A stretch of DNA of 64,000 nucleotides from Embleya scabrispora (GTDB taxonomy: Bacteria > Actinomycetota > Actinomycetes > Streptomycetales > Streptomycetaceae). Positions 1-64,000 of the stretch are shown one piece after another (the stretch's first letter is position 1; each line of letters starts with the position of its first letter). The stretch is taken from contig NZ_MWQN01000001.1 of assembly GCF_002024165.1 (NCBI RefSeq), forward strand, positions 992,001-1,056,000, written 5' to 3'. Below the pieces are notes generated by a model. It ran no database searches and was not told the DNA's origin. It was given only the letters and a program-made list of their open reading frames with translations. Made by a program: the position numbers and the translations under genes.

Positions 1-1239
<1,239 letters not shown>

Positions 1240-1460
1240 CGCGGAGTGTCGCCCCCCATGCCGAACGGTCCGATCCCGAACGGCGACGAGTGCGCCGAAC
1301 GATCTCAGGATTCGTCCGGCGCACCCCGCCCGAATACCCCTGTCGATCCCCTACCGACCCCATAGCGGACGGGCTCCGGAACGACCCCTGTCGGGGCATG
1401 CCGAGGGCCGCCGGACATTCGCCTCGGCGGCCCCGGTCACGCTCCCCGATCGGGGTCTTT

Positions 1461-4415
1461 TCAGCCCGCGATCTCCTCCTCCAGCCAGGGCGGCAGGTCC
1501 AGTCGGCGGGCCACCCCGAGCTTGCGGTACACCCGGGTCAGGTGTTGTTCGACGGTGCTGACCGTGATGAACAGCCGGCGGGAGATCTCCCGGTTGGTCT
1601 GGCCCTGGGCGGCCAGCGCGGCGACGCGGCGTTCGGCGTCGCTCAGGCCCGCGCCGGGCTGCTCGTCGGTGCCCGGGGAGCCGCCCGAGGCGGTGGCCGG
1701 CAGCGTGATGCGCGCCGTTTCGCGGTGTTCGGGTCGCCCGGGGCGTTCGACGATCCGGTCCGCCTCGCGGTTCGTGGCGGGTTCGTGGATGGGCGCCGGC
1801 TCGGGTGTCGTGCCGCGCAGGCGCGATATCGCGCCGTCCCGGTCGGGTACGGCGGCCAGCCGGTCGGTGCGCGGCAGGGTGTGCGGCAGCTCGGCCCGGC
1901 ACACCTCGGACAACTGCCGGGCCCGACGGGCCGCCCGTCGGGCCCGGCCGAAGTCGCCCAGTTCGCGGTAGGCGTTGCCGAGTTGGGCGAACACCAGGGA
2001 CAACTCGAAGCGGTCCCCGCAGGCCTGGAGTTCACGAATCGCCTCCCACAACAGCGCCGGGCGGCGGCGCAGTTCGACCACCGACGCCTGCACGCCGAGC
2101 GCGAGCCCGCGGGTGCGGGACGGCTCGTCCGCGAGCCGGTCGAACTGTTCGGCCAACAACTCGCGGGCCGCGTCGTGGTCGCCGAGGTGCACGTGGGCCC
2201 GGGCCGCCTCGACCCGCCAGGGCACCAGGCCGGGCAGGTCGATCCGCCACGCCGTCATCAGCTCGCCGCAGGACAGGAAGTCGTGCAGCGCCGCGTCGGC
2301 GCGGCCGGTGGCCAGGTTGTACCGCCCGCAGGCGTGCAGGTAGTGCAGTCCGGCCGGGGTGTGGAACATCGCGCCGGGCACCGGGAGTTCCAGGAGCCGG
2401 GCGGCCTGGTCCCGGTCGCCGCGCGCGACCGCGGCGACGATCCGGGCGGCCAGCGGAACCCCTACCGCAACTCCCCAGCCCTCGGGGGCGATCCGGGTCA
2501 GCGCGGTCGCGGCGCTCTCCTCCGCGCCGAGCAGGTCGCCCTGGCGCACGGTGATCTCGCCGAGTACCGCCGAGAACAGCGCGTGGGCGATCGGGCTGCG
2601 CCGGCCGGCCGCCCGGTCGATCAGCGCGACGCACCACTCCTGGGCCTCGGCGGCCCGGTCCGCGTACACCAGCGCGGTCAGCGCGGAGGTGAGCGATTCC
2701 ACCGTGGCGTCCTCCAGGCGCGAACCGCGCAGGATGCGCTCGGCCCGGTCGCAGACCCGGTCGGCGTCGAGCCGGCCGGCCAGGACGTCGGTGAGCAGGT
2801 CCAATCCCTCGATCCGGCCGATGGTCGCGGGCAGCGGGGACACCTCGGCCCCGTATTCGGGCAGGTCCGCGTCGACGGCCGGGTACCAGTACTTGAGCCA
2901 GACCCGGGCGGCCCGGGTCTCGGCGGCGGTGAGCCAGTCGGCCGACTCGCCGGGCGCGCACGACTGCCGGCTCGCCTCGATCACGATCCTGGCCTCCTCG
3001 AGCCGGCCGTACCAGGCGAGGTAGCGCACGCACACCAGCGCGTCCCGGCCGCTGAGCCGGCCGTCGCGCACGGCGGCGGCCAGCCACGGCACGTGTCGCG
3101 CGGCGGCGGCCGGGTTGACCAGCCATTCCAGTCCGATCAGGAAGGCTTTGATCGAGACCCGGGTGCACTCGTCCGGGGCGATGCGTTCGGCCAGCTTGAG
3201 GTAGTCGACGGCGAGGCGCAGATCGCCCTCGGCGACCACCGCCTCGGCGGCTTCGCGCAGCGTGCGCACCGCCCAGGGCGCACGGAACTCTCCGGCGCCC
3301 GCGAGGTGTTTGGCCACCGCCTCGGACGGCGCGCCGTCGATGTGGCGCAGCGTGGCGGCGCGGCCGTGTCCGCGTTCGCGTTCCGGCCGGGTCATCGTGT
3401 CCAGCACGGCCGCGCGGGCCCGGTCGTCGCGAAATCGCCCGCAGGCGACGAGTCCGGCGTCGTTGAGGGTGCGTGCCGCGCGGGTGGCGGTGGCGGGTTC
3501 GAGGTCGACCAGTTCGGCCAGGCCCTCACTCGTGCCCGACTCGCCGAGCAGGGCCAGCCCGCGCGCGACCTCCACGGTGGCCGGGTCCAGGCGGTACAGG
3601 CAGCCGACCAGGGCTCGGCAGTAGGCGTCGGCCGCGGTCGCCCGAAGCGGGCGCCGGGCGCTGTCGGTGCGGTGTCCCGCGCCCATGTCCTCCAGTAAGG
3701 CCCGGATCAACAGCGGGTTGCCGCCGGTGAGTTCGAGTACATCGGCGGTGAGCCGGGCGGCGGCGCCCGCCCCGACGGCGGGTTCGAGCAGTTCGCCGAC
3801 CGAGGCGCGGCCGAGCAGGCCGAGTCGGATCCGCCGGTGGTGCGGCTGGCGTTCGACGTCGGCGGAGAAGGCGGCGAACGCCGCCGAGGGGGCTGCGGCG
3901 TATTCGCGTTCGCCGAGCAGGACGAGCACCCGTGCGGTGCGGACGCGCCGGATCAGGTGGGCCAGGAACTGCAACGACACGGGGTCGGCGTGCTGGATGT
4001 CGTCCACGACCACCACGACCGGCCGTGACTCGGCCAACGTCAGCACCACCGCCGACAGTTCGTGAACGGCGCGGACCGTGGTCGCGTCCAACGCGTCGGT
4101 GCCGGCGAAGGCGGCGGTATGGGCGCCGTCGTCGAGGAGCCGGTCGATCCGGGTCTGATCCTCGTCGGCGAGCGGGGCCGACTGGAGCAGCTGGCGCACC
4201 ACCCCGAGCGGGAAGTCCTGCTCCATCGGGGTGCCGATGGCACGCAGGAACAGCGCCTCGTCGGCGGAGGGCCGCTCGGCGAAGGTGTGCAGGAGCGCGG
4301 TCTTGCCGACCGCCACGGGCCCGCAGACGGTGATCGCGCCGCCGACCCCGGTCGCGCAGCGGGCCCGGGCGTTATCCAGTCGGCTGAGTTCCTCGGTTCG
4401 CCCCACGAAAAACAC
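1461..4415 (-). CDS. LAL-family (LuxR, large ATP-binding) transcriptional activator with a TTA codon
   Basis: A 984-residue protein, typical in length for LAL regulators of the PikD/MalT class. The N-terminal AAA/NACHT-like ATPase has Walker A GPVAVGKT at residues 32-39 and Walker B VVVVVDDIQHAD near residue 130. A long helical repeat-like middle follows, then a C-terminal LuxR helix-turn-helix at about 915-975 (LSDAERRVAALAAQG, then TNREISRRLFITVSTVEQHL). The start is GTG at 4415, with a GGGGGAG ribosome-binding site a few bases upstream. The gene lies upstream of and codirectional with the PKS gene, so it is probably its pathway-specific activator. Codon 240 is TTA (bases 3696-3698 read in reverse), which in streptomycetes makes translation depend on the bldA leucyl-tRNA. 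A CCCCGATCGGGG palindrome lies just past the stop (1444-1455). Confidence 0.93.
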   Translation of the reverse strand: MFFVGRTEELSRLDNARARCATGVGGAITVCGPVAVGKTALLHTFAERPSADEALFLRAIGTPMEQDFPLGVVRQLLQSAPLADEDQTRIDRLLDDGAHTAAFAGTDALDATTVRAVHELSAVVLTLAESRPVVVVVDDIQHADPVSLQFLAHLIRRVRTARVLVLLGEREYAAAPSAAFAAFSADVERQPHHRRIRLGLLGRASVGELLEPAVGAGAAARLTADVLELTGGNPLLIRALLEDMGAGHRTDSARRPLRATAADAYCRALVGCLYRLDPATVEVARGLALLGESGTSEGLAELVDLEPATATRAARTLNDAGLVACGRFRDDRARAAVLDTMTRPERERGHGRAATLRHIDGAPSEAVAKHLAGAGEFRAPWAVRTLREAAEAVVAEGDLRLAVDYLKLAERIAPDECTRVSIKAFLIGLEWLVNPAAAARHVPWLAAAVRDGRLSGRDALVCVRYLAWYGRLEEARIVIEASRQSCAPGESADWLTAAETRAARVWLKYWYPAVDADLPEYGAEVSPLPATIGRIEGLDLLTDVLAGRLDADRVCDRAERILRGSRLEDATVESLTSALTALVYADRAAEAQEWCVALIDRAAGRRSPIAHALFSAVLGEITVRQGDLLGAEESAATALTRIAPEGWGVAVGVPLAARIVAAVARGDRDQAARLLELPVPGAMFHTPAGLHYLHACGRYNLATGRADAALHDFLSCGELMTAWRIDLPGLVPWRVEAARAHVHLGDHDAARELLAEQFDRLADEPSRTRGLALGVQASVVELRRRPALLWEAIRELQACGDRFELSLVFAQLGNAYRELGDFGRARRAARRARQLSEVCRAELPHTLPRTDRLAAVPDRDGAISRLRGTTPEPAPIHEPATNREADRIVERPGRPEHRETARITLPATASGGSPGTDEQPGAGLSDAERRVAALAAQGQTNREISRRLFITVSTVEQHLTRVYRKLGVARRLDLPPWLEEEIAG

Positions 4416-5066
4416 GTGCCACTCCCCCGGCGGAAATCCAAGTGTTTCCGCTTGTTGAATTAGCTATTGCCGTTGATTAACATTTGCGCACGCCGATGAC
4501 ACATCGGGGCCGCGGCGCCGCGGAATATCTCGGTTCGACGGCTCGTCGGCGCACGACGGCCGAAACACGCGTTATCGGGCCCGATCCGCGGGGGCCGCCG
4601 GGCCTGCCGACGCGCCGAGGCGGCCTCGGACGTCGGGGTGGGATCGATCCGACCCCGGTCGAATCACGGAGGATTCAGCGACACAGCCCGCTGGACATGC
4701 GGGCGAGGTCCACGTCGAGGCGGGACACCAGCGCGAGGCGCCAGGCGCTCGCTCCACGGGTCCCCTGCACGGCCGTCTCCGAAAAAAGAAGTGGAAGAGT
4801 CCCGAATCGGTGATTCGGACTTTCGCTCCATAGCTGACCGGCAGTCTAGAAATCCGCTCGCGTCGCGTCAACACGAAGGTCTCGCGAAAGAAAGGCGACA
4901 TGCGGACGCGAGGATCGTCCCCGTCCGCACGCGCAAGGGTCGGTAGGGGTCCGCTAGGGGTGCTGGGCGTCCCGACGGCGCGGCTAGTTTCCTCAAGGGC
5001 CGGAGCCGGTGTTCGCCCCGCTCTGCGCCGCTTCGCGACATCCCCGACTCTCGACAGGACTCGACC
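4416..5066. other. 651-bp divergent intergenic region between the LAL gene and the ABC importer
   Basis: No convincing gene was found; the short ORFs here lack actinomycete codon bias. The region is locally AT-rich next to the LAL start (4440-4490) and around 4790-4860, as expected for two divergent promoters. It contains the inverted repeat at 4798-4821, listed separately. I could not assign -35/-10 boxes with confidence. Confidence 0.6.
4798..4821. repeat. Inverted repeat in the LAL/ABC intergenic region
   Basis: The arms CCGAATC (4802-4808) and GATTCGG (4812-4818) are perfect complements around a GGT loop. They extend outward as AGT/ACT with one bulged C at 4801. The repeat could be an operator for a regulator of either divergent gene or an RNA hairpin in the importer leader. 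The TTTC that follows is too short for a typical terminator. Confidence 0.5.
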
Positions 5067-6730
5067 ATGCGCGTCATCCGACCACGCCTACCCAGAATCG
5101 TCGGTGCGGCGCTCGCCGCCGCGTTCGTCCTGTCGGCCTGTTCCGCCACCGCGAAGACGGGCCCGAACGCGGCGGAGCCCGCGGCGGGGCCGCCGGTCAA
5201 GGGCGGTTCGGTGACGGTGGCGATCAACACCGAGCCCACCTGCTTCGACATCCACGTGAGCCCCCAGGACATCACCGCGTCCATCCAGCGCAACGTGTTC
5301 GACTCGCTGGTCGCCGAGGACGATCAGGGCAACTTCCAGCCCTGGTTGGCAACTTCCTGGGAAGTCGCGCCGGACCTGACCGGCTACACGTTCAAGCTGC
5401 GCACCGACGTGAAGTTCACCGACGGCACCCCGTTCGACGCGAACGCGGTCAAGGTCAACTTCGACCGGATCGCGGCCAAGACCACCAAGTCGCAATACGC
5501 GGCGAGCCTGCTCGGCCCCTACGCCGGCACCGAGGTGCTCGACCCGGCGACGGTGAAGGTCTCCTTCACCAAGCCGTTCGCCCCCTTCCTCCAGGCCGCG
5601 AGCACCGCCTACCTGGGCTTCTACTCGCCGCAGACACTCGCCGCCAACGGCGACAAGCTCTGCGCGGGCGGCCCGCACCTGGTGGGCACCGGCCCGTTCC
5701 GCTTCGCCGCGCACACCAAGGGCCAGAGTCTGACGCTGGAGAACAACCCGGCGTACAACTGGGCACCTGCCGGCGCCAAGCACCAGGGCGCCGCCTACCT
5801 GGACAAGCTGACCTTCCGGTTCCTGACCGAGGACTCGGTCCGGGTCGGTGCGTTCGCCGGCGGCCAGGTCGACATCGCCGGATCGATCCCACCGGTCAAC
5901 GTCAAGGGTCTGGAGGGGCGTTCGGACGTACGCATCCTGCGCCACGACTTCGCGGGCGCGGTCTACAGTCTGTTCCTGAACACCACCCGGGCGCCCTTCG
6001 ACGACGAACGGGTACGGCGGGCCGTACAACGCGCGATCAACATCGGGCCGAACGTGCAATCCATCTACTTCGACCAATACCGGCGCGCCTGGGGCCCGTT
6101 GGGGCCGGCCACCCCGGCTACGACAAGGCGCTGGAGAACACCTGGCCGTACGACCCCGCGCTGGCCGGCCGGTTGCTGGACGAGGCCGGGTGGACGGGCC
6201 GTGACGGCGACGGATACCGGACCCGCGACGGCAAACGGTTGAGCGTGCAGTGGCCCAGCGCGCCCGCCGCGGTGCGCGAACAGCGCGACATCCTGGCCCA
6301 GGCCGTGCAGTCGGACCTGAAGAAGATCGGCGTCGAGGTGCAGCGGCCGGCCCTGGACCTGGGCGCGTTCACCACGAACGCCTACGCGGGCAAGTACGAC
6401 GTGCTGGACATGAGCTGGGCCCGCTTCGAGCCGGACGTGTTGCGGCTGTACTTCAACTCGGCGAACCTGCCCAGCACCGGTGGGCAAAACGCCGCCTGGC
6501 TGAGCAATCCGCAGATCGACCAGTGGACCGACGCGGCGGCGGCGACCCTGGACCGGCCCACCCGCGACCGGCTGTACGCGCAGACCCAGGGCTGGGTGAT
6601 CGAACACGCGGCGGTGGTCCCGCTCTACGCGGCCACCACGATCTTCGCCACCGGCAAGCACGTCAACGGACTGCGCCTGGACCCGAACGCCTGGCCGCTG
6701 TTCCACGACGTGTGGAGCGCGCGGCGATGA
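5067..6730 (+). pseudogene. Family 5 ABC transporter substrate-binding lipoprotein, apparent frameshift near 6117
   Basis: This is a peptide/nickel-type (DppA/NikA, SBP_bac_5) binding protein. The start is ATG at 5067 and the lipoprotein signal ends in LSAC with the lipidated Cys at residue 25. The first frame is good family sequence to about residue 350 (ending WGPLGPATP near 6117). It then turns to low-quality sequence and stops at 6242. The remainder (GYDKALENTWPYDP onward to the stop at 6730) continues in the next frame. One G inserted in ACCCCGGCTACG (6111-6122) restores an unbroken ~555-residue protein of normal family length. A true 1-nt deletion (dead gene) or a sequencing error both fit. 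The downstream ATGA overlap with an intact permease gene, and an intact operon, favour error or a very recent mutation. Confidence 0.85.
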
Positions 6731-7758
6731 GTCACGCACCGACGATGGCGGACGCGTCGGCCCCGGTCGACGCGTCCGCCCCGGCCGAGGCCGTGTCGTC
6801 CGCCGATCCGCCGGGCCCGCCTCGCCCACTGCGGCTGCTGCGCGCGATCGGCGCACGCCTGGTGGCCGTCGCCTCCGTGCTGCTCGGCGCGGCGACGCTC
6901 GCCTTCGTCGGGCTCAAGCTGCTCCCGGGCGATCCGGTGGCCACGCTCCTGGGCCCGCAGACCACCGCGTCGCCCGCCGTACGGGCGCAGATCCGCGCCG
7001 ACTACGGCTTCGACGAGCCGGTCTTTCGGCAATACCTGCACTATCTGAACGAGTTGCTGCACGGCCGACTCGGCGAGTCCTATCAGCTCCAGCAGCCCGT
7101 CTCCGCGCTGATCGGCGAGCAGTTCCAACCGACCCTCGAACTGGCCTCGGCGGCACTGGCGTTGGCGGTGGTGATCGCCGTGGTCTCGGCGATCGCCACC
7201 GCCGGGCGCCGGTCCGGGCTGCGTTCGGCGTTGGGCGCGTGGGAGTTGGTCGCGGTCTCCACGCCGTCGTTCTGGCTGGGGATCGTGTTGCTCACCGTGT
7301 TCTCGTTCCGGCTCCAGTGGTTCCCGGTGGCCGGCACCGAGGGCGTACAGACCCTGGTCTTGCCGGCCGTGACGCTCGCGCTGCCGATCGCGGGGGTGCT
7401 GGCCCAGGTGTTGCGCGAGGGCTTGGAGACGGCGCTGGCCGAGCCGTTCGTGGTCACCGCACGAGCGCGCGGGCTGAGCCGGATCGCGGTACGCGCGCGG
7501 CACGCGTTCCGGCACGCGGCGATTCCGCTGCTCACCCTGTCGGGCTGGCTGACCGGCACCCTGCTCGGCGGCACCGTACTGGTCGAGAAGGTCTTCGCCC
7601 GACCCGGGATCGGCGCGCTGACCCTGCAATCGGTGAACACCAAGGACATGCCGGTGGTGATGGGCGTCGTCCTGCTCGCCGCCCTGGTCTTCGTGGTGAT
7701 CTCGCAGGTCACCGACCTGCTCTACCTCGTCATCGATCCACGGCTGCGGAAGGGGTGA
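6727..7758 (+). CDS. ABC transporter permease, DppB/OppB type
   Basis: A 343-residue inner-membrane permease of a peptide/nickel importer. An Ala/Pro-rich cytoplasmic leader of ~40 residues precedes the first membrane helix (RLVAVASVLLGAATLAFVGL). About six helices follow. The cytoplasmic ABC-interaction loop is visible around FVVTARARGLSRIAVRARHAFRHA. The ATG overlaps the stop of the binding-protein gene by 4 nt (ATGA), which argues for translational coupling. It should form the heteromeric channel with the next gene. The substrate cannot be told from sequence. Confidence 0.93.
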   Translation: MSHAPTMADASAPVDASAPAEAVSSADPPGPPRPLRLLRAIGARLVAVASVLLGAATLAFVGLKLLPGDPVATLLGPQTTASPAVRAQIRADYGFDEPVFRQYLHYLNELLHGRLGESYQLQQPVSALIGEQFQPTLELASAALALAVVIAVVSAIATAGRRSGLRSALGAWELVAVSTPSFWLGIVLLTVFSFRLQWFPVAGTEGVQTLVLPAVTLALPIAGVLAQVLREGLETALAEPFVVTARARGLSRIAVRARHAFRHAAIPLLTLSGWLTGTLLGGTVLVEKVFARPGIGALTLQSVNTKDMPVVMGVVLLAALVFVVISQVTDLLYLVIDPRLRKG

Positions 7759-7762
7759 CCCG

Positions 7763-8623
7763 ATGGCCCAGGCAACGATCGAGAGTGTCCGGCCGGTACG
7801 GATCCGGCGGCGCGGCCGAATCGGCCCCGGCGTGGCGTGCGCACTCGCCGTCCTCGCGCTGTTCGCGCTGATCGGCCTCGCGCCCGGGTTGTTCACCGAC
7901 ACCTCGCCGATCGAGACCGACCCGCTCGCCGCACTGCAAGGGCCCGGCGCCGAGCACTGGTTCGGTACCGACCAACTCGGTCGGGACGTATTCGCCCGGG
8001 TGCTGCACGGCGCCCGCCCCTCGCTGCTGCTCGGCCTGGGCGCCACCGTGTTCGCGCTGATCGGCGGTACGTTGTGGGGTCTGGCGTCGGCCCTGGGCGG
8101 ACGGGTCGCCGATCAGGTGGGCATGCGGCTGGCCGACATCATGCTCTCGCTGCCGGAGTTGTTGCTCGCGCTGTTCGTGGTCACGCTGCTCGGGCGCGGC
8201 ACGGTCGATGTGATGATCGCCGTGGCGGTGGCGGCGATGCCCGGTTACGCGCGGCTGGTTCGTGCGGAAGCGCTGGTGGTGCGCCGTTCGGGCTATGTGG
8301 AGGCGGCGGCCGGCCTCGGCCTGCGCCGCGGGGTGCTGATCGTTCGGCACGTGTTGCCGAACGCGATCGGGCCGCTCCTGGTGCTCGGCACGGTCGGCTT
8401 CGGCACCTCGCTGATCTACGCGTCCGGGCTCAGCTTCCTGGGCCTGGGCGCCCAGCCGCCGTCCCCCGAGTGGGGCGCGATGCTCTCCGAGGGACGCGGC
8501 TTCCTGGAGACCGCGTGGTGGATCGGGGTGTTCCCCGGCGCCGCGGTGACCTGCGCGGTGATCGCGGTGAACGTGGCCGGCCGACACGCCCGTGCCCGCT
8601 TCGCCGGAGGGACTGCCCGATGA
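7763..8623 (+). CDS. ABC transporter permease, DppC/OppC type
   Basis: A 286-residue partner permease. It has an N-terminal helix (residues ~22-42), the conserved DPLAALQGPGAEHWFGTDQLGRDVFARV region typical of DppC/NikC periplasmic segments (seen in two blocks), then five further helices. The EAA loop is EAAAGLGLRRGVLIVRHVLPN. The start at 7763 lies 4 bp after the stop of the DppB-type gene. The 3' end overlaps the ATPase start by ATGA. It belongs to the same operon and importer. Confidence 0.93.
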   Translation: MAQATIESVRPVRIRRRGRIGPGVACALAVLALFALIGLAPGLFTDTSPIETDPLAALQGPGAEHWFGTDQLGRDVFARVLHGARPSLLLGLGATVFALIGGTLWGLASALGGRVADQVGMRLADIMLSLPELLLALFVVTLLGRGTVDVMIAVAVAAMPGYARLVRAEALVVRRSGYVEAAAGLGLRRGVLIVRHVLPNAIGPLLVLGTVGFGTSLIYASGLSFLGLGAQPPSPEWGAMLSEGRGFLETAWWIGVFPGAAVTCAVIAVNVAGRHARARFAGGTAR

Positions 8624-10365
8624 GCACCGACCTCGCCCCCGCCCCTGCCGCGCCCCTGCTGGTCGTGGACGGGCTCGACGTCGCCTTCCGCGGCCGCGAA
8701 CCGGTGGTGCGGGACGTGTCGTTCACCCTCGACCGGGGCGAATGCCTGGCCGTGGTGGGCGAATCCGGCTCCGGCAAGAGTGTCACCGCCCGCACCCTGG
8801 TCGGACTCACCGGCGACGGCGCCCGGGTGACGGCCCGTCGGCTGGCCTTCGACGGCACCGACCTGACCGCGCTGTCCGAGAAGCGGTGGCGCACGCTGCG
8901 CGGGCGGCGGATCGGTCTGGTGCTCCAGGACGCGCTGGTCTCGCTCGATCCGCTGCGCACCGTCGGCGCCGAGGTCGCCGAGGCACTGCGGACGCACGCG
9001 GTGTTGCCGCGCGGACGGGTCGGCGCCCGGGTGCTGGACCTGCTCACCGACGTCGGCATCCCAAATCCGGCCCGGCGGGCCCGGCAGTATCCGCACCAAC
9101 TCTCCGGCGGCCTGCGCCAGCGTGCGCTGATCGCCTCGGCGCTGGCCGCCGGGCCGGAACTGCTGCTCGCCGACGAGCCGACCACCGCGCTCGACGTGAC
9201 CGTGCAGGCCCAGGTCCTCACGCTCCTCGGCCGGCTTCGGGACGAGGGCACGTCGGTGCTGATGATCAGCCACGACCTGGCGGCGGTGGCCCGGCTGGCC
9301 GACCGGGTCGCGGTGATGTACGCGGGTCGCATCGTCGAACACGGGCCCACCGAGCGAGTCCTGGCCGAGCCGGAGCACTCCTACACACGGGCGTTGCTCG
9401 CGGCGGTGCCGACCGGGCGGGCCAAGGGCACCCGGTTGTCGGCGCCGGTCGGCGCGACCCGGACGGCGACTCCGCCCGCGCCCCCGGTCGGCGATGTCCT
9501 GCTCGACGTGGCCGGCATCGGCAAGAGTTTCCGCGGCCCGGACGGGACCCGGCAGCACGCGGTCCGGGACGTGTCGTTCACCGTACGCTCCGGCGAAACC
9601 CTCGGGGTGGTCGGCGAATCCGGCTCCGGCAAGACCACGGCCGCGCGGATCGTGCTCGGCTGGGAGCGACCCGACACGGGAGCCGTGCGCTTCCGGGACG
9701 CCCCGTGGAGCACGCTTCCGGAGTCCGCCCGGCGGGCCTCGCGCGGCCGAATCCAGGCGGTGCAGCAGGATCCGCTCGGCTCGTTCGACCCCCGCTACCC
9801 GGTGGCCCGCATCCTCGGCGAAGCGGTCGCCGCGGCCGGCCTTCCGGGCGGCCGACTGCGCCCCACCCGCGCCGCGCATCGGGCTCGGGTGGGCGAACTG
9901 CTAGATCTGGTGGGCCTGTCCGAGGATCTGCTCGATCGCCGGCCGCGCGACATGTCCGGTGGCCAGCGGCAACGGGTGGCGATCGCCCGGGCGTTGGCCC
10001 CCTCGCCCGAGTTGATCGTCTGCGACGAGCCGGTCTCCGCGCTGGATGTGTCCATCCAGGCGCAGATCCTCGACCTGCTCGCCGATCTGCGGGCCGAACT
10101 GGGCCTGGCGCTGCTGTTCATCTCGCACGACCTGGGCGTGATCCGGCACGTCAGCGATCGCATCCTGGTGATGAAGGACGGCCGGGTGGTGGAGAGCGGG
10201 GACGCCGAGCGGGTGTTCACCCGGCCCGAGGCGCCCTACACCCGGGAGTTGCTGGCGGCGATCCCGCGTCCCCCGGCATCGGCCGACGGCGCGGAACGGA
10301 CCACCGGTCCGGAGCCGGTAGAACATCCGGCCGGGCGGGTGCTCAGCGGCGGGGCGGTGCCGTGA
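8620..10365 (+). CDS. Fused dual ABC ATPase (DppD-DppF type) of the peptide/nickel importer
   Basis: A 581-residue protein carrying two complete nucleotide-binding domains in one chain. NBD1 has Walker A GESGSGKS (residues 47-54), signature LSGGLRQR and Walker B LLLADEPTTALD. NBD2 has Walker A GESGSGKT (from residue 332), signature MSGGQRQR and Walker B IVCDEPVSALD. Both halves end in the oligopeptide-transporter tails typical of the family. The gene starts at ATG 8620, overlapping the preceding permease by 4 nt. Such fusions are common in actinobacteria. The last 23 bp overlap the convergent TetR gene. It powers import by the two permeases upstream. Confidence 0.95.
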   Translation: MSTDLAPAPAAPLLVVDGLDVAFRGREPVVRDVSFTLDRGECLAVVGESGSGKSVTARTLVGLTGDGARVTARRLAFDGTDLTALSEKRWRTLRGRRIGLVLQDALVSLDPLRTVGAEVAEALRTHAVLPRGRVGARVLDLLTDVGIPNPARRARQYPHQLSGGLRQRALIASALAAGPELLLADEPTTALDVTVQAQVLTLLGRLRDEGTSVLMISHDLAAVARLADRVAVMYAGRIVEHGPTERVLAEPEHSYTRALLAAVPTGRAKGTRLSAPVGATRTATPPAPPVGDVLLDVAGIGKSFRGPDGTRQHAVRDVSFTVRSGETLGVVGESGSGKTTAARIVLGWERPDTGAVRFRDAPWSTLPESARRASRGRIQAVQQDPLGSFDPRYPVARILGEAVAAAGLPGGRLRPTRAAHRARVGELLDLVGLSEDLLDRRPRDMSGGQRQRVAIARALAPSPELIVCDEPVSALDVSIQAQILDLLADLRAELGLALLFISHDLGVIRHVSDRILVMKDGRVVESGDAERVFTRPEAPYTRELLAAIPRPPASADGAERTTGPEPVEHPAGRVLSGGAVP

Positions 10366-11095
10366 CCGGGCCGGACGCGCGGGTGTCCTCCCCGGCGACG
10401 GACGCGGGTGTGCCGGCGGGCTCCGCGCGCGGGGTGAACGCGCGCAGGAACGTGGTCACTCCGGCGGTCACCGCGCGATGCAGGGCCGCGTCGTCCACGG
10501 GCCGGGTGCCGAGCGCGGTGAGCGTGGGCAGGTCGCCGGAGATCAGCGCGAGGAACTGGTTCGCGGCGGTGACCGGGTCGTCGATGTCCAGGTGTCCGCC
10601 GTGCGCGAGCCGAGCCAGTCGGCCTGCCAGGGCCTCGACGATCCGGACCGTGCCGCCCTCGCGGATCGTGTCGTACAGGTCCGGGAAACGGGCCGCCTCG
10701 GCGTACACCAGGCGCTGTAGCGCCCAGCCCTTCTCGCCGGCCTGGCACTGCACCACGCGGTGCGCGATCGCGGTCAGGCGCGGATGCAGTTCCTCGGCGT
10801 CGGTCGGGAACGCCTCCAGGGCGGCCAGGATCCGGCCGCTGGATTCGATCGCGGCCTCGACCACGACGGTGCGGAAGAGGTTGTCCTTGCCGCCGAGGTG
10901 GTTGTAGATGGTCGGCTTGGACACGCCCGCCTCGGCGGCGATCGCGTCGATCCCGGCGAGTGTGTAGCCCTCGCGCGTGAACACCGCCTCGGCGGCGGCC
11001 AGGATCGCCCGTCGCTTGTCGATCCGGCCGCGGGTGGCGGCGGGCCCGGGGGCGGCGGGCGGCGGGGTCGTCGACCGTTTCGTTTCCTCGACCAT
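10343..11095 (-). CDS. TetR-family transcriptional repressor, probable regulator of the divergent MFS exporter
   Basis: A 250-residue protein. After a Pro/Thr-rich N-terminal tail there is a TetR DNA-binding domain at residues ~26-75 (ILAAAEAVFTREGYTLAGI, then GVSKPTIYNHLGGKDNLF). A larger ligand-binding domain resembling the AefR/TetR_C C-terminal families follows. The gene is divergent from the DHA2-type MFS gene, with 80 bp between the two starts. That gap holds a 10-bp perfect palindrome suited to be its operator. By family precedent it represses the exporter until an exported compound binds. Its 3' end overlaps the importer ATPase by 23 bp. Confidence 0.92.
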   Translation of the reverse strand: MVEETKRSTTPPPAAPGPAATRGRIDKRRAILAAAEAVFTREGYTLAGIDAIAAEAGVSKPTIYNHLGGKDNLFRTVVVEAAIESSGRILAALEAFPTDAEELHPRLTAIAHRVVQCQAGEKGWALQRLVYAEAARFPDLYDTIREGGTVRIVEALAGRLARLAHGGHLDIDDPVTAANQFLALISGDLPTLTALGTRPVDDAALHRAVTAGVTTFLRAFTPRAEPAGTPASVAGEDTRASGPVTAPPRR

Positions 11096-11128
11096 GTTGC
11101 GACGTTACCAGACGTGCTGTTAATTTTT

Positions 11129-11138
11129 ACTCGCGAGT
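11129..11138. promoter_or_regulatory. Candidate TetR operator between tetR and MFS genes
   Basis: The sequence ACTCGCGAGT is a perfect 10-bp palindrome in the divergent intergenic space, in an AT-rich setting (TAATTTTT to the left, TTTAGTTAACT to the right). A second short palindrome, AGTTAACT, lies at 11141-11148. Position and symmetry fit a TetR dimer site. No experimental support is available. Confidence 0.5.
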
Positions 11139-11175
11139 TTAGTTAACTGATCTCATCGGTAACTTGGAGGCGTAC

Positions 11176-12645
11176 ATGCCCGCCGCACCCCCCGATCCCG
11201 AAACCAAGATCGACGGACCACTCCTGCGCCTGATGCTGGTGATGCTGCTCGGCGGCGTGATGGGCATCCTCGACACCACGATCGTCAACGTCGGCATCGA
11301 CACCCTCGGCGCGCACTTCGACGCGCCGCTCGAAACCATCGAATGGGTGGCCACCGGCTATCTGTTGGCCCTCGCCGCGACCGTGCCCCTGGCCGGTTGG
11401 GCGGCCGGCCGCTTCGGCGGCAAGACCGTCTGGCTGACCGGCCTGATCGTCTTCCTCGCCGGCTCCGCGCTGTCCGCGGTCGCCTGGAACGCGGGCAGCC
11501 TGATCGCCTTCCGGGTGATCCAGGGTGTCGGCGTCGGCGCCCTGGAGCCGACCCTGCTGACCATGCTGGCCGTCGCCGCCGGACCCAAGCGGGCCGGGAA
11601 GATGATCGGCATCGTCGGCGCGGTGGTCACCCTCGGCCCGATCCTGGGTCCGGTGCTCGGCGGCGTGCTGCTCGAACACGTCGACTGGCGCTGGATGTTC
11701 ATCATCAACCTGCCGATCGGCCTGGTCGCCCTGGCGCTGGCGTACCGGCAGATCCCCGCCGACCCGCCGCGCGAGGGCGACCCGCCGCCGCTGGACGCCC
11801 GGGGCATCGCGCTGCTGTGCCCGGGATTCGCGGTGGTCGTCTACGGCCTCTCCCAGGCCGCGGGCGACAGCGGCTTCGGGGCACCGCGCGTGCTCGCGGC
11901 ACTGATCGCGGGCGTCGCGCTGATCGCCGGCTACGTCCTGCACGCGCTGCGCGTCGAGCACCCGCTGATCGACGTACGGCTGTTCCGGATCCGCGGCTTC
12001 GCCGGCGGCATCGGTGCGGTGTTCCTGACCGGCATCCTGCTCTTCTCGCTGCTGTTCCTGATCCCGCTCTACTACCAACTGGCGCGCGACCGGGGCGTGA
12101 TGGCGGCCGGACTGCTGCTGGTACCGCAGGGGGTCGGGGTGTGGATCGGCATGCCGATCGCCGGGCAGCTGTTCGACAAGGTCGGCGCCCGGGCGCTGAT
12201 CCCGTTCGGCGGGGTGTTGGCCGCGCTGGGCATCCTGGGCTTCAGTACGGCCGACGGCGGCACCAACACCGCGCTGCTGGTGGGCTATTCGGTGGTGACG
12301 GGAGCCGGACTCGGCTTCGTCGGAGCACCCGCGATGTCGTCGGTGTTCGGCTCGGTGGCACCCGAATCGGTGCCCAGCGCCACGGCGGCGGTGTACCTGA
12401 GCAATCAGATCGGCGGCACGCTCGGTATCGCGATCGCCGCGCTGGTCCTGCAGAACCGCTCCGAGGCGCACTCGGTCGTCCCGGCCTTCCAGGGCACGTT
12501 CGGCTACCTGATCGCGATCGCCCTGGTGGTCGGCGCGGTCGGTCTGGTACTGCGCCGCGGTCCTTCGGCGGACCCGGCCGCGCCTGCCGAAGCGGCGGAG
12601 GAAGGCGACGCGGCCCTGCCCGAACCCGCGCGCCAGGAAGCCTGA
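11176..12645 (+). CDS. MFS drug exporter, DHA2 (14-helix, EmrB/QacA-like) family
   Basis: A 489-residue membrane protein with the 14-helix pattern of DHA2 proton-driven exporters. Motif C-like LGPILGPVLGGVLLEHVDWRW follows helix 4-5 and family motif D1 appears early (GVMGILDTTIVNVGID). The start at ATG 11176 is chosen over the upstream in-frame ATG at 11164 because GGAGG lies 6 bp before it. The C-terminal tail is acidic and Ala-rich. It is divergent from a TetR gene, the usual arrangement for inducible efflux. A very strong hairpin follows at 12655-12695. Confidence 0.93.
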   Translation: MPAAPPDPETKIDGPLLRLMLVMLLGGVMGILDTTIVNVGIDTLGAHFDAPLETIEWVATGYLLALAATVPLAGWAAGRFGGKTVWLTGLIVFLAGSALSAVAWNAGSLIAFRVIQGVGVGALEPTLLTMLAVAAGPKRAGKMIGIVGAVVTLGPILGPVLGGVLLEHVDWRWMFIINLPIGLVALALAYRQIPADPPREGDPPPLDARGIALLCPGFAVVVYGLSQAAGDSGFGAPRVLAALIAGVALIAGYVLHALRVEHPLIDVRLFRIRGFAGGIGAVFLTGILLFSLLFLIPLYYQLARDRGVMAAGLLLVPQGVGVWIGMPIAGQLFDKVGARALIPFGGVLAALGILGFSTADGGTNTALLVGYSVVTGAGLGFVGAPAMSSVFGSVAPESVPSATAAVYLSNQIGGTLGIAIAALVLQNRSEAHSVVPAFQGTFGYLIAIALVVGAVGLVLRRGPSADPAAPAEAAEEGDAALPEPARQEA

Positions 12646-12654
12646 TCGGCATCG

Positions 12655-12695
12655 GCCCGGTTCGCGTCGGCACGATGCGGCGACGCGAACCGGGC
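12655..12695 (+). terminator. Strong hairpin terminator after the MFS gene
   Basis: The 15-nt arms GCCCGGTTCGCGTCG (12655-12669) and CGACGCGAACCGGGC (12681-12695) are perfect complements with an 11-nt loop, starting 10 bp after the stop. There is no U-tract, which is common for actinomycete terminators. Confidence 0.75.
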
Positions 12696-12908
12696 TCAGG
12701 TCCGGTCGGGCGACTCGATCGGCCGGGTCGACCTCCTGCCCGAGCGGTCGGAGCCGGAGGACGGTGCGCGCGGCCCGAGTGACGCGGGTCACTCGGGGCG
12801 ATCCGAAAATCCTTGCGACGGAGCGTGAGCACGCGCCGTTCGGCGTGTCCCACGAGCACGTGATCCGGCGGGAGTCGGCACGACTCGACGGTGCACACGG
12901 GGGATGCG

Positions 12909-14711
12909 ATGGGCGATGGCAGACAAGCGGAAGCAGTTGCTCCGGTAGATCCGAGCAAGGACCGCCCGGCGGCTGCTGCTCGAACGGGCCTCGACGCGGA
13001 GCCGGCCGATGGGCCGATCGAGCGGTCCGGGGACCGGTCCGGCGACCGCTCCGAGAGCATTACATCGCCGGAGGAGCCGACCGGGCTGCTCTACCACCTG
13101 ATCCGCTGGCCGATCCGCATCGTCGCGTTGATCGTGCTGTTGCCCGCCCGCCTGGCGTGGGAACTGCTGAGGGTCGCCGGGCGCGCGGTTCGGGACTGGG
13201 TGCTGATCCCGACGGGGCGACTGGTCGCGGTGATCGGGCGCGGATTGCGGTGGTTGGTGTGGGACCGGTTCGCGATACCGATCGCACATGCGCTCGCGGC
13301 CGTCGGCCGCGGGCTGCGCTGGGCCGTGGTGGGGCTGGGGCGCGGGCTGCGCTGGGCCGTGGTGGTGCCGTGGCGCGGGGCGGTGGTGGTTGCCCGGGTG
13401 GTGTGGCGTGGGCTGCGCTGGGCCGTGGTGGTGCCGTGGCGCGGGGCGGTGGTGGTTGCCCGGGTGGTGTGGCGTGGGCTGCGCCGGGCCGTGGTGGGGC
13501 TGGGGCGCGGGTTGCGCCGGGCCGTGGTGGTGCCGTGGCGCGGGGCGGTGGTGGTTGCCCGGGTGGTGTGGCGCGGGTTGCGCCGGGGCGTGGTGGGGCT
13601 GGGGCGCGGGCTGCGGATGGTCGGGCGATACGGGATCGTGCTGCCGCTGCGGTGGGTTCGGGACGCGGTGGCGCGCCCCCTGGCCACCGGTCTGGTCACG
13701 GCCGGTCGATGGGTCGCCCATGCGCTCGGGCGCACGTTGTACTACCTCGTGCTGGTGCCCGGGTGGTGGTCGTGGCGCGCGGCTCGGGGGCTCGCGCGGG
13801 GCTTCGGGCGGGGGCTGTACTACGTCCTGGTCGTACCGGCGAAGGCGCTGTGGCGTGGCCTCGTCGCCTGCGGTCGGGTCGCGTTGCGCGGGGCGGGCGC
13901 CCTGCTTCGGGGTCTGGCACTGGTGGTGCGCGGTATCGCCTTCCTCCTTCGGCGGCTGGTGCTGATCCCCGCCCGGTGGGTGTGGCGGGGCGCGGTGGTG
14001 GTGACCCGGGCCGTCGGACGGGGCCTGTACCGCGGCCTGTTCGTCCCGGCGCGATGGCTCGCTCGTGGCTTCCTGCGCGGACTGCGCGCGACCGGGCGCG
14101 GATTGCGCGTCGGGTTCGTCGTGTTGGTGGCGCGGCCGGCGGCCTGGACCTGGCGCCGGGGCATCCGCCTCGGCCGCGCGACCGGTCGGGGCCTGTACCT
14201 CCTGACCGTGCTGCCGGCGCGATGGGCGGCCCGCAGGGTCGTCCTCCTCGTCCGCCTGCTCGGCCGGGGCCTGTACGTGCTCACGGTGCTTCCCGCCGGG
14301 TGGGCCGGCCGCAAGGTCGTGCTCGTGGTCCGGTTCCTCGGTCGGGGCCTGTACGTGCTGACGGTGCTTCCCGCCCGGTGGGCCGGCCGCAAGGTCGTGC
14401 TCGTGGTCCGGTTCCTCGGCCGGGGGCTGCGGTTCGTGATCGTGCGGCCCGCGCGGTGGGGCGGGCGGCGTGCCCGGTCGGGTGCGCGCATGGCCGGTCG
14501 CGGGCTGCGGGCGACGGTGGTGCGGCCTTCGGCGTGGGTCGGTCGGACGATGGTGGCGCCCGCCCGTCGGGCGGCCCGGTCCGGCTGGAGGCACGGCGTC
14601 GCCCCGGTCCGGGCCGTGTTTCGCACCGTCTGGGAGCAGACCCGCCTGGCCGGCCGCGACGTACGCCGCGCGCTGGGCTTTCGCAGACGCGGCTCCTCCG
14701 ACGACAGGTAG
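12909..14711 (+). CDS. Arginine-rich, nearly acid-free tandem-repeat protein of unknown function
   Basis: I do not recognise this 600-residue protein. The start at ATG 12909 follows GGGGGA; a GTG at 12891 is an alternative. Residues 1-~65 are acidic, Pro/Ser-rich and look disordered. The rest alternates short hydrophobic stretches (VVV, LTVLP, VLVVRFL) with RGL, RW and GR motifs. Two repeat families are visible: 11- and 22-residue units (VVGLGRGLRWA; VVVPWRGAVVVARVVWRGLRWA) around residues 140-230, and 26-residue units (GLYVLTVLPARWAGRKVVLV...) around 454-505, with diverged copies between. Residues 123-575 contain a single acidic residue (Asp252), so the body is extremely basic. Inference: a membrane- or polyanion-associated cationic scaffold. 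The hydrophobic runs are mostly too short and Arg-interrupted for ordinary membrane helices. Codon use matches the actinomycete pattern, and a GNAT gene and a CYTH-CHAD gene follow. Confidence 0.8.
   Translation: MGDGRQAEAVAPVDPSKDRPAAAARTGLDAEPADGPIERSGDRSGDRSESITSPEEPTGLLYHLIRWPIRIVALIVLLPARLAWELLRVAGRAVRDWVLIPTGRLVAVIGRGLRWLVWDRFAIPIAHALAAVGRGLRWAVVGLGRGLRWAVVVPWRGAVVVARVVWRGLRWAVVVPWRGAVVVARVVWRGLRRAVVGLGRGLRRAVVVPWRGAVVVARVVWRGLRRGVVGLGRGLRMVGRYGIVLPLRWVRDAVARPLATGLVTAGRWVAHALGRTLYYLVLVPGWWSWRAARGLARGFGRGLYYVLVVPAKALWRGLVACGRVALRGAGALLRGLALVVRGIAFLLRRLVLIPARWVWRGAVVVTRAVGRGLYRGLFVPARWLARGFLRGLRATGRGLRVGFVVLVARPAAWTWRRGIRLGRATGRGLYLLTVLPARWAARRVVLLVRLLGRGLYVLTVLPAGWAGRKVVLVVRFLGRGLYVLTVLPARWAGRKVVLVVRFLGRGLRFVIVRPARWGGRRARSGARMAGRGLRATVVRPSAWVGRTMVAPARRAARSGWRHGVAPVRAVFRTVWEQTRLAGRDVRRALGFRRRGSSDDR
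13326..13589 (+). repeat. In-frame 33/66-bp tandem repeats
   Basis: Near-identical 66-bp units begin at 13359, 13425 and 13524, with 33-bp units at 13326 and 13491. All lengths are multiples of 33, so the reading frame is kept. The near identity at DNA level, including third positions, suggests recent unequal duplication within the arginine-rich repeat gene. Confidence 0.85.
14268..14423 (+). repeat. Two near-identical 78-bp in-frame repeats
   Basis: Units starting at 14268 and 14346 encode the same 26-residue block (GLYVLTVLPA, R or G, WAGRKVVLV, VRFLGR) and differ at only a few bases. A more diverged copy precedes them at ~14190. They sit within the arginine-rich repeat gene. Confidence 0.85.
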
Positions 14712-14820
14712 CTCGATACCACCATTTCGCCCCGTACCATCCCGAGAGGTCCCCCAATCATGGGGTGTCCATTGCCGTCGGCGGCTTCTGGAATGGGACC
14801 AAATCTCGTTGAATGTCGTC

Positions 14821-15249
14821 GTGGATACGAATGTGGCGTCGATTCGGCGTGTGACGACGGTGGCCGATGTGCTCGCGGCCGGGGACCTGTTCGACGAACC
14901 GGTGCGCCCGGACTGGGCGGCCCGCTTCCTGGGCGAGGCGGGCCATCACATATTGCTCGCCTACGTGGCCGCCACCCCGGTCGGGATGGTCACCGGCGTC
15001 GAGACGACCCACCCCGACAAGGGCACCGAGATGTTCCTGTACGAACTGGCCGTCGCCGACAGCCACCGGCGCCTCGGCATCGGCCGTGCCCTTACCGAGG
15101 CCCTGGCCGAACTGGCCCGCAAACGCGGCTGCTACGGCATGTGGGTCCTCACCGAACGCGCCAACGAGGCCGCCATGGCCACGTACCGCTCCACGACCCC
15201 CACCACCGAATCCGACCACACCATGTTCGGCTGGACCTTCGACACCTGA
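14821..15249 (+). CDS. GNAT-family N-acetyltransferase, AAC(3)-I-like
   Basis: A protein of about 142 residues with a single GNAT fold. The beta4 strand and acetyl-CoA pyrophosphate loop read FLYELAVADSHRRLGIGRAL (residues ~77-96). The following helix and GCYGMWVLTERANEAAMATYRSTT resemble the AAC(3)-I aminoglycoside acetyltransferase group, which also lacks extra domains. The start is uncertain: GTG 14821 is used here, while TTG 14809 and GTG 14833 are in frame, and none has a strong ribosome-binding site. The true acceptor substrate is unknown; aminoglycoside acetylation is only a family-level possibility. It lies between the arginine-rich repeat gene and the CYTH-CHAD gene on the same strand. 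Confidence 0.85.
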   Translation: MDTNVASIRRVTTVADVLAAGDLFDEPVRPDWAARFLGEAGHHILLAYVAATPVGMVTGVETTHPDKGTEMFLYELAVADSHRRLGIGRALTEALAELARKRGCYGMWVLTERANEAAMATYRSTTPTTESDHTMFGWTFDT

Positions 15250-15416
15250 CCCCACCCGACCTGGGTGATCCGTGTCGGACCGGCCGATTCGGGCACACGT
15301 ATCCGCGAGCCCGGTCGGCGAACTCCGATCTCGGACGTGCCGACCATCCGCCCCGGGGATCGTTCGACCACACGGTCGAACGCCTCGTGCCGCCCCCCAG
15401 GAAGCAGGTGCGTGCC

Positions 15417-16934
15417 ATGGCAGAGGTCGTGCGTGAGGTCGAGCGGAAGTATGTGGCGCCGGAGGGGGTGGGCGTGCCGGACTTCGCCGGGGTGGCGGAC
15501 GGGGTCCGGGTCGAGGTCGGCGAGACGGTCGAGTTGGACGCGATGTACTTCGACACCCCCGGCCTGGCACTGGCCGCACGCGGCATCACGCTGCGGCGGC
15601 GGACCGGAGGCGGGGATGCCGGGTGGCATCTGAAGCTGCCCGCCGGGGTGGATGCGCGCGACGAGGTACGGGCGCCGCTGGGTGCGTCCGAGCGGGTGGT
15701 GCCGGACGAACTCGCGGTGCGGATCCGGGCGTACACACGCGGCGCGGAGCAGGTGCCGGTGGTGCGCCTGCGGACCGTGCGCGAGGTGCGGGTCGCCCGC
15801 GCGGACGGACCCACGCTGGCCGAGATCGCGCACGACACGGTGACCGCGGACGTCTTCCTCGGGTCGAAGGTGACCACCACCTCCTGGGTCGAACTCGAGG
15901 TCGAACTGGTCGACGGCGACACGGCGTTGGCAAACGCGCTGGAGCGGCGACTGGGCAAGGAGGGCTGGCGGCGCTCCGAGTCCGCGTCCAAGCTCGGGCA
16001 GGCGCTGGCCGCGGCGGGAGCGCAGCCGAAGCGTCGGATCGCGAAGCCGCGGTCGGGCAGCGCCGGGGCGGTGGCGCTGGACTACGTCCGGGAGCAGGTC
16101 GACACCATGTTCGCGTACGACCCCCGGGTCCGGCTCGACGAGCCCGATTCCGTGCACAGGATGCGCGTCGCCACCCGGCGCCTGCGCAGCGCGTTCCGGG
16201 TGTTCTCGCGGGTGCTCGACGAGCGGGTGACCCGGATTCTGGGCGCGGAACTCAAGTGGCTGGCCGCGGAGTTGGGTCGGGCCAGGGACCAGGAGGTATT
16301 GGCCGCGCGATTGCGCGAGCGGGTCGCGGCGCTGCCGGCCGAGGCGGTGCTGGGCCCGGTGGAGGCCCGCTTGACCGCCTGGGACGCACGGCGCCGCAAC
16401 GAGGCCCGGGCCCGGATCCTGGCCGATCTCGACGGCCCCCGCTACTTCGCGCTGCTGGACGCGCTGGATGCCCTGGTCGCGCGGCCGCCGTTCACCGTCA
16501 AGGCGCATCGTCCCGCCCACAAAACGGCCACGGTGGCTCTGCGCCGGGCCGACCGCCGCACGTTCCGGCGCGCCCGCGTCGCACTGCGCACACCCGCCGG
16601 CCGGGCCCGGGACACCGCCCTGCACGAGGTACGCAAGGCCGCCAAACGGGTCCGCTACGCCGGCGAGGCCACCGGCCCGGCCCTGGGCAAGCCGGCCAAG
16701 CGGCTCGCCAAGCGGGCCAAGGCGATGCAGGGCCTGCTCGGTACGCACCAGGACAGCGTGCAGACGCGCAAGGCGCTGCGGCGGCTGGCGATCGCCGCGC
16801 ACGCGGCGGGCGAGAGCTCCTTCACGTGGGGGCTGCTCTACGGCGAGGAGGTCGCGCTCGCCCGGCGGGTCGAGGCCGACTTCCCCACGCACTGGGCGGA
16901 CTTCGCCCGGTCCCGGCTGCGCCGCGAGCTCTGA
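15417..16934 (+). CDS. CYTH and CHAD domain-containing protein
   Basis: A 505-residue cytosolic protein. The N-terminal CYTH domain (residues ~1-200) starts with the signature EVERKY and has the alternating charged strands LRRR, WHLKLP, LEVELVD. Such domains bind triphosphates and polyphosphate with divalent metal. The C-terminal CHAD domain (~215-495) carries the repeated conserved histidines and basic residues (SVHRMRVATRRLRSAFRVF, LHEVRKAAKRVRYAGE). CHAD domains bind inorganic polyphosphate and can target proteins to polyphosphate granules. The start at ATG 15417 is preceded by AGGTG. Whether the CYTH part is catalytic here (triphosphatase) is not established. Confidence 0.93.
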   Translation: MAEVVREVERKYVAPEGVGVPDFAGVADGVRVEVGETVELDAMYFDTPGLALAARGITLRRRTGGGDAGWHLKLPAGVDARDEVRAPLGASERVVPDELAVRIRAYTRGAEQVPVVRLRTVREVRVARADGPTLAEIAHDTVTADVFLGSKVTTTSWVELEVELVDGDTALANALERRLGKEGWRRSESASKLGQALAAAGAQPKRRIAKPRSGSAGAVALDYVREQVDTMFAYDPRVRLDEPDSVHRMRVATRRLRSAFRVFSRVLDERVTRILGAELKWLAAELGRARDQEVLAARLRERVAALPAEAVLGPVEARLTAWDARRRNEARARILADLDGPRYFALLDALDALVARPPFTVKAHRPAHKTATVALRRADRRTFRRARVALRTPAGRARDTALHEVRKAAKRVRYAGEATGPALGKPAKRLAKRAKAMQGLLGTHQDSVQTRKALRRLAIAAHAAGESSFTWGLLYGEEVALARRVEADFPTHWADFARSRLRREL

Positions 16935-17145
16935 CGGCGCCCACCGGTCACGCCCTTCGACCCCGATCTCCGGCCGCATTTTCCGGCCATGATCCCGGCC
17001 GCCACATCTCCACTCGGGAACCACCCGGTCACGACTCGGGGGTTCCGCTTTCGGCGCGTCGGTCCAACCGCTACGGTCGGTCCGGCGCAAGTGGGGGCGG
17101 GCGCGTGACAGCGCGCACCGAAAGTGTGGGGATCCAGGGGTGGGC

Positions 17146-18675
17146 ATGGACGACTGGCGTATCGACGTACCTACGAGCGGCAGCAAGCACCTGCCTCCGG
17201 ATCCCGGGTACATCAAGGGACTCGCCAGTCAGGGCTATCGCTTCGAGGAGGCGGTGGCCGACCTCGTGGACAACTCGATCGACGCCGGCGCGTCCGAGGT
17301 CGTGGTGCATTTCCGGCGCACCGGCGACCTGTTGACCTCGCTGGTCGTGGTGGACAACGGACGCGGCATGACCGAGGCCGAGTTGGACACCGCGATGACC
17401 GTCGGCAAGCGGCGGGCGTACGACGACACGGCGCTCGGCATGTTCGGCATGGGTCTGAAGGCCGCGTCCTTCAGCCACGCCGAGAGCGTCACGGTGATCA
17501 GCCGGGCCAAGCGGGCCGGCACCGTCGGGCGGCGCTGGCGGACCGAGTCGGCGCAGGAAAGCTTCCAGTGCGACATCGTCGAATTGGAGTTCGCCAAACG
17601 TTTCCTCGACCTGTACGACGAGTACGTGGTGTGGAACGGCACGGCGGTGCGCTGGGACGGCGTCCGCGACTTCCCGGCGCGCGGTGACGCCGGCCAGACC
17701 GACATCTACGTGACCAAGACGATGCGTTCGCTGGCCGACCACCTCGGTCTGCACCTGCACCGGTTCCTGGCCGACGGGCGGATCCGGATCACCATCGCGG
17801 TCTCCGGGACCGACGACGACGTGCCGCCGATGACCTGGCAGGTCCAGGCCGTGGACCCGTTCGGCTACGCCGTGTCCGGACTGCCGGGATATCCGCGCGT
17901 GTTCACCACGACGCTGGACGGCGTCGGCCCGCTGACGCTGACCGCGCACGTATGGACGCCGCGCTCGAACGCCGAGCAATTCCGCCTGCCCGGCGGCATC
18001 CTGGCCCGTCAGGGCCTGTACGCGTACCGTCACGACCGGCTCGTCCAGGCCGGCGGCTGGTACGGCCTGCGCCAGAGCGAGCAGCACCTGTCGCTGGCCC
18101 GGGTCGCGTTCGACCTGCCGGCCGACTCCGAGCATGCGTTCGGGTTGACCGTGAAGAAGGCCGAACTCCAGCCCGTTCCGGGCTTCGTGGACGCGGTCGA
18201 GCAGGCCGTGGACGCCGACGGGCACACCTTCCTCGACTACCTCAAGGACGCCGAGGGCGCCTATCGGCAGGCCCGGACCACCACGCGCGAGCGCAAGGCG
18301 GTGCTGCCGCCCGGGAAGGGCTTCGCGCCGGAGCTGCGCGCGGCGATCGAGGAGGAACTGCCGTTCGTCCCGGGCGAGGAGCCGATCGAGGTGCGCTGGG
18401 TGCCGCTGGGCGGGGACGTGTTCTTCTCGATCGACCGGGACGAGCGCCGACTGCTGCTGAACAAGCAGTTCCGCGCCGCGCTGCTCGGCGGTCGGCGCGG
18501 CGGGCTCAACGACGTGCCGGTGCTCAAGACGCTGCTGTACCTGCTGATGAACGAGGCGTTCACCGGCGAGCGCATCGGCCCCCGGGTCAAGGACAACCTC
18601 GACCTGTGGCAGTCGTTGCTGCTCACCGCGGTCAAGAGCGAGACGGCGAAGTACGGTTCGGAGGGCGGCGCGTGA
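17146..18675 (+). CDS. MORC/GHL-type (HSP90-like) ATPase of a restriction/defence operon
   Basis: A 509-residue protein with a GHKL ATPase domain. The N box is DLVDNSIDAGA (39-49), the G1 box VVVDNGRGM (67-75, Asp70) and the G2 box LGMFGMGLKAA (97-107). The set matches the MutL-related, MORC-like ATPases that Iyer, Abhiman and Aravind (2008) described in prokaryotic restriction-modification operons. The C-terminal half has no recognised nuclease motif. The start at ATG 17146 has AGGGG 5 bp upstream; GTG 17140 is an in-frame alternative. The stop overlaps the DUF4420 start (GTGA), so the three genes are translationally coupled. It presumably acts as an ATP-driven clamp or sensor for the nuclease and helicase encoded next. 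Confidence 0.9.
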   Translation: MDDWRIDVPTSGSKHLPPDPGYIKGLASQGYRFEEAVADLVDNSIDAGASEVVVHFRRTGDLLTSLVVVDNGRGMTEAELDTAMTVGKRRAYDDTALGMFGMGLKAASFSHAESVTVISRAKRAGTVGRRWRTESAQESFQCDIVELEFAKRFLDLYDEYVVWNGTAVRWDGVRDFPARGDAGQTDIYVTKTMRSLADHLGLHLHRFLADGRIRITIAVSGTDDDVPPMTWQVQAVDPFGYAVSGLPGYPRVFTTTLDGVGPLTLTAHVWTPRSNAEQFRLPGGILARQGLYAYRHDRLVQAGGWYGLRQSEQHLSLARVAFDLPADSEHAFGLTVKKAELQPVPGFVDAVEQAVDADGHTFLDYLKDAEGAYRQARTTTRERKAVLPPGKGFAPELRAAIEEELPFVPGEEPIEVRWVPLGGDVFFSIDRDERRLLLNKQFRAALLGGRRGGLNDVPVLKTLLYLLMNEAFTGERIGPRVKDNLDLWQSLLLTAVKSETAKYGSEGGA

Positions 18676-19730
18676 CGGGCGCGGACGGGCGGAGCCGACA
18701 CCTGGGCTGCGAGGCGCTGCGCGACCATCTGGACAACGGGGCACCGATGTTGATCCCGGTCGAGGGCGACCCGCCGCTGTACTGGCACCTGGAGGCGGGC
18801 GGCCGGCGACCGGCGCTGCGCATCCCGGTGCCGGCCGGCACGAAGGCGCCCCGGCTGGGCATGCAGGGCGTGCGGGCGGTGTGCGTCCTGGACGGCGGCG
18901 AGCAGTACCTGCACGTGTACACCGAACAGCTCGACCTGCTGCGCGAGTTCCACATCGTGTGCTGCGAGATCGCGGATCGGGTGCAGGTGATGAAGTCCCC
19001 GCCGGTGGTGGCGGTTCGCACCACGGTCCTCCTCTGGCGCAAGCTCCTGGCCCGGGGCCGGCGTATCTCGCTGGAGGCGGAGATCGGCCTGTTCGGCGAG
19101 TTGCTCACGCTGATCGGCCTGGCCGAGGCACGCGGGTGGCACGCGGCGGTCCGGTCCTGGCAACACCCGGACTGCGCGGATCACGATTTCACCGTCGGGC
19201 CGTACGACGTCGAGGTCAAGACCGTGACCGGACGCGCCCGTGTACATACGGTCCACGGGCTGGGCCAGCTCGCGCCCCACGCCGACCGACCGCTGTGGTT
19301 CGTCTCGCACATCCTGGACGAGAGCGACACCGGCCGCTCGGTGCTCGGCCTGATCGAGGGCATTCGTTCGACGATCCGCGTACACGCGCCGGACGTGCTG
19401 GACGATTTCGACACCCGCCTCAAACTGGGCACGGACAACGAGGCCGAGATCCCTCGCGAACGTCGGTGGGTTTCGGCCGGAAATCCGTTGGCGTTCCCCG
19501 CCGACGCCGATTTTCCGCGCCTGACCGAGAACATTCTCGTCACGCTGCCGGAGGCCGTCGCTCGGCGCATCGTCGACATCGACTACCGCATCGACGTGGC
19601 CGACCTGGTCCCCTCGATCGCACCCGCCCCCGACGGGATCGACCACGCCGTCGACCTCTCCCGGGTGCTCCCGCCCGACGTCGCGTCGGACCTGTCCGAG
19701 TCGAACCAGTCGAAGGGCGGCGCTTCGTGA
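18672..19730 (+). CDS. PD-(D/E)XK motif protein (DUF4420), putative nuclease of the MORC-Z1 system
   Basis: A 352-residue protein matching the DUF4420 pattern. A helix with EAEIGLFGELL (residues 135-145) is followed by the restriction-nuclease core: Asp172 in HDF, then EVK at 181-183. This is the Asp...Glu-X-Lys layout of PD-(D/E)XK enzymes. Family knowledge: DUF4420 genes occur almost only beside Z1 helicases and MORC ATPases. The GTG start overlaps the MORC stop, and its stop overlaps the Z1 start. It is likely the DNA-cleaving subunit; target and specificity are unknown. Confidence 0.88.
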   Translation: MTGADGRSRHLGCEALRDHLDNGAPMLIPVEGDPPLYWHLEAGGRRPALRIPVPAGTKAPRLGMQGVRAVCVLDGGEQYLHVYTEQLDLLREFHIVCCEIADRVQVMKSPPVVAVRTTVLLWRKLLARGRRISLEAEIGLFGELLTLIGLAEARGWHAAVRSWQHPDCADHDFTVGPYDVEVKTVTGRARVHTVHGLGQLAPHADRPLWFVSHILDESDTGRSVLGLIEGIRSTIRVHAPDVLDDFDTRLKLGTDNEAEIPRERRWVSAGNPLAFPADADFPRLTENILVTLPEAVARRIVDIDYRIDVADLVPSIAPAPDGIDHAVDLSRVLPPDVASDLSESNQSKGGAS

Positions 19731-22648
19731 CCGAAGAACTCGCGCTTCTCGCGCTGCACCGCGCGGCCTTCGGCGGCATGTCCGCCGGCCCGAAGAATCT
19801 GACCAAGGCACTCGCCTACCACGCCGACGAGCATCCCGGCCCGCTGCCCGACCTCGGCGAGACCGCGTTGCGCCGCCGACTGCACCACGCGCACCCGGAC
19901 GACGCGCTGCTCATCCTGTGGCGCGATCGACTCAGCCGCTGGGACTTCGCCGACGGCGACATCCCGCCCAACACCGACGCCCGCCGCGCGGCGACCTACG
20001 ATGCCCTCGGTCTGGAGCGGGGCACGCGCGAACTCCTCGATCGGCGCGCGCCATTCGCGCGAAGCTCAGGCGCTGTGGTGATCACCGACGAAAGCTGGGT
20101 TTCCTGGTACGGGGAGGATGTCGCGCGGCACCACAGCCACTACTGGGACGCTTATCGGGAGACCCTGCTCGGCAAAGGATGGGCGCCCGAGGCCGTCGCC
20201 GCGCTCGACCGCAACACCACCCGCGTGGTCGAGCGCCTGGCCGATCCCACCTGGGACCAGCCCTATCAGGCCAAGGGGTTGGTGGTCGGCTACGTGCAGA
20301 GCGGCAAGACCGCCAACTTCACCGGCGTCGCAGCGAAGGCGATCGACGCGGGTTACCGCCTGGTCATCGTGCTCACCGGCACCATCGAGGCGCTGCGCGC
20401 GCAGACCCAGCGCCGCCTGGACATGGAACTCGTCGGCGTCGAGAACATCTACTACGGCCAGGACCCGGACTCGGGCACCCTCGCCTTCCGCGACTACGAC
20501 TATCTCGACGACCGGGACCGGCTGGACGGCAGGTTCCTGCGCCACGGAGCGTTGCCGTCCCGACTCGGCGGGTTCGACATCGTCCGGCTGACCCGGCATC
20601 AGGACGACTACCAGGCGCTGCGTCAGGGGCTCAGCGCGCTGGAGTTCGAGAAGGCGGATCGGTTCACACCGCTGTACGCGCCGGAGAACCTGCATCGCAG
20701 TTCGGCCCGGCTGATGGTGGTCAAGAAGAACGCCTCGGTGCTGAAGAAGCTGGTCAAGGACCTGGCCCGGATCAAGACCGAGCGCGGCGAGATCCCCGCG
20801 CTGATCATCGACGACGAGTCGGATCAGGCGTCGGTCAACACCTCCGACCCGAAGAAGTGGGCGCAGGACCAGGTCCAGCGCACGGCGATCAACGGGATCA
20901 TCTCGGAACTGCTCGGCATGCTGCCGCGCGCCCAGTACATCGGTTACACCGCGACCCCGTTCGCGAACGTCTTCATCGATCCGGCCGACTCCGAGGACAT
21001 CTTCCCCAAGGACTTCGTCATCTCGCTGGACCGCCCGGACGGTTACATGGGTGTCGCCGACTTCCACGACATCGACTCCACGATTCCCTCGGCCGAGCGC
21101 ACCGTGGCCAACTCGGCCGGGCTCGCGCACGTACGCTCGGTGCGGCCGGCGCATGACGACGACGACAGCGATCTTCGCACCGCCATCGACATGTTCGTGC
21201 TCACCGGCGCGATCAAGCTGTTCCGCGAGGATCACGGGCTGGGCGCGGACCACTTCCGCCACCACACGATGCTCGTGCACGAATCGGTGCGCACCCATGT
21301 GCACCGGGACCAGGCCCAGCGGATCAACGCGATCTGGCGCCGTGCGGGGTATCTCGGCGCGGGGGCACACAAGCGCCTGCGCGCGCTGTACGACGAGGAC
21401 GTGTACCCGGTCAGCGAGGCACACGCGGCGGGTGCGTCCATCCCCGACTCGTTCGCCGACATCGCCCCCTACATCGGCATCGCGGCGATGCGGATCGAGG
21501 ACTCGAACGGCAGTCCGGTCGTGGTGGTCAACGGCGACAAGGAGATCGAGCAGCGCGCCGCCGACTTCGACCGGGACAAGGTCTGGCGGATCCTGGTCGG
21601 CGGCGCCAAGCTCTCGCGCGGCTTCACCGTCGAGGGCCTGACCGTCTCCTACTACCGTCGCAAGACGCTGACGGCGGACACGCTCATGCAGATGGGCCGC
21701 TGGTTCGGCTTCCGCAAGAACTACCGCGATCTGGTCCGGCTCTACATCGGCCGCGACGAGGGTGGTCGCAACGGGGACCTGTACGAGGCGTTCGAGGCGA
21801 TCTGCCGGGACGAGGAGGAGTTCCGCGACCAGCTCCGGCTGTACGCCGAACTCGTGGACGGCTCACCGCAGGTGACGCCGGCTCAGATTCCGCCCCTGGT
21901 CACCCAGAGGTTGCCGTGGCTCAAGCCGACGGCGCGCAACAAGATGTTCAACGCGGAACTGGTGGAGACCCGGTCGCCGGGCCGATGGGTGGAGCGCTCG
22001 GCCTACCCGAGCAAACCGGCCGAGTTGCGCCACAACGTGGAGCGGTTCGAGCCGGTGATCCGGTCGCTGGCGGCGGAGCGCATCGAACTGGCCTATCCCG
22101 TGCAGGATCGGTTGTTGCGCTTCCCCGCCTATATCGGGCGCATCGCACACGCTCCGCTGCTGTCGGTGCTGCGCGAACTGCGCTGGGCCGAACCCGCCCA
22201 GTTCCGGCCGGATCTGGCCTACCTGGAGAACCCGGAGATCGCCGCGAAGATCGACGACTGGGTGGTGATCGCCCCGCAGTTGCAGAGCCCCAACCTCGAC
22301 CCGGTGACGCTGCACGGCTTCGGGCCGCTCGACGTGGTGAGTCGGCGTCGGCGCGAGGGCGGACTGTTCGACCAGGTCAGCTTCGGTACCCATCGATTCG
22401 CGGCGCGGCGGATCGTCGGCACCGACACCTCGATCGGCGACCCGGTCGCGGACGGCCTGGCCGGACCCCGGCGGGGCTGCCTGCTGGTCTACCCGACCAT
22501 GGAGCCGGAGAAGAACGACCTCGTGATGGCGTTCGCGCTCGTCCCCCCGGTCACCGCTGTCGGTCGCGACCGGCGCCTCGTCGCCTTTCGGGCCAAGGAC
22601 TCCTCCCGGGGCGCGGCCGCGATCGTGGCGGCGCCGGCGCCGGTGTGA
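19727..22648 (+). CDS. Z1 domain-containing superfamily II helicase-like ATPase
   Basis: A 973-residue protein. After a ~180-residue N-terminal region comes a helicase core with Walker A GYVQSGKT (188-195) and Walker B IIDDESD (360-366). Motif III-like YTATPF starts at 407, followed by the Z1 region. A late motif QMGRWFGFR starts at Gln655 and plays the arginine-finger role of motif VI. These are hallmarks of the Z1 family found in restriction-modification neighbourhoods with MORC ATPases and DUF4420. The GTG start overlaps the DUF4420 stop by 4 nt. It likely translocates on or remodels DNA for the associated nuclease. A strong hairpin ends the operon at 22652-22699. Confidence 0.92.
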   Translation: MTEELALLALHRAAFGGMSAGPKNLTKALAYHADEHPGPLPDLGETALRRRLHHAHPDDALLILWRDRLSRWDFADGDIPPNTDARRAATYDALGLERGTRELLDRRAPFARSSGAVVITDESWVSWYGEDVARHHSHYWDAYRETLLGKGWAPEAVAALDRNTTRVVERLADPTWDQPYQAKGLVVGYVQSGKTANFTGVAAKAIDAGYRLVIVLTGTIEALRAQTQRRLDMELVGVENIYYGQDPDSGTLAFRDYDYLDDRDRLDGRFLRHGALPSRLGGFDIVRLTRHQDDYQALRQGLSALEFEKADRFTPLYAPENLHRSSARLMVVKKNASVLKKLVKDLARIKTERGEIPALIIDDESDQASVNTSDPKKWAQDQVQRTAINGIISELLGMLPRAQYIGYTATPFANVFIDPADSEDIFPKDFVISLDRPDGYMGVADFHDIDSTIPSAERTVANSAGLAHVRSVRPAHDDDDSDLRTAIDMFVLTGAIKLFREDHGLGADHFRHHTMLVHESVRTHVHRDQAQRINAIWRRAGYLGAGAHKRLRALYDEDVYPVSEAHAAGASIPDSFADIAPYIGIAAMRIEDSNGSPVVVVNGDKEIEQRAADFDRDKVWRILVGGAKLSRGFTVEGLTVSYYRRKTLTADTLMQMGRWFGFRKNYRDLVRLYIGRDEGGRNGDLYEAFEAICRDEEEFRDQLRLYAELVDGSPQVTPAQIPPLVTQRLPWLKPTARNKMFNAELVETRSPGRWVERSAYPSKPAELRHNVERFEPVIRSLAAERIELAYPVQDRLLRFPAYIGRIAHAPLLSVLRELRWAEPAQFRPDLAYLENPEIAAKIDDWVVIAPQLQSPNLDPVTLHGFGPLDVVSRRRREGGLFDQVSFGTHRFAARRIVGTDTSIGDPVADGLAGPRRGCLLVYPTMEPEKNDLVMAFALVPPVTAVGRDRRLVAFRAKDSSRGAAAIVAAPAPV

Positions 22649-22651
22649 CGC

Positions 22652-22699
22652 CGTCGGGCGGGGCGGCGTGATCGCAAAATCACGTCGCCCCGCCCGACG
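22652..22699. terminator. Bidirectional hairpin terminator between Z1 and the small secreted protein gene
   Basis: The 21-nt arms at 22652-22672 and 22679-22699 pair with one mismatch around the loop CGCAAA. The hairpin lies 4 bp after the Z1 stop and 34 bp before the end of the convergent gene, so it can serve both. Confidence 0.8.
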
Positions 22700-22732
22700 A
22701 GCCGCTGGTAGCCGTCCCTGGCTACCGATCCG

Positions 22733-22954
22733 TCAGTGCACCCAGAGGGCGTAGACGGTGCCGCCGTTGTTCAGACACAGGTACACCGGGCCGTGTGCCG
22801 GGACCGTGGCCTTGCCCGCCGCGTCGCACGACTCGGCGCTCGGGTAGTAGCCCCAGAGGTAGAAGCCGCTCGGATCCGCCATCGCGGGTTGCGCGGCAAC
22901 CCCCACACCCAACATCGCCGCGGCCAACGCGATACCCGCCATAGCCTTGCGCAT
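22733..22954 (-). CDS. Small secreted two-cysteine protein of unknown function
   Basis: A 73-residue product with a Sec signal peptide (MRKAMAGIALAAAMLG..., predicted cut after QPAMA, about residue 26). This leaves a ~47-residue mature peptide rich in Tyr, Trp and Gly with two cysteines, which could form one disulfide. The start at ATG 22954 has GGAG 9 bp upstream; a longer frame opens at 23029 but adds non-signal sequence. Similar short exported proteins are common in streptomycetes without known function. It converges on the Z1 operon across a shared terminator, so co-regulation is not implied. Confidence 0.8.
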   Translation of the reverse strand: MRKAMAGIALAAAMLGVGVAAQPAMADPSGFYLWGYYPSAESCDAAGKATVPAHGPVYLCLNNGGTVYALWVH

Positions 22955-23221
22955 GTGCTCGACTCCGTTCTCGACCCGAGGGCAACCCGGGGCGTTGGAA
23001 AGGTCGTTCGGGCTGTACATGTGGAACATGTGGTGCCGGCGCGCACGCGGAAAACGCTAGCCGGTGCCATCGGCGCGAGCAATAGGTCTATACCAATTGA
23101 ATCGATCCATGCACCGATCCACACGTTGCTCACACGTTCGGCCCGTGAACGGCCGGAATGCATCCCGGGTTCGGGCGGTTGTGCCGACGAAGGACAGCCC
23201 CTGCCCGCCGGAGGAGAGCCC

Positions 23222-23608
23222 ATGCCGACGTCCACACCCGGCCACGTCGTGACCACCGTGCACAGCACCCAGACCGTGACCGTCGAGATCGACGGCGAGG
23301 TGGTGGCCCGGTCCACCCGTCCCGTCGTGCTGTACGAGACGGGTCTGCCCATCCGCTACTACCTGCCGCCGGACGATGTCGATCTGACCCGCTTCGAGCC
23401 CACCGACACGCACACCACGTGTCCGTTCAAGGGCGAGGCGTCCTACTGGACCTATCTCGGCGGCGCCGACTCCGCCCCGCGCCCCGACGTGGCGTGGGAA
23501 TACCCGAAGCCCATCGAGTCGGTACCCGACATCGCCGGCCACCTGTGCTTCTACGACTCGGTGGCCCGCGTCACGGTCGAGGGCGAACCCCCGGCTCCGC
23601 CCGCCTGA
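23222..23608 (+). CDS. DUF427 domain-containing protein
   Basis: A 128-residue cytosolic protein matching the DUF427 pattern. An opening strand segment (VEIDGEVVARSTRPVVLYE) is followed by YYLPPDDVD, the central THTTCPFKGEASYW motif and the closing DIAGHLCFYDSVARVTVEG. No catalytic role is established for the family. The start at ATG 23222 follows GGAGAG. The last 38 bp overlap the 3' end of the convergent decarboxylase gene. Confidence 0.9.
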   Translation: MPTSTPGHVVTTVHSTQTVTVEIDGEVVARSTRPVVLYETGLPIRYYLPPDDVDLTRFEPTDTHTTCPFKGEASYWTYLGGADSAPRPDVAWEYPKPIESVPDIAGHLCFYDSVARVTVEGEPPAPPA

Positions 23609-24689
23609 TCGGCACGACGGCCGATCCGCCGCCGCCGATCGTGTTCACCGACTCCCGGCCGGCGGTCCGGTCCGACCGGCGCCGTCCGGCCGGGTCGGGA
23701 AGGCCGAAGAAGCGCTCCGCGTTGCCGCCGAGGATCAGCGCGCACTCCTCGGCGCTCAGCTGCGAGCAGTCCCGGATCACCGCACCCGGGTCCGACTCGC
23801 CCAGCGGGAACGGGAAATCGGTGCCGAGCATGACCCGGTCGGCGCCCATCACCTCGACCAGCAACCGCAGCGCGCGCGGGTCGAACACGGCCGAGTCGAC
23901 GTAGAACCTGCGCACGTACTCGGACGGCGGCCTGGGCGAGTCGGCCCGCACCAGATCCCGGTTGTGCCACGCGTTGTCGGCCCGCCCGAGCAGGAACGCG
24001 AAGCTGCCGCCGCCGTGGCAGAAGCACAACTTCAACGACGCGGGCAACCGTTCGAACGCGCCCCGCAGAATCATCCCCAGGATGCTCAGCTGTGTCTCCG
24101 CGGGCATCCCGACCAGCCACGGCAACATGTGGTCGCGCATGCGGTCGCCGCCGAGCATGTCCCACGGGTGGACCAGGACCGGAATGCCCTCCTCCCCGCA
24201 GTGCGCCAGGAACTCCACGATGCCGTCGTCGCCGAGGTAGCGCTCGCCGACGTGGTTGCCGATGTGTACGCCGCGGTGCCCGGCCGCGACCGCCCGCGAC
24301 ACCGTCTCCCGGGCCGCGCCGAGGTCCTGCAAGGGCACCTGACACAGCGGCAGCAGCCGCCGCGGATCGGCCGAGCAGTAGTCGAGGATGCGGTCGTTGA
24401 CCAGGTCGCACCACTCGACCGCGCGCGCCGTCTCGGCCGCGTAGCCGAACATCAACGGGGTCGAGGAGATCGCCTGGACGTCCACGCCGAGCGTGTCCAT
24501 CTCGGCCAACCGGCTCTCGGCGTCCCACAGCGGCGCGCGCACCGGGCGGTACTCGTCCGAGCCGCTCATCATCATCCCGGTGCCGTCCCCGCGCACCCGC
24601 AACCACGGCTCGCCCGCGCCCGTCAGCACGCGGCTCTCGGCCCGCGAAATGATGGGGAAGACGTGCGCGTGGACGTCGATGACAGTCAC
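23571..24689 (-). CDS. nbaD: 2-amino-3-carboxymuconate-6-semialdehyde decarboxylase (ACMSD-type amidohydrolase)
   Basis: A 372-residue metal-dependent amidohydrolase-fold decarboxylase. The metal-binding HAH follows the first strand (VIDVHAHVFP), further ligands appear in HPWDM and FCHGGG, and the catalytic Asp is in GTDFPFP. It removes the carboxyl group of 2-amino-3-carboxymuconate semialdehyde made by the neighbouring dioxygenase, giving 2-aminomuconate semialdehyde. The start is GTG 24689 with GGAGG close upstream. It is the last gene of the six-gene operon, 76 bp after the dioxygenase gene. A ~35-residue Arg-rich tail after ERFFGLPDPAG is longer than usual and overlaps the convergent DUF427 gene. 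The nba symbol is by analogy with 2-nitrobenzoate/3-hydroxyanthranilate degraders. Confidence 0.88.
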   Translation of the reverse strand: MTVIDVHAHVFPIISRAESRVLTGAGEPWLRVRGDGTGMMMSGSDEYRPVRAPLWDAESRLAEMDTLGVDVQAISSTPLMFGYAAETARAVEWCDLVNDRILDYCSADPRRLLPLCQVPLQDLGAARETVSRAVAAGHRGVHIGNHVGERYLGDDGIVEFLAHCGEEGIPVLVHPWDMLGGDRMRDHMLPWLVGMPAETQLSILGMILRGAFERLPASLKLCFCHGGGSFAFLLGRADNAWHNRDLVRADSPRPPSEYVRRFYVDSAVFDPRALRLLVEVMGADRVMLGTDFPFPLGESDPGAVIRDCSQLSAEECALILGGNAERFFGLPDPAGRRRSDRTAGRESVNTIGGGGSAVVPIRRAEPGVRPRP

Positions 24690-24765
24690 GGAACCTCCGT
24701 GGTCCACCGCCGGACTCGGCCGGCGGTCGGGGTGTACAGGTGGGGACGGGCGGCGCGGTCGGGGC

Positions 24766-25840
<1,075 letters not shown>

Positions 25841-25844
<4 letters not shown>

Positions 25845-26626
25845 CGGGTGCTCACCTCGGCCCGGCCCAGCCCCGCCGCGGACACCCGTACATGGACGCC
25901 CTTCGGCAGCGGCAGCGCGGCGGTGGCGGCGCCGGCCAGCACGATCCACCCGGGCCGCAGTTCCAGGCCGGCCCCGGCGGCGAGCCTGGCGGCGGCGATC
26001 AGCGAGCGCAGCGGGTTGCCCAGGATGGCCGCCGACGACCCGGTCGCCACGGGCCGGCCGTCGATCTCCACGAGCAGGCCCAGGTTGGCCGGGTCGACCG
26101 CGCCCGGGTCCTGCCAGGGGCCGACGCCGAAGCCTGCCGCCGACGCGTTGTCCGCGATCACGTCGGGCAGGGTGAAGGCGAAGTCGGCGTAGCGCGAGTC
26201 CAGTACCTCGTAGGCGACCGCGACCCCGGCGACCGCGCGCACCGCCTCGGCCGGGGTGACCTCGCCGGACAACGGGCGGCCGATCAGGAAGGCGATCTCC
26301 GGCTCGATCCGCGGCTGGATCAGGCCGGCCGTGTCCAGGACCCCGCCCTCCTCGATCAGCATCGCGTCGGTGAGCAGCCCCCAGATCACGTCGTCGACGC
26401 CCATCTGGATCATCTTGGCGCGGCTGGTGAAGCCCATCTTGACGCCGATCGTCGCCTCGCCCCGGGCGATCCGCCGCTCGATCACGGCGCGTTGGACCCG
26501 ATAGGCGGTCGCCGGGTCGAGGTCGGCGGTGTCGGTGGGGCGCTCGGCGGTACGCCCGGCGAGCGCGGCCTCGTCCAACCGGGCGGCGAACGCCGCGACG
26601 AGGTCTGCGTCGTGTGAAGCGCTCAT
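25841..26626 (-). CDS. nbaG: 4-oxalocrotonate (2-oxo-3-hexenedioate) decarboxylase
   Basis: A 261-residue member of the fumarylacetoacetate hydrolase-related hydratase/decarboxylase family. Family blocks include [33 protein letters not shown] (metal-binding Glu residues), YEVLDSRY and ADNASAAGF. It converts 2-oxo-3-hexenedioate to 2-oxopent-4-enoate with Mg2+, normally in complex with the hydratase encoded just upstream. It overlaps both neighbours by 4 nt (ATGA at 26623-26626 and GTGA at 25841-25844). Decarboxylase and hydratase are paralogues; I assign roles from sequence blocks and gene order. Confidence 0.88.
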
Positions 26627-27477
26627 CGTTCGCCCTCCCGGGAATCGACGGGGGTCTCGGTATCACCGGCGGCGAACGCGACCCGGACGTCGCCGAGTCC
26701 GTCGATCCGGGCTTCCAGCACATCGCCGGGGACGACCGGCACCATCGGGCCGAGCGCGCCGGTGAGCACGGTGTCCCCGGCGCGCAGCGGGCGGCCGAGG
26801 CGGACCAGATGGTCGGCGAGCCACAGGGCCGCGTGCAGCGGATGGCCCAGGCAGGCGGCACCGATGCCGGTGGAGACCGGTTCGCCGCGCCGCTCCAGGA
26901 CCATGCCGGCGAGCCGCAGGTCGACGTCGGCGAGCGCCACCGGCCGGTTGCCCAGCACATACATCCCGGACGAGGCGTTGTCCGCGATCGTGTCCGCGAT
27001 GGAGATGTCCCAGTCGCGTACCCGGCTGCCGCACACCTCGATCGCGGGCAGGACGAACGCGGTGGCCCGGATCAGGTCGGCGACGGTGTGCCGCTCGTGC
27101 GTGAGGTCGGCGGCCAGCACGAGGGCCACCTCCGCCTCGGCGCGTGCCTGCGGCACCGCGCCGACCGGGATCTCCGCCCCGTCGGGCACCGCCATGTCGG
27201 CGAACAGCATGCCGAAGTCAGGTTCGTGCACCCCGAGTTGACTCTGAACGGCGGCGGAGGTCAGGCCGATCTTGCGGCCGACGAGCCGACGGCCTTCGGC
27301 GAGCCGGGCCAGGGTGAGTCGTTCCTGGACCGCGTACGCCTGCTCGACGCCGTCGATCAGGTCGCGAACCGGTGCGCATGGCACGCCCGTTCGCTCCGCG
27401 TCGCGAAGTCGTGCGGCGGCCGCCTCGACGGCTCTCCCGTCGGTCGCCTCGCCGGCCGTCCCGCTGGCATTCGTCAC
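26623..27477 (-). CDS. nbaH: 2-oxopent-4-enoate (2-hydroxypenta-2,4-dienoate) hydratase
   Basis: A 284-residue paralogue of the decarboxylase. Blocks include [53 protein letters not shown] and [13 protein letters not shown]. It adds water to 2-oxopent-4-enoate to give 4-hydroxy-2-oxovalerate. The start is GTG 27477, with GGAGG about 10 bp upstream. The matching aldolase and acetaldehyde dehydrogenase, which would finish the route to pyruvate and acetyl-CoA, are not in this window. Confidence 0.88.
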
Positions 27478-27499
27478 TGTTCCGGACCCTCCAGAGCCT

Positions 27500-27553
27500 T
27501 CGGTGTCTTCGCTGCTTTCGGTGTTTTCGATGCCTTCGGTGTTTTCGATGCCT
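27500..27553. repeat. Three tandem 18-bp repeats between the dehydrogenase and hydratase genes
   Basis: The unit TCGGTGTTTTCGATGCCT occurs exactly twice (27518-27535, 27536-27553) and once diverged (27500-27517). It abuts the stop of the dehydrogenase gene and has lower GC than its surroundings. It fills most of the 76-bp gap inside an otherwise overlapping operon. Confidence 0.8.
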
Positions 27554-29017
27554 TCAGATGGCGATGCAGATGTTGACCGGCTCGGAGAAGAAGTCCAGCG
27601 AGTATTCGCCGCCCTCTCGGCCGATGCCCGACGCCTTGATCCCGCCGAACGGGGTGCGAAGGTCGCGCAGGTTCCAGCAGTTGACCCAGACGATCCCGGC
27701 CGCGACGCGCGGGGCCACCCGATGGGCGCGGGACAGATCGCGGGTCCAGACCGTCGCCGCGAGGCCGTACGGGCTGTCGTTGGCCAGCGCGACCGCCTCG
27801 TCCTCGGTGTCGAACGGCGCCACGTGGCAGATCGGCCCGAAGACCTCCTCCCGCACGGTGCGCGCGCTCTGCGGCAGACCGGTCAGCACGGTCGGCTCGA
27901 CGTAAAAGCCCCGATCGCGCTCGTCGCCGAAGCTCGGTACCCCGCCGCCGGCGACGACCGTCGCGCCCTCCTCGACCGCGAGCCGGTAGTAGGACAGCAC
28001 CTTGTCCCGGTGCGCGGCCGAGATCATCGGCCCGTAGTCGGTCGACGCGGCGGCCCTGCGCCCGAGTTCGGCCACGAAGTCCGCGTGGATCGAGCGCTCG
28101 ACGTAGACCCGCTCGGTGCACAGGCAGATCTGCCCGGAGTGGGTGAAGGCGGAGCGCAGGGTGCCCGCCACGGCCTGCTCGAAGTCGGCGTCGGCGAACA
28201 CGATCGCCGGATTCTTCCCGCCGAGTTCGAAGGAGACCGGGGTGATGTGCTCGGCGGCCACGCGCATGATCGCGGTACCGGTGGCCGACTCCCCGGTGAA
28301 CGCGATCGCGTCGACGTCCGGGTGCGCGGTCAGGAACTCCCCGGCCGCGCCCGCGCCGTGACCGTGGATCAGATTGAACGTGCCGACCGGCAGGCCGACC
28401 TCGTGGATCACCTCGGCGAGCAGCGTCGCGGTGGACGGCGTCTCCTCCGACGGCTTGGCCACCACGGTGTTGCCGGCCGCGAGTGCGGGCGCCACCTTCC
28501 AGGTGAGCAGCAGCAGCGGGAGGTTCCACGGCGAGACGATCGCGACCACGCCGAGCGGTCGGCGCACGGTGTAGTTGAGCGCCTGTCCGGTGCCGCCGCT
28601 CCAGCCGGGCACGGCGGTCGAGTGGGCCCGCTCGGGCCGGCCGTACAGCAGGTCGGCGTAGGCCCGGAAGTTGCCGATCGCCCGCGGGATGTCCACGCTC
28701 GCGGCCAAGTCGCGCGGCTTGCCGGTGTCGGCGACCTCGGCGTCGACGAACTCGTCGAAGCGGGCCTCGACGCCGTCCGCGATCCGCCGCAGCGCCCCGG
28801 CCCGCACCTCGACCGGGGAGCCGCCCCACGCGGCCAGCGCCGCCCGGGCCGCCGCCACGGCCGCGTCCACCGTCTCCCGGTCGGCTTCGGGCACCTCGCC
28901 CACCACCGCCCCGTCCACCGGGTCCACCAGCGGGAACCGCGCGGCACCGGCGGGCCGGAACTCCCCCGCCACGTAGTGCGCGGGCCGGACCGCCTTCCCG
29001 ACCACCGAACGTGCCAT
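27554..29017 (-). CDS. nbaE: 2-aminomuconate-6-semialdehyde dehydrogenase (ALDH family)
   Basis: A 487-residue NAD-dependent aldehyde dehydrogenase. The Rossmann region has [23 protein letters not shown], the general base Glu lies in FELGGKNP and the catalytic Cys in [13 protein letters not shown]. It belongs to the 2-hydroxymuconic/2-aminomuconic semialdehyde dehydrogenase group. By context it oxidises 2-aminomuconate semialdehyde to 2-aminomuconate. The start at ATG 29017 has GAAGGGA upstream; an upstream in-frame start at 29083 adds a non-conserved tail. It is the first gene of the operon, so the promoter lies in 29018-29290. Confidence 0.9.
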
Positions 29018-29226
29018 CGCCGATCCCTTCGCCGCGGGTGACGGTCGCCGTCGCCCGCCATCGTCCTCGCCGTTGTCAACCATCCGTCCCGGGGTTTGTC
29101 ACCTCGGGCTTTCCCACCCTGAGCCTCCCGCGCAACGACATGTCCGTCCAATGCCTGTTGGCGGCTCCCGCATAGCGTTTCTGATATGTACTGCACATGA
29201 AGATCAAACTAATGCTCAGCTTATTC

Positions 29227-29256
29227 TTGACTCATTAGATCTGGGGTCGATAGAAC
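29227..29256 (+). promoter_or_regulatory. Candidate promoter of the alpha/beta hydrolase gene
   Basis: TTGACT (29227-29232) and TAGAAC (29251-29256) are separated by 18 bp, in the AT-rich divergent space and 35 bp ahead of the start codon. An ATGT...ACAT inverted repeat lies upstream at about 29184-29200. It is read by eye only. Confidence 0.4.
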
Positions 29257-29290
29257 TGACCCACCAGCCCGACGACGAAGGCGGAAGATC

Positions 29291-30220
29291 ATGAACATCG
29301 CCGCAATTCCGCAGGTGGCGCACCGGTTCGTGGAGGTCGGCGGGGTTCGGGTCTTCTACCGGGAGGCCGGACCCGCGGACGCGCCCACACTGCTCCTGCT
29401 GCACGGGTTCCCCTCGGCCTCGCATCAGTTCCGCCGGCTGATCGACGTGCTCGGCAACGACTTCCACCTGGTCGCGCCGGACTATCCCGGATTCGGGCAC
29501 ACCGAGGTGCCGGACGGGTTCACCTACTCGTTCGACCGGCTGGCCGACGTGGTCGAGGGGTTCGTGGACGCGCTCGGGCTGGAGCGCTACGTGCTCTACA
29601 CCTTCGACTTCGGCGGGCCGGTCGGCATGCGGCTGGCCGAACGGCGGCCGGCGGCAATCGCCGGGCTGATCGTGCAGAACGCGAACGCGTATGCCGAGGG
29701 TCTGTCCGAGGTGGCCCGCGAGTTCGTCGCGCTCACCCCCGAGGTCGACGGGGCGCGGGACCGGGCCGCCGAGCTGCTGGTCCTGCCCGTCACGCGCGGC
29801 CAGTACGAGGGCGGTACCGCCGACCCGACGCGGGTGGCCCCCGACGGCTGGACACTGGACCAGCACTTTTTGGACCTGCCGGGGCGCAAGGCGGCCCAGG
29901 TCGACCTGGCGCTGAACTACCACACCAACGTCGCGCTGTACCCGAGATGGCAGGCCTGGTTGGCCGAGCACCGCCCGCCGACGCTGATCGTCTGGGGCCG
30001 CAACGACATGTTCTTCCCCGAGGCCGGCGCGTACGCCTACCTGGCCGACCTGCCGGACGCCGAGGTGCACGTCCTGGACACCGGCCACTTCGCCCTGGAG
30101 GACAAACTGGCGGAGGTGGCGCCGCTGATCGCCGACTTCCTGGGCCGAATCCCGCGCCGAGCCGGGATCCGAACGGAGCGGGAGCCGGGCCCGGCGGCGG
30201 GGTTTGGCTTCGTCCGGTAA
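29291..30220 (+). CDS. Alpha/beta hydrolase with Asp nucleophile (epoxide hydrolase/haloalkane dehalogenase-like)
   Basis: A 309-residue single-domain hydrolase. The oxyanion motif is HGFPSASHQFRRL. The nucleophile elbow reads TFDFGGP (residues ~107-113), with Asp where esterases have Ser. The late catalytic acid region is WGRNDMFFPEAGAYAY and the catalytic His lies in DTGHFALED. An Asp nucleophile is typical of epoxide hydrolases and haloalkane dehalogenases. No clear halide-binding Trp pair can be assigned by eye. The gene is divergent from the aminomuconate operon and 50 bp upstream of a P450 gene, so the two may act in sequence on one substrate. The C-terminal ~30 residues are Arg/Gly-rich and unconserved. 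Confidence 0.87.
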   Translation: MNIAAIPQVAHRFVEVGGVRVFYREAGPADAPTLLLLHGFPSASHQFRRLIDVLGNDFHLVAPDYPGFGHTEVPDGFTYSFDRLADVVEGFVDALGLERYVLYTFDFGGPVGMRLAERRPAAIAGLIVQNANAYAEGLSEVAREFVALTPEVDGARDRAAELLVLPVTRGQYEGGTADPTRVAPDGWTLDQHFLDLPGRKAAQVDLALNYHTNVALYPRWQAWLAEHRPPTLIVWGRNDMFFPEAGAYAYLADLPDAEVHVLDTGHFALEDKLAEVAPLIADFLGRIPRRAGIRTEREPGPAAGFGFVR

Positions 30221-30270
30221 GCGTCGATAGGTTGGCAAAACGTGTTGTCGCCGATCGAAAGCGGTTCCCG

Positions 30271-31440
30271 GTGGATGTCGCCCGCGCCATGGCCCACGAT
30301 CCGCACGGTGTCTTCGCCCGCATGCGCGAGGCCGGCCCCGTACACCCGATCGTCGCGCCCGACGGCAGCTCGGCATGGTTGGTCACCCGGCACGCCGACG
30401 TCCAGGCGGCGCTCGGCGATCCCCGGTTCTCGCTGGACAAGTCGCATGCCAGGCCGGGTGGTTACAAGGGGTTCGAACTGCCGCCCGCCCTGGACGCCAA
30501 CCTGCTGAACATGGACCCGCCGGACCACACGCGGCTGCGTCGACTCGCCGGCCAGGCGTTCACCGCACGGCACACCGCGAACCTGCGCCCCGAACTGGAG
30601 CGTGCGGCCGAGGCGTTGGCCGACGACCTCGCCGCCCGCGAACGGGTGGATCTGGTCCGGGACTTCGCCACCCCGTTCGCGGTCGGCGCGATCTCCGAAC
30701 TGCTCGGCGTGCCGGCCGAGTCCCGGACCGATTTCCGCACCTGGACCAACGCGGTACTCGGCGCCGACGCGACGCGCGAGGGCATTCGCGCGACCGTGCG
30801 TGAGATGTACGCGTTCTTCGTCGCGCTGCTTGCGGCCAAACGGGCGAATCCCGGCCCGGACCTGCTGTCCGCGTTGATCGCCGCGCGGGACGCCGACGAT
30901 CGGCTGAGCGAGGACGAACTCACCTCGCTGGCCTTCCTGCTGCTGTTCGCCGGCTACGAGAACTCGGCCAACCTGATGGCCGGCGCGCTGTACGCGATGG
31001 TGGACGACGAGGTGTTGCGCGACGCGTTGCGGGCCGACCCGGAGGCGGTGCCGACCCTGGTCGAGGAGGTGGCCCGGCACATGTCCCCGGCGCTGCTCGC
31101 GATCCGGCGATTCCCGCTGGAGGACCTCGAGGTGGGCGGGGTGGCCATCCCGGCGGGCGACACGGTCTTCCTGTCCATCGCGGCGGCCAACCGTGATCCG
31201 CGCCGCTACCCGAACGCCGACCAAATCCGGCTCGATCGGCCCGATCCGGCCCGCCACCTGAGCTTCGGCCAGGGCATCCACTACTGCATCGGCGCACCGC
31301 TGGCGCGCCTGGAGGGCGAGATCGCGGTCCGTACCGTCCTGGCCCGCTTCCCGAAGGTCCGGCGGCACGCGCCGATCTCATGGCAGCCCTCGATCCGAGT
31401 GCGCGGATTGAGCAGCCTGCCGGTCGAACTCGGCGGCTGA
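30271..31440 (+). CDS. Cytochrome P450 with atypical I-helix
   Basis: A soluble bacterial P450 of about 389 residues. The heme-binding loop is FGQGIHYCIGAP with the thiolate Cys at residue 339. The ExxR motif appears as EEVAR and the Arg of the ERR triad is present. The I-helix reads LFAGYENSAN, aligning with the GGLDTVVN of P450cam, so the conserved acid-alcohol Thr is replaced by Asn231 (acid Glu230 kept). Such changes occur in P450s that use substrate-assisted or peroxide chemistry. The start is uncertain: GTG 30271 is used, with TTG 30232 and ATG 30289 also possible. It follows the hydrolase gene by 50 bp. No ferredoxin gene is adjacent. Confidence 0.9.
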   Translation: MDVARAMAHDPHGVFARMREAGPVHPIVAPDGSSAWLVTRHADVQAALGDPRFSLDKSHARPGGYKGFELPPALDANLLNMDPPDHTRLRRLAGQAFTARHTANLRPELERAAEALADDLAARERVDLVRDFATPFAVGAISELLGVPAESRTDFRTWTNAVLGADATREGIRATVREMYAFFVALLAAKRANPGPDLLSALIAARDADDRLSEDELTSLAFLLLFAGYENSANLMAGALYAMVDDEVLRDALRADPEAVPTLVEEVARHMSPALLAIRRFPLEDLEVGGVAIPAGDTVFLSIAAANRDPRRYPNADQIRLDRPDPARHLSFGQGIHYCIGAPLARLEGEIAVRTVLARFPKVRRHAPISWQPSIRVRGLSSLPVELGG

Positions 31441-31671
31441 CCCGCCGGATCCGCCGCCCGCCAGGCGCCGTTCCCGGAGCGGGAATCCCCATGGTCGGTG
31501 TTGCCGGGGCGAATGGACTGTCACAACTGTGTGAGAACCCTGTGCGCAGCGTGTCGCGCCCCGTGACGTCCGGGCCGAAAACGGCGACAGTGGAGGCAGC
31601 ACGGCAGGGGATCGACGGCGCGGGGCCACAACCGTCGAAGGGTGGCGTGCCATGGATGGGGAGTCGGAGAG

Positions 31672-31923
31672 ATGGCTGTTCGTCAAGCGATGGCAACTCG
31701 AACGCGCAACGACAACGAGCGGGTGCCCGGCCGGGCGGCGGGTGTGCGCTGGTGGACCCGGCGGACCACGCAGGCCGCCGCGATGCTCGTGCTGATGGTG
31801 GTGGCACTGGCGGTGGGGCCGTCGCTCGGCGTGCTGCCGTCGTTGTCCGAGCGGGTGAACGGGGTCAGCCGGATCAGCGACGTGGTGCACGACTCCGAGT
31901 CGCACGGCCACAACCGGCACTGA
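31672..31923 (+). CDS. Small single-helix membrane protein with a His-rich tail
   Basis: An 83-residue hypothetical protein. A basic N-terminus with RWWTRR is followed by one hydrophobic helix (AAAMLVLMVVALAVGPSLGV, about residues 42-61) and a short polar tail ending HDSESHGHNRH. The start at ATG 31672 has GGGGAG upstream. No homologous function is recognised. The His-rich end could bind metal, but that is speculation. It sits alone between the P450 gene and a convergent TetR gene. Confidence 0.65.
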   Translation: MAVRQAMATRTRNDNERVPGRAAGVRWWTRRTTQAAAMLVLMVVALAVGPSLGVLPSLSERVNGVSRISDVVHDSESHGHNRH

Positions 31924-31992
31924 TCGTCGGACGACTGAGGCGCCGCCTCGCGAGGTCGGCCGGCGGGCCCCGACGCGCCCGCCCCCGGGGTC

Positions 31993-32607
31993 TCAGTACC
32001 GCACCGACTCGATCGCCCGGCGCAGTCCGACCTCCAGGATCTCCAGGTCCTCCCAGTCGCGGGTGACGTGGTCGAACAGCAGTCCCTGGAGCAGGGCGAG
32101 CAGGATGTGCCCGTCCAGGCGCGCGTTCGTCGATCCCAGGGCCAGCGCGACCAGTTCGGCGAAGCCGCGGAACTCGGCCTGGCAGCGGATCATCTCCTCG
32201 CGGATCAACGGCTCGCGCGCGCCCGCGAGTTCCAACTCCAGGCGGGCCAACTGCACATCCCGGCCCTCGTTCCACCAATCGCGCACGAACCGGGCGATCC
32301 GCGGGTAGTCGATGGCGATCGGGCGCACGGCCGTCATCCGCATCAACTCGTGGGTGATCTCGTTGGCGTACATCTTGTCGCGGGTGGCCATCCGGTCGAT
32401 CACGGCCAGGATCAGTTGATCGCGCGTCTTGAAGTAGTACGTCACCGAGCCGTTGGGCAGCCCCGCCTCCTCCTGCACCGCACGATGGGTCAGCCCGCGC
32501 AGCCCCTGTGAGGCAAGCACCCGGATCGACGCGTCGAGCATCAGCGTGCGGCGGTCGGCCCGCGCGGGGGTCGGGGACGACGGGGCGGGTTCGTTGTCGT
32601 GCGGCAT
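31993..32607 (-). CDS. TetR-family transcriptional repressor of the divergent MFS gene
   Basis: A 204-residue protein. The DNA-binding domain at residues ~20-65 includes LMLDASIRVLASQGLRGLTH and AVQEEAGLPNGSVTYYFKTRDQLI. An all-helical ligand domain follows. The start at ATG 32607 is chosen because upstream in-frame sequence is promoter/operator DNA. It is divergent from a DHA2 MFS gene, with two inverted repeats overlapping the likely MFS promoter, so autorepression and MFS repression are both likely. Confidence 0.92.
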   Translation of the reverse strand: MPHDNEPAPSSPTPARADRRTLMLDASIRVLASQGLRGLTHRAVQEEAGLPNGSVTYYFKTRDQLILAVIDRMATRDKMYANEITHELMRMTAVRPIAIDYPRIARFVRDWWNEGRDVQLARLELELAGAREPLIREEMIRCQAEFRGFAELVALALGSTNARLDGHILLALLQGLLFDHVTRDWEDLEILEVGLRRAIESVRY

Positions 32608-32626
32608 GGGTCCATTATCCCCGAGC

Positions 32627-32655
32627 TTGACGCTTGTAGAAATCTTCTCTACAAC
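32627..32655 (+). promoter_or_regulatory. Probable promoter of the second MFS exporter gene
   Basis: TTGACG (32627-32632) and TACAAC (32650-32655) are 17 bp apart, 36 bp before the MFS start. The first TetR operator overlaps the spacer and -10 box, the classic geometry for repression. Confidence 0.6.
32634..32654. promoter_or_regulatory. TetR operator 1 (inverted repeat)
   Basis: TTGTAGA (32634-32640) and TCTACAA (32648-32654) are perfect 7-bp arms around AATCTTC. A related half-site pair recurs in operator 2, which supports recognition by one dimeric regulator. Confidence 0.65.
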
Positions 32656-32657
32656 TA

Positions 32658-32672
32658 TAGAAACTGCTTCTA
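32658..32672. promoter_or_regulatory. TetR operator 2 (inverted repeat)
   Basis: TAGAA (32658-32662) and TTCTA (32668-32672) form a second palindrome sharing the TAGAA core of operator 1, placed near the expected transcription start. It has shorter arms and is probably a weaker site. Confidence 0.5.
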
Positions 32673-32690
32673 CGAACGTAGGAATGGCCG

Positions 32691-34175
32691 ATGGCTGCCT
32701 CATCAGGGATACCCGTCACCGCCGCGCCACGGGGGATCGACACTTCCGCACCCGGACGTTCCGGCCGCCCGACGAACCCGAAGCTGGTGCTGCTGCTGGT
32801 ATGCGTCGCCCAGTTCGTCCTGCTGGTCGACGACACGATCGTCAACGTCGCCCTGCCGACCATCGGCGACGACCTCGAGTTCGGCGAGAGCTCGCTCTCG
32901 TGGGTCACCAACGCCTACTTCCTCACCTTCGGCGGCTTTCTGCTGATCGGCGGCGGGCTGGCGGACCTGCTCGGCCGGCGTCGGCTGTTCGGGATCAGCC
33001 TGACGGTGTTCGTGCTGGCCTCGGCGGTGTGCGGGCTGGCCCCGAACGCCGGGGTGCTGATCGGCGCCCGCGCGGCGCAGGGCATCGCCGGCGCGCTGCT
33101 CTCCCCCGCCGCGTTGTCGATCCTGCTGGCCACCTTCCGCGACCCGGCCGAGCGGGCCCGCGCACTCGGCACGTGGGCCGCGCTCACCGGACTCGGCGCG
33201 GCCACCGGACTGCTCCTGGGCGGCGCGCTCGTCGAATGGACCCACTGGCGCTGGATCTTCCTGATCAACCTGCCGATCGGCGCGCTCGCGCTCTTCGCCC
33301 TGCCCCGGACGATCGGTCCGGACGACCGCGACGCGCCGCGTCGGGTACCGGACTTCGCCGGCGCGGCGCTCGGCACCGCCGCCGTGCTGACCCTGGTGTA
33401 CACGGTGGTCGAGACCGACAAGCACCCCTGGGGTTCGACCCGGACGCTGGTCGGCCTGGGCGTGGCCGTCGTCCTCGCCCTCGGCTTCACCGTGCGCCAA
33501 CGGTCGGCGGCCGAACCGCTGTTGCCCCGGGCCCTGTTGCGGATGCGGCACGTGGTGCTCGCGGACGTCCTGGTCCTGGTCGCGGCCGGCGGGCTGTTCG
33601 CGATGTTCTTCTTCCTGACCCTGTACATGCAGCGCATCCAGAGCTGGTCGCCGATGCGCACCGGCCTGTCGTTCCTGCCGTTCAGCGTCGGCATGGGCGC
33701 CGGCGCCGCGGTGTCCACCAAGCTGCTCGCGCACCGGGGACCGCTGCTGCCGGTCAGCGTGGGTCCGGCGGTCGCGGCGGGCGGCATGTGGTCGCTCAGC
33801 CGGCTGGACGCGCACAGCTCGTTCGCCGCGCACCTGCTGCCCGCGCTGGTGATCACCGGGCTGGGTCTGGGGGTGGCGTTCGTCGCGATCATCAACACCG
33901 CGACCGGCGGCGCGGGTGAGGGCGAGGGCGGGGTCGCGTCGGCCATGGTGACGACGTGCCAGCAGATCGGCGCCGCGATCGGGATCGCCGTGCTCGTCAC
34001 GGTCGCCACCGACCACACGCGGAACCAGGTCGCGTCGGGCGTGGAACGGGGTCGGGCGGCGGTCGACGGATTCGCCCGGGCGTTCGAGATCCAGGCGGGT
34101 CTGATGGCCGCCGCGGCGGTGCTGGGCGTCGTGGTCGGACTGGCCGCCGAGCGACACCGGGCCGCGCAGGGGTAG
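32691..34175 (+). CDS. MFS drug exporter, DHA2 (14-helix) family
   Basis: A 494-residue membrane protein. A polar N-terminal tail of ~28 residues precedes LVLLLVCVAQFVLLVDDTIVNVALP, the helix 1 signature with motif D1. Motif A appears as GGGLADLLGRRRLFG, and HWRWIFLINLPIGALAL marks the DHA2 helix 6 region. The start at ATG 32691 follows AGGA by 8 bp. It is paired with a divergent TetR repressor and followed by a terminator. It resembles drug or antibiotic exporters; the substrate is unknown. Confidence 0.93.
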   Translation: MAASSGIPVTAAPRGIDTSAPGRSGRPTNPKLVLLLVCVAQFVLLVDDTIVNVALPTIGDDLEFGESSLSWVTNAYFLTFGGFLLIGGGLADLLGRRRLFGISLTVFVLASAVCGLAPNAGVLIGARAAQGIAGALLSPAALSILLATFRDPAERARALGTWAALTGLGAATGLLLGGALVEWTHWRWIFLINLPIGALALFALPRTIGPDDRDAPRRVPDFAGAALGTAAVLTLVYTVVETDKHPWGSTRTLVGLGVAVVLALGFTVRQRSAAEPLLPRALLRMRHVVLADVLVLVAAGGLFAMFFFLTLYMQRIQSWSPMRTGLSFLPFSVGMGAGAAVSTKLLAHRGPLLPVSVGPAVAAGGMWSLSRLDAHSSFAAHLLPALVITGLGLGVAFVAIINTATGGAGEGEGGVASAMVTTCQQIGAAIGIAVLVTVATDHTRNQVASGVERGRAAVDGFARAFEIQAGLMAAAAVLGVVVGLAAERHRAAQG

Positions 34176-34186
34176 ACCGCGCGTGT

Positions 34187-34221
34187 GACGCCGGCCCGGG
34201 CGACTCACCCGGGCCGGCGTC
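34187..34221 (+). terminator. Hairpin terminator after the second MFS gene
   Basis: GACGCCGGCCCGGG (34187-34200) pairs perfectly with CCCGGGCCGGCGTC (34208-34221) around a 7-nt loop, 11 bp after the MFS stop. Confidence 0.75.
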
Positions 34222-34379
34222 GGCGGGTGGCGGGCCGGCGTCGGGGGCCGATGGGCCGGCCTCGGGGGTTCGGCGGCGCGATCCGTGCCGGTGTGATCAT
34301 GTGCTCCGAACCGGTGAACTCCGCCCGACTCGTGCGTGTCCGCACCGAAGTGATCACAAACGTATGCCAGACACACGAC

Positions 34380-35111
34380 ATGGACACCACTTCCGTCACG
34401 TCGTCGCGTCGCACGTTGCTGATGGGCGCCGCCGCAACCACCACCACCCTCGCTCTCTTCGCCGCCGCTCCGTCCGCCTCCGCCACGGACAAGCAGCCCT
34501 CCCCCCGTCCCGCCTTCGTCCCGGAACCGGTACGCACGGTCGACGCCGGCCCCCAACGCGTCGCGGTGACCTTCGACGACGGACCACATCCCGACCACAC
34601 GCCCGGGGTGCTCCGGGTACTGCGCCGCCATCGGGTGCGCGCGACGTTCTGCGTCGTGGGCACCGAGGTCGAGAAACATCCCCAGTTGCTACGCGCGATC
34701 CACGACGCCGGACACATGATCGCCGGCCACTCGTGGTCCCACCCGGACCTTCGGCGCCTGGACCCGGACGAGGTGGCCGAGGAGGTCGACCGCAACCTCG
34801 CCGCGATCGCGCGGGTGTTGCCCCGGTATCGGGTCGAGTGGTTCCGCGCGCCGTACGGCGGCTGGTCGCCGGAGGTGTTGGGCGCGCTGAGCGCTCGCGG
34901 TCTGCGTCCGCTGGGCTGGTCGGTCGATCCGGTGGACTGGTCGCGCCCGGGTACGGACGCGATCGTCGAGCGGGTGCTGAGCGAGCTCACGACCGGCTCG
35001 ATCGTGCTCAACCACGACGGCGGCGGGGACCGCGACCAGACGGTCGCCGCGCTGGAGGTATGGCTGCCCGAGGCGTTGTCCGACGGGTTCCGCTTCGTCC
35101 TCCCGGCCTGA
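34380..35111 (+). CDS. Tat-exported polysaccharide deacetylase (NodB homology domain)
   Basis: A 243-residue product. The twin-arginine signal is SRRTLLMGAAATTTTLALFAAA, with a likely cut after SASA near residue 37. The NodB domain carries all five metal-deacetylase motifs: TFDDGPHPDH, HSWSHPDL (metal His pair), RAPYGGW, the DPVDW segment and LNHDGG. It should remove N- or O-acetyl groups from peptidoglycan, chitin-like or other exopolysaccharide outside the cell. The start at ATG 34380 lacks a clear ribosome-binding site. Upstream in-frame starts exist but would bury the Tat motif. Confidence 0.92.
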   Translation: MDTTSVTSSRRTLLMGAAATTTTLALFAAAPSASATDKQPSPRPAFVPEPVRTVDAGPQRVAVTFDDGPHPDHTPGVLRVLRRHRVRATFCVVGTEVEKHPQLLRAIHDAGHMIAGHSWSHPDLRRLDPDEVAEEVDRNLAAIARVLPRYRVEWFRAPYGGWSPEVLGALSARGLRPLGWSVDPVDWSRPGTDAIVERVLSELTTGSIVLNHDGGGDRDQTVAALEVWLPEALSDGFRFVLPA

Positions 35112-35134
35112 CCCGCGCCCGATGCGGCCCGCCG

Positions 35135-35178
35135 CCCCGGGACCACGTCGACCGCCCCCACACGACGTGGGCCCGGGG
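35135..35178. terminator. Bidirectional hairpin terminator between deacetylase and Fur-family genes
   Basis: The 16-nt arms 35135-35150 and 35163-35178 pair with one mismatch around a 12-nt loop, extended by further GC pairs outward to about 35124-35187. The hairpin lies between two convergent genes. Confidence 0.75.
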
Positions 35179-35192
35179 CCGGGCCGCGGGCG

Positions 35193-35654
35193 TTACGGCC
35201 TGGCGCAGCGTGCGCAGCGGCCGGTCAGGGCCACGGCGGTCGGGTCGAGGGCGAAGCCCTGTTCCGCCGCCAGTCGGAACGCGACGTCGTCCAGCAGGTC
35301 GCCCGGGGCGTGGCCGACCGTGCCGCAGACGCGGCAGCGTACGTACACCCGCGCGCCGCCGACGAGATGGCCCGCCAGGTGGTAGGTGGCCGCGTCGTGC
35401 CGGAGCCTGGTGAAGGCGACCAGGTCGAGGCGTTCGAGCGCGTCGAGGGCCCGGTAGATGGTGGTCCGGTGCACCCCCGGCGCCGCGCGCGAGACGGCGG
35501 CGAAGATCGCGTCGGCGCTCAGGTGCTCGTCGGCGTCGGCGAGGACCCGCAACACCGCCGTACGCGCCACCGTGACCCGCTCGCCGTGCGCGCGGATCTG
35601 CCGCACCGCCTCGGCCACGGGGTCGGGGGTGGGGTGCTGTACACCGTCGTCCAT
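35193..35654 (-). CDS. Fur-family metalloregulator
   Basis: A 153-residue protein. The winged helix (residues ~20-85) includes [22 protein letters not shown] and [20 protein letters not shown]. The C-terminal domain carries two zinc-type CxxC motifs (CRVCG and CARC) that fix the dimer. The recognised metal could be Fe, Zn, Ni or Mn; I cannot tell. The start is ATG 35654 and the gene may be leaderless. It is divergent from cobG with 100 bp between starts, and a palindrome overlaps its own 5' end. That suggests autoregulation and possibly control of the cobalamin genes. Confidence 0.9.
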
Positions 35655-35655
35655 A

Positions 35656-35670
35656 TGCAACAGTGTCGCA
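35656..35670. promoter_or_regulatory. Candidate Fur-family operator
   Basis: TGCAACAGTGTCGCA is a 7-1-7 inverted repeat with one mismatch. It ends 1 bp before the Fur-family start codon, within the divergent space shared with cobG. Symmetry and size fit a Fur-type dimer site. Confidence 0.5.
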
Positions 35671-35754
35671 TCTGGCCGGTGCACGATCCGGCCCGGGGCG
35701 ACCGACCGGACACCCCGACGCAGGCCGGCGAGGCGGCACGAAGGGGGTGGGGCG

Positions 35755-37041
35755 GTGCCGATCCGAGACCGCGACGACGCCTGCCCCGGGGTCGTGGACA
35801 CCTCCCCCGCCGACGACGGACTGATCGCGCGCGTACGCCTGCCGGGCGGCCGGCTCGGGCCCCGCCAGATACGCGAACTCGCCGCCCTGTCAGGGCGATT
35901 CGGTACCGGATCGGTGGACCTGACGGCCCGCGCCAACATCCAGCTGCGCGGCCTGGCCGAGACCGACCTGCCCGCCTTCGCCGACGCCGTCGCGGCCGCC
36001 GGCCTGATGCCCTCGCGCAGCCACGACCGGGTGCGGAACATCCTGGCGAGCCCGCTGGCGGGTCGCGATCCGCGAGCCCTGCTCGACGCCGACCCGATCC
36101 TTGCCGCCGTGGACGAGGCCGTGTGCGCGGCGCCGGACCTGACCGCGCTGTCCGGGCGCTTCCTGATCGGCGTCGACGACGGCGGCCTCCCGATCGCCTC
36201 CGCCCGACACGACCTGGACCTGGTGGCCCGGTCGGCGAACAGCGTCGCGCTGTACGCCGCCGGCCACGACACGGGATGGCGTTTCGCCCCGGCCGACGCG
36301 GCGACCGCGATCGTCCGCGCGGCCCGCGCGTTCCTGACCGCCCGCGCCGACAGCGGGGCCTGGCACATCCGGGAACTCCCGCTCGGCGCAGTCGCGTTCG
36401 CCGCCGAACTGGGCGGCGATCCGGGACGACCGGGCCCGATCCCGAACGGGGCGGCGACGCCCCCGCAGTCGCGGCGGCGCGACGCCGGGCCGCCGATCGG
36501 GGTGCTGCGTCAGAGCGACGGCCGCTACGCCGTCGGGGTCTCGGTGCCGCTCGGGCGGTTGACGCCGGAGCACCTGCACGCGCTGGTCGCGACGGGGGCC
36601 GAGGTGCGGATCACCGGCTCCCGGGGCCTGATCGTCCGGGACCTGGTCGACCCGACGGGCGTCTCGGCCGGATTGGCGGCGGCCGGCCTGTCCGCCGACC
36701 CCGCGTCGCCGTGGCGCGGAGTGAGCGCGTGCAGCGGACTGGGCGCGTGCCGCCGAGCCCTGGCCGACGTCCGCGCGGAGGCGAGCCGCCACGCGCTGGG
36801 CCACTCCCGAGCCGCCGCACTCGCCCTCGACACGGACCTCTCCGACAACGCCGGCCAGACCTCCCCCGGACGGGTCGCCACACACTGGGTCGGTTGTGCT
36901 CGCGCCTGCGGCACACCCGCCGGGGCGACCGTGCTGGTGGCCCGGGAGGACGGCGGCTACCTGGCCCTGCGGCCGGATGCCGCCGGGCCGCCGGGTGCCC
37001 GGGGAGCGACCGCGCCGACCGGGCCGCCGAGCCGGCCGTGA
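35755..37041 (+). CDS. cobG: Precorrin-3B synthase (CobG)
   Basis: A 428-residue member of the nitrite/sulfite reductase ferredoxin-like family. It oxidises precorrin-3A with O2 to precorrin-3B, the oxygen-dependent step of aerobic corrin synthesis. Two ferredoxin-like halves are visible ([12 protein letters not shown] in the first, [12 protein letters not shown] in the second). The iron-sulfur ligands appear as [11 protein letters not shown] and [11 protein letters not shown] near the C-terminus. The start is GTG 35755, after the strong AAGGGGGTGGGG. It leads the cobG-cobH-cobIJ operon. The tail after residue ~395 is Pro/Gly-rich and unconserved. Confidence 0.92.
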
Positions 37042-37139
37042 GCGTCGGCGCCCGCCCCCGCCGGAGCCGGCCGCCGGCTACCCCGATTCCCCTCACCCCG
37101 ACCACCATCACCCCGCTCGCGGGCGAAGGAGCAGCCGAC

Positions 37140-37766
37140 GTGGACGACTGGATCAAGGACGGCCCCGAGATCTATCGGCGTTCGTTCGCGACCATCCGGG
37201 CCGAGGCGGACCTGTCCCGCTTCCCCGAGGACGTCTCGCGCGTCGTCGTGCGGATGATCCACGCCTGCGGCATGACCGACCTGCCGCAGGACGTCGGCTT
37301 CCACCCCGACGTGGCCCGCGCCGGCTCGGCCGCCCTGCGCGACGGGGCGCCGATCCTGTGCGACGCGAACATGGTCGCGTCCGGGGTCACGCGCAAGCGG
37401 CTGCCCCGGGACAACGACGTGCGCTGCCTGCTCGCCGACCCCCGCACCCCCGTGCTCGCCGCGGAGCAGGGCACCACCCGCAGTGCCGCCGCCGTGGACC
37501 TGTGGGTGGACGATCTGGCCGGCGCCGTGGTGGCCGTCGGGAACGCGCCCACCGCGCTGTTCCGGCTGCTCGAACTGATCGACCTGGGCGCCCCGCGCCC
37601 CGCCGCGATCATCGGCATCCCGGTCGGCTTCATCGGCGCGGCGGAGTCCAAGCAGGCCCTCGCCGAGCATCCCGCCGGTATCCCCTACCTCGTCGTGCAC
37701 GGCCGCCGCGGCGGCAGCGCGATGACCGCCGCCGCGCTGAACGCGCTCGCGAGCGAGCAGGAGTAG
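37140..37766 (+). CDS. cobH: Precorrin-8X methylmutase (CobH)
   Basis: A 208-residue enzyme that moves the C11 methyl to C12, giving hydrogenobyrinate. Family blocks are [29 protein letters not shown] (with the His used in the rearrangement), [17 protein letters not shown] and [12 protein letters not shown]. The start at GTG 37140 is preferred because GAAGGAG lies 8 bp upstream and the length equals the family norm. A GTG at 37038, overlapping the cobG stop, is in frame but adds a Pro/Thr-rich leader. It is followed after 3 bp by cobIJ. Confidence 0.93.
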
Positions 37767-37769
37767 CCG

Positions 37770-39365
37770 GTGTCCGACACGAGCGACTCTCGGCAGCACC
37801 CCCACCCCCAGGAGCACAGCGTGACCACCACCGGCCGCCTGTACGGCATCGGCCTCGGCCCGGGCGACCCCGAGCTGATCACCCTCAAGGCGCATCGCCT
37901 GATCACCTCGGCCGACGTGGTCGCGTACCCGGTCAAGAAGGGCGCCCGCGGCGTCGCGATCACCATCGCCGAGCCGTACCTGACCGAGACCCAACTGCGC
38001 CTGCCGCTGGAATACCCGGTGACCACGGAGAGCACCGATCATCCCGGCGGCTACGACGGCGCGCTCGCCGACTACTACGACGCGACCGCCGCCGAGATCG
38101 CCGCGCATCTGGACGCCGGGCGCGACGTCGCGGTGTTGTGCGAGGGCGACCCGTTCTTCTACGGCTCGTACATGTACTGGCACGAACGGCTCGCCGACCG
38201 CTATCGCGTCGAGGTGGTCCCCGGGGTGACCTCGGTCAGCGGCGCGGCGGCGGTGCTGGGCCGCCCGCTCGTCCAGCACGACGAGGTGCTCACCATCCTG
38301 CCCGGCACACTTCCGCCGGACGTGCTCGCGGCGCGGCTGCGCACCGCCGACTCGGCCGCGGTGATCAAGCTCGGCAAGCGGCATTTCCCGGCCGTGCGGG
38401 GCGCCTTCGAGCAGGCCGGCCTTGCCGACCGCACCTGGTACGTGGAGCGCGCCACCACCGAACGGCAGCAAGTGCGCCCGCTCGCGGAGGTCGACCCGGC
38501 CGAAGTCCCGTACTTCTCCCTGGTGATCACCCCCTCCACCGCGCCCGGTGGCGAGTTCGCCACCAACCGCACCCCGCGCGCGCCGGAGCCGGACTACGCG
38601 ATCCCCGAACCCACCGGCGAACTCGGCTCGATCGACGTGGTCGGCCTGGGCCCGGCCGGCCCGGAATGGCTCACCCCCGACGCGCACGCCGCGCTCGCCG
38701 CCGCGGACCACGTGGTCGGCTACGGACCGTACGTCGACCGTGTCCAGCCCCGCCCGGGCCAGAAGCGGCACCGCACCGACAACCGGGTCGAGGCCGAACG
38801 CGCCCGCCACGCCATCGCGTTGGCCGAGGCCGGCGGCCGGGTCGCGGTGGTCTCCTCCGGCGACGCGGGCGTGTTCGCGATGGCCTCGGCCGTGCTGGAG
38901 GCCGCGCACGAGACGGCCACCGAGGTCCCGGTCCGGGTGGTCGCGGGGCTGTCCGCGATGCAGGCCGTGGCGGCGCGCGCGGGTGCGCCGCTCGGCCACG
39001 ACTTCTGTGTGATCAGCCTGTCCGCGATCCTCAAGCCGTGGGACGTGATCGAGCGCCGGCTGACCGCCGCCGCCGAGGCGGACCTCGCGGTGGCGATCTA
39101 CAACCCGGCCTCGAAGACCCGCCGGACCCGGGTCGCCGAGGCCCGGGACCTGTTCCTGAAGCACCGCTCGCCGGACACCCCGGTGGTGGTCGGGCGCGAC
39201 GTCGGCGGTGCGACCGAGTCGGTTCGGGTGGTCCGCCTGGCCGATCTGGACCCGGACGTGGTCGACATGCGCACGCTGCTGATCATCGGCTCGTCCCAGA
39301 CCCGCGCCTACCCGCGCCCCGACGGCGGCACCGGCGTGTACACGCCGCGCCGCTACCCCGCCTGA
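37770..39365 (+). CDS. cobIJ: Fused precorrin-2 C20-methyltransferase / precorrin-3B C17-methyltransferase (CobIJ)
   Basis: A 531-residue fusion of two SAM-dependent tetrapyrrole methyltransferases. The CobI half (~18-270) has GRLYGIGLGPGDPELITLKA and the SAM loop CEGDPFFYGS. The CobJ half (~285-531) has IDVVGLGPAGPEWLTPDA and VVSSGDAGVFAMA. Such CobI-CobJ fusions are usual in actinobacteria. The start is GTG 37770 after GGAG; GTG 37821, also behind GGAG, gives a 514-residue protein starting right at the domain and may be the true start. Confidence 0.93.
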   Translation: MSDTSDSRQHPHPQEHSVTTTGRLYGIGLGPGDPELITLKAHRLITSADVVAYPVKKGARGVAITIAEPYLTETQLRLPLEYPVTTESTDHPGGYDGALADYYDATAAEIAAHLDAGRDVAVLCEGDPFFYGSYMYWHERLADRYRVEVVPGVTSVSGAAAVLGRPLVQHDEVLTILPGTLPPDVLAARLRTADSAAVIKLGKRHFPAVRGAFEQAGLADRTWYVERATTERQQVRPLAEVDPAEVPYFSLVITPSTAPGGEFATNRTPRAPEPDYAIPEPTGELGSIDVVGLGPAGPEWLTPDAHAALAAADHVVGYGPYVDRVQPRPGQKRHRTDNRVEAERARHAIALAEAGGRVAVVSSGDAGVFAMASAVLEAAHETATEVPVRVVAGLSAMQAVAARAGAPLGHDFCVISLSAILKPWDVIERRLTAAAEADLAVAIYNPASKTRRTRVAEARDLFLKHRSPDTPVVVGRDVGGATESVRVVRLADLDPDVVDMRTLLIIGSSQTRAYPRPDGGTGVYTPRRYPA

Positions 39366-39421
39366 GCGCCCGGGGGCGGGCCGGCGTGCGGGTTTGTGTC
39401 ACAGTGAGCGCTATGTACGAC

Positions 39422-40210
39422 TCATGCCCCGCCCGCCACCGCCCTGGCCAGGACCCAGCGCGCGGCGCTCGCCGCGTCGGCGACCTGTTCCCGCGCGGTC
39501 GCCTCGGGGCGGCGGATCACCACCACGGGCAGGCCGAGTTCGCGCGCGGCGGTGAGCTTGGCCGCCGTCCGGGTGCCGCCGCTGTCCTTGGTGACGATCA
39601 CCTCGACGCGGTGGTCGCGCATCAGCGCGATCTCGTCCTCGACCGTGAACGGGCCCCGGGCCAACAGCACTTCGCAGGCTCGGGGCAGTGCGCCGGTGGG
39701 CGGCTCGACGCTGCGCAGCAGGAACCACAGCCGGTCCAGGTGTGCGTACGGCGCGGTCTCCAGGCGCCCGGTGGTCAGGAACACCCGCCGGGCCAGACCC
39801 GGCAGCACCCGCGCGGCGTGTTCGGCCGAGTCGACCGGGTGCCAGTCGTCGCCCGGTACGGCCGTCCAGCCCGGCCGTTGCAGCCGCAGGAGCGGTACGC
39901 CGACCTCGGCGCAGGCGGCGACCGCGTGCGCCGAGATGCGGGCCGCGAACGGGTGGGTGGCGTCGACCACGCCGACCACGTCCCGGGCCCGCAGCCACGC
40001 CACCAGGCCGGGTATGCCGCCGAAGCCGCCCACCCGGGACTCGCCGACCGGCAATACCGGCGATCGGGTCCGCCCCGCCAGCGACGACACCACGCGCAGA
40101 CCGGGCGTGTCCGCGAGGAGTGCGGCCAGGATCCGGGCGTCGGAGGTGCCGCCGAGCACCAGGAGCACCCGGCCGTCGGCCGGCCGGTCGATCGGTGTCG
40201 TCCCGCTCAT
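39422..40210 (-). CDS. cobK: Precorrin-6A reductase (CobK/CbiJ)
   Basis: A 262-residue NADPH-dependent reductase of precorrin-6A. It has the N-terminal VLLVLGGTSDARILAALL nucleotide loop, the family block VVDATHPFAARIS, FLTTGR and the C-terminal VTKDSGGTRTAAKLTAARELGLPVVVI region. The start at ATG 40210 is preceded by AGGAG. It is transcribed against its neighbours: convergent with cobIJ and divergent from cbiD with only 17 bp between start codons. Confidence 0.93.
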   Translation of the reverse strand: MSGTTPIDRPADGRVLLVLGGTSDARILAALLADTPGLRVVSSLAGRTRSPVLPVGESRVGGFGGIPGLVAWLRARDVVGVVDATHPFAARISAHAVAACAEVGVPLLRLQRPGWTAVPGDDWHPVDSAEHAARVLPGLARRVFLTTGRLETAPYAHLDRLWFLLRSVEPPTGALPRACEVLLARGPFTVEDEIALMRDHRVEVIVTKDSGGTRTAAKLTAARELGLPVVVIRRPEATAREQVADAASAARWVLARAVAGGA

Positions 40211-40227
40211 GATCGGCTCCTGCCGCG

Positions 40228-41325
40228 ATGACCCGCCCCGACCGCCCGTTGCGTCGCGGCTGGACCACCGGGACGTGTGCCACGGCGGCCACCACGGCCG
40301 CCTATCAGGCCCTGCTGACCGGCGAGTTCCCCGATCCGGTGACGGTGTACCTGCCCGGCGGGCAGACGCCGGCGTTCGCCCTGGCCGTCGAGGAGCGCGA
40401 TGCCGACGCGGCCATGGCGGGTGTGGTCAAGGATGCCGGGGACGATCCGGACGCCACCCACGGGGCGCTGATCCGGGCCACCGTGCGGCACGCGGCGGCC
40501 GGGTCCGGGGTGACCTTCCGGGCCGGGCCCGGGGTCGGCACCGTGACGCTGCCCGGCCTGCCCCTGCCGGTCGGTGAGCCGGCGGTCAATCCCGTCCCGC
40601 GCATGCTGATGCGCGAGGCGGTGGCGCGGGTGGCCGGCGCGTACGGCGGCACCGGTGACGTGACGGTCGAGTTGTCCGTGGACGACGGCGAGCGCATCGC
40701 CGAGCAGACCTGGAATCCGCGCCTGGGCATCCTGGGCGGCCTGTCCATCCTGGGCACCACCGGCATCGTGATCCCCTACTCGTGCTCGGCGTGGATCGAC
40801 TCGATCCGCCGGGGCATCGACGTCGCGGCGGCCACCGGCGAGACGCACGTGCTCGGCGCCACCGGCACCACGTCGGAGCGGGTCGGCGCCGAGGTGCACA
40901 AGTTGTCCGGCACTGCCCTGCTGGACATGGGCGACTTCGCCGGCGCGCTGCTCAAGTACCTGCGCCGGCACCCGATCCCGCGATTGACCATCGCCGGCGG
41001 CTTCGCCAAGCTCTCCAAACTCGCCGACGGCCATCTCGACCTGCACTCGGGCCGCTCGCAGGTGAACCTGGACAATCTCGCCGAGCGCGCCGCGGCGGTG
41101 GGCGCCGGCGCGGAGTTGGCCGCGGACATCCGCGCCGCGAACACCGCCCTGCACGCCCTGCAACTGGCCCGCGCCGCCGACGTCCCGCTCGGCGACGCGG
41201 TGGCCGAGGCCGCCCGGGACGCGGCGCGCGACCTCCTGCGCGGCAGCGAGATCCCGATCACCGTGGACGTGATCGCCATCGACCGCGGCGGCACGATCGT
41301 CGGCCGCGCCGAACCGGCGGCCTAG
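40228..41325 (+). CDS. cbiD: Cobalt-precorrin-5B C1-methyltransferase (CbiD)
   Basis: A 365-residue CbiD with the N-terminal signature RRGWTTGTCATAATTAAYQALL. Conserved blocks GGLSILGTTGIVIPYSCSAWIDSI and the HLDLHSGRSQVNLD region follow. In the anaerobic pathway it methylates C1 with ring contraction fragment release. In aerobic producers CobF usually serves this step; here CbiD sits with the O2-dependent CobG. No purine-rich ribosome-binding site precedes ATG 40228, and the divergent cobK start is 17 bp away, so the mRNA may be leaderless. Confidence 0.93.
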   Translation: MTRPDRPLRRGWTTGTCATAATTAAYQALLTGEFPDPVTVYLPGGQTPAFALAVEERDADAAMAGVVKDAGDDPDATHGALIRATVRHAAAGSGVTFRAGPGVGTVTLPGLPLPVGEPAVNPVPRMLMREAVARVAGAYGGTGDVTVELSVDDGERIAEQTWNPRLGILGGLSILGTTGIVIPYSCSAWIDSIRRGIDVAAATGETHVLGATGTTSERVGAEVHKLSGTALLDMGDFAGALLKYLRRHPIPRLTIAGGFAKLSKLADGHLDLHSGRSQVNLDNLAERAAAVGAGAELAADIRAANTALHALQLARAADVPLGDAVAEAARDAARDLLRGSEIPITVDVIAIDRGGTIVGRAEPAA

Positions 41326-41336
41326 GACGCGCCCGT

Positions 41337-42101
41337 TCATCCGGCCGGCTGCGACGCGGCCGCCCGGTCCCGCGCCTCGCTGTACAGGTGGCTGTCGCAA
41401 AACCCCGGCTCGCCCAGCACCCGGCCGACCATGATGACCGCCACCGCCCTGATCCCGTTGTCGCGCACCAGCGACACCAGATCGGCCAGTTCGCCGCGCA
41501 CGATCAACTCGTCGGGCCGCGACGCGCGGGCCACCACCGCGACCGGGCAGTCCGAGCCGTACAGCGGGGTCAACTCGGCCACCACGCGCTCCACCTGACC
41601 CACCGCCAGATGCAGCACGAGGAGGGCGCCGGAGCGGCCGAGGGTGGCCAGGTCCTCACCGGGCGGCATCGCCGTCGCGTTGCCCGCGACCCGGGTCAGG
41701 ATCACCGTCTGACCCACCGTCGGCAGCGTCAACTCCCGGCCCATGGCCGCCGCCGCGGCGGCGAACGCCGGTACGCCGGGGGTGATGTCCCACGGGATGC
41801 CGAGCGCGTCGAGCCGGCGCTGCTGCTCGGCCACCGCGCTGAAGAACGAGGTGTCCCCCGACTGGAGGCGGGCCACGTCGTGCCCGGCGGCGTGCGCCGC
41901 CCGCAGTTCCTCGACGATCTGATCCAGGTTCAGCCCGGCGGTGTCCACGAGGCGGGCGCCGGGCGGTGCCGCCTCGACCAGTTCGCGCGGGACGAGTGCG
42001 CCCGCGTACAGGCACACCGGCGACGCGGCGATGATGCGCAGCCCGCGCACCGTGATCAGGTCGGCCGCGCCGGGGCCGGCGCCGATGAAGTGCACGGTCA
42101 T
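41337..42101 (-). CDS. cobM: Precorrin-4 C11-methyltransferase (CobM)
   Basis: A 254-residue SAM-dependent tetrapyrrole methyltransferase. The N-terminus is VHFIGAGPGAADLITVRG, then YAGALVPREL, the SAM loop RLQSGDTSFFSAVAEQ and PGVPAFAAAAAAMGRELTLP. It is the third gene of the riboswitch-led cobN-cobL-cobM operon. Its ATG overlaps the cobL stop by 4 nt (42098-42101). It converges on cbiD with an 11-bp gap. Confidence 0.94.
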   Translation of the reverse strand: MTVHFIGAGPGAADLITVRGLRIIAASPVCLYAGALVPRELVEAAPPGARLVDTAGLNLDQIVEELRAAHAAGHDVARLQSGDTSFFSAVAEQQRRLDALGIPWDITPGVPAFAAAAAAMGRELTLPTVGQTVILTRVAGNATAMPPGEDLATLGRSGALLVLHLAVGQVERVVAELTPLYGSDCPVAVVARASRPDELIVRGELADLVSLVRDNGIRAVAVIMVGRVLGEPGFCDSHLYSEARDRAAASQPAG

Positions 42102-43375
42102 GGGTGGGTTACTCCTGGTTCGGGGCCGGCCGGCTTGACGACCACCCATTGGGTGACCGGCATCGCCGGTCGCCATCCGGTGAAACGGCCCACCGGGGTG
42201 GCCCTGGTGATCTGGAGTCGGGTCAACTCCCCGCCGTACGAGGCCCGGTGGCGGACAAGTTCGGCCTCGGTCTCGGCGACCACGGCATTGGCGACCAACC
42301 GGCCCCCCGGACGCAGCGCGGACCAACAACGTTCCACCACGCCCGGCACGGTCAGCCCGCCGCCGACGAAGACGGCATCCGGGGTCTCACCCTCCGGGAG
42401 CACGTCCGGCGCCCGGCCGCGCACGATCCGCAGGCCCGGGACGCCGAGCGCGACCGCGTTGGCCTCGGCCCGCTCGGCGCGGTCCGCACGCGCCTCGAAA
42501 CCGATCGCCCGGCACGACGGATGTGCGCGCATCCACTCGATCCCGATGCTGCCGCTGCCCGCGCCGACGTCCCAGAGCAGTTCCCCGGGGCGCGGCCCGA
42601 GCCCGGCCAGGGTGACCGCCCGGATCTCGCGCTTGGTCAACTGCCCGTCGTGTGCGTAGACGTCGTCCGGCAGACCGGCCAGCCGGCTCAGTCCCGGCCC
42701 AGGCCCGCACACGACGGCAACCACGTTCAGGTCCGCGAACCGCCGCTCCGGGGCCGCCGCGAGCGCGTCGGCGGTGCCGCGCCACACCGACTCGGCCGGG
42801 CCGCCCAGGTGTTCCAGCACGGTGACCTCGCTCGTGCCGAAGCCGCGCGCCACCAGCAGCGCCGCCGCCCGCCCGGGCGTCAGCCCATCCGCGCTCAGCA
42901 CCAACACCCGCCGATCCGCGGCCAGTTCGGCCGTCAAGGTATCCAGCGGTCGGCCCACCGCGCTGACCAGCGCAACGGTCTGCGTCGACCAGCCGAGCCG
43001 CGCACATGCCAACGACGCCGACGAGGCCACCGGCACCACCGTGACCCGATCGGCGCCCAACGTCGCCACCAGCGTGGCCCCGACGCCGTGGAACATCGGA
43101 TCGCCGCTGGCCAGTACGCACACCCGCCGGGACGCCGCCAGGTGGGCCACGAAGTCCACCCGGAACGGCGACGGCCACGCGACCCGTTCGGCCCCGGTGG
43201 TGCGCGCCATCGCCAAGTGCCGCGCCCCGCCGACCAACACCTCGGCCTCGCGCACCAAAGCCCGGGCCGCTTCGGACAGTCCGGCCCAGCCGTCGTCCCC
43301 GATCCCGACCACGGACACCGGCCGGGCCTGCGGCGATGCCGCCGCAGGCCCGGATCCGGCTTCCCGCTCAGCCAT
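42098..43375 (-). CDS. cobL: Precorrin-6Y C5,15-methyltransferase / decarboxylase (CobL)
   Basis: A 425-residue two-domain enzyme. The N-terminal CbiE-like methyltransferase (~18-215) has VSVVGIGDDGWAGLS and LASGDPMFHGVG. The C-terminal CbiT-like Rossmann methyltransferase (~240-400) has LLWDVGAGSGSIGIEWMR. Together they methylate C5 and C15 and decarboxylate the C12 acetate. The ATG at 43375 lies inside the cobN 3' end (8-nt overlap). Confidence 0.94.
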   Translation of the reverse strand: MAEREAGSGPAAASPQARPVSVVGIGDDGWAGLSEAARALVREAEVLVGGARHLAMARTTGAERVAWPSPFRVDFVAHLAASRRVCVLASGDPMFHGVGATLVATLGADRVTVVPVASSASLACARLGWSTQTVALVSAVGRPLDTLTAELAADRRVLVLSADGLTPGRAAALLVARGFGTSEVTVLEHLGGPAESVWRGTADALAAAPERRFADLNVVAVVCGPGPGLSRLAGLPDDVYAHDGQLTKREIRAVTLAGLGPRPGELLWDVGAGSGSIGIEWMRAHPSCRAIGFEARADRAERAEANAVALGVPGLRIVRGRAPDVLPEGETPDAVFVGGGLTVPGVVERCWSALRPGGRLVANAVVAETEAELVRHRASYGGELTRLQITRATPVGRFTGWRPAMPVTQWVVVKPAGPEPGVTHP

Positions 43376-46300
43376 CCCCCGCGTCCTCGCCGCCCTCGAG
43401 ATCGCCCTCGACATCCAGGTACACCTCGCGCAGCCCGTCGAGCGTGGCCGCCTCCGGCTTCTCCCACATGCCCCGGTCGGCCGCCTCCAACAGCCGCTCG
43501 GCGATCCCGCGCAGCGCCCACGGGTTGGACGTGCGCATGAACTCCCGGTTGGTCTCGTCCAGGACGTATTCGCCCGCGAGCTTCTCGTACATCCAGTCCG
43601 CCACCACACCGGTGGTGGCGTCGTAGCCGAACAGGTAGTCCACGGTGGCCGCCAGCTCGAACGCGCCCTTGTAGCCGTGCTTGCGCATCGCCTCGATCCA
43701 GCGCGGGTTGACCACCCGGGCGCGGAACACCCGCGCGGTCTCCTGCTGGAGGGTGCGGGTGCGGACCGCGTCGGGCATGGTCGAGTCGCCGATGTAGGCG
43801 GCGGGCGCGGTCCCGGTCAGCGCGCGTACCGCCGCGACCATGCCGCCGTGATATTGGAAGTAGTCGTCCGAGTCGGCGATGTCGTGCTCGCGCGTGTCGG
43901 TGTTCTTGGCCGCGACGGCGATCCTGCGGTACGCGTCCTCCATGTCCTCACGTGCGAACACCCCGTCCAGGCCCCGCCCGTAGGCGTACCCGCCCCACGT
44001 CGCGTACACCTCGGCCAGGTCCGCGTCGTCGCGCCAGGTGCGGGCGTCGATCAGCGGCAGCAGGCCCGCGCCGTACGCGCCCGGCCGCGAGCCGAACACG
44101 CGCGTGGTGGCGCGCCGCGCGTCGCCGTGCCGGGCGACGTCGGCCCGGACGTGTGCCCGGACGTAGTTGTCCTCGTCCGGCTCGTCCGCCTCCGCGGCCA
44201 GCCGCACCGCGTCGTCGAGCAGCAGCACCACGTGCGGGAAGGCGTCCCGGAAGAAGCCGGAGATGCGCACCGTCACATCCACGCGCGGGCGGCCCAGTTC
44301 GGCGGGCGGGATCGTCTCGATCCCGGTCACCCGGCGCGACGCGTCGTCCCAGATCGGCCGCACCCCCAGCAGCGCCAGCACCTCGGCGATGTCGTCGCCG
44401 CTGGTCCGCATCGCGCTGGTGCCCCAGACCGAAAGGCCCACCGAGCGCGGCCAGTTCCCGTCGTTGTCGGCGCGGTAGCGGGCCAACAGCGAGTCGGCGA
44501 GCGCCTGTCCGGTCTCCCAGGCCAGTCGGCTGGGGATCGCCTTCGGGTCCACGGTGTAGAAGTTGCGGCCGGTCGGCAGCACGTTGACCAGGCCGCGCAG
44601 CGGCGAACCGCTGGGCCCGGCCGCGACGTAGCCGCCCTCCAGGGCGTGCAGCACCGCGCCGATCTCGTCCCCGGTGCGGTCCAGGCGCGGCACGATCTCG
44701 GTCGCCGCGAACGCCAACACCTCGGCGACGGCGGGCGATGCGCCGCCCAGCACCTCGGCGGTGACCGTCGCGGCCCGGGTCGGGTCCCAGTCGGCCGCCT
44801 CCATCGCCGCGACCAGTCGGTGTGCCCGGTCCTCGGCGTCGTCGGTCTCGGTCCGCGTGGCGCTGCCGCCCTCGACCAGGCCGAGGGATTCGCGCAACCC
44901 GGGCAGCGCGGCGGCCCGTCCGCCCCACACCTGGCGCGCCCGCAACATCGCGGTGACCAGGTTGATCCGGCCCTCACCGGTGGGCGCGCTGCCCAGGATG
45001 TGCAGGCCCTCGCGGATCTGCGCGTCCTTGACCTCGCAGAGCCACCCGTCCAGGTGCAGGATCAGGTCGTCGAACTCGGCCTCGTGCGGGCGGTCGGTGA
45101 TGCCGAGGTCGTGGTCCAGCTTGGTGGCCTGGATCAGCGTCCAGATCTGGCTCTGCAGGGCCGGGCCCTTGGCCGGGTCCAGCGCCTGCACGTTGGCGTA
45201 TTCGTCGAGCAGTTGCTCCAGGCGGGTCAGGTCGCCGTACGTCTCGGCACGCGCCATCGGCGGCACCAGGTGGTCGACGATGATCGCGTGTGCGCGCCGC
45301 TTGGCCTGGGCGCCCTCGCCCGGGTCGTTGACCAGGAACGGGTACACCAGCGGCAGGTCGCCCAGCACCGCGTCGGGACCGCACTCCGAGGACAACCCCA
45401 GGTTCTTGCCCGGCAGCCACTCCAACGTGCCGTGCTTGCCGAGGTGGACGAGGGCGTGCGCGCCGAAGCCGCCCCGCCCGGCGGGCGCGTCCAGCCACCA
45501 GTAGGCGGCCAGGTAGTGGTGGCTCGGCGGCAGGTCCGGGTCGTGGTAGATGGCGACCGGGTTCTCGCCGAAGCCGCGCGGCGGCTGGATGATCAGGATG
45601 ACGTTGCCCGCGCGCAGCGCGGCGAGCACGATCTCGCCCTCCGGATCGCGCGAGTGGTCCACGTACAGCTCGCCGGGCGGCGGGCCCCAGTGCTCCTCGA
45701 TGTTCGCGCGCAGCCCGAGCGGCAGGGTCGCGTAGCGCTCGCGGTAGGCGGCGGCGGAGATCCGGACCGGGTTGCCTTCGAGTTGACCCTCCGTCAACCA
45801 CTCGGGATCCTGGCCGCCGGCCGCGATCAGCGCGTGGATCAGCTTGTCGCCGTCCGGGGGTTCCAGGCCGGGCAGCGCGTCGGCGCCGTCGAGCGCGCCG
45901 ACGTCGTAGCCGGCCGCGCGCATCGCGCGCAGCAGCGCGACCGCCGAGGCGGGGGTGTCCAGGCCGACGGCGTTGCCGATCCGGGAGTGTTTGGTCGGGT
46001 ACGCGGAGAGCACCACGCCGACTCGGCGCTCCGTGGCCGGTACGTGCCGGAGCAGGGCGTGTCGTACCGCGATCCCGGCCACCCGGGCGGCCCGTTCGGG
46101 GTCGGCGGCGTAGTGGGTGAGGCCGTCCGCGCCGGTCTCCTTGAACGAGAACGGGACGGTGATCAGCCGGCCGTCGAACTCCGGCACCGCCACCTGGGTG
46201 GCCGCGTCCAGCGGCGACAGGCCCGCGTCGCCGGCCTCCCACTCGGCCCGACTGGTGGTGAGGTTGAGCGCCTGGAGGATGGTGATGTCGAGTCCGGCCA

Positions 46301-47015
46301 GCGCCCCGACGTCCCACTGCTCGTCGTCGCCGCCGGCGGACACCTCGGCGGGCTTGGCCCCACCGGCACCACCCGCGGCCAGCACGGTCACCAGGAGCGC
46401 GTCCAACTCGCCGAGCGCGGCGAACAACGACTCGTCGGCGCCGCGCAGCGACGCGCACCAGATCGGTACCGGCCGCCCGCCCGCGTTCTCGATCGCCGTG
46501 CACAGGTCGGCCACGAACGCGGTGTTCCCGGCCAGGTGGTGCGCGCGGTAGTACAGCACGCCCACCGCCGGGCCGTCGCCGCCGGACGCCGTGCGGTCGA
46601 GCCGCCCCCAGGAGGGCACCTCGACGGGCGGCTCGAAGCCGAAGCCGGTGAGCAGCAGCGTGTCGGACAGGAAGCGGTGGAGCTGGGTCAGGTTGGCGGG
46701 GCCGCCCTGGGCGAGGTAGGCGTGCGCCTGCGCACTCACCCCGGCGGGCACCGTGGCCAGTTCCATCAGCGCCGCGTCGGCGGCGAGTTCGCCGCTGACC
46801 ACGACCACCGGGCGCGGGCCGGCGAGCAGCGCGTCCAGGCCCGCCTCCCACGCGCGCCGGCCGCCGAGCAGGCGGACCACGACGAGGTCGGTGCCGTCGA
46901 GGAGCGCGGGCAGGTCGGCCACGTCGACCCGGGAGGGGTTGGCCAGGCGCCAGTCGCCCTCGCTCGCCTTGGCGCTGAGCAGGTCGGTGTCGGAGGTGGA
47001 GAGAAGGAGGATCAC
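43368..47015 (-). CDS. cobN: Cobaltochelatase large subunit (CobN)
   Basis: A 1215-residue large subunit of the ATP-dependent, aerobic-type cobaltochelatase, within the usual 1200-1300 range. Recognisable blocks include LLYYRAHHLAGNTAFV-like VGVLYYRAHHLAGNT, FSAYPTKHSRIGNAVGLDTP-like VVLSAYPTKHSRIGNAVG, HLGKHGTLEWLPGKNLGLS and GTSAMRTSGDDIAEVLALLGVRP. It inserts Co(II) into hydrogenobyrinate a,c-diamide with the small AAA subunits, which are not encoded in this window. The start is GTG 47015, with GGAGG 6 bp upstream. The long 5' leader contains a cobalamin riboswitch, so the operon should be shut off by adenosylcobalamin. Confidence 0.95.
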   Translation of the reverse strand: MILLLSTSDTDLLSAKASEGDWRLANPSRVDVADLPALLDGTDLVVVRLLGGRRAWEAGLDALLAGPRPVVVVSGELAADAALMELATVPAGVSAQAHAYLAQGGPANLTQLHRFLSDTLLLTGFGFEPPVEVPSWGRLDRTASGGDGPAVGVLYYRAHHLAGNTAFVADLCTAIENAGGRPVPIWCASLRGADESLFAALGELDALLVTVLAAGGAGGAKPAEVSAGGDDEQWDVGALAGLDITILQALNLTTSRAEWEAGDAGLSPLDAATQVAVPEFDGRLITVPFSFKETGADGLTHYAADPERAARVAGIAVRHALLRHVPATERRVGVVLSAYPTKHSRIGNAVGLDTPASAVALLRAMRAAGYDVGALDGADALPGLEPPDGDKLIHALIAAGGQDPEWLTEGQLEGNPVRISAAAYRERYATLPLGLRANIEEHWGPPPGELYVDHSRDPEGEIVLAALRAGNVILIIQPPRGFGENPVAIYHDPDLPPSHHYLAAYWWLDAPAGRGGFGAHALVHLGKHGTLEWLPGKNLGLSSECGPDAVLGDLPLVYPFLVNDPGEGAQAKRRAHAIIVDHLVPPMARAETYGDLTRLEQLLDEYANVQALDPAKGPALQSQIWTLIQATKLDHDLGITDRPHEAEFDDLILHLDGWLCEVKDAQIREGLHILGSAPTGEGRINLVTAMLRARQVWGGRAAALPGLRESLGLVEGGSATRTETDDAEDRAHRLVAAMEAADWDPTRAATVTAEVLGGASPAVAEVLAFAATEIVPRLDRTGDEIGAVLHALEGGYVAAGPSGSPLRGLVNVLPTGRNFYTVDPKAIPSRLAWETGQALADSLLARYRADNDGNWPRSVGLSVWGTSAMRTSGDDIAEVLALLGVRPIWDDASRRVTGIETIPPAELGRPRVDVTVRISGFFRDAFPHVVLLLDDAVRLAAEADEPDEDNYVRAHVRADVARHGDARRATTRVFGSRPGAYGAGLLPLIDARTWRDDADLAEVYATWGGYAYGRGLDGVFAREDMEDAYRRIAVAAKNTDTREHDIADSDDYFQYHGGMVAAVRALTGTAPAAYIGDSTMPDAVRTRTLQQETARVFRARVVNPRWIEAMRKHGYKGAFELAATVDYLFGYDATTGVVADWMYEKLAGEYVLDETNREFMRTSNPWALRGIAERLLEAADRGMWEKPEAATLDGLREVYLDVEGDLEGGEDAGDG

Positions 47016-47204
47016 CGGGAGCCTCCGACGGGGACGATGCCGCGGGCCGACCGGCCGGGCGTGTGGCCGCCGGGCGTGTGACGGGCGGGCGTAAGCCGGC
47101 CGGGTGTACGTCGGCCGGGTGTACGTCGACTGGGTGTGCAAGAACGCCGGCAGGACGAAATCGTCACCTGGAAGCGCCTCTCCGGGGTCCGCGCCCCATC
47201 GGAC

Positions 47205-47360
47205 TCGGGGTGAGACGCGCAGTTCCTGACTCCCGGTCGCGCCGTGGTCGACGTCGGGCGACGTCGTACGGCGGAGCCGGTCACAGTGGCGGGACCGTCC
47301 CGGGATCACACCGGGTTCCTGCCACGCCCTCCCCGCGCCGGTAGGGCCGGCGCGGGGCCA
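47205..47360 (-). promoter_or_regulatory. Cobalamin (adenosylcobalamin) riboswitch in the cobN leader
   Basis: Read on the minus strand, the leader carries the conserved core GGAACCCGGTGTGATCCCGG, then GGTCCCGCCACTGTGA, and the B12 box GGGAGTCAGGAACT (plus-strand 47221-47234). A perfect 11-bp stem (47331-47341 with 47347-47357) lies at its 5' side. The boundaries are approximate. It sits 190 bp before the cobN start. The rest of the 454-bp gap (47016-47204 and 47361-47469) shows no gene; 47075-47135 has repeated CCGGGTGTACGTC-like segments near the cobN start that could form the expression platform. Confidence 0.9.
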
Positions 47361-47469
47361 GCATTGCTCAGTGGCCCGCCTTGACGCAACATGCCCGGAT
47401 CGGCGTGGGCGGCGGGGGTGATACATGTCACCGACGGCCGCCGGTCGCCGCGGCCGGCCTCGCCCGCTG

Positions 47470-48597
47470 TCAGCCGCTCTCGCGGACCCGCTCCACGAAC
47501 GCGCCGAACTCGTCGGCGACCTCGTCCTCGGTCCACTCCAGGGCGGGTTCGGCGACGGTGATCTCCGTGTACGACAGACCCGGCAGCGCGGGCTCGGTCC
47601 AGCGGCCGGTGAGCCACACCCCACGCTCGACGGCGTACTCGACGCTCGTCCGGTTGAGCAGTTCGGCCGGGTACGGCAACCACACCTGGAACTGGTGGGT
47701 GTGCGGGACCGCCGGGAACACCTTCGTCTGCCGCACCCGGGCGAGGCCGGCCGCCACCGTCGCGGCATGCCCGACGCAGGTCGCCAGCCGGGGCAGTGTC
47801 TCGGTGAGCGCGGCCAGCGCCTCCAGCGCCATCGGCCACGCCTGGAACGGTCGCCCACCGTAGCGGTGGCGCCACGCGTGCGCTTCCTCGATCAGCTCGG
47901 CGGTGCCCGCGAGGGCCGCCCCGGCGCTCGCGCCGAGACCCTTGTAGTAGGACACGTACACCGAGTCGAACAGGTCGACGATATCGGTCAGCCCGTGCCC
48001 GAGCCCCGTGGTGCTCTCCCACAGCCGGGCGCCGTCCAGGTGCAGCGCGGCGTGCCGATCCCGGGCGGCCTGGACGACGGCGATCAGGTCGTCCCAGGCG
48101 GGCAGGACGAAACCGTGGTCGCGCAGCGGGAGTTCGTAGAAGAGCGTGCCGAATCGCTCGGCGCTGCTTCGGACGTCGTCGGCGGTGATCTGCCCCGGCC
48201 CCTGGGTGAGCACGAGTGGCCGGAGCCCGGACAGGACCGAGATCGCGTCGCGCTCGTAGGTCAGCGGGTGGGCGCGGGGGTGGATGCCGACCACGTCGGA
48301 TCCCGTGGCTCCGGCGTGGATGCGCAGCGCGACCTGCTGGGCCATCGTGCCGGTGGGGAAGAGCAGCGCCGCCTCGGTGCCGAGCAGCTCGGCGGTCCGG
48401 GCCTCCAGGCGGGCGACCGCGCCGCCGTCGCCGTAGGTGTCCGGCCATTCGTCGGGGTCGACGTGCTCGTGCGCGTAGGCGTCGAGCCGGGCCAGCCGCT
48501 CGGCGACCGTGGCGGGCCGTACCCCGGACAGGATCCGGCCGCATGCACGGATCACGCGCATGCGGCCGGCGTGCTCGTCGTTGCCGATGTATGCCAT
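47470..48597 (-). CDS. Threonine aldolase / beta-eliminating lyase family PLP enzyme
   Basis: A 375-residue fold-type I PLP enzyme. The Asp binding the pyridine N is in HLDGARLWES, the Schiff-base Lys is in YVSYYKGLGASAGAAL, and the early substrate/cofactor loop is LFPTGTMAQQVAL. Family members cleave L-threonine or L-allo-threonine to glycine and acetaldehyde. The sequence YGDGGAVARLEARTAELLG is typical of the group. The start at ATG 48597 is used; an upstream in-frame start at 48639 is less likely. It lies upstream of the cobN leader but is separated from it by the riboswitch region. Confidence 0.9.
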   Translation of the reverse strand: MAYIGNDEHAGRMRVIRACGRILSGVRPATVAERLARLDAYAHEHVDPDEWPDTYGDGGAVARLEARTAELLGTEAALLFPTGTMAQQVALRIHAGATGSDVVGIHPRAHPLTYERDAISVLSGLRPLVLTQGPGQITADDVRSSAERFGTLFYELPLRDHGFVLPAWDDLIAVVQAARDRHAALHLDGARLWESTTGLGHGLTDIVDLFDSVYVSYYKGLGASAGAALAGTAELIEEAHAWRHRYGGRPFQAWPMALEALAALTETLPRLATCVGHAATVAAGLARVRQTKVFPAVPHTHQFQVWLPYPAELLNRTSVEYAVERGVWLTGRWTEPALPGLSYTEITVAEPALEWTEDEVADEFGAFVERVRESG

Positions 48598-48636
48598 GGG
48601 GGCATCATGCAACGCGCGGGATCGCTCCGGTACGCA

Positions 48637-48672
48637 CACACGGCCCGCCCCGGGGAGGGGGCGGGCCGTGTG
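48637..48672 (-). terminator. Hairpin terminator after the cold-shock gene
   Basis: CACACGGCCCGCCCC (48637-48651) pairs perfectly with GGGGCGGGCCGTGTG (48658-48672), 22 bp past the cold-shock stop on the minus strand. Confidence 0.75.
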
Positions 48673-48693
48673 GGTGGTGCGAGGTGCCGCGGA

Positions 48694-48894
48694 TCAGATG
48701 GTGATGTTCTCCGCCTGCGGGCCCTTCTGGCCCTGCACGGCGTCGTAGCTGACCTTCTGACCTTCGGTCAGCTCACGGAAGCCCTGGGACTGGATCGCCG
48801 AGTAGTGCGCGAAGACATCCGGGCCGCCGTCGTCCGCCTGGATGAAGCCGAAGCCCTTTTCCGCGTTGAACCACTTCACGGTTCCAGTAGCCAT
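48694..48894 (-). CDS. Cold-shock domain protein (CspA family)
   Basis: A 66-residue single-domain RNA/ssDNA chaperone. RNP1 is KGFGFI and RNP2 is VFAHYSAI (usually VFVH). The family opening [16 protein letters not shown] is intact. The start at ATG 48894 has AAGGAG 8 bp upstream. A ~100-nt relatively AT-rich leader (48895-48998) precedes it, as in many csp genes. It is monocistronic, with terminators on both sides. Confidence 0.96.
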
Positions 48895-48998
48895 ACAAAT
48901 CTCCTTCGTGGTACCGAATGCGGACGTGCGCACATGCACATCCACAGGCCGCAACAGCAATTCACTCTTCACACGAATCCGGTTCTGGATAAACAAAA

Positions 48999-49028
48999 AG
49001 CGCCCGACGGTCACGACCGTAAGGCGCT
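48999..49028 (-). terminator. Rho-independent terminator of the CoA-transferase gene
   Basis: On the minus strand AGCGCC...GGCGCT encloses a second stem ACGGTC-GT-GACCGT and is followed by TTTTTGTTT. It is a rare classical U-tract terminator in this window. It ends transcription from 49135 before the cold-shock gene. Confidence 0.8.
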
Positions 49029-49134
49029 CACAAAATTCATGGGAACCACTACTGCAACTGCCTCGAGGCTAGCACGGAAATGTCGCGGGGCTCGGAAGGC
49101 GGACAAATATCTCCGCCCGCGGGTCGCGAGCCGC

Positions 49135-50298
49135 CTACTCGTGGGCCGCCTTCGGCTCGGTGAAGCCCAACTCCTGAAGGATCGCCGCCGTGTGCTCGCC
49201 GACCGCCGGGATCGGGCCCATCGCCGGCTCGCGGCCGGCCACCGTGACCGGCGGCAGCAGCGCGCGCAGCGGGCCCGCCGGGGAGTCGACGGTGCGCAGT
49301 CGGTCGCGGGCGGCCAGTTGCGGGTGGTCGGCGAATTCGGCGACGGTGCGCATGCGGGCGTTGGCGATGCCGACCGCGTCCAGGCTCGCCACGATCTCGT
49401 CGGCCGTACGGTCCGCGAAGGCCGCCTCGATCAGCGCGGTCAGCCGCTTGTTGGCCGCCACCCGCAGCGAATTGGTGCGAAAGTCCGGATCCTCGATCAA
49501 CTCCGGCTGCCCGAGTACCCGTTCGCACAGCGCCGCCCACTCCCGATCGTTCTGCACACCCACGAACACCTGACCGCCGCCGCCCACGCGGTACGGTCCG
49601 TAGGGCGCGATCGCCGCATGCCGGGCTCCGGTGCGCGGCGGGGGTGTGCCGCCGTAGGTCGCGAAGTAGTACGGGAATCCCATCCACTCGCCCAGCGCGT
49701 CGAGCATGGAAACCTCGAACGAGCTGCCCTCGCCCGTGAGTTGCCGCTCGTAGAGCGCGGTGAGCAGGCCGGTGAAGGCGTACATCGCGGCGGCTATGTC
49801 GGCGATCGGAATCCCCGCCTTGGCCGGCTCGTCGGCGGTACCGGTGACCGACAGCAGTCCCGCCTCGCACTGCACGAGCAGGTCGTACGCCTTCTTGTCC
49901 CGATAGGGTCCCGCGGTCCCATAACCCGATATTCCACAAACGATCAGCCGGGGAAATCTGGCCCGCAATTCGGCCGCGCCGAGCCCGAGCCGATCGGCCG
50001 CGCCCGGTGCCAGGTTCTGGACGAACACATCGGCTCGGGCCAGCAGTCGATCCAAAATCTCCGGCGCCCGCTCGTCCTTCACGTCGAGCGTCAGACTTTC
50101 CTTCCCCCGATTGGCCCAGACGAAGTGGCTGGACAAACCCTCGACGGTCTCGTCGTACGCCCGGGCGAAATCCCCCGCGCCGGGCCGCTCGATCTTGATC
50201 ACCCGGGCGCCGAGATCCGCCAGTTGGCGCGTGGCGTAGGGCGCGGCGATGGCCTGTTCGAGCGAGACGACGGTGACACCCGTGAGCGGTAGGAACAC
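49135..50298 (-). CDS. CaiB/BaiF family (class III) CoA-transferase
   Basis: A 387-residue enzyme. It starts with the family N-terminus LPLTGVTVVSLEQAIAAPYATRQLADLGARVIKIE. NRGKESLTLDVK and the catalytic Asp in KKAYDLLVQCEAGL follow. The C-terminal block DHPQLAARD is typical of formyl-CoA transferase relatives. It moves CoA between carboxylic acids; donor and acceptor are unknown. The start is GTG 50298. It is divergent from the ArsR-type regulator gene (95 bp), which may control it. Confidence 0.9.
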   Translation of the reverse strand: MFLPLTGVTVVSLEQAIAAPYATRQLADLGARVIKIERPGAGDFARAYDETVEGLSSHFVWANRGKESLTLDVKDERAPEILDRLLARADVFVQNLAPGAADRLGLGAAELRARFPRLIVCGISGYGTAGPYRDKKAYDLLVQCEAGLLSVTGTADEPAKAGIPIADIAAAMYAFTGLLTALYERQLTGEGSSFEVSMLDALGEWMGFPYYFATYGGTPPPRTGARHAAIAPYGPYRVGGGGQVFVGVQNDREWAALCERVLGQPELIEDPDFRTNSLRVAANKRLTALIEAAFADRTADEIVASLDAVGIANARMRTVAEFADHPQLAARDRLRTVDSPAGPLRALLPPVTVAGREPAMGPIPAVGEHTAAILQELGFTEPKAAHE

Positions 50299-50393
50299 CC
50301 TCCCATCCTGACAGAGCCGGGCACGCGCACGGCCTGTCGGTGGCGGCGAACCCTTCGGTCCGCGCCGAAGCGTCCCGGGGCGATGATGGCGGC

Positions 50394-51143
50394 ATGGACT
50401 CGACCGCACGTGCCTCCGATCCGGATTCGGTGCCTCGCCTCGCCGCGCTCGCCGCGTTGCTCGCGGACGAGACGCGAGCGGCGGTGTGTCTGGCCCTGCT
50501 GGATCGGCGGGCCTGGACCGCCGGCGAGTTGGCCCGGCACTGCGGGGTCGCGCCGTCCACGATCAGCGAGCACCTGACCCGCCTCGTCGAAGGTGGCCTG
50601 CTGGTCGGGGAGCGGCAGGGACGGCACCGGTATGTGCGGTTGGCCGATGCGGGGGTGGCGCGGATGGTCGAGGACCTGGCCGCGTACACCACGCCGGCGA
50701 CCCCTCGGCCGGCCGCGTCGCTGCGGGCGCACTCGGCCGGCGCGGCCCTGGCCCGGGGGCGTACCTGCTACGACCACCTGGCCGGCCGCCTCGGCGTGGC
50801 GATCACCGACGCGCTCACCGCCCGGGGCCTGCTGCGCCAGGACGCCGGCTTCGCGATCACCGAGGCGGGCCTGACCTGGCTCACGGAATTGGGCGCCGAC
50901 CTCACCGCATCGGGCAAACGTCCACTGGCCCGCCCCTGCCTGGACTGGACCGAGCGCCGCCACCACCTGGCCGGCACCGCCGGCGCCGAACTGTGCCGAC
51001 TTCTGTCGTCCCGGGGCTGGACCGAACGTGTCGGCACGGGCCGCGCGGTCCGCGCCACCGAGGCCGGGCGCGCCGAACTGGGCCGGATGCTGGGCATCCG
51101 GGCGGAGGACCTCGAGGTGACGGCGGGCACGGCTCCGGCCTGA
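50394..51143 (+). CDS. ArsR-type winged-helix transcriptional regulator
   Basis: A 249-residue protein. The N-terminal ArsR helix-turn-helix (residues ~15-90) includes LAALLADETRAAVCLALLDRRAWTAGELARHCGVAPSTISEHLTRL (seen in two blocks). The longer C-terminal domain (residues 110-245) has conserved-looking LARGRTCYDHLAGRLGVAI and PCLDWTERRHHLAG. This matches the larger actinobacterial ArsR subgroup that lacks the metal Cys box, so it is unlikely to be an arsenic sensor. The start at ATG 50394 has a weak ribosome-binding site. It is divergent from the CoA-transferase gene and convergent with the GlxA-type gene. Confidence 0.88.
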   Translation: MDSTARASDPDSVPRLAALAALLADETRAAVCLALLDRRAWTAGELARHCGVAPSTISEHLTRLVEGGLLVGERQGRHRYVRLADAGVARMVEDLAAYTTPATPRPAASLRAHSAGAALARGRTCYDHLAGRLGVAITDALTARGLLRQDAGFAITEAGLTWLTELGADLTASGKRPLARPCLDWTERRHHLAGTAGAELCRLLSSRGWTERVGTGRAVRATEAGRAELGRMLGIRAEDLEVTAGTAPA

Positions 51144-51159
51144 GCGGTCACCGGCGGCC

Positions 51160-52113
51160 TCACATGCGCGTGAAGGCCGCTCGATAGCCGCTGGGCGTCA
51201 AGCCGGTGCGGCGCAGGAGGTGTTTGCGCAGTGAATCCGTGGTGCCGATGCCGCTGTTGTGCGCGACCTGTTCCATGGTCAGGTTCGTCGATTCCAGCAA
51301 CTCCCGGGCCCGGTCGATGCGTTGGTGGAGGAGCCATTGCAGGGGGCTGAGGCCGGCCTCGGCGTGGAAGCGGCGGGTGAGGGTGCGCACGCTGGTGTTC
51401 GCGTGGGCGGCGAGGTCGGCCAGGGTGAGCGGGCGGTCGAGTCGGGCCAGGGCCCAGGCGCGGGTCTCGGCAAGCGATACGCCGGTCTCCGCCGGAAGGG
51501 GCGTTTCGATGAACTGGGCCTGGCCGCCCGGGCGGACCGGGGCCGCGACGACCAGGCGGGCGACGGTGTTGGCGATCGCCGCGCCGTGGTCGGTGCGGAT
51601 CAGGTGCAGGCACAGGTCGATGCCGGCGGACAGGCCGGCGGAGGTCAGGATCGGCCCGTCCTCGACGTACAGCACGTCGGGGCGCAGGTCGACGGCCGGG
51701 AAGCGGCGGCGGAACTCGTCGGTCATGGTCCAGTACGTGGTGGCCGCGCGCCCGTCGAGCAGGCCGGCCTGGGCCAGCACGAAGGCGCCGGTACAGATCG
51801 ACGCGACGCGCTTGCCGGCCGCGGCGGCGGTGCGCAGCGTGGTCAGGATCCTCGGGTCGGCGTCGGCGCGGGCTCCGGTGCCGGTGACCACGACCGTGTC
51901 GGCGGTGTCGATCGTGTCCAGGCCGTGCGGCACCACGATGTCGAGGCTGCCGGTGCCGACGACGGCGCCGGGGTCGGCGGTGCACACCCGCACCTCGTAT
52001 CCGGGCGCGCCGTCTGCCAGTTCGACGGCGCCGAGCACCAACTCCGGGATGGACAGGTCGAAAGTGGTCACCGGCGGCACGGCCACGACGGCTATTCGAT
52101 GGACGGCACGCAT
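51160..52113 (-). CDS. GlxA-family transcriptional regulator (DJ-1/PfpI domain plus AraC HTH)
   Basis: A 317-residue protein. Residues ~1-190 form a DJ-1/PfpI-like domain with the elbow VASICTGAFVLAQAGLLDGR. Residues ~220-315 hold the double AraC helix-turn-helix (LADLAAHANTSVRTLTRRF; MEQVAHNSGIGTTDSLRKHL). The start at ATG 52113 has GGAGG 8 bp upstream. It is divergent from the NAD-dependent epimerase/reductase gene (111 bp), its likely target. Confidence 0.93.
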   Translation of the reverse strand: MRAVHRIAVVAVPPVTTFDLSIPELVLGAVELADGAPGYEVRVCTADPGAVVGTGSLDIVVPHGLDTIDTADTVVVTGTGARADADPRILTTLRTAAAAGKRVASICTGAFVLAQAGLLDGRAATTYWTMTDEFRRRFPAVDLRPDVLYVEDGPILTSAGLSAGIDLCLHLIRTDHGAAIANTVARLVVAAPVRPGGQAQFIETPLPAETGVSLAETRAWALARLDRPLTLADLAAHANTSVRTLTRRFHAEAGLSPLQWLLHQRIDRARELLESTNLTMEQVAHNSGIGTTDSLRKHLLRRTGLTPSGYRAAFTRM

Positions 52114-52224
52114 GGCCCGAACCTCCGGATGTTTGGCGTTCCGGCCACTACCGTACGCCCGGGCGGGAGCGGGAGGCTGAGCACGTCCATTCGGACGCCA
52201 CCCCTCCCTCCTCCTGGAGCGATC

Positions 52225-53154
52225 ATGTCCGCATCCACCGGATTCCACGTCGTGGTCGGCGCCGGCACCACCGGTACCGCCACCGCCCTGCTCCTCGCCG
52301 AGTCCGGCGAGCGGGTCCGGGTCGTCACCCGACGCGGCGGCGGCCCGGGGCATCCCCTGGTCGAACGCGTCGCCGCCGACGCGACCGACGCCGCGCGCCT
52401 GACCGAACTCACGCGCGGCGCGACCACGTTGTTCAACTGCGCGATGCCGGCCTACGACCGCTGGCCCACCGACTGGCCGCCGCTGGCCGCCGCGCTGTTG
52501 ACGGCGGCGGAGCGGACGGGGGTGCACTATGTGATGCTCGGCAACGTATACGGCTACGGCCCGGTGGACGGGCCGATGACCGAGGACCTGCCGATGGCGC
52601 CGACCACGGTCAAGGGCCGGGTCCGGGCCGACATGTGGACTGCCGCGCTGGCCGCGCACGAGGCGGGCCGCGCCCTGGTCACCGAGGTCCGCGCGAGCAC
52701 GTACCTCGGCGTGGGCGTGGCCTCGCTGTTCAACTTCGTGGTCGTCCCGAACGTGCTCGCCGGCACCCCGGCCGCGCTCCCCGACGACCTCGACGCACCG
52801 CAGAGTTGGTCGTACAACGGCGACGTCGCCCGCACCCTGGTCGCGGCGGCCCGCTCCGCCGAATCCTGGGGCCGCGCCTGGCACGTACCGTCGTCGACCG
52901 CGTCCGTCCGCACCCTGACCACCCGCTTCGCCGCCCTCACCGACTCGCCCGCCCCGACCCTGACCCGAATGTCGATCGAGGAACTCCGCGCGCTCGGACG
53001 GGAGAACCCGATCGTCGGCGAGTTCGAGGAAATGCTCTATCTGACGGACGGCAACTCCCACGTGGACGCGACAACAACCACCAAGCTCCTACAGGTCTCC
53101 GCCACCCCCACGGACACCGCCCTCACCGAACTGGCGGCCTCCGTAAGCAAGTAG
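52225..53154 (+). CDS. NAD-dependent epimerase/dehydratase-type (atypical SDR) protein
   Basis: A 309-residue Rossmann protein. The nucleotide loop is VVVGAGTTGTATA (G-x-G-x-x-G). Later blocks include LGNVYGYGPVDGP, where the SDR Tyr lies but the usual YxxxK is not obvious. The C-terminal half is typical of extended/atypical SDR proteins. The start at ATG 52225 follows GGAG. It is probably induced by the divergent GlxA-type regulator. Oxidoreductase or isomerase activity cannot be fixed. Confidence 0.85.
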   Translation: MSASTGFHVVVGAGTTGTATALLLAESGERVRVVTRRGGGPGHPLVERVAADATDAARLTELTRGATTLFNCAMPAYDRWPTDWPPLAAALLTAAERTGVHYVMLGNVYGYGPVDGPMTEDLPMAPTTVKGRVRADMWTAALAAHEAGRALVTEVRASTYLGVGVASLFNFVVVPNVLAGTPAALPDDLDAPQSWSYNGDVARTLVAAARSAESWGRAWHVPSSTASVRTLTTRFAALTDSPAPTLTRMSIEELRALGRENPIVGEFEEMLYLTDGNSHVDATTTTKLLQVSATPTDTALTELAASVSK

Positions 53155-53277
53155 GCCAGGCGAGCAGCGCCGACGAACGCGTCACCCGCCCGGTCCGCCG
53201 GGCCACCCAACGATCGCTCCGCTCGCCGGGTGGCGCATATACCGTCGGCGTATGCGGGCTTGGAGTGGGGGCGGGCG

Positions 53278-54099
53278 GTGACGCGGGTCGGACGGGCGTG
53301 GGTGGGGCTCGTCGTGGTTGTCCTCGTCGGCGGGTGCGGCTCGTCCGGGGGTGATGCCGACGAGGTTCGGCCCACGGACGCGAAGGACTCGTCGTCTCCG
53401 CCGCCGGGGCGTGCCGGCTTCGTGGTTCGCTATGAGGAGCCGGCTTCCGCCGATCGGGACGCGGCGTCCTTCCTGCGTGCGCGAAGGCCCATGGAGGCGG
53501 CCGTCGAGGCGCTCGGCGCGTTCGTCGACCCCGGGCGGGAGATCGCCGTCGTCGGGCGCTCGTGTGGCGGGGAGGGTTCCGCGTACGATCCCGAAACCCG
53601 TCGTATCCAGGTGTGTTACGACGACCTCGCGGACGAGCGTGCCCTGTTCGAGCGCGGCGGCCATCGGCCCGCCGACGACGAGGTCGTCGCCGTGGTGGCG
53701 GAGACCGTGTACCACGAGGCCGGCCACGCCCTCGTCGACGTGCTGCGGCTGCCCTTCGACGAACGGGCCGAGGAGGATGCGGCGGATCGGTTCGCCGCTC
53801 TGCTGTTGCTGCGCCAAGGCGTGGACGGGGAGCGGCAGTTGCGGGCGGCGGTGGAGGAGTACCGGCTGTCGGCGGCGGAGGCGGACCGGGCCGATCGTGA
53901 TGCGAAGGACGAGCACGCACCGGATCTCGTACGCGCCGCCGACCACCTCTGCCGGCTCTACGGCGCCGCCCCCGACCGGAATCCCGACCTGGCGAACACG
54001 AGCCTGCTCCCCCGGGAGCGCGTCGCCGGCTGCGCGGCCGAGTGGACCCGTGCCCGCGACGCCTGGCTGAAGGACCTCGCGCCCATCCTGCGTCGGTAG
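53278..54099 (+). CDS. Putative zinc metallopeptidase lipoprotein (DUF4344)
   Basis: A 273-residue protein. The lipoprotein signal ends in LVGGC (Cys near residue 22). After a Pro/Ser linker comes the DUF4344 domain. The zinc motif HEAGH in VYHEAGHALVDVLRLPFDERAEEDAADRF (given in parts: HEAGH, then EEDAADRF with the third ligand) fits a neutral metallopeptidase. The start at GTG 53278 is used; upstream in-frame codons would disrupt the signal. It is extracellular and membrane-anchored; the substrate is unknown. Confidence 0.87.
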   Translation: MTRVGRAWVGLVVVVLVGGCGSSGGDADEVRPTDAKDSSSPPPGRAGFVVRYEEPASADRDAASFLRARRPMEAAVEALGAFVDPGREIAVVGRSCGGEGSAYDPETRRIQVCYDDLADERALFERGGHRPADDEVVAVVAETVYHEAGHALVDVLRLPFDERAEEDAADRFAALLLLRQGVDGERQLRAAVEEYRLSAAEADRADRDAKDEHAPDLVRAADHLCRLYGAAPDRNPDLANTSLLPRERVAGCAAEWTRARDAWLKDLAPILRR

Positions 54100-54330
54100 C
54101 CCGCGGCGGTTCCACACGCCGTCCCGATGCACGATCGCCCCCTGCAGGCCGGTTCCGACACGACAGCCGCGGCGGCGCCACGGACGGCCGATCAGGTCGA
54201 ATCTGCGAGGCTTGTGGCGGAGGTGTCCTGGCATCTGCAAGGATGGTGTTCCGCGGGCGGCGGTTCGGCCGTCGCCTGCGTACATCGGCTTCGCTCTGTG
54301 GGAGAGGCGGGCGTGACTAGGATCCCGGCC

Positions 54331-54759
54331 GTGAACACGTTCGGGATCGGTGACGCGGCGGCTCTGCTCGGTGTGAGCGCGGATACGGTGCGGCGCTGGG
54401 TGGACTCCGGTCGACTCGACGCGCGGCGGGACGAGAACGGTCGGCGGGTGGTGGACGGTGCCGCGTTGGCCGCGTTCGCCCGCTCGACGGCCGCCGGCGA
54501 CGCCCGCGCGGACAGCGAACGGCTCGGCTGGTCGTCGGCGCGCAACCGCTTCCGCGGCATCGTCACCGACGTCCGCAAGGACACGGTGATGGCCCAGGTC
54601 GAGATCCAGGCCGGGCCGTACCGGGTGGTCTCGCTGATGAGCGCCGAGGCCGCGGACGAACTCGGCCTCCGGGTCGGCGTACTCGCCACCGCGGTCGTGA
54701 AGTCGACGAATGTCATGGTGGAGCGGACCGAGGGCGCGCGCGAGCACTCCCTCGAATAG
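54331..54759 (+). CDS. Helix-turn-helix and molybdate-binding (Mop/TOBE) domain protein
   Basis: A protein of about 142 residues. A MerR/excisionase-like helix-turn-helix (FGIGDAAALLGVSADTVRRWVDSGRL) comes first. A single Mop/TOBE domain from ~residue 72 follows (RNRFRGIVTDVRKDTVMAQVEIQAG, in parts, ending VVKSTNVMVER). It likely senses molybdate or stores it and regulates the modABC genes that follow after 14 bp. The start is GTG 54331 after AGGA; GTG 54313 behind GGGAGAGG is an alternative. Confidence 0.88.
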   Translation: MNTFGIGDAAALLGVSADTVRRWVDSGRLDARRDENGRRVVDGAALAAFARSTAAGDARADSERLGWSSARNRFRGIVTDVRKDTVMAQVEIQAGPYRVVSLMSAEAADELGLRVGVLATAVVKSTNVMVERTEGAREHSLE

Positions 54760-54773
54760 TGGGAGCGGGCACG

Positions 54774-55625
54774 ATGGGCGCAATCGGGACGGTGCGGGCC
54801 GGACGGGTGATCGCGGCGACGCTGCTCGCGGGGGCGATGGTAACCCTCACCGCGTGCGGCGGCGACGACGACAAGAAGGACGACCGGGACGCCACGAAGG
54901 CCGCCCCGCAGGCCCCCGGCAGCGCGCCCGCCGCCGACGCCAAGCCGCTCAAGGGCACCGTCACCGTGTTCGCGGCCGCATCGCTGACCGAGACGTTCAC
55001 CGCGCTGGGCAAGCGGTTCGAGGCCGCCCACCCCGGCGTCACCGTCAAGTTCAACTACGGGGGCAGCTCGGCGCTCGCCGCGAGCATCAACCAGGGTGCG
55101 CCCGCCGACGTGTTCGCCTCCGCCGACGAGAAGAACATGAAGCTCGTCACCGACGGCAAGAGCGCCGACGGCGCGCCCACCGCGTTCGCGAAGAACACCT
55201 TGCAGATCGCGGTGGCGCCGGGCAATCCGAAGAACGTCAAATCGCTCGCCGACCTCAAGCGGGACGGCCTCAAGGTCGCCCAGTGCGCCCCGCAGGTTCC
55301 CTGCGGCGCCGCCGCCAGGACCGCGCTCGACGCGGGCGGCGTCAAGTTCACCCCGTCCACGCTCGAACAGGACGTCAAGGCCGCGCTGACCAAGCTCACT
55401 CTCGGCGAAGTGGACGCCGCGCTCGTGTACCGCACCGATGTCAAGGCCGCGGGTGCCAAGGTGGTCGGCGTGGACTTCCCCGAGGCCGCCCAGGCGGTCA
55501 ACACGTACCCGATCGTCCCGCTCGCGAAGGCGCCCAACGCCGACGCGGCCAAGGCGTTCGTCGCCTTCGTCCTGGCCGAGCCCGGCCGCACCGCACTGAC
55601 CGCGGCGGGTTTCCAGGCCCCGTGA
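54774..55625 (+). CDS. modA: Molybdate-binding lipoprotein of ABC importer (ModA)
   Basis: A 283-residue binding protein. The lipobox is LTAC near residue 29, then a charged linker. The ModA core follows: VTVFAAASLTETFTALGKRFE, FNYGGSSALAASINQGAPADVFASAD and LGEVDAALVYRTDVKAAG. The oxyanion-binding Ser residues lie in AAASL and GGSSAL. The start at ATG 54774 follows GGGAG; GTG 54759, overlapping the previous stop, is in frame. The stop overlaps modB (GTGA). Confidence 0.94.
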   Translation: MGAIGTVRAGRVIAATLLAGAMVTLTACGGDDDKKDDRDATKAAPQAPGSAPAADAKPLKGTVTVFAAASLTETFTALGKRFEAAHPGVTVKFNYGGSSALAASINQGAPADVFASADEKNMKLVTDGKSADGAPTAFAKNTLQIAVAPGNPKNVKSLADLKRDGLKVAQCAPQVPCGAAARTALDAGGVKFTPSTLEQDVKAALTKLTLGEVDAALVYRTDVKAAGAKVVGVDFPEAAQAVNTYPIVPLAKAPNADAAKAFVAFVLAEPGRTALTAAGFQAP

Positions 55626-56448
55626 TCGGCTCTCTCCGGGTCCGCCGCCGCGTGCGGGCCGAACGACCGCGCCGCGGCGGCGCGCCCCTGGCCCTGCTCG
55701 TCCCCGGCCTGATCGGCCTGGTGTTTTTGGTGCTGCCGCTGCTCGGACTGCTGATCCGGGCGCCGTGGAGCGACCTGGGGCGTCAGCTCGGCAGTACGGA
55801 GGTCCGCGAGGCGCTGAAGCTCTCGCTGTTCACCGCGACCATCGCCACCGGCATCGTGCTCGTGCTCGGTGTACCGCTGGCGTGGCTGCTCGCCCGCACC
55901 GACTTCCCCGGGCGGCGCCTGATCCGGGCGCTGGTCACCCTGCCGCTGGTGTTGCCGCCGGTGGTGGGCGGTGTGGCGCTGCTCCTGGTGCTGGGCCGCA
56001 AAGGCATCGTCGGCGCATGGCTGGACGACACGTTCGGCTACACGCTGCCGTTCACCACCACCGGGGTGATCGTGGCCGAGGCGTTCGTGGCGATGCCGTT
56101 TCTGGTGATCAGCGTCGAGGGTGCGCTGCGAGCGGCGGATCCGCGGTACGAGGAGGCCGCGGCCACGCTGGGCGCGTCCCGCTGGACCGCGTTTCGCCGG
56201 GTCACCCTGCCGCTGATCGCCCCGGGCGTGGCGGCGGGCGCGGTACTCGCGTGGGCCCGCGCGCTCGGCGAGTTCGGCGCCACCATCACCTTCGCCGGCA
56301 ACTTCCCCGGCAAGACCCAGACGATGCCGCTCGCCGTCTACCTCGCGCTCGAAACCGATCCGGAGGCGGCGATCGTGCTCTCCCTGGTGTTGTTGGCGGT
56401 GTCCGTGCTGATCCTGGCGGGCCTGCGCGAGCGTTGGATGACCACCTC

Positions 56449-56452
<4 letters not shown>
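55622..56452 (+). CDS. modB: Molybdate ABC transporter permease (ModB)
   Basis: A 276-residue permease. About six membrane helices start with ALLVPGLIGLVFLVLPLLGLL. The EAA interaction loop is YEEAAATLGASRWTAFRRVTLP. LAWARALGEFGATITFAGN is the hallmark of molybdate/tungstate permeases. The GTG start at 55622 overlaps the modA stop and its stop overlaps modC by 4 nt. Confidence 0.95.
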
Positions 56453-57560
<1,108 letters not shown>

Positions 57561-57599
57561 ACACCATCACCGCGCGCGATGACGGTGCGACCGTGCACC

Positions 57600-58031
57600 A
57601 TGGTCCCCGTGACGAGCCTGACCACCACCGACGCGACTCGTGCCCGGATGAGTCGCCAACGCAGCAAGGACACCGGCGTCGAGGTCGCGCTGCGGCGCGT
57701 CCTGCACGGCATGGGACTGCGCTACCGCGTGCACCGCCGCCCGCTCAAGGGCATCCGGCGCGAGGCCGACGTCGTCTTCGGCCCGGCCAAGGTCGCCGTC
57801 TACGTCGACGGCTGCTTCTGGCACGGCTGCCCGGTGCACGCGACCTGGCCCAAGCGCAACGCCGAGTTCTGGAAGACCAAGATCGAGGGAAACCGCACCC
57901 GCGACGCGGACACCGACCGGCGGATGGCCGAGGCCGGCTGGTTGGTCGTGCGGGTCTGGGAGCACGAGGACGCGGCCACCGCGGCGGCCAGGGTTCGGGA
58001 CGCGGTGATCGCACGCCGCGCGGCCGGCTAA
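57600..58031 (+). CDS. vsr: Very short patch repair endonuclease (Vsr family)
   Basis: A 143-residue Vsr nuclease. After TRARMSRQRSKDT comes the core RYRVHRRPLKGIRREADVVF with the catalytic Asp. YVDGCFWHGCPVH supplies the zinc-site Cys/His, and PKRNAEFWKTKI and NRTRD match the family. It nicks 5' of T in T:G mismatches made by deamination of 5-methylcytosine. The start at ATG 57600 is uncertain; GTG 57609 and ATG 57579 are in frame. It is followed after 9 bp by the cytosine methyltransferase gene, its expected partner. Confidence 0.92.
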   Translation: MVPVTSLTTTDATRARMSRQRSKDTGVEVALRRVLHGMGLRYRVHRRPLKGIRREADVVFGPAKVAVYVDGCFWHGCPVHATWPKRNAEFWKTKIEGNRTRDADTDRRMAEAGWLVVRVWEHEDAATAAARVRDAVIARRAAG

Positions 58032-58040
58032 CCTGTCCGC

Positions 58041-59144
58041 ATGGCACGACCCATCACCATGATCGACCTGTTCGCGGGCTGCGGTGGAATGACGTCCGGA
58101 TTCGCCGCCGCGAAGGGCTTTCGGCCGGTCATGGCGGTCGAGTGGAACCTGCACGCGGCCGCGACCTACGCCGCCAACTTCGGCGAGGCGCACATGCGCT
58201 GGGGCGACATCGCGGAGATCCCCGACCGGGACATCCCACGCGCCGACGTGATCATCGGCGGCCCGCCCTGCCAGGGTTTCTCCAACCTCGGCAGCCGCAA
58301 CGTGGAGGATCCGCGCAACAAGCTCTGGAAGGAATACCTGCGTTTCGTCCGTCGGGCGAAGCCCAAGGTGTTCGTGATCGAGAACGTGGACCGCTTCCAG
58401 AAGTCCGCCGAGTTCGCGCTGTTGCTCGCCGAGGCGCAGCCCGGCGGCCTCCTGGAGGGGTACGAACTGTCCGACGCGCTGCTCCCGGCTGTGGACTACG
58501 GCGTTCCGCAGCGCCGCAAGCGGGCGATCGTGATCGGCTCCCGGATCGGCCGGATCGAGGCGCCCGAACCGACCCACGGCCCCGGCCGCCGGCTGCGCTG
58601 GAGCACCGTCCACGACGCGATCGCGGATCTGCCGCGCGTGCCCGGGACAACCAGCCTGCCCGCGTCGAAGACCGAGTTCTTCGGCCGTCCGGTGCCCGGC
58701 GTGTTCAAGGAGGCCGACCTGCACCTGGGCCGCACGCCGACCGAGCGCTCGCTGCTGCGCTACGACTGCGTGCCGCCCGGCGGCGGCCGGTTCGACCTGC
58801 CGGACCACCTGCTCCCCGACTGTTGGCGGAACAAGAAGACCGGTACGACGGATGTGATGGGCCGGATGCGCTGGGACCATCCGTCGCTGACCATCCGGAC
58901 CGAGTTCTACAAGCCCGAGAAGGGCCAGTATCTGCATCCGCAGTGGAACCCGGAGGACCCGGCCGACCGGGTCAACCGGCCGATCACGCACCGCGAGGCG
59001 GCCCGGCTCCAGTCCTTCCCGGAGACCTTCGTGTGGTGCGGTTCCAAGACCGAGATCGCTCGACAGATCGGCAACGCGGTGCCGCCGGGGTTGGCGGAGG
59101 CGATTGCCCGGCATCTGAAGCCGAGGTTGCGCGAGGCGGGGTGA
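58041..59144 (+). CDS. dcm: DNA (cytosine-5-)-methyltransferase (Dcm/DNMT1-type)
   Basis: A 367-residue C5-cytosine methyltransferase. Motif I is IDLFAGCGGMTSGF, motif IV GGPPCQGFSNLG with the catalytic Cys, motif VI VIENVDR and motif VIII QRRKRAIVIGSR. The late motifs IX/X lie in THREAARLQSFPE and IGNAVPPGLAEAIA. The target-recognition region between VIII and IX is short. The recognition site cannot be inferred. No nuclease gene is adjacent except vsr; the nearest restriction-like genes are the MORC-DUF4420-Z1 set at 17-22.6 kb. Confidence 0.95.
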   Translation: MARPITMIDLFAGCGGMTSGFAAAKGFRPVMAVEWNLHAAATYAANFGEAHMRWGDIAEIPDRDIPRADVIIGGPPCQGFSNLGSRNVEDPRNKLWKEYLRFVRRAKPKVFVIENVDRFQKSAEFALLLAEAQPGGLLEGYELSDALLPAVDYGVPQRRKRAIVIGSRIGRIEAPEPTHGPGRRLRWSTVHDAIADLPRVPGTTSLPASKTEFFGRPVPGVFKEADLHLGRTPTERSLLRYDCVPPGGGRFDLPDHLLPDCWRNKKTGTTDVMGRMRWDHPSLTIRTEFYKPEKGQYLHPQWNPEDPADRVNRPITHREAARLQSFPETFVWCGSKTEIARQIGNAVPPGLAEAIARHLKPRLREAG

Positions 59145-59195
59145 CCCGGCGCCCGCGGCCGGTCAGAAGGGCGATCGGCGCCCGCGACCGGCCGG

Positions 59196-59858
59196 TCAGG
59201 AGGGCGTTTCCTCGTCCAGGGCGTACATCCGGGGCGGTAGCTGCTCCTCGGCCCGATCCAGGTCGGTCCCGTCCAGGTCGAGCCACACCCGGTCGCGGCG
59301 CTCGCCGGGTCGGTCGAGGCCGCTCGCGGCCCAGGTGAAGATGCCGCACACGGTGGCCCGGTCCCGGTCCGGCGCCTCGATCTGCGCGGCGAAGCAGACG
59401 GCGAGCGAGGTGCGGGTGGGGATCAGGTACTGCTCGTTGTCCGGGTCGGGCCGGCCGGTGGTGGCCGCGCGCGGGGGTTCGAGGATCTTCATCCAGGTCA
59501 GCGTCGCGCCCGGGGCCTGGCCCGCGAAGCAGTCGGTGACCGATTCGCGCAGCGCGGCGGCCGGGTCGTCGCCGAGCCAGTCGAACCAGGCGTCCTGGTC
59601 GAGCAGTTTGGCGAAGTCGTCGCGCGGCGGGCCGTGGTGCGGGTTCTCCCGGTACTCCCCGGTGAGCGTCCCGTCGGGGCCGACCAGCCACGCGCCGCGG
59701 ATCGCCTCGCCGGGCACGTAGCCGTTCGGGTCGTCGGCGTAGGCCGGGTCGATCTCGGCGACCGAGCCGCCGGGCGACTGTGCGGCGGCGGCGACGAGTC
59801 CGGGGTCGTCCGGGGGCTCGCGTCGCACCACGGAACCGGTCACCGGGGCCTCACCCAT
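59196..59858 (-). CDS. Hypothetical protein, no recognised domain
   Basis: I do not recognise this 220-residue soluble protein. It is acidic, with no signal peptide or membrane helix. Notable segments are GAWLVGPDGTLTGEYRENPHHGPPRDDF, WFDWLGDDPAAALRE and TSLAVCFAAQIEAPDRDRATVCGIFTW (each given in part); the second half looks like a compact alpha/beta domain. The start at ATG 59858 has GGAGAG 9 bp upstream. It is convergent with dcm across a 51-bp gap holding an imperfect direct repeat (GGCGCCCGCG...GGTCAG twice). Confidence 0.7.
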   Translation of the reverse strand: MGEAPVTGSVVRREPPDDPGLVAAAAQSPGGSVAEIDPAYADDPNGYVPGEAIRGAWLVGPDGTLTGEYRENPHHGPPRDDFAKLLDQDAWFDWLGDDPAAALRESVTDCFAGQAPGATLTWMKILEPPRAATTGRPDPDNEQYLIPTRTSLAVCFAAQIEAPDRDRATVCGIFTWAASGLDRPGERRDRVWLDLDGTDLDRAEEQLPPRMYALDEETPS

Positions 59859-59987
59859 GCGTACCACTCTCCAGCGCTCGTCGACGGTTCGGAGGGCTCG
59901 GCTGATGTGCGCGGCCCGGACAGGTCGGCCATTCTCGCGCACGGCCGTCGGCCGGCCGGCCCCGGGCGACCCGGTCCGGCTCGCCGC

Positions 59988-61418
59988 TCAGCGCCCCCAG
60001 GCGACGGTGATCGCCTTCGTATGCTCGGCCGCCTGCTCCCGGGCCGTGGCCGCCTCGGCCGCCCGGCCCAGTTCCTCGGCCAGCCGGGCTCGGCCGAGCC
60101 AGTTGTACGGGCTGCTCGGTCGCACATTGACGCGCTCGCTCAGGAGGGTGCGGGCCAGGTCGTGCCGGTGTGCGCGCAGGGCCGCCTCGACCAGGGTCTG
60201 CTGGATCGCGTCGCGCTGCGCGTGGCTGCCGCCGAAGGTGTTCAGGCGGTGCCGGATGGGGACGAGGATGTCGACGGTGTCCGGGTAGCGCCCCTGTTCG
60301 AAGGCGACCAGCGCGCGGCACACCGGCAGGCCGACCTCGGCGGTCATCGTGTGGTTGCTCACCCCGGGGTGCGGGTCGGCCAGCCACCGCTCCCGGTCGC
60401 GCGTCACCGCCTCGGCGTCGGCGATCCGGCCGGCGCCCAGGTACGCCATCACCGCGTGCACGTCGTTGAAGGCGTAGTACGGACCGTCCGCGCGGGCCGC
60501 CCACGCGTCGGCCAGTCGGGCCCAGCGCTGCGGCTGCTCGCCGCCCGCGAGGTGGATGCGCCACAACAGGGCGGAGGCGTCCAGGAGTTCCATCGCGGCA
60601 CCGACAGAGCGATCGTTGTGCAGCACGGCGTCGTAAATCGCCAACGCCCGGTCGATCGCGCCGGCCTCGATCGCGTACAGGCCGTAGTGCCACCAGTTGT
60701 GCACGTTGAGGTAGTTGCCGCCGGACCAGTCGTCGACCCGGGCGTCCAGGAAGCGGATGCCCTCGGCGAAGCGGCCCTGCATCTCGTACGTGTGCACCAC
60801 CGCGTGGATCGCCCACACGTCGCGCGGGTGCGCCGCCACGGCGGCCAGTCCGGCCTGTTCGGAACGCTCGTAGTGGCCGGTCTCCTCCAGGCCGAACGCG
60901 GACATCCCGAGCAGGGGCCCGTAGTGCGGATCGTCCGGGTCCCACGCGCCCAGCGCGCCGCCGACGCGGTCGCGCAGCCGGGTCGCGTCACCGGTGAAGA
61001 AGTCGATCTGATGGCCGATCGCGAGCGCGAGCACGTCCCGGGGGTGCGCCACGACCAGGTCGCGCAGGATGTCGCCGGCCCGGTGGACGTCACCGGCCAA
61101 CCACGCCTCGGCGGCCGCGAGATGGGCCGACTCGCGCGCATCCGCCCGCGGCCCGCCGGCCGCGAACGCCGCATACCGCTCCCGCGCGGCGGCGGCATCG
61201 GCCGGCTCGGTACCCAGCAGCCCGAGATAGGCGGCGAACGCGTGGGCCATCGGCGCCTCGGGAGCCGCCGACAACGCGGCCTCCACCTCGGCGGAGACCT
61301 CCGCCCGAAAGAACAGGAGGGCATCAAGCCCACGCTCGAAGTGCCCGGCCGCCTCCGCTCCCATCCCGGACAACCCGAGCCCCTGCCGATCCACCACGCC
61401 CACCGAGGTCCCTTCCAT
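59988..61418 (-). CDS. Tetratricopeptide repeat protein, TTC38-like
   Basis: A 476-residue helical repeat protein resembling the TTC38 family. The TPR-like helix pairs include AVAAHPRDVWAIHAVVHTYEMQGR and LVVAHPRDVLALAIGHQ. A conserved His/Trp cluster HNWWHYGLYAIEAG and the block GHYERSEQAGLAAV are typical of the family. No catalytic role is established; it is probably a cytosolic scaffold. The start at ATG 61418 follows GTG 61421. It is divergent from the FtsX-type permease gene. Confidence 0.87.
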   Translation of the reverse strand: MEGTSVGVVDRQGLGLSGMGAEAAGHFERGLDALLFFRAEVSAEVEAALSAAPEAPMAHAFAAYLGLLGTEPADAAAARERYAAFAAGGPRADARESAHLAAAEAWLAGDVHRAGDILRDLVVAHPRDVLALAIGHQIDFFTGDATRLRDRVGGALGAWDPDDPHYGPLLGMSAFGLEETGHYERSEQAGLAAVAAHPRDVWAIHAVVHTYEMQGRFAEGIRFLDARVDDWSGGNYLNVHNWWHYGLYAIEAGAIDRALAIYDAVLHNDRSVGAAMELLDASALLWRIHLAGGEQPQRWARLADAWAARADGPYYAFNDVHAVMAYLGAGRIADAEAVTRDRERWLADPHPGVSNHTMTAEVGLPVCRALVAFEQGRYPDTVDILVPIRHRLNTFGGSHAQRDAIQQTLVEAALRAHRHDLARTLLSERVNVRPSSPYNWLGRARLAEELGRAAEAATAREQAAEHTKAITVAWGR

Positions 61419-61836
61419 CACACCCGAGCCCGAGTCCCACCCCGATTAAACACGCCGGCGTGCTCCCCGGACGTGCCGCAATCGCCATCGAAACGAAGGG
61501 CGGTGCACACGAACTCGGAAGGTCTGTGCTCGCAGCACGCTCACCACCGGCATGGTGGCCGGGCGCGTGTGGAGCGCACGGTGCGCGTGCGCTGTCTTGT
61601 CGGCCGCCGGGGTGGAACTCCACCACGGGCGGAGTGGCGCCTTGTCGCGCCCGAGCTCGTCGGGTGGTTTGTCGGGATCGATGCCTTCGTGGATTCGGGT
61701 GCAACGATCGGATCGGCGTCGGGTGGATCGGTGAGACGAGTGCCCACCGTCGGCCGTATCGGGCGGGGCGTGGGCGCGGCGAGGGTGGGGGTGACCCGGT
61801 GTCGGCCGGGACCAGGTCGGCCTCGGGACGTTGCTC
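61419..61836. other. 418-bp divergent intergenic region before the FtsX-type permease gene
   Basis: No convincing gene was found; the short frames here lack codon bias and ribosome-binding sites. A perfect 12-bp palindrome CACGCCGGCGTG lies at 61451-61462, 32 bp from the TPR gene start, a possible operator. The remainder shows nothing I can assign. Confidence 0.6.
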
Positions 61837-64000
61837 ATGTTCAGGAATGCTCTTCGTACGCTCGCCGCGCAGCGCATGCGGTTGGCGCTCACCGTGCTCG
61901 CGATCGTCTTCGGTGTGGCCTTCGTGGCCGGTGTGCTCACGCTCAAGGACACCATCACCGAGGCCGCCGCCACCTCCGCCGCGGACGACTTCGCGGGGGT
62001 GGGCGTGGGGGTTCGCGCCGACTCGGAGCACGTCGCCGGCGATCCCGCCGCCCTGGGGCCCCGGCTGGTGGAGCGGCTGCGTGGGCTGCCCGGCGTGGCG
62101 ACCGTGCGCGGCTCCGTCACCGGGCCCGCCGTGGTGGTCGACCGCGACGGGGACCTTGTCGGTCGGGTGGAGGAGTCCGCCGGTACCAACTACGCGCCCG
62201 GGCCCGAGGGTTCCGACCCGCTGTACCGGCTGACCCAGGGCCGCGCGCCGAGCGCCGCCGGCGAGGTCGCCCTGGACGAGGCCGGAGCCCGGGCGGCGGG
62301 CTATCGGGTCGGTGATCGGCTGCGCGTGGTCGCCGGCGGCGGCACGATGGACGCCACCCTCGTCGGCACCGTGCACGCCGTCGACGCCCGGATCCGGCTC
62401 GGCGCCACCCTCACCCTGTTCGACACCCCCACCGCGCAGCGCCTGTTCGCCGCCCCCGACACCTACGACCTGATCACCGTCGCCGCCCGCCCCGGCACAC
62501 CCGACGCCGCGCTCCTGGACGCGGTCCGTCCCCTCGTCCCCGCCGGCGCCGAGGCGGTCACCGGCGCCGCGCTCACCGCCGAGCGCCGCGACCTGGCGTC
62601 GGCCGGGACCGCCGGACTGGCCACCGGGCTGCTCGTGTTCGCCGGCGTCGCGCTGTTCGTCGGGACGTTCATCATCACCAACACCTTCACCATGCTGATC
62701 GGCCGCCGCACCCGCGAACTCGCGCTGCTGCGCGCGGTCGGCGCCACCCGGCGGCAGGTCACCCGCTCGGTGCGCCTGGAGGCGCTGATCACCGGCCTGG
62801 TCGGCGCGCTGCTCGGGCTGCTGCTCGGGGTCGCGCTGGCCGCCGGTCTGCTCGCGCTGCTGCGCGGCACCGACACCGCACCGCCGCGCGGCCCGCTCGT
62901 GCTGCGGCCGGGCACGATCCTGTGGTCGCTCGTGGTGGGCATCGGCGTGACCGTCGCCGCCGCGTGGCTGCCCACCCGCAAGGTGGCCCGGATCGCGCCG
63001 ATGGCGGCGCTGCGCGCGAATCCGCCGAGCCCGGCCGGGCTGTTCCGACGCAATCTGGCCGGCCTGCTCCTGATCGGCGTGGGCGTCGCCGGAGGTTATG
63101 CCACGGTCAAGGCCGCCCCGGGCGGCAACGGCGAGCCGGTTTTGGTCACGGTGTGTGGCGTGCTGGCCGTCACCGGCGTGCTGATGCTGATCCCGCTGCT
63201 TTCGGTCGGCGTCATCGGGGTGCTCGCACGGCCGCTGACCCGGGTGTTCGGGGTGACCGGGACGCTGGCGAGCCGCAACGCGCTGCGTGATCCGCGCCGC
63301 ACGGCCGCGACCGCCTCCGCGCTGATGGTCGGCCTGTTCCTGGTCACCGGCCTGACCGTGATCGGCGCTTCGCTCAAGGACAGCCTCGACCACGCCGCGG
63401 CGCGCGGGCTGACCGCCGACTACGCGGTGTCCACCACGCTGCGCGACCCGATGGCCGCCGCGACGGTGGACCGCATCGGCCGATTGCCGCACGTCGAGGC
63501 GGCGAGCGTGTACCGCACCGTGACCGCGCGGATCGGCGACGCCGAGCAGGAGGTCGCCGCGCTGGACCCGGTCGCGGGCCCGAAGGTGATGCGCCTGGAC
63601 TTCGTCGCGGGCGGCCCCGAGGCGCTGGGCACGGACCTGCTCGTGGAGCGGGTCGAGGCCGAGTCGCGGGGGTTGGGCATCGGCGCGACCGTGCCGGTGA
63701 CGTACCCCGACGGCACGTCCGGCACGCTGCGCGTCGGCGGGATCTACCGGGCCAATCCGATCCTGCTCCCCTACCTGGTCTCCACCCGCGTCCTGGACCC
63801 GCACCTCGAACGCCCGATCGGTCGACAGGTGTTCGTCAAGAGCGCGCCGGGCGAGGCGCGGGCCTTGGAGGCGACCCTGAAGGACGCCTTCGGGGCCGAT
63901 CCGGCCCTGCGCGTGCAGTCGAAGGACGAACTGCGCCGGGGTCTGGGCGCGGCCATCGACCTGCTTTTGAACATCGTCTACGGCCTGCTGGCGATGGCCG
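61837..64000 (+). CDS. FtsX/MacB-type ABC transporter permease (partial, 3' end outside window)
   Basis: The frame is open from ATG 61837 to the window edge (721 codons). An N-terminal helix (LRTLAAQRMRLALTVLAIVFGVAFVAGVL) is followed by an extracellular MacB_PCD-like domain (~40-250). A first FtsX domain has GTFIITNTFTMLIGRRTRELALLRAVGATRRQV. A second TM block starts with LFRRNLAGLLLIGVGV, and a second extracellular domain is followed by the start of the last TM region. This matches the 8- to 10-helix, two-FtsX-domain permeases of actinobacteria, usually ~840 residues. The partner ATPase is not upstream, so it may lie to the right. Confidence 0.93.
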   Translation, partial: MFRNALRTLAAQRMRLALTVLAIVFGVAFVAGVLTLKDTITEAAATSAADDFAGVGVGVRADSEHVAGDPAALGPRLVERLRGLPGVATVRGSVTGPAVVVDRDGDLVGRVEESAGTNYAPGPEGSDPLYRLTQGRAPSAAGEVALDEAGARAAGYRVGDRLRVVAGGGTMDATLVGTVHAVDARIRLGATLTLFDTPTAQRLFAAPDTYDLITVAARPGTPDAALLDAVRPLVPAGAEAVTGAALTAERRDLASAGTAGLATGLLVFAGVALFVGTFIITNTFTMLIGRRTRELALLRAVGATRRQVTRSVRLEALITGLVGALLGLLLGVALAAGLLALLRGTDTAPPRGPLVLRPGTILWSLVVGIGVTVAAAWLPTRKVARIAPMAALRANPPSPAGLFRRNLAGLLLIGVGVAGGYATVKAAPGGNGEPVLVTVCGVLAVTGVLMLIPLLSVGVIGVLARPLTRVFGVTGTLASRNALRDPRRTAATASALMVGLFLVTGLTVIGASLKDSLDHAAARGLTADYAVSTTLRDPMAAATVDRIGRLPHVEAASVYRTVTARIGDAEQEVAALDPVAGPKVMRLDFVAGGPEALGTDLLVERVEAESRGLGIGATVPVTYPDGTSGTLRVGGIYRANPILLPYLVSTRVLDPHLERPIGRQVFVKSAPGEARALEATLKDAFGADPALRVQSKDELRRGLGAAIDLLLNIVYGLLAMA

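Follow-up and report, generated by a model that had tools for sequence, protein, structure and literature searches.

A candidate giant amphipathic helix protein of Embleya scabrispora whose tandem repeats match whole turns of one predicted helix

Gene organisation, reading frame and composition

The stretch of 64,000 nucleotides from Embleya scabrispora analysed here (the window) contains at 12909..14711, on the forward strand like all features of the window given below, a reading frame that is open throughout and encodes the 600-residue protein announced in a preliminary description of this DNA. The sequence GGGGGA stands 4 bases 5′ of the ATG, and a scan of 12600-15400 found no promoter or terminator. 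The GC content of the three codon positions (0.794/0.596/0.894) resembles that of the neighbouring transporter gene (0.735/0.496/0.917), a pattern that is absent from the overlapping ORFs, both in the +2 frame (0.870/0.766/0.611) and in antisense (0.885/0.605/0.779). The frame is intact in two further Embleya genomes, that of Embleya hyalina, where the product has 85% amino acid identity, and a third one (G002), where it has 52%; the head, the N-terminal module, the C-terminus and the frame are all retained across the Embleya species. The dN/dS of this long copy is 0.43 against E. hyalina and 0.66 against the third genome, reaching up to 0.82 inside the repeat array, while that of the transporter neighbour is 0.072 and that of the short Embleya paralogues described below, where constraint is clearer, is 0.21-0.37. 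Because the frame is kept in two other Embleya genomes at these ratios, 12909..14711 looks translated but loosely constrained.

Upstream lies the gene of an MFS transporter of the DHA2/EmrB type (11164..12645; TIGR00711, 3.6e-94), which was judged unrelated. MFS genes also stand by three relatives of the repeat protein in another bacterial family (f18), with just 31-34% identity to the transporter of the window, and the shared neighbour was taken as a coincidence. The next gene downstream, at a distance of 97 bp, encodes a GNAT acetyltransferase (14809..15249, with an inferred TTG start; PF00583, 1.4e-16), and it is followed by the gene of a CYTH-CHAD protein (15411..16934; PF05235, 9.6e-59; PF01928, 1.7e-12). 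Just downstream of the latter, the region 17140-22645 holds Mza anti-phage genes (MzaB 1.7e-34, MzaD 3.8e-10, MzaC 9.2e-64).

The 600-residue protein contains 110 Arg, 32 Trp, 13 Asp and 8 Glu. Thirteen acidic residues occur through residue 56 and the others at positions 85, 96, 119, 252, 576, 584, 598 and 599. The composition count bears out the earlier claim of an acid-free body, in which D252 is the sole acidic residue from 120 to 575. Three regions can be distinguished. The acidic head (residues 1-56, 12909..13076), with its 13 Asp/Glu, has no helix in the AlphaFold2 model, which is coil to residue 57 at low confidence (pLDDT 38). The conserved N-terminal module (residues 57-135, 13077..13313) is the region best shared with a short paralogue and carries invariant Arg, Pro and Trp columns. 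The body (residues 66-578, 13104..14642) is delimited by a coherent amphipathic phase of 3.72 residues per turn in Fourier and helical-wheel analyses; its 513 residues include 99 Arg/Lys against 5 acids, and Arg, Lys and His make up 20% of it and are nearly its only charged class, with a net charge of about +2 per 11 residues.

Repeats and helix geometry

The repeats of 11, 22 and 26 residues that had been described before were recovered by TRF, in arrays whose copies are still alike in DNA. The units found measured 66 bp (95% match), 99 bp (93%), 165 bp (92%) and 78 bp (82-85%), several of these rows being one and the same array. The first array (13298..13621) combines 66-, 99- and 165-bp units with register steps of 33 bp, so that 11, 22, 33 and 55 residues correspond to 3, 6, 9 and 15 turns. 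The second (14183..14464; the same register was also placed at 14132-14365) consists of 78-bp units, that is, 26 residues or 7 turns. The autocorrelation of Arg positions gave 26, 11, 7, 33, 22, 15, 52, 41, 48, 56, 37 and 30 as its 12 top lags, every one of them at most 0.13 turn from a whole multiple of 3.72. The 11-, 22- and 26-residue repeats are whole turns of one helix, a relation that the preliminary description missed.

The hydrophobicity spectrum of the body (513-514 residues, scanned from 60° to 180°) peaks at 96.75°, equivalent to 3.721 residues per turn, and none of 200 shuffles reached this peak. In 15 out of 15 proteins the peak was found at 93.0-97.5°, with 0/200 shuffles reaching it in ten of them and 1-7/200 in five. 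On a helical wheel of 513 residues the fraction of Arg, Lys and His is 0.55-0.58 at 150-210° and 0-0.02 at 300-60°. The placement of the other residues was measured with the phase taken from Arg/Lys alone, leaving out residues without a clear local Arg phase. The 39 Trp/Tyr fell at about ±90° from the stripe (axial R2 0.69), the 20 Pro opposite to it (159°, R 0.95), and Gly was axially placed too (R2 0.49), each of these values being matched by 0/500 permutations. The aliphatic residues V/I/L/M/F leaned weakly to the far side (R 0.19), as they did in 194/500 permutations. Pooling of 28 related proteins placed 512 Trp/Tyr on an axis of 85° (R2 0.50) and 265 Pro at 139° (R 0.85). The layout, with a cationic stripe, aromatic borders and an apolar rest, matches what is expected of an interfacial helix.

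Structure prediction with AlphaFold2 gave for the short paralogue a single helix from 50 to 265 (216 residues; mean pLDDT 72, pTM 0.23) with no hairpins. For the window protein, modelled from 3 sequences at a pLDDT of 38, the body was split into several helices, with short strands in the last part. The fold of the short paralogue found no match in the PDB at E up to 10, a search that says little when the query is a lone helix.

Because the sequence is repetitive, the shuffle and permutation statistics are inflated. When amino acids were relabelled with the repeats kept, the peak stayed at 90-105° in 61% of 500 trials and the observed moment was reached in 9.6%. Two of the three antisense frames also peak, at 96.75-97.25° (0.153 and 0.130 against 0.234; 0/200 shuffles each), and for the +1 and +2 readings the spectrum does not rise above the shuffles. 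Better evidence is provided by where Trp, Tyr and Pro are placed and by the phase of insertions and deletions in diverged, less repetitive members.

Insertions and deletions by whole turns

Indels were collected among pairs of the 28 proteins at ≥50% identity and considered distinct by length and context. The 247 distinct indels comprised 12 of one residue, which were dropped, and 235 of at least two residues. The commonest lengths were 4, 7, 8, 11 and 19, and the absent ones were 2, 5, 6, 9, 13, 17, 21 and 24, together with 30, which is on phase. At 3.72 residues per turn the phase resultant was 0.50 with a mean phase of −1.3°; the resultant is broad, at 0.48-0.50 across periods from 3.65 to 4.0, and is centred on zero near 3.72 alone. 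Random deletions simulated in the same pipeline gave a resultant of 0.08 (257 recovered), so that the whole-turn pattern does not come from the aligner. When six indels longer than 55 residues were set aside, 189 of the remaining 229 fell within a quarter turn of whole turns, a class that takes up 23 of the 44 lengths from 2 to 45; the indels overlap and are kin by descent, and an exact probability is withheld. Among the E. hyalina gaps, of 22, 10 and 4 residues, that of 10 is off-phase. There is thus a bias by which most indels of the family fall on whole helical turns. In the long copy, at the level of the sequence, the pattern is conserved more than the letters.

A widespread family without a name

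Sequence searches of Pfam, NCBIfam, PHROGs, PADLOC and the PDB left the protein unrecognised. Pfam gave no match in it at E up to 1, hence no PAT/perilipin domain, and the CHAD domain is present in the neighbour and not in the window protein. The PHROG matches seen over three proteins (7.9e-4 to 0.26) were taken as chance, and a plasmid collection with one Streptomycetaceae member gave no match. Literature searches found, among the matches listed, no paper on the protein; they found nothing on SCO2600-2602, and nothing combining a long amphipathic helix, Streptomyces and membrane curvature. The earlier view that the protein has no recognised family thus stands for the curated libraries, which are silent, and falls for actinomycete genomes, in which a profile found many uncharacterised homologues. 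Likewise, no characterised family like it is named in the libraries, yet the protein belongs to a widespread uncharacterised family and has an architectural analogue in the giant 11-mer helix of perilipin 4.

The genome of E. scabrispora contains a second member elsewhere, a paralogue of 271 residues (E 3.6e-11, 49% identity over residues 51-151). A profile built from this short form and its relatives (A1) found members in at least 76 of 150 Streptomycetaceae genomes, 4 Embleya included, and in 5 of 17 genera. In the class, members were found in 30 of 296 genomes, 9 of these in f18. The A1 search scored part of the candidates, and the search rows read were those free of internal stop marks. 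In the genome of E. scabrispora, where 14 of 75 first-look candidates were scored, the short member was listed and the window copy was not; the long copy of E. hyalina was listed at 3.1e-18. No long copy was found in the fourth Embleya genome (G003), an assembly of 1650 contigs.

The N-terminal module is characterised by the motif GCLxxxxRxPxRIxxLxxxxPxRxxW, of which R66, P68, R70, P79, R81 and W84 are present in the window protein. The Cys of GCL, situated just before the helix, is nearly invariant (11/11 short members), but all three long copies from Embleya have Leu at this position; the Cys may be a site of lipidation or of redox chemistry. The window copy is longer than the extracted members other than the Embleya long copies (600 residues against 214-489) and richer in Arg. 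In a tree of the N-terminal module (83 columns and 32 rows, with 15 of 28 inner branches open and four rows lacking the motif left out) the long and short Embleya copies form one clade with a support of 98/99. Because of this clade, the window gene is most simply explained as an Embleya-lineage duplicate that grew. An origin from a copy of the Streptomyces type is unsupported, the same tree grouping the long with the short Embleya copies. Match scores of the C-terminal 70 residues were highest for an f18 member (119), followed by the Embleya short copies (76-96), the rest scoring 23-82.

Genomic setting of the family

From 80 family places and the f18 matches, 20 stretches of 7-14 kb around chosen members were fetched, and their genes were called by codon-position GC. 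In five of them the repeat gene escaped this calling: L066, L072 and L074, where it was placed by profile match, and L078 and L003. A TIGR03936-like gene was found within 3.5 kb in 12 of the 20 stretches (12 of the 14 from the same family), RNase E in 11 and a TIGR03960 B12-radical-SAM gene in 9. The remaining eight stretches are six f18 loci, L071, with only the radical-SAM side in view, and the long copy of the third Embleya genome. The usual locus of the family reads PBP2-RodA-(CYTH/CHAD)-TIGR03960-family gene-TIGR03936-RNase E, and genes for RodA, a PBP2 fragment, L21, L27 and Obg extend it where examined. The window copy does not lie beside TIGR03936 and RNase E; the short Embleya paralogue does.

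Some rearrangements were seen along this locus. In the E. scabrispora genome, TIGR03960 and the short paralogue (G000:C1:4586000-4600000) are about 22 kb apart on opposite strands, and a gene for an M48 peptidase takes the place next to the paralogue that TIGR03960 still occupies in G002 and G003. In L066 (6818-8134) and L071 (3162-5987), extra genes, a GNAT acetyltransferase among them, separate the repeat gene from TIGR03960. They stand close to where the radical-SAM gene ends, which is the region reported to hold the phi-Joe attB. That attB site has been placed near the end of a SCO2606-like radical-SAM gene, and SCO2603 is a serine integrase (PMC5311408). The distribution of SCO2606 is reported to match that of the adjacent mre cluster SCO2607-2611 (PMC4255298). 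Because attB lies near the end of a SCO2606-like gene and SCO2606 adjoins the mre cluster, the family member of S. coelicolor is probably among SCO2600-2602.

The CYTH-CHAD protein of the window has 47-50% identity to five counterparts, and in other Streptomycetaceae such counterparts are often encoded near family members. Its gene lies 709 bp from the long copy in the window, and the distance is 709 bp in E. hyalina (G001) and 753 bp in G002, these being the 3 of 4 Embleya genomes in which a long copy was found. Among the matches listed, and with neighbouring pieces merged by hand, CYTH-CHAD occurs within 30 kb in at least 48 of the 80 family places and within 5 kb in at least 27, and 32 places have none within 30 kb. 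Some genomes (G067, G141 and G147, for example) have a full-length CYTH-CHAD match and are outside the 76 family-positive genomes, and in G003 the CYTH-CHAD gene has other neighbours. A strict partnership was rejected, the two genes being not always together.

Proposed function and alternatives

The body of the protein is probably, in our judgement and with real room for doubt, a cationic giant amphipathic helix seated in the interface of an anionic membrane, perilipin-4-like but unrelated to perilipins and perhaps serving the envelope. Computation shows the reading frame, the family and its locus, the coherent helical phase, where Arg, Trp/Tyr and Pro lie, and the preference of family indels for whole turns; membrane binding, the choice of leaflet, the scaffold role and the history of duplication are inferences from these. 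The helix of about 513 residues would extend some 77 nm in the membrane plane, if fully helical at 1.5 Å per residue. The membrane would be anionic, the cytoplasmic membrane with its inner leaflet being the likeliest candidate. Upon contact with anionic lipid the body would fold into a rod held by its 99 Arg/Lys and its apolar underside, with a continuous Arg stripe toward phosphates and cytosol, Trp/Tyr along both borders between the polar and apolar faces, and the lipid side taken up by Pro and aliphatic residues. Since each repeat spans a whole number of turns, an array that gains or loses 11, 22, 26 or 33 codons would alter the length of the rod and leave the stripe unbroken on its face. 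Longer rods would be expected to bind better, which is what has been reported for PLIN4 (PMC5889406). The acidic head might remain in the cytosol, where it may bind partners. The protein would probably coat the membrane or serve as a cationic scaffold on it, perhaps in the growth of the envelope, a role guessed from nothing but the locus. Lipid droplets could be its surface instead; the triacylglycerol producers listed in PMC10699116 include Streptomyces.

Several observations weigh against the interfacial helix. The AlphaFold2 model of the window protein is poor and the pTM of the short model is low. With the phase fixed by Arg the aliphatic residues are weakly placed, even if Arg, Trp/Tyr, Pro and Gly are ordered. 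Pro, which occurs about every 26 residues in the body, could kink the helix, and just 29% of 18-residue windows pass Eisenberg's surface line. Repetition inflates the statistics, and the indels share descent. Lastly, the A1 profile omitted the window copy, and the C-terminus, outside the long copies, best matches an f18 member.

The preliminary description had proposed a scaffold bound either to a membrane surface or to a polyanion. Computation supports the first, through the single-stripe helix, the Trp/Tyr on both borders and the lack of a segment of transmembrane length; the second accounts less well for a helix whose surface is mostly apolar. A polyanion scaffold, in which the Arg stripe would hold a wall polymer, nucleic acid or polyphosphate and might do so together with the CYTH-CHAD neighbour, is an unlikely reading that has two points in its favour: the net positive charge along the body and the frequent proximity of CYTH-CHAD, a domain whose proteins are reported on polyphosphate granules (PMC10892726). 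It leaves the placement of Trp/Tyr and Pro unexplained, and the family places without CYTH-CHAD, the CYTH-CHAD genomes outside the family-positive set and the different neighbours in G003 count against it.

Right-handed coiled coils of the 11/3 and 15/4 types share with this protein the lags 7, 11, 15, 22 and 26 and the turn of 3.72 residues. It is accordingly conceivable, and again unlikely, that hendecad or pentadecad periods of 11 and 15 residues let at least two helices associate as a rod or fibre in the cytoplasm instead of laying one on lipid. A hendecad coil would have a Pro-free core stripe and a charge-balanced surface; what was found is Pro opposite Arg, where it would occupy the core, Trp/Tyr favouring the borders, and, with R/K/H at a fifth of the body, 5 acids in 513 residues available for pairing.

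A bolder variant keeps the helix on the membrane and bends it. Pro is usually on the convex side of a bent helix; lying opposite Arg here, it would turn the lipid face outward, fitting the concave inner surface of a tubular hypha. Such bowed rods, of about 32 to 77 nm as tuned by whole-turn gain and loss, might read or set hyphal geometry. Given that the usual family site adjoins the PBP2-RodA genes, they would be cationic partners, matched in curvature, of the wall machinery of MreB and RodA, a proposal we regard as rather improbable.

It is very unlikely that the protein is polytopic, with 26-residue units acting as membrane-spanning or re-entrant hairpins. Short hydrophobic runs do alternate with Arg/Gly stretches, and Trp/Tyr beside Arg are also usual at the ends of transmembrane segments. 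The longest run without a charged or strongly polar residue is, however, 14 residues in the window protein and 11 in the short paralogue, where about 18 are needed, and because of this no ordinary membrane-spanning helix is present; throughout the body one face carries an Arg roughly once in five residues, and the short form is modelled as one helix without hairpins. Least probable of all is a fast-drifting, perhaps dispensable GC-rich repeat ORF with the helix as a by-product of composition and repetition, for even though the dN/dS values are high, 74 of the 150 family genomes had no A1 match with part of the candidates scored, and antisense frames and relabelled repeats often keep the period, the frame, head, N-terminal module and C-terminus are kept between Embleya species, the short Embleya paralogues are more constrained, the +1 and +2 readings are without a peak and the residue placement recurs in diverged members.

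Comparison with known systems

The interfacial helix proposed here is closest in architecture to human PLIN4, which likewise has a very long amphipathic helix of near-identical tandem units with an 11-residue periodicity. The helix of PLIN4 is reported to be slightly wider than 3.6 residues per turn and to bind better in longer constructs; it comprises 29 33-mers of weak hydrophobicity, with 3 positive and 2 negative residues in each (PMC5889406). In contrast, 33 residues of the window protein contain on average about 6 Arg/Lys and 0.3 acids; the protein is rich in Val, Leu and Trp, contains 26-residue units and Pro at about the same interval, and is bacterial. The PAT domain and four-helix bundle of perilipins have no counterpart in it by Pfam at the threshold given above.

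Also named in PMC5889406 are the 11/3 helices of alpha-synuclein and the apolipoproteins. Those helices bind lipid and carry both charges. The window protein shares their 11-residue periodicity, but its helix of about 513 residues is longer and almost purely cationic. Hendecad coiled-coil proteins have 11-residue repeats that amplify in tandem and a right-handed period, unlike which the window protein has Pro opposite the stripe, Trp/Tyr at the borders and an imbalance of acids and bases.

The window gene is itself a member of the family found at the PBP2-RodA-TIGR03960-TIGR03936-RNase E locus, as indicated by the N-terminal module, the placement of Arg, Trp and Pro and the whole-turn variation in length, and it departs from the family in its greater length and Arg content, its location elsewhere and the Leu in place of the GCL Cys. 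To our knowledge, giant amphipathic helices are animal proteins such as perilipin 4. If the proposal is true, a bacterial, nearly acid-free and Trp-belted version beside cell-wall and RNase E genes would extend this class, and the bias of indels to whole turns would show selection on a helix face straight from sequence, in proteins whose repeats and rapid change put them beyond the usual analysis of conservation. In conclusion, in a locus that has itself been studied, with the reported attB of phi-Joe nearby (PMC5311408), the proposal offers a testable candidate for a gene that has not.
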